DNA of 15,133 nucleotides. Source: Candidatus Latescibacterota bacterium (GTDB lineage Bacteria > JAAXHH01 > JACQVL01). The translations under genes were made by a program, and so were the position numbers. Where the stretch lies: NCBI GenBank assembly GCA_016209865.1, contig JACQVL010000344.1, positions 1 through 15,133 of the forward strand. Reading direction: 5' to 3'. Below the pieces are notes generated by a model. That model saw nothing but the letters and a program-made list of their open reading frames with translations. It had not been told where the DNA came from and did no database searches. Below, piece by piece: positions 1 through 15,133 of this stretch. Within the stretch, counting starts at the first letter, position 1. Every line of letters starts with the position of its first letter.

Positions 1-896
1 AGTCCCTGCCGTCTGGCGAACTCCAGCGCCGTCTCCGTCCCGTTTCCCTGGTTCTGTTCGAGCACTCCGCCCCGCTCGAACAGGTTGATCGGGAGCTGGA
101 TGACCCGGAAATGATGGACCGAGGAGATCGCTTCTGCGATGGCGTAGATCTGCTCCAAGGACGTAAAATCGGCGTCGGTCGACGGCCTGGGGAAGGTGTT
201 CGAGGAGATGCCGTAGGACGAGATCGTCCCGGCAGCCGCCTGGGTCTCCAGCCACTCGAACGCGGCCCGGATGCGCCGGTCGTATTCCTGGCGAGCCGAA
301 TCGACACTCCGGCCATGCTTGGCCGCCCAGCTCAGGTAGTACTCCGGGTTATGCAGCAGGTAGACGTCCACATGCTCGACGTTCATCCGCTCCATCGAGC
401 GATGGAGCTGGTCGTCGAGGAACTCCGGATGGAGACAGTGCCACAGCCCCCGGTCGTACTCCACCACCTCCGGAAATGGACTGCCCCGCTGTGCCCGTTC
501 GACCGCCCGGTCGTAGTTCTGGCCCTGGATGTAGCCGCCCTTCGTCACGATGATCACTTCGTCACGGCGGACCTGCCCCCGCGCGATCAGGGTCTCCAGG
601 ACGGCGGCGATGAGCTGTTCGCTGTTCCCGTCCCCGTAATTGGCGGAGGTATCGATCACGTTGACACCGGACGTGAGCGCCTGTTCGAGCGCCTGGACGT
701 GCGCCGCCACCCGGTAGTCGACCCGGTAGCACCCGAACCCGGCGTGACTGGCGATGAGGCCGGTACTGCCCAACGGACCGAACGCCGGCTGCAGGCCGGG
801 AAACCGGGACGCATACGCGGCGGTCGCCTCGTCGGTCGCCCGGCCGGCGATCCGCGACCGGCCGCCTGCTTGTTCGGACGGAGAAGGTTTGAGCAT
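1..896 (-). CDS. Aldo/keto reductase, C-terminus beyond window
   Basis: The minus-strand frame from ATG 896 to the window edge is open for 298 codons without a stop. It reads as an NAD(P)H-dependent aldo/keto reductase. The catalytic tetrad is visible: Asp82 and Tyr87 in DTSANYGDG, Lys119 in VTKGGY, and His182 in DVYLLHNPEYY. About 38 residues precede the barrel strand FGPLGSTGL; this extension (RATDEATAAYASRFPG) resembles that of a subfamily of bacterial aldo/keto reductases. A G-run (GGGGGG) about 5 nt upstream of the ATG can serve as ribosome binding site. The gene starts 14 nt after the GNAT stop, so the two are probably co-transcribed. The substrate cannot be told. The protein should continue to the left of position 1; the last complete codon is at 3-5. 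Confidence 0.88.
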   Translation of the reverse strand, partial: MLKPSPSEQAGGRSRIAGRATDEATAAYASRFPGLQPAFGPLGSTGLIASHAGFGCYRVDYRVAAHVQALEQALTSGVNVIDTSANYGDGNSEQLIAAVLETLIARGQVRRDEVIIVTKGGYIQGQNYDRAVERAQRGSPFPEVVEYDRGLWHCLHPEFLDDQLHRSMERMNVEHVDVYLLHNPEYYLSWAAKHGRSVDSARQEYDRRIRAAFEWLETQAAAGTISSYGISSNTFPRPSTDADFTSLEQIYAIAEAISSVHHFRVIQLPINLFERGGVLEQNQGNGTETALEFARRQG

Positions 897-910
897 ACAG
901 CCCCCCAGGT

Positions 911-2050
911 TCAGACGTAATTGTATCCGTACCACACCAGCGGCAACGGGAACACCGCGTCGAGCAAGGCCCGGAGTTCGGTGTCTTCCGGCAACACCGT
1001 CCGCGGGTCGACATCCGGCTCGACCACCCCGAAACAGAGCTGCGTCAGCGTCGATGAATCGAACGTGGCCGACTGATCCCCGCAGATGAAATGGATATGG
1101 TCGTTCGACGCTTTCCACCGCAGGCGATCCGATGACGCAGTCCCGACGAGCATCTCGATGTAGTCGAGGAACGTGGCGATGAAATGCTCCGGCAGGAGAA
1201 TCTTGACGGTGCCCGGATACCCGACGGGAGCGGGTGTGATCCCGTATCCTTTCATCAGGTGGGCCATTTCCGCGTCCGTCGCCAGGGTGATTACCTCCAC
1301 CGCCGCGCCGTACCGCTCGATGAGGGCGGGCAGGGCCTGGACGATCGCCGACCGGACGCCGGCGATCTCGACGAGACGCGCGACCGCCGGCTCGTTCGGG
1401 CGACTCGTCCGGGGACGTTGCACCCCAGCGTACGCGAGGGGGCGTCCCTGCTGGCGAATGAGCAGGGATTCGCCCGCCCGGTCGCACACCCAGCCGGACG
1501 CCACGTTGGTCCGGAAATCATCCACGCTCCGCACGTACCGGACGGCCTCACGAGCGTAGATGCGCGTCATCACCGGAATGTCATCCGGGGCCGCGGGCAC
1601 GACCTCGACCGCCCCGGTCGGGATGGCCTCACGATCGACGGTGAACCCGGCATACTGTCCGACCCGGACGGCCCCCAACCGCTGATAGAGGCCGCGTCCC
1701 CCGGAGATGAGCATCACCGCGCTGCCCTCCTCCTTCCCCTTCTGGACCGCCCGTTGCATGAGCGCCGTCGCCAGTCCCTGCCCCCGGTATTCCGGGTACG
1801 TGGCCACCGCCCCGATGCTGATCGTCTGGATCGTGCGGCCGAGGATGGACACATCACGGGTCAACGTGCCGACGTGGGAGACGACCCGCTTCCCATCGAC
1901 CATGACGAGGAGATGCTCGAAATTCTCCTCAGAGAACAACAGTGGGTACTGTCTTTCCATCCGTCCCGACCCATCTGGACGGAACACGGCGTTGACAAGC
2001 TGGCATAACGACTCGAATTCTTCTGGCCGCAACGACCGCGGTCCGTCCAT
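911..2050 (-). CDS. GNAT family N-acetyltransferase, Eis-like
   Basis: This 379-residue protein has an N-terminal GNAT domain. The acetyl-CoA binding loop R-G-Q-G-L-A lies at residues 89-94, after the strand SIGAVATYPEY. The long second half after GLYQRLGAVRVGQY is consistent with the multidomain Eis-type acetyltransferases (about 400 residues: two GNAT folds plus an SCP2-like end). That family acetylates amines on small molecules or proteins; the substrate here is unknown. The frame is open to a TTG at 2071, but I chose ATG 2050 because GAGGAG sits 6 nt upstream of it (2057-2062), which puts the Shine-Dalgarno inside the longer version. It lies upstream of the aldo/keto reductase in the same direction and is divergent from queC. 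I see no convincing minus-strand promoter between 2051 and 2150. Confidence 0.88.
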   Translation of the reverse strand: MDGPRSLRPEEFESLCQLVNAVFRPDGSGRMERQYPLLFSEENFEHLLVMVDGKRVVSHVGTLTRDVSILGRTIQTISIGAVATYPEYRGQGLATALMQRAVQKGKEEGSAVMLISGGRGLYQRLGAVRVGQYAGFTVDREAIPTGAVEVVPAAPDDIPVMTRIYAREAVRYVRSVDDFRTNVASGWVCDRAGESLLIRQQGRPLAYAGVQRPRTSRPNEPAVARLVEIAGVRSAIVQALPALIERYGAAVEVITLATDAEMAHLMKGYGITPAPVGYPGTVKILLPEHFIATFLDYIEMLVGTASSDRLRWKASNDHIHFICGDQSATFDSSTLTQLCFGVVEPDVDPRTVLPEDTELRALLDAVFPLPLVWYGYNYV

Positions 2051-2114
2051 ATCACTCTCCTCACAACTCAACCCGCTCGACGCATGTACAGTGTGTGTAA
2101 AGCCAGCACAGGCG

Positions 2115-2142
2115 TTGACTTTCTCGCCTTGCTCTATATATT
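2115..2142 (+). promoter_or_regulatory. Sigma-70-type promoter for queCEF
   Basis: TTGACT at 2115-2120 and TATATT at 2137-2142 are separated by 16 nt. An overlapping TATATA at 2135-2140 would give a 14-nt spacer and fits less well. Transcription would start near 2149, leaving a leader of about 70 nt that contains the heptamer array at 2173-2203. The match is by eye. Confidence 0.65.
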
Positions 2143-2172
2143 GAATCAGGGAGAATGTGTCAAGGCAATAGT

Positions 2173-2203
2173 GGTGGTCAGTAGTCGGTGGTCGGCGGTC
2201 GGT
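2173..2203 (+). repeat. Degenerate heptamer array GGTGGTC/AGTAGTC
   Basis: Four consecutive 7-mers (GGTGGTC, AGTAGTC, GGTGGTC, GGCGGTC) plus the first three bases of a fifth lie in the leader of queC, 14 nt before its start codon. The array is related to the GATCGGT/GGTCGGT array at 11084-11111. It resembles the short tandemly repeated repetitive (STRR) heptamers described in cyanobacteria. Function is unknown. Confidence 0.8.
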
Positions 2204-2217
2204 AAAAAACGAGAAAA

Positions 2218-2916
2218 ATGAAACCGAAGGCGGTTATCCTCTTAAGCGGCGGGGTCGATTCCGCGACGACGCTGGCGATCGCCCGGCGCGATGGGTTCGA
2301 CCTGTACGCCATCAGCTTTGATTACGGGCAACGCCACCGGTCTGAGCTGCGGGCGGCGCGCCGCGTCGCCGACGCGATGGGGGTGGTGCGTCATGTCCTC
2401 ATCCCGTTCGACCTGCGCGCGATCGGCGGCTCTGCACTCACAGACGACATCCCCGTCCCCAAAGGACGGGACGAGGCGGCGATGAGCGCGAACATCCCGG
2501 TGACGTACGTGCCCGCCCGCAACACCATCTTCCTGGCGTTTGCGCTCGGCTGGGCGGAGGCCCTGGGCGCGTTCGACCTGTACATGGGCGTGAACGCGAT
2601 CGACTACAGCGGCTATCCCGACTGCCGGCCGGAGTACATCGCCGCGTTCGAGCGCCTGGCCGTCCTCGCCACGAAAGCCGGCGTCGAGGGCGTCGGACGT
2701 TTCCGGGTTCACACTCCGCTCATCCGCATGACGAAGGCGGAGATCATCCGGACGGGGGCGGCGCTCGGCGTGGACTACAGCCTGACGCACAGTTGCTACG
2801 ACCCGACTCCGGACGGGTTGGCGTGCGGCCAGTGTGATTCGTGTCTCCTCCGGCAGAAAGGGTTCCGGTCGGCGGGTCTGTCCGACCCGACCCGGTACGC
2901 GGAGCGGCTGTCATGA
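2218..2916 (+). CDS. queC: 7-cyano-7-deazaguanine (preQ0) synthase QueC
   Basis: QueC converts 7-carboxy-7-deazaguanine, ammonia and ATP to preQ0 (EC 6.3.4.20), the common precursor of queuosine and archaeosine. The 232-residue length is normal for the family. The ATP PP-loop SGGVDS is at residues 10-15, followed by [11 protein letters not shown]. Four zinc-ligand cysteines lie near the end (193, 203, 206 and 209, in CYDP...CGQCDSC). The start at ATG 2218 gives [15 protein letters not shown] directly. The ribosome binding site is weak (GAGA at 2211-2214). Its stop overlaps the queE start (ATGA, 2913-2916), a translational-coupling arrangement. It is the first gene of queC-queE-queF. Confidence 0.96.
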
Positions 2917-3599
2917 AGATCGCGGAGGTGTTTTATTCGATCCAGGGCGAGGGCTTCCTCGTCGGCATGCCGTCCGTCTTCATCCGGACATCCGGCTGCA
3001 ACCTGCGCTGCCGGTGGTGCGACAGCCCGTATACCTCGTGGGCGCCGGAAGGGGAGGAGATGGCGCTGGATGCGATCCTGGAGGCCGTCGCGGGCTATCC
3101 CTCGCGTTACGTCGTCATCACGGGCGGAGAACCGTTGATCGCGCGGGACATCGTCGCGTTGACGGAGGCGTTCAAGACACGCGATTACCACGTCACCGTC
3201 GAGACCGCCGCGACCGTCGACAAGCCGATCGTCTGCGACCTTGCTTCCCTCAGCCCGAAGTTATCCAACTCCACCCCGTGGCACGAGGAAGGGGGGAAGT
3301 ATGCGGAACGCCACGAGCGGCTCAGGATGAACGTCAAGGTCATCCAGGCGTTCATCGGCCGGTATCCGTATCAACTGAAATGCGTCATCGACACGCCGGA
3401 CGATGTGGAGGAGGTCGAACGTTTGCTCCTTCGGCTGCGCGGCGTGGAGCGTGAACGGGTGATGCTGATGCCGCAGGGCGTGACGACGGCGGAGTTACTC
3501 GGCAAAGCGCGATGGCTGGGGGAGGAGTGCAAATCGCGTGGGTTTCGGTTCTGCCCGCGGGTGCAGATCGACCTGTACGGCAACACGAGGGGGACGTAG
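2913..3599 (+). CDS. queE: 7-carboxy-7-deazaguanine synthase QueE
   Basis: QueE is a radical SAM enzyme that contracts 6-carboxy-5,6,7,8-tetrahydropterin to 7-carboxy-7-deazaguanine (EC 4.3.99.3), the substrate of QueC. The iron-sulfur cysteines are 29, 33 and 36 in CNLRCRWCD, a CX3CX2C pattern. The SAM-contact motif ITGGEPL follows, and the N-terminal YSIQGEG is the usual QueE opening. The open frame extends upstream to 2841, inside queC, but the 228-residue form starting at ATG 2913 begins with the conserved [14 protein letters not shown] and overlaps the queC stop by 4 nt. The queF ribosome binding site overlaps its stop codon. Confidence 0.95.
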
Positions 3600-3607
3600 G
3601 AGGGATG

Positions 3608-4012
3608 ATGTTAGAGCCGCGCACGCCGCAGTTCCCGTTCCAGGATGAGGCCGCGATCGACGCCGGGGTGCTGGAGACGTTTCCCTACGCCGACCCGGGT
3701 CAGCCGCTGGATATCGTCATCGAGACCGACGAATTCACCGCCGTCTGTCCCTGGACGGGCCTGCCCGATTTTGGAACGGTGACAATCACGTACGTTCCTG
3801 ATAAACAATGCCTTGAACTACGTTCCTTCAAGTATTACCTGCTCTCCTACCGCGCCGTAGGCATCGTCCAGGAACATGTCACACGCCGGATGCTCAACGA
3901 CCTGGTGCGCGCCTGCGACCCGATCCGGATGACGGTGAAGGTGGATTATCGGGTTCGGGGCGGGGTCCACACGGTCTGCACGGCGGAATACCGGAAGGGC
4001 GATGAAACGTGA
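3608..4012 (+). CDS. queF: NADPH-dependent preQ0 reductase QueF
   Basis: QueF reduces the nitrile of preQ0 to the amine preQ1 (EC 1.7.1.13), which is then inserted into tRNA by TGT. The 134-residue length matches the short unimodular type. The catalytic cysteine is Cys47 in VCPWTGLPDFG, with the general acid Asp54 in the same motif. The QueF signature region reads ELRSFKYYLLSYR, followed by QEH. Two adjacent ATGs exist (3605 and 3608). AGGAGG at 3598-3603, overlapping the queE stop, is spaced better for 3608; the other start adds one Met. It is the last gene of the que operon and is convergent with the PLP enzyme, 19 nt away. No clear terminator is visible in that gap. Confidence 0.95.
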   Translation: MLEPRTPQFPFQDEAAIDAGVLETFPYADPGQPLDIVIETDEFTAVCPWTGLPDFGTVTITYVPDKQCLELRSFKYYLLSYRAVGIVQEHVTRRMLNDLVRACDPIRMTVKVDYRVRGGVHTVCTAEYRKGDET

Positions 4013-4031
4013 TGCAAGGCTGGAAGGATTC

Positions 4032-5213
4032 TTACATCTTCCTCAACGCCTGATCCAGGTCTTCGATCACATCGTTCGCATCCTCGATCCCGATCGAGAA
4101 CCGCACCAACTCATCCTTGATCCCGATCGCCAGCCGTTCTTCCCGTGTCATCTCATAGAAGGACATGATGGCGGGCTGCTCGATCAGACTCTCCACTCCG
4201 CCTAAGCTGGGACCGATGTACGGGATGGTCAGATGGTCGATAAACCGGCTCGTCTGCTCAAGGTCGCCGTCCACCTCAAAACTCACGACCCCCCCGAACC
4301 CTCGCATCTGCTGGCGGGCAATCTGGTAATGCGGATGGCTTTCCAGTCCGGGATAATAGACCCGTTTGATCCGTGGGTGTTGTTCGAGGTACCGGGCAAC
4401 GGCCAGGCCATTCCGGTTATGCTGCTCCATGCGAACCCCGAACGTCTTCAGCCCCCGGATCAGCAAATACGCGCCGTGCGGGTCGATGATCCCCCCCATG
4501 ATGTCCCGAAACTCCTTGATCGCCGAGATGAGCGTCCGGCTCCCGATCACCACGCCTGCCATCAGGTCGTTATGGCCGCCCAGGTATTTGGTCGCGCTGT
4601 GGATGACGAGGTCGATCCCGTACGACAGCGGCTGCTGGTTATACGGGGTGGCGAACGTCCCGTCGATGAGGACTTTGACGCGATGCGCCCGTGCGATCCT
4701 GACCAGCCGCTCCAGGTCGAGCACGTTCAGGTAGGGGTTGGTCGGGGACTCCGAGATGATCAAACGGGTGCGGTCCGTGATCGCGTCGTCCAGGTGTTCA
4801 TAATTCCCGGTCTCGACGAAGCTCACGTCGATCCCGTACTTCGGGAGCACCTGCAGGCAGAACTGTCGGCTCCGCCGGTAGCATTCATCCATGATGATGA
4901 CGTGAGAACCGGCCGAGAGCATCGCTAACAAGACGGTCGTCAGGGCACACATCCCGGAGGAAAACAGGGCCGCGCTCTCTCCGCCTTCCAGCTCGACTAA
5001 CTTCTGTTCCGCCACATGCTGGGTCGGGTTGCCGTACCGGCCGTACTCTTCCCGGTCGATGCGTCCTGTCGTGTACTCGATGAGTTCCTGGGTGTTGCGA
5101 AAGACATACGTCGACGTCTGCACGATCGGGTTCGTGATCGCATGGAACATCTTCTGCCGCGACTCCCCCGCGTGTACCGCTCTGGTCGATGCCCCGCGCG
5201 CTTTATGGGCCAT
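4032..5213 (-). CDS. Cys/Met-metabolism PLP enzyme, cystathionine gamma-synthase/lyase type
   Basis: This is a fold-type I PLP enzyme of the transsulfuration family (cystathionine gamma-synthase, gamma-lyase, methionine gamma-lyase, O-acylhomoserine sulfhydrylase). The 393-residue length is typical. The Schiff-base lysine is Lys209 in HSATKYLGGHNDLMAG. The phosphate-binding EYGRYGNPT lies at residues 56-64, and the PLP-ring Asp184 is in LIDGTFATP. Asp-Gly replaces the Asp-Asn commonly seen there. CYRRSRQF resembles the plant-type cystathionine gamma-synthase equivalent, so that reaction is a reasonable but unproven guess. The frame is open upstream to 5276, but those residues are encoded by heptamer repeats. 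ATG 5213 has AGGGAG a few nt upstream and gives a normal N-terminus. It lies directly downstream of the palindrome at 5231-5400. Confidence 0.93.
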   Translation of the reverse strand: MAHKARGASTRAVHAGESRQKMFHAITNPIVQTSTYVFRNTQELIEYTTGRIDREEYGRYGNPTQHVAEQKLVELEGGESAALFSSGMCALTTVLLAMLSAGSHVIIMDECYRRSRQFCLQVLPKYGIDVSFVETGNYEHLDDAITDRTRLIISESPTNPYLNVLDLERLVRIARAHRVKVLIDGTFATPYNQQPLSYGIDLVIHSATKYLGGHNDLMAGVVIGSRTLISAIKEFRDIMGGIIDPHGAYLLIRGLKTFGVRMEQHNRNGLAVARYLEQHPRIKRVYYPGLESHPHYQIARQQMRGFGGVVSFEVDGDLEQTSRFIDHLTIPYIGPSLGGVESLIEQPAIMSFYEMTREERLAIGIKDELVRFSIGIEDANDVIEDLDQALRKM

Positions 5214-5230
5214 GAGCACTCCCTGAAAAT

Positions 5231-5400
5231 AAGGACGAAGGACAAAGGTCGAAGGACGAAAAAGACTGGTTGTCAATGTTCAGGACATGGTGCATACCTA
5301 AAATACCATAAATAGACACTGTAGCAGTGCATAATGTCGTGATTATTGATACCTGGTTTTTCCTCTTCTCTTCGTCCTTTGTCCTTCATCCTTCGTCCTT
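5231..5400. repeat. 170-bp imperfect palindrome with heptamer-repeat arms
   Basis: The left arm 5231-5260 consists of AAGGACG-type 7-mers (AAGGACG, AAGGACA, AAGGTCG, AAGGACG). The right arm 5371-5400 is its inverse (CTTCGTC, CTTTGTC, CTTCATC, CTTCGTC). The two arms match at about 26 of 30 positions when paired. A second pair of inverted segments, 5273-5294 and 5328-5349, matches at about 17 of 22. The centre carries CACTG-TAG-CAGTG at 5317-5329. The element fills the gap between the etfB stop (5405) and the PLP-enzyme ribosome binding site. No target-site duplication is visible at its ends. Confidence 0.8.
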
Positions 5401-5404
5401 GCCT

Positions 5405-6154
5405 TTACAGCACCTTCGCCTCTTCTCGCAGCCTGCGAATCAACTCGGGCACCGCGTCGACCCCCTTGCCGATGAACCGGCCGGCTTGCCGCTGGGGGGG
5501 GAGCGACAGGCTCACCGTCTCCACCCGCGAGGGGATGAGCGTGGCGGCCTGCTCTTCGATCGTCGCCCGTTTGGCCCGCATAATATCCTTGAGGGACGCA
5601 TACCGCGGCTCATTCAGTCCCTTTTGCGCCGTGAAGACCGCCGGCAGCGTCGTCTCGACCACTTCCTCCCCGCCCTCGATCTGCCGGTGCACGACCGCCC
5701 GTCCGTCGGTGATCTCCAGCTTCACGATCTGGCAGACGCACGGGAGGTTGAGCAGCTCGGCGACCATCGGGCCGACCTGCGCGTTGTCGTCATCGACCGC
5801 CTGCTTGCCGAACAGCAGCAGGTCGTACGGCCGATCCGCGAGGGCGGCCGCCAGCGCGGCCGCGGTGACCGACGCATCGAGGTCCGTCTCCGCCGTCTTG
5901 AGCAGGACGCCCCGATCCGCCCCCATCGCTAACGCGTTCCGGATGACCGCCGCCGCCTCGTCAGGCCCCAGGCAGATGACCGTCACCTCGCCCCCCAGCC
6001 GCTCTTTGAGCCTGATCGCCTCTTCGACCGCAAACTCATCGTACGGGCTCAACACGTAGTTGACGTCCCGCGTCTGGATCGTTCGCCCGTTCTCAGCCAC
6101 CCGGATACGCGTCTCTGTATCCGGAACCCGTTTGATGCAGACGATGATGTTCAT
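5405..6154 (-). CDS. etfB: Electron transfer flavoprotein beta subunit
   Basis: EtfB is the AMP-binding subunit of the EtfAB heterodimer that takes electrons from acyl-CoA dehydrogenases. The 249-residue length is normal. The N-terminus MNIIVCIKRVPDTET and the internal NYVLSPYDEFAVEEAIRLKE, FGKQAVDDDNAQVGPM and LPAVFTAQKGLNEPRYASL stretches are characteristic. The frame is open upstream into the thiolase, but ATG 6154 is preceded by GGGGAGAG and gives the canonical start. It is 23 nt downstream of the thiolase stop and is the last gene of the operon. The etfA partner, which usually sits next to etfB, is not in this window; the next element is the palindrome at 5231-5400. Confidence 0.95.
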   Translation of the reverse strand: MNIIVCIKRVPDTETRIRVAENGRTIQTRDVNYVLSPYDEFAVEEAIRLKERLGGEVTVICLGPDEAAAVIRNALAMGADRGVLLKTAETDLDASVTAAALAAALADRPYDLLLFGKQAVDDDNAQVGPMVAELLNLPCVCQIVKLEITDGRAVVHRQIEGGEEVVETTLPAVFTAQKGLNEPRYASLKDIMRAKRATIEEQAATLIPSRVETVSLSLPPQRQAGRFIGKGVDAVPELIRRLREEAKVL

Positions 6155-6177
6155 CCCGTCTCTCCCCGATTCTCCCG

Positions 6178-7380
6178 TTATGTCACGCGCTCCACGCTCA
6201 GCGCCACCGCGTTGCCTCCCCCCAGACACAGCGTCGCCAGTCCCGTCTTGGCGTCCCGCCGCTGCATCGCATACAGCAGCGTGGTCAGGACGCGCGCGCC
6301 GCTCGCGCCGACCGGATGGCCGAGCGCGACCGCCCCGCCGTGGACGTTGACCCGATCCCAGTCCCACCGGAGTTCCCGGCTGTCCGCCAGCACCTGGGCC
6401 GAGAACGCTTCGTTGATCTCGATCAGGTCGAACGCCCGCAGCGGCACGTCCAGCTTCTCCAGCAGACGATTGACCGCGATGACCGGGGCGTAGAAAATCA
6501 TCGCCGGTTCTGTCCCGCCCGCCGCGTACCCGGTGATGCGGGCGAGCGGCGTAATCCCGGCCTCCGCCGCCGCGGCCTGCGACATGATGACCAGCGCAGA
6601 CGCTCCGTCGTTCAGGCCAGGGGCATTCCCGGCCGTCACCGTCCCATCCTTGCGGAACACCGGCTTGAGCGCCGCCAGTTGCTCTAACGACGTGTCTGAT
6701 CGTGGAACCTCATCCGTATCGAACACTACAGAACCGCCCTTACGGTGCGGGACATCAACCGGAATCGTCTCCGCCGTGAACGCTCCCGCCTTGATGGCGG
6801 CGACCGCCTTCCGGTGGCTCTGGAGCGCGAACTCATCCTGTTCCTGCCGGGAGACAGCGAACCGTTCCGCGATCACCTCCGCCGCCTCGCCCATGTGAAA
6901 GTCACAGAACGCGCACCACAGTCCGTCGTGAATGACCGAATCGAGCACCTGCTGATGGCCGAGCCGATAGCCCTCCCGGACGCCGGTCAGCAGATGGGGC
7001 GTGTTGCTCATGCTTTCCATCCCGCCCGCGACGATGATGTTCGCATCCCCGGCCTTGATCGCCTGCGCCGCAAGCATGACCGCTTTCAGCCCAGAGCCGC
7101 ACATCTTATTGATCGTCAGACACGGGACCGAGGGCGGAATACGGCCGTGGATCGCCGCCTGACGGGCGGGCGCCTGCCCGATCCCGGCAGAGACGACATT
7201 GCCCATGATGACTTCATCGACCGACGCCGGGTCGATCCCGGCCCGCCGCACCGCCTCCCGGATAACGATCGCACCGAGTTGCGGAGCGGTGAGCGAGCTT
7301 AACCCGCCCATGAACTTTCCGGTCGGAGTCCGAACCGCGCTGACGATGACGGGCGTGTATCGAAGATTGAGAGTAGGCAT
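6178..7380 (-). CDS. Acetyl-CoA C-acetyltransferase (thiolase)
   Basis: Thiolase II condenses two acetyl-CoA or cleaves acetoacetyl-CoA (EC 2.3.1.9) and acts in acyl-CoA metabolism. The 400-residue length is normal. The nucleophile Cys94 is in INKMCGSGLKA, His355 is in ALGHPVGASG, and the proton-relay Cys385 is in LCLGGGNAVA. EINEAFSAQ and GGMESMSNTP are also present. I chose ATG 7380, behind AAGGAAA, because it gives MPTLNLRYTPVIVSAVRTPTGKF. An in-frame GTG at 7419 overlaps the stop of the upstream small gene (GTGA) and would add 13 residues; translational coupling from there is possible. It sits between two small unknown genes and etfB. Confidence 0.95.
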   Translation of the reverse strand: MPTLNLRYTPVIVSAVRTPTGKFMGGLSSLTAPQLGAIVIREAVRRAGIDPASVDEVIMGNVVSAGIGQAPARQAAIHGRIPPSVPCLTINKMCGSGLKAVMLAAQAIKAGDANIIVAGGMESMSNTPHLLTGVREGYRLGHQQVLDSVIHDGLWCAFCDFHMGEAAEVIAERFAVSRQEQDEFALQSHRKAVAAIKAGAFTAETIPVDVPHRKGGSVVFDTDEVPRSDTSLEQLAALKPVFRKDGTVTAGNAPGLNDGASALVIMSQAAAAEAGITPLARITGYAAGGTEPAMIFYAPVIAVNRLLEKLDVPLRAFDLIEINEAFSAQVLADSRELRWDWDRVNVHGGAVALGHPVGASGARVLTTLLYAMQRRDAKTGLATLCLGGGNAVALSVERVT

Positions 7381-7415
7381 CGTGGGTATTTCCTTACGGT
7401 ATGAGAGCAGATCTT

Positions 7416-7670
7416 TCACAACCGTTCCAGCTCATCGCTGATCAACTCTTGAAGCCCCTCAGTATGGACATGCAAATGCACAACGGAGCCTGTGAGCTCA
7501 GCAAGAATATCACCCATTTGATCAGCCGTCAGATGGTTCAGTCGAAGCTGAGCTAAAAGTTGAAGGGTACGCTGACATTCTTCACCTAATTCAGCCAGGA
7601 GTATGGCAAGAGTTTCATCCAGCTCAGGATGCTTCATCTTAGAATGCTTCGCTCTTGGTGGCGTACTCAT
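7416..7670 (-). CDS. Small hypothetical protein, 84 residues, helical
   Basis: I do not recognise a named family. The protein has a short basic N-terminus (MSTPPRAKHSKMKHPEL) and then looks helical and acidic (DETLAILLAELGEECQ, ILAELTGSVVHLHVHTEGL, ISDELERL). It has no signal peptide or membrane segment. The frame is open upstream to 7739, but ATG 7670 has a strong GAGGAGAGG ribosome binding site and overlaps the stop of the preceding 63-residue gene by 4 nt (ATGA). GC content of this stretch is about 48%, well below the flanking mutase and thiolase genes (about 62% in a line checked). It is downstream of a basic small protein, so the two may act together; this is inference. Confidence 0.75.
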   Translation of the reverse strand: MSTPPRAKHSKMKHPELDETLAILLAELGEECQRTLQLLAQLRLNHLTADQMGDILAELTGSVVHLHVHTEGLQELISDELERL

Positions 7671-7858
7671 CTTCCTCTCCTCATGCGCTTTCTGGCTTGT
7701 TCCAGACTTTTCTTGTATCCTTCGATTTCGCGCTCCCAATATCGTATCGCCCTCTCATGCGGTATGGGCTTCTGTCGCTCAAGTTGAATCTTGAGCTCAT
7801 GCTCTCTGATTCGCTCTTCCAGACTCATTATCTGCTGACGAAACCGTTTCTTCCCCAT
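7667..7858 (-). CDS. Small basic coiled-coil-like hypothetical protein, 63 residues
   Basis: This is a very basic, charged, probably coiled-coil protein. It begins MGKKRFRQQIMSLEERIREHE, includes a central PIPHERAIRYWEREIEGY and ends in an Arg/Lys-rich KRMRRGR tail. I do not recognise a named family. The open frame reaches 8002, but that part is antisense-phase shadow of the mutase gene. ATG 7858 lies 13 nt after the mutase stop; a GTG at 7867 would add three residues. No strong ribosome binding site is visible for either, so coupling to the mutase is likely. Its stop overlaps the start of the 84-residue gene by 4 nt. GC is about 48%, unlike the surrounding operon. Confidence 0.72.
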   Translation of the reverse strand: MGKKRFRQQIMSLEERIREHELKIQLERQKPIPHERAIRYWEREIEGYKKSLEQARKRMRRGR

Positions 7859-7871
7859 TTCTCGCACTTTC

Positions 7872-9539
<1,668 letters not shown>

Positions 9540-9610
9540 CCCGGCCTCCTGTGCGTCCTGCTCACGTTCGTCGTTCTGGACCACCTCTTCCGGTTGCGCG
9601 AATTGTCTCT

Positions 9611-9639
9611 AATATATGGCCCTTCCTTCCATCCGTCAA
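9611..9639 (-). promoter_or_regulatory. Sigma-70-type promoter for the acyl-CoA mutase operon
   Basis: On the minus strand TTGACG (9639-9634) and TATATT (9616-9611) are separated by 17 nt. Transcription would start near 9604, giving a leader of about 65 nt before ATG 9539. It is back to back with the plus-strand promoter at 9667-9694, with 27 nt between the two -35 boxes. Confidence 0.7.
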
Positions 9640-9666
9640 GGTTTTCAGCGGATCACGCTTTTTCCG

Positions 9667-9694
9667 TTGACAGGATTGGTTCCCTCTGTATAAT
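9667..9694 (+). promoter_or_regulatory. Consensus sigma-70 promoter for the Lon-domain gene
   Basis: A perfect TTGACA (9667-9672) and a perfect TATAAT (9689-9694) are spaced by 16 nt. The start of transcription would be near 9701, leaving a leader of about 58 nt before ATG 9759. This is the best promoter match in the window. Confidence 0.8.
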
Positions 9695-9758
9695 GGCACT
9701 GAGGTCTGATGAATGAAACCTGGACGAAAACGGACGTCATGAGTCTGTGGAGACCGCG

Positions 9759-10397
9759 ATGGAAGCGACTGTCGAGATTCCACTGTTTCCCCTCAACGTC
9801 GTGCTCTTTCCGGGCATGCCGCTCCCGCTGCACATCTTCGAGGAACGGTATAAACAGATGATCGGGGACTGCCTGACGTCGCGCAATCCCTTCGGGGTCC
9901 TGCTCGCCACCCAAACCCAGCTCGCCAACGTCGGATGCACGGCGGCCATCACCCAGATCATCCAGCGGTATGCGGACGGACGGCTGGACATCCTGACCGA
10001 AGGCCGCCGGCGCTTCCGCGTCCTCGACTATCACCAGCGAAAACCGTACCTCGAAGGCGCCATCGAGTATTTCGACGATGAAGAAGAGGACGTCCCTAAC
10101 GAACTGCTGGAACGGGCGATCGCCTTCTACCAGGAGATGACGGAATTGGCCACTAAAGGCCTCGGACGGGCCCAGGGGATTTTCGATCCCGTCCAGTTTT
10201 CGTTCATGATCGCCTCGACCGTGGACCGCGGACTTGAGGAAAAACAAACCCTCCTCGAATTCACGTCCACGACAGAACGGCTGTTGAAACTCATCGTCGC
10301 CCTGGAACAGAGCCTTGAACGGTTACGACTCGACCGGCAGCTCGAACAGGCCGCCAAACGCAACGGACGGGTGCAGCAGAAAAGCCGTGACGAGTGA
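9759..10397 (+). CDS. Stand-alone Lon N-terminal (substrate-binding) domain protein
   Basis: This 212-residue protein has the LON substrate-binding domain fold at its N-terminus: IPLFPLNVVLFPGMPLPLHIFEERYKQM, then PFGVLL, then the block ADGRLDILTEGRRRFRVLD. It lacks the AAA ATPase and serine-lysine protease domains of full Lon, so it cannot be a protease by itself. The second half is helical and charged. Such proteins are widespread in bacteria and their function is unclear. An in-frame GTG at 9747 exists, but GGAGA at 9749-9753 points to ATG 9759. The last residues (SRDE) and the stop codon are encoded by the first heptamers of the repeat at 10388-10404. It is expressed from the promoter at 9667-9694. 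Confidence 0.88.
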   Translation: MEATVEIPLFPLNVVLFPGMPLPLHIFEERYKQMIGDCLTSRNPFGVLLATQTQLANVGCTAAITQIIQRYADGRLDILTEGRRRFRVLDYHQRKPYLEGAIEYFDDEEEDVPNELLERAIAFYQEMTELATKGLGRAQGIFDPVQFSFMIASTVDRGLEEKQTLLEFTSTTERLLKLIVALEQSLERLRLDRQLEQAAKRNGRVQQKSRDE

Positions 10398-10513
10398 CGA
10401 GTAAAATCCAGAGCCAGGTTGAGGCTTGGGTTAAGGAGAAACCATCCCCTTAAACCTCAACCGGACTTTCACTGTTTGCCTACTCGTCACTCGTCACTGG
10501 TCACTCGTCACTG
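10388..10513. repeat. Nested palindrome with GTGACGA/ACTCGTC heptamer arms
   Basis: Outer arms 10388-10404 and 10481-10497 are perfect 17-bp inverted repeats built of GTGACGA 7-mers. The right side continues as further ACTGGTC and ACTCGTC copies to about 10511. Inside lies a second stem: GGTTGAGG (10418-10425) pairs with CCTCAACC (10455-10462), and TTAAGG pairs with CCTTAA (10448-10453), leaving a loop of about 10 nt. The element overlaps the 3' end of the Lon-domain gene and ends 2-4 nt before the thiT start codon. It could fold as a strong RNA hairpin between the two genes. Confidence 0.82.
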
Positions 10514-10515
10514 CC

Positions 10516-11106
10516 ATGCCCTCCTTCCGTACCCGCCTCCTCGTCGAGATCGCCGTGATCGCCGCGCTGGCGACGGTGCTCGGATTCATTCGCCTGTACC
10601 GGCTCCCCTGGGGCGGGTCGGTCTCCTTGAAGATGGTGCCCGTCTTCGTCCTGGCACTCTGGCGAGGGCCGCGGGCGGGCGCGCTCGCCGGTCTGCTCAC
10701 CGGTCTGGTGACCCTCATCCTCGACCCGGTCGTGCTCCACCCCGTCCAGGTCCTCCTCGACTATCCCCTGCCGTACGCCGCCATCGGACTGGCCGGGCTG
10801 CTCCGGTCGGCCCCCCGCCGGGGCCTCGTCGTCGCCGTCCTCGGCCGTGGCGTCTGCCACGTCCTCTCCGGGGCGATCTTCTTCGCCGCATACGCCCCGC
10901 CAGACCTGAACGTTCAAGTCTATACATTCCTCTCGAATCAGCTCGGCCTCTCCGTCCCCTTCCTCCTGCACTCGAACATCACCCCGTGGCTGTACTCCCT
11001 CCTGTACAACGGAAGCTACCTCCTCCCTGAACTCGTCCTGGCCCTCCTCATCGTCCCCCGCCTGCTCACACGCCTCGGCCGACCATCGGTGATCGGTGGT
11101 CGGTGA
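10516..11106 (+). CDS. thiT: ThiT-type thiamine-binding ECF transporter S component
   Basis: This 196-residue, very hydrophobic protein of about six membrane helices matches the ThiT/YuaJ family, the thiamine-specific subunit of group II ECF transporters. It works with a shared EcfA-EcfA'-EcfT module, which is not in this window. Family stretches are LPWGGSVSLKMVPVFVLALWRG (30-51), GLLTGLVTLILD (59-70), VQVLLDYPLPYAAIGLAGL (77-95), HVLSGAIFFAAYAP (115-128) and YNGSYLLPE (164-172); the last two contain positions used for thiamine binding in this family. No purine-rich ribosome binding site precedes ATG 10516; heptamer repeats run up to it. No TPP riboswitch sequence is visible upstream. The last residues (PSVIGGR) and the stop codon are encoded by a heptamer array. 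Confidence 0.87.
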   Translation: MPSFRTRLLVEIAVIAALATVLGFIRLYRLPWGGSVSLKMVPVFVLALWRGPRAGALAGLLTGLVTLILDPVVLHPVQVLLDYPLPYAAIGLAGLLRSAPRRGLVVAVLGRGVCHVLSGAIFFAAYAPPDLNVQVYTFLSNQLGLSVPFLLHSNITPWLYSLLYNGSYLLPELVLALLIVPRLLTRLGRPSVIGGR

Positions 11107-11136
11107 TCGGTCAAATCAGTGACGAGACGAGTGACC
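11084..11136. repeat. GATCGGT heptamer array plus GTGACGA-type segment
   Basis: Four 7-mers (CATCGGT, GATCGGT, GGTCGGT, GATCGGT) occupy 11084-11111 and are related to the array at 2173-2203. After a short gap, GTGACGAGACGAGTGACC (11119-11136) belongs to the other family, seen at 10388-10511. GACGAGTGACC (11126-11136) is the exact inverse of GGTCACTCGTC at 10499-10509, so thiT is bracketed by inverted copies. The array contains the thiT stop codon (11104-11106). Confidence 0.75.
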
Positions 11137-11227
11137 GCTTTTCCTGCGAGATTTCTCCCGCCATTCCGACTATTCTCTCTGGCATCCTGACCTTCACGAT
11201 CACTTGAGAACAGAGGGGGTGGTAGGT

Positions 11228-14200
11228 ATGGATCAGTGTCATCATCCTTTTCCATCTGTGTCATCTGTGATACGCCTCGTCCCGCTCATCCTCCTCGGTC
11301 TCGTACCCGTCACGTTCGCCGCTCCGCTCACCTGGTCCGGGGTGACGAGCGCCGACTGGCAGACCGCGTCCAACTGGTCGAGCGGCTCAGTCCCCACCGC
11401 GTCCGATGACGTGACGATCCCGGCGGATACCCCCAACGCACCCGTCCTCACGGCGGCCGGAGCCTGCCTGAGCCTGACTGTTCAGCCCGGCGCGAGCCTG
11501 TCCACAGGCACCTTCACCCTGGCCGTCAGCGGCGCGGTCGTGAACGACGGGGGGATCACGGTGGACGGGACCCTCAACGTCGCGGGCGGATGGACGAACA
11601 ACGGAACCGTCAGCGGCGCCGGAATCGTCGGGTTCAACGGGTCGGGCGCGCAAGACCTTACTGGGACCGGGCCGATCATCCCGAATGTCAGGTTCAGCGG
11701 AGGCGGGGCAGGCAAGACCGCGATGACAGACCTGGATTTCAACGGGAATGTGACGATCAACAGCGGGAACACCTTCAACGACGGCGGACACACCCTCTCC
11801 GTCGCCGGGACGTGGTCGCGGAGCGGGACGTTCGTCACGACCGGGACACTCCGCCTGGACGGCGCAGACCAGACGTTCACGTTCGGCACGTTCGCCAGCC
11901 TGACGATCGCCGGCACTGGCTCGAAGACGCCGACGAGCGGGACGCTCACGATCCCCGGCGCGTTGACGGTTCATGCTGGGGCGACACTCGCCAACGGCGC
12001 CAGCAGCGTGAACGTCGCGGGGACAGTGACGAACGACGGCATGATCAGCGGGACCGGGACGCTCACTCTCAACGGTGGAGGCCAGACGATCACGGGGAGC
12101 GGGGCGTTCAACGGTCCCGTCGCCTTCGGCGGGACCGGCACGAAGACGGCAGGCAGCCCGCTCGATTTCAACGGGAACGTCACGATCAATAGCGGAAGCA
12201 CCTTCGATGACGGCGGGTTCGCGCACACGGTCGCGGGCAACTGGACGCGGACCGGGACGTACGCCGCATCGGGCACGATCACGTTCGACCGGAACGACGG
12301 GACGGGCCAGACGATCAACGCGAGCAACTTCAACATCCTGGCGTTCGGCGGGTCGGGGACGAAGACGATCAGCGGGAGCCTGACCCCGGTCTCCCTCACC
12401 GCCTCAACCGTCTCCTCGATGACGATCGTCCTGAGCGGGACGAACACGATCACCGGGACGGGCGCAGGAATTTTTACCGTAGGGACGGACGTGACCTTCG
12501 CCGTCGGCCTCCCCACCAGCACGTCGGCGACGGGGTTTCCGTCGAACTTCGCGTCGTACGCCCTCGCCGCCACGAGCACCGTAGCATACCAGGCGAATGC
12601 CGTCCAGATGATTCGCGCGACGGACGCGGCGACCGGCGCGGCGATCGTCTACGGGAATCTCAGCCTCGGGACTGGGGGGACGGCGAGGAACAAGAGCCCG
12701 ACTGGCGACCTGTGGATCGTCGGAACTCTCACGATCGGCAGCACCGGGACCGGGACGACGACGTTGAACGGCGGGACGGCCTCGTACACCGTGGGCGGGG
12801 ATTGGACGGTCACCGCGACGGGCGCGTTCTCCATCACGGGCGGCACGGCGACGTTCAACGGGTCGGCCCAGACGATCGCGGGCGGGACGTTCAGCGCGGT
12901 GGTCGTCGCCGGGACCGGCACGAAGCGGATGGATGGAAACCTGACGATCGCTCGTGACCTGACGATCTCATCCGGGACGTTCGACGCCAACGGGTATGAC
13001 CTCACGGCCGGCACGAACGACGGGGGGAACGCGGTGTCGATCACCGGCGGCTTGATCCTCTCCGCCGGGAAATCCCTCCGGATGGCCAGCGGCGCGGCGG
13101 TGACGGTGAACAACGGCGGCACGCTCATGGCGGTGGGGACGGATGCGGGCAACAGAGTCACGCTCACCAATCAGGGGACCGGGACGTACACGATCATGAT
13201 CGCCGGCGGCGGGACGATCGACGCGGCGTATGCCATGGTCGAGTTCACGGGCGGCAACGGTCTCGACATCCAGCCGGGCGCGACGATCAACACCATGCAT
13301 CCACTCGACCATCTCGTCTTCCAGAACGGGTCGGGCGCGGCGTACCTGACGGTCAACAACGACCAGACGCTGACTGTGACGGACGTCTCGTTCGGCGCGG
13401 GGCCATCCGTGAGTGTGAGCAAGACGGCGCAGAACGATGGGATGATCCGCTTCGCCCAATACACTGGAACGATGGGCGGACCGGCGTTCGAGCAGGATCC
13501 GTTCAATCAGGTCGGCTGGTCGACGACGGCGACCCAGACGGTCACCGCCGGGAATCGTTACACCTTTGCGGGCGTCAATTCACCCGGCGGCAACGACATC
13601 ACGTTCGACGTCACGGCGGGAGCGGGCGACCTGACGGTCTCGGTCGTCTACGGACTGCATCCCGACGCCCCATCGGCCATCGGCCGCTATTACGTCATTA
13701 CCGCCCCGGATGAGTGTGTCGCGGACGTCACCTTCTCATACCAGCCCTCAGAATTGGGCAGCCTGCATGAGGAGGCGCTGATGCTCTGGCGTGTTGCAGA
13801 CGGGGAACTGGTCGGCCCGATCCCGCCGGATGAGCGGAATACGACGGGGCATTTCGTCAAGAAGAACGCCGTCTCAGCCTTCTCTGACTGGATTCTGGCG
13901 GAGGGCCCGCAGGACGTCACGCTCGCCATCGAACTGAGTCGTTTCACCGCCGCGCCCGATTATGGGAGCATTCGACTGATGTGGCGGACGGAGAGTGAGA
14001 TCAACAACCTCGAATGGCGGGTCGAGCGGAGTACACGGCCGGAGGACGGATACACGCGGATGGCGACGGTGCCGGGACAGGGGAGCAAACCGACGGCGAC
14101 GGAGTATATGTACGTCGATACGACCGTCGTGCCGGAGACGATGTATTATTACCGGCTGACGGATGTGGAATCGACCGGCGTCATGCGGACACACGGTCCG

Positions 14201-14509
14201 GTCAGCGCGGCGGCGAAGCGGCGGCTGCCGGCGCGTTACCACCTGTCCCAGAACCACCCGAACCCCTTTAACCCCGCCACGACGATCGGCTACGACCTGC
14301 CCCGACCCGGCCATGTCGTCCTGACGGTCTACAACTTGCTGGGACAGCCGATCCGCACGCTGGTAGATCGCGTTCAGCCTGCCTCCTCCTACCAGGTCCG
14401 CTGGGATGGCCGGGACGCGCAGGGACGAGCGGTGCCGAGCGGCCTCTATCTCTACCGGCTGACAGTGGGCGAGTATGCGGTGACGCGGAAGATGGCGCTG
14501 GTGCGGTGA
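11228..14509 (+). CDS. Large secreted repeat protein with type IX secretion sorting tail
   Basis: This 1093-residue protein has an N-terminal signal peptide (hydrophobic LVPLILLGLVPVTFA, cleavage near AA-P at 31-33). About 800 residues rich in Gly, Thr, Asn and Ser follow, with short strand-like repeats such as GTLTLNGGGQTITGSG and LDFNGNVTINSG; this looks like a parallel beta-helix. A fibronectin-like segment (GSIRLMWRTESEINNLEWRVERS) comes next. The end is a type A sorting domain: LSQNHPNPFNPATTIGYDL, VYNLLGQPIRTLVD, WDGRDAQGRAVPSGLYLYRL. It should be exported by Sec, then across the outer membrane by T9SS and anchored or released. GAGGGGG at 11213-11219 supports ATG 11228 over the in-frame TTG at 11204. 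Ligand or role is unknown; surface adhesin or sheath are possibilities. Confidence 0.88.
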   Translation: MDQCHHPFPSVSSVIRLVPLILLGLVPVTFAAPLTWSGVTSADWQTASNWSSGSVPTASDDVTIPADTPNAPVLTAAGACLSLTVQPGASLSTGTFTLAVSGAVVNDGGITVDGTLNVAGGWTNNGTVSGAGIVGFNGSGAQDLTGTGPIIPNVRFSGGGAGKTAMTDLDFNGNVTINSGNTFNDGGHTLSVAGTWSRSGTFVTTGTLRLDGADQTFTFGTFASLTIAGTGSKTPTSGTLTIPGALTVHAGATLANGASSVNVAGTVTNDGMISGTGTLTLNGGGQTITGSGAFNGPVAFGGTGTKTAGSPLDFNGNVTINSGSTFDDGGFAHTVAGNWTRTGTYAASGTITFDRNDGTGQTINASNFNILAFGGSGTKTISGSLTPVSLTASTVSSMTIVLSGTNTITGTGAGIFTVGTDVTFAVGLPTSTSATGFPSNFASYALAATSTVAYQANAVQMIRATDAATGAAIVYGNLSLGTGGTARNKSPTGDLWIVGTLTIGSTGTGTTTLNGGTASYTVGGDWTVTATGAFSITGGTATFNGSAQTIAGGTFSAVVVAGTGTKRMDGNLTIARDLTISSGTFDANGYDLTAGTNDGGNAVSITGGLILSAGKSLRMASGAAVTVNNGGTLMAVGTDAGNRVTLTNQGTGTYTIMIAGGGTIDAAYAMVEFTGGNGLDIQPGATINTMHPLDHLVFQNGSGAAYLTVNNDQTLTVTDVSFGAGPSVSVSKTAQNDGMIRFAQYTGTMGGPAFEQDPFNQVGWSTTATQTVTAGNRYTFAGVNSPGGNDITFDVTAGAGDLTVSVVYGLHPDAPSAIGRYYVITAPDECVADVTFSYQPSELGSLHEEALMLWRVADGELVGPIPPDERNTTGHFVKKNAVSAFSDWILAEGPQDVTLAIELSRFTAAPDYGSIRLMWRTESEINNLEWRVERSTRPEDGYTRMATVPGQGSKPTATEYMYVDTTVVPETMYYYRLTDVESTGVMRTHGPVSAAAKRRLPARYHLSQNHPNPFNPATTIGYDLPRPGHVVLTVYNLLGQPIRTLVDRVQPASSYQVRWDGRDAQGRAVPSGLYLYRLTVGEYAVTRKMALVR
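11732..12290 (+). repeat. Internal duplication inside the secreted protein gene
   Basis: LDFNGNVTINSGNTFNDGG, encoded from 11732, recurs as LDFNGNVTINSGSTFDDGG from 12161, a distance of 429 nt or 143 codons. The similarity continues on both sides (GKTAMTD versus TKTAGSP; VAGTWSRSGTF versus VAGNWTRTGTY). This shows at least one two-fold unit, with weaker GTGTKT and FNGSAQTIAGG copies further on. The DNA is still recognisably similar, so duplication is moderately recent or under exchange. Confidence 0.75.
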
Positions 14510-14550
14510 ACCGGGCGACTGAACGGGTTGCCACTTTCTCCTGCATGCAG

Positions 14551-14579
14551 TTGACAGATAGACCCTGGAACTGTATATA
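14551..14579 (+). promoter_or_regulatory. Sigma-70-type promoter for the 78-residue gene
   Basis: A perfect TTGACA (14551-14556) is followed after 17 nt by TATATA (14574-14579). The start of transcription would be near 14586, about 44 nt before ATG 14630. It lies in the 120-nt gap after the secreted protein gene. Confidence 0.72.
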
Positions 14580-14629
14580 TGGAATCGGTAAAATAGAACT
14601 CAAACGAAAACGCTATCTCGATTGACGCT

Positions 14630-14866
14630 ATGACTCATCGCTCACAGCCTTCTGCTCGATTTGCTATCTGTATCAATAACGCGGACTATCCAGCGTCTCT
14701 GGAATTACACAAGATATACCGGATGATACCGGATGCCGACGCGGAACAGGATGGGGATGTCCGGATCATCGATGAGAGCGGGGAGGATTATCTCTACCCT
14801 GCCGATCTTTTTATCCTGACGAAATTACCCCGGGCAGTCGAACGCGCAATCCTGCAAACAACGTGA
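14630..14866 (+). CDS. Small conserved-looking hypothetical protein, 78 residues
   Basis: The protein reads MTHRSQPSARFAICINNAD, then YPASLELHKIYRMIPDADAE, then DGDVRIIDESGEDYLYPADL and ends FILTKLPRAVERAILQ. It resembles short uncharacterised soluble proteins I have seen in diverse bacteria with a YPASLELxKIY...DESGEDYLYP core, but I know no function. It has no signal peptide or membrane helix; the fold is probably a small beta-rich domain. It has its own strong promoter at 14551-14579 but no clear ribosome binding site before ATG 14630. Base composition is lower in GC than the secreted protein gene upstream. It stands alone between that gene and a broken kinase gene. Confidence 0.78.
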   Translation: MTHRSQPSARFAICINNADYPASLELHKIYRMIPDADAEQDGDVRIIDESGEDYLYPADLFILTKLPRAVERAILQTT

Positions 14867-14925
14867 TCTCATCTTCCCATCACACAGGAATGGCCTCTCG
14901 CCTTCCCGCGCCACCCATTTTCTCA

Positions 14926-14954
14926 TTGACATCCTCACGACACTCCTCTACTCT
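14926..14954 (+). promoter_or_regulatory. Possible promoter for the kinase remnant
   Basis: A perfect TTGACA (14926-14931) is followed after 17 nt by TACTCT (14949-14954), which is a poor -10 box. It lies about 90 nt before ATG 15043. This is a weak call based only on the -35 match. Confidence 0.35.
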
Positions 14955-15042
14955 ACTGTCCATCCAGTGACCAGCATTCCCTCCGGTTCCTTCGTTCCTG
15001 GCCTAACTGATCAGGATGACCTCTTCCACTGAGGGAGAGTCC

Positions 15043-15133
15043 ATGGTCGGCCAGCTTCTTTCCCACTATCGCATCGTCCGCAAGCGCCGATGGGGTGATG
15101 TTCATCACGATGGAGTATGTGGACGGCCAGCGG
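15043..15133 (+). pseudogene. Ser/Thr protein kinase remnant, N-lobe deleted and frameshifted
   Basis: ATG 15043, preceded by GAGGGAGAG, opens with MVGQLLSHYRIVRK, the usual start of bacterial PknB-like kinases just before the glycine-rich loop. The loop and the catalytic lysine region do not follow. Instead, in the next frame from 15086, the sequence reads ADGVMFITMEYVDGQR, which is the hinge region normally some 80 residues further on. About 70 codons appear to be missing and the frame shifts by one. The window ends here, so the C-lobe cannot be seen. A real deletion or an assembly collapse would both explain it. Confidence 0.65.

Follow-up and report, generated by a model that had tools for sequence, protein, structure and literature searches.

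A palindrome with heptamer-repeat arms between etfB and a PLP-dependent enzyme gene: a probable copy of a small intercistronic repeat class

Known heptamer repeats and the palindrome next to etfB

So far, arrays of 7-nt units in bacteria have been described in single species, each with an explanation of its own: quadruplexes in one case, slippage products, regulator sites or RNA stems in others; heptameric repeats have also been treated in older cyanobacterial work. In the open-access literature, we found no paper that unites these heptamer systems as one class or that reports many heptamers of one architecture per genome. The nearest described counterpart of the element reported here is the GGGAATC repeat of Xanthomonas (PMC4692102). 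Like our element, this repeat and the GGGGA(C/T)T repeat of Nostoc (PMC4692102) are built of heptamers with a preference for four units, and carry the G-strand on the coding strand just past stop codons, with co-directional genes; in addition, the inverted pairs of Xanthomonas are always convergent, as are 32 of 32 in our host genome. They differ in having one heptamer per genome and in being read as G-quadruplexes, whereas the host genome harbors many coexisting heptamers, several of which are unable to form G4, around cores that are mostly unrelated.

Other described systems share part of this design. Geobacter metallireducens (PMC2700814) has multi-copy arrays of four or five heptamers, namely 49 copies of four-heptanucleotide GGACCGG elements and five-heptamer class 3 sites, the latter drawn as strand-switching, i.e. 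inverted; unlike ours, they have other sequences, occur also within genes and were interpreted as regulatory RNAs or regulator binding sites. In the trnL intron of Nostoc (PMC4476775), the P6b stem (Class I TDNGATT, Class II NNTGAGT) is likewise a hairpin made of 7-nt repeats; one repeat class has replaced another wholesale at the same site, the length varies and side stem-loops have been inserted, but this is a single intron-RNA site and is not dispersed in spacers. The TAACTGA repeats of Beggiatoaceae (PMC4679880) are intergenic heptamer arrays, patchy over phyla and possibly spread horizontally; in contrast to our element, they are direct arrays located just before start codons and are almost never inverted. 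REP/BIME elements with their RAYT (PMC3733652, PMC12306157) are extragenic palindromes, many close to stop codons, with effects on mRNA stability and translation; they differ in being short single palindromes, and our host genome has no RAYT match.

The window, by which we mean the whole 15,133-nt stretch analyzed (contig JACQVL010000344.1 of a Candidatus Latescibacterota bacterium), harbors a 170-bp palindrome at 5231-5400, in the spacer between etfB upstream (electron transfer flavoprotein subunit, PF01012; 5405-6154, minus strand) and a gene for a Cys/Met metabolism PLP-dependent enzyme downstream (PF01053; 4032-5213, minus strand). Its left arm (5231-5260), G-rich on the plus strand, comprises the four heptamers AAGGACG AAGGACA AAGGTCG AAGGACG followed by AA, while the right arm (5371-5400) is C-rich on the plus strand and reads AAGGACG AAGGATG AAGGACA AAGGACG AA as its reverse complement on the minus strand. 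An inverted-repeat search found these 30-nt arms to be complementary at 26 of 30 positions (87%), the very count given in the original prediction, and both arms are period-7 arrays. When the window was searched with a heptamer 16-mer at up to 3 mismatches, 6 matches were obtained vs. 0.07 expected, every one inside the two arms. Between the arms lies an AT-rich, self-complementary core (5261-5370; z about -4), within which the central CACTG-TAG-CAGTG that had been predicted can be read directly from the sequence at 5317-5329.

In silico folding of the plus strand of the 170 nt yielded a single long hairpin (-76.6 kcal/mol, z -11.6, equaled by 0 of 200 shuffles) with its inner stem paired, in keeping with the earlier description of an almost fully palindromic element; the minus strand, which is the sense strand for both genes, gave -72.5 (z -6.3) when folded with its flanks. 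The element was also said to fill the intergenic gap exactly; the spacer is indeed nearly filled, but 4 nt remain to the etfB stop codon (5405-5407) and 17 nt to the PLP start codon, an ATG (5213). A scan of the window with the covariance models of Rfam 15 gave 0 matches at gathering score, and a promoter scan at the palindrome found none. The warning that the downstream protein might be falsely extended proved right: the PLP frame stays open across the left arm up to a TTG at 5276, reading MTTSLFRPSTFVLRPYFQGVL-MAHKARG..., so that automatic annotation could add 21 spurious N-terminal residues (5214-5276, minus strand), of which FRPSTFVLRP is the translated heptamer array. The practical consequence for annotation is that such arrays pass for coding sequence (SFVLRPS and similar peptides), falsely extending proteins.

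In its architecture, the palindrome displays what defines the Xanthomonas-type class, i.e. arrays of about four units, convergent G-rich pairs and an intergenic position near stop codons with co-directional genes, the G arm beginning 4 nt past the etfB stop; the demand for quadruplex-forming G-tracts belongs to the proposed function of that class and not to its architecture. We read the palindrome as an inserted element that behaves as mobile, comparable to those reported in Xanthomonas (GGGAATC) and Geobacter. The fuller explanation that we favor, and hold to be probable with considerable room for doubt, is that it represents one copy of a small intercistronic class with heptamer arms, inserted after the etfB stop and acting as an RNA hairpin that separates the expression of the two genes. 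What supports this explanation directly are the copy families, the fixed arm design, the strand polarity, the proximity to stop codons, the empty sites and whole copies found elsewhere, and the predicted hairpin; one point against its insertion part is that cores are unshared within the host genome, unlike those of a usual mobile family.

Period 7 and the arm family in the host genome

The host genome is a 3.75-Mb assembly of 356 contigs, 83% complete. Period densities were taken from a 322-kb sample of its larger contigs, most of them already known to carry arm matches, a sample that is biased upward for AAGGACG and unbiased for other heptamers or for period 7 vs. other periods. With one threshold applied to periods 2 to 15, period 7 accounted for 47 arrays in this sample and its double, period 14, for 27, against 0-2 for any other. 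The heptamers involved are diverse (AAGGACG, ACGAGTG, ACCCCTG, AAAATCC, ACCACCG, AACCCCG, AAGAGTG and others), and array length peaks at 30-32 nt. Period-7 arrays were present in 21 of the 24 strong inverted repeats of the sample, 13 of which had one in each arm.

In all of the inverted pairs of the host genome (32/32), the 5' arm is the G-rich strand, a rule that covers AGTGACG and GATTTTG arms equally with CAGGGGT arms. The four G-rich units per arm might suggest a G-quadruplex module, as proposed for the GGGAATC repeats of Xanthomonas, and the CGGGGTT and CAGGGGT arms of this genome could indeed fold as G4. However, the tracts of AAGGACG hold only two G, short of the three or more that a quadruplex tract calls for, and AGTGACG and AGTGAAG lack GG altogether, yet have the same arm length, polarity and pairing. 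As several heptamers are without GG, the quadruplex cannot be the common principle of the class, and we regard it as a highly improbable explanation of the palindrome.

Searching the host genome with the palindrome returned about 150 matches, almost all of them to the arms, and the core found no match elsewhere; rather than being unique in the genome and poorly folding, the element has multicopy arms and a strong fold. The exact pattern of three AAGGAYR units (23-mer AAGGAYRAAGGAYRAAGGAYRAA) occurs 76 times in this genome vs. 0 or 1 time per genome of the same order, with one occurrence in total among the latter. A profile of 108 arms delineated four heptamers plus AA, i.e. 30 nt with sharp edges, the outer heptamers being mostly 83-98% conserved and the inner ones more variable; since arms were chosen at 23 or more matches out of 30, this conservation is inflated inside the arm, though not at its edges. 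Outside these 30 nt there was little signal among the 108 arms, except for a short A-rich edge and outer GC. The general design would then start at the 5' side with a G-rich array of some four 7-nt units, continue with a variable core and close at the 3' side with the complementary C-rich arm. Thirty-nine AAGGACG elements could be reconstructed, ranging from 75 to 258 in length (median 118), and their cores were mostly unrelated.

In a search for shared cores among host-genome loci, what recurs among the matches listed is a REP GTCATTCCCGCGCAAGCGGGAATCCA, arm remnants and one 43-nt match at 88%. This REP-like 26-mer has a heptamer array on either side in 10 of 19 cases, whereas 8.9% of randomly chosen intergenic points are so placed (a simple binomial puts the probability at an estimated 1e-6 or so), and it was found in palindrome cores at loci L055, L060, L061, L062, L067, L069 and others. 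Because the REP nests between arms far above chance, palindrome loops appear to collect other small repeats, and this nesting helps explain why cores differ; we surmise that cores may either drift or acquire extra repeats such as this 26-bp REP. Could the palindrome itself be a repeat of REP/BIME type, mobilized by a Y1 transposase (RAYT)? It is palindromic, multi-copy, extragenic and near a stop codon, and a separate REP-like repeat is nested in related cores, but its anatomy differs, with tandem heptamers in place of a single short palindrome, and a profile search of the host genome for Y1_Tnp/RAYT (PF01797) gave no match, a result that in an assembly 83% complete is no proof of absence. We consider this origin very unlikely. 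A second palindrome family, devoid of period 7 (TTCACCACAAAGACACAAAG.../...CTTTGTGTCTTTGTGGTGAA), was also noticed in the host genome, at L062:13755-13836 and L066:17556-17652.

The finding that period 7 is favored regardless of sequence, together with the uniqueness of cores in the host genome, points to another possible origin, namely non-mobile expansion of simple sequence, in which polymerase slippage would produce the heptamer runs in place, and a switch of template at a stalled fork their inverted copies, each site being new. Heptamers are the most over-represented long simple-sequence repeats in bacteria, and slippage has been proposed for them (PMC4692102, PMC4679880). Against such expansion in place, arms end at four units with sharp edges and dozens of loci have a single family consensus in common. 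Considering these features along with the comparisons between genomes below, we deem this origin rather unlikely.

Signs of movement and distribution across lineages

Three lines of sequence comparison suggest that the class of heptamer palindromes moves: 1) empty sites; 2) copies of whole elements; 3) its density in the host genome vs. its near absence in order-level relatives. As to the first, an Acidobacteriota MAG (G060, locus L145) carries an AAGGATG palindrome between a stop codon and an ATG, whereas in G068 (flanks 82-89% identical), G072 and G074 nothing but a short spacer separates the two genes, so that these are empty sites. The same gap holds an unrelated near-perfect palindrome in G070 (L400, G070:C13; z -13.6) and another period-7-like insertion in G059, the fold of which is not significant (z -1.4). 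That relatives hold different palindromes in the same gap would also be expected from expansion in place.

As to the second, the Hydrogenedentes MAG G062 has 415 pattern matches, and one 71-bp element, core included, recurs there at 93-96% in four other places (five in all), the copies having unrelated flanks and arm arrays of differing length; whole elements with their cores in unrelated flanks argue against expansion in place. At a Hydrogenedentes site, the flanks of relatives are too diverged for an empty-site comparison. In the same MAG, the element at L424 (G062:C809) has arms of unequal length, one expanded to about 13 AAGGATG units and the other still at about four; this growth looks like array slippage and is a point in favor of the slippage account. 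We postulate that elements may spread as whole palindromes and diverge afterwards, heptamer number and variants presumably drifting through slippage and point change.

As to the third, the sister genus (g3) had no period-7 array in 260 kb, compared with 2 in 396 kb for G011 and 6 in 140 kb for G013; G001 was excluded from these counts because its N-masked contigs give false counts. Among the genomes compared, the only syntenic relative with an etfB-PLP gap is G011, of another family in the same order, in which AATCCAA AATCCGA AATC lies beside the etfB stop with a weak fold. A different heptamer in this gap would fit replacement or independent insertion. For the copy studied here, arrival between etfB and the PLP gene would have been by insertion just past the stop codon and not by common ancestry of the spacer.

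In light of these results, the original suggestion of a MITE-like element can be retained in part: dispersal is borne out by genome-wide arms, absence from the sister species, the empty sites of a cognate element and the copies of a whole element in G062, but the formal MITE label is not. Terminal inverted repeats are present, but no target-site duplication rose above permutation over 39 elements of the host genome, internal sequence is unshared there save for nested REPs, and no transposase could be linked, Y1_Tnp alone having been searched. Shared internal sequence, which a MITE family should display, was seen for the one element in G062.

Beyond the order, the pattern of three AAGGAYR units occurs in at least 120 stretches, with chance accounting for an estimated one or so over the whole collection; the phyla among the matches listed are Cyanobacteria, Acidobacteria, Chloroflexi, Verrucomicrobia, Planctomycetes, Bacteroidetes, Hydrogenedentes, Omnitrophota, Sumerlaeota and Proteobacteria. 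A partner arm lies within 420 nt in 44 of the 137 pattern matches listed (32%), vs. 5% of random places. Among 82 polar inverted pairs in the other-phylum matches listed and in viral contigs, the G-rich arm comes first in 75 and the order is reversed in 7, of which at least 3 join two adjacent elements. The heptamer pattern was also present in 103 stretches of IMG/VR contigs (L208-L310), several with inverted arms; these stretches may be truly viral or may be host flanks.

What stands out here is the occurrence of many heptamers in a single architecture within one genome, and of the same architecture in many phyla, i.e. a widespread and poorly understood class of small repeats, apparently inserting between genes. 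With empty sites and whole-element copies, the architecture behaves as an insertion, and this behavior renders the old question of why period 7 is favored in bacteria testable. As a speculation that we consider unlikely to hold, these could be mobile palindromes shared across phyla and recognized by architecture (arms of four 7-nt units, with the G-rich strand 5') and not by sequence, with one activity spreading many heptamer families per genome and refilling the same stop-to-start gaps.

Gene context and a candidate role in the message

With genes called by a home-made codon-usage caller, the distance of elements to the neighboring stop codon had a median of 16 nt, and in several cases the arm seems to contribute the final two bases of a TAA. 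The share of tandem gene pairs around arrays (26/30) is like that of background spacers (109/132). No canonical intrinsic terminator, i.e. a G+C-rich stem followed by a T run, is present at the edges of the 170-bp hairpin, and a terminator scan returned one weak internal stem-loop on the minus strand, at the central CACTG-TAG-CAGTG. The earlier notion of an attenuator or processing hairpin is matched by the strong predicted fold; RNA processing and the extrusion of a cruciform, which was likewise proposed, are candidate readings. Given that its ends lack a T-run terminator, the palindrome most likely forms part of the operon transcript, as a long hairpin directly after the etfB stop.

In E. 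coli, REPs within 15 nt of stop codons affect mRNA stability and translation (PMC12306157), and the heptamer repeats of Xanthomonas are places where transcripts more often begin or end (PMC4692102). Based on these analogies, we infer that the palindrome may protect or process the upstream message and partly uncouple the PLP gene. In the explanation we favor, an element inserted between co-directional genes would be transcribed as a long RNA hairpin starting past the etfB stop; this hairpin would most likely separate the expression of the two genes, in that it shields the upstream message at its 3' end, provides a site for processing or partial termination and uncouples translation.

The same context raises the question of whether the palindrome is instead a selected intercistronic RNA element (a bidirectional terminator, an attenuator or a 3'-end stabilizer), retained for its function rather than through mobility. 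The very stable predicted hairpin, the median of 16 nt from stop codons with some arms providing the stop itself, and the more frequent transcript ends at comparable Xanthomonas repeats (PMC4692102) are all compatible with selection. Yet the canonical terminator is missing at the ends, the tandem-pair share is no different from background, and the element is missing from the sister species. Moreover, the two arms show no covariation within elements beyond the family consensus: left and right arms of the same element are 77.1% alike vs. 77.9% for arms of different elements, figures that give no support for ongoing selection on exact pairing. Taken together, we view retention for function as possible but doubtful.

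The window contains further heptamer repeats. A second heptamer palindrome at 10385-10512, with GTGACGA/ACTCGTC arms of about 17-18 and 31 nt, separates two plus-strand genes and folds at -54 kcal/mol, while the period-7 arrays at 11085-11111 (ATCGGTG) and 2173-2203 (GGTGGTC/GTCGGCG) are without a clear inverted partner. At 11267-14509, the window encodes a long protein that is repetitive, looks secreted and has the C-terminal end FNPATTIGYDLP...GLYLYRLTVG, reminiscent of a type IX secretion sorting domain.
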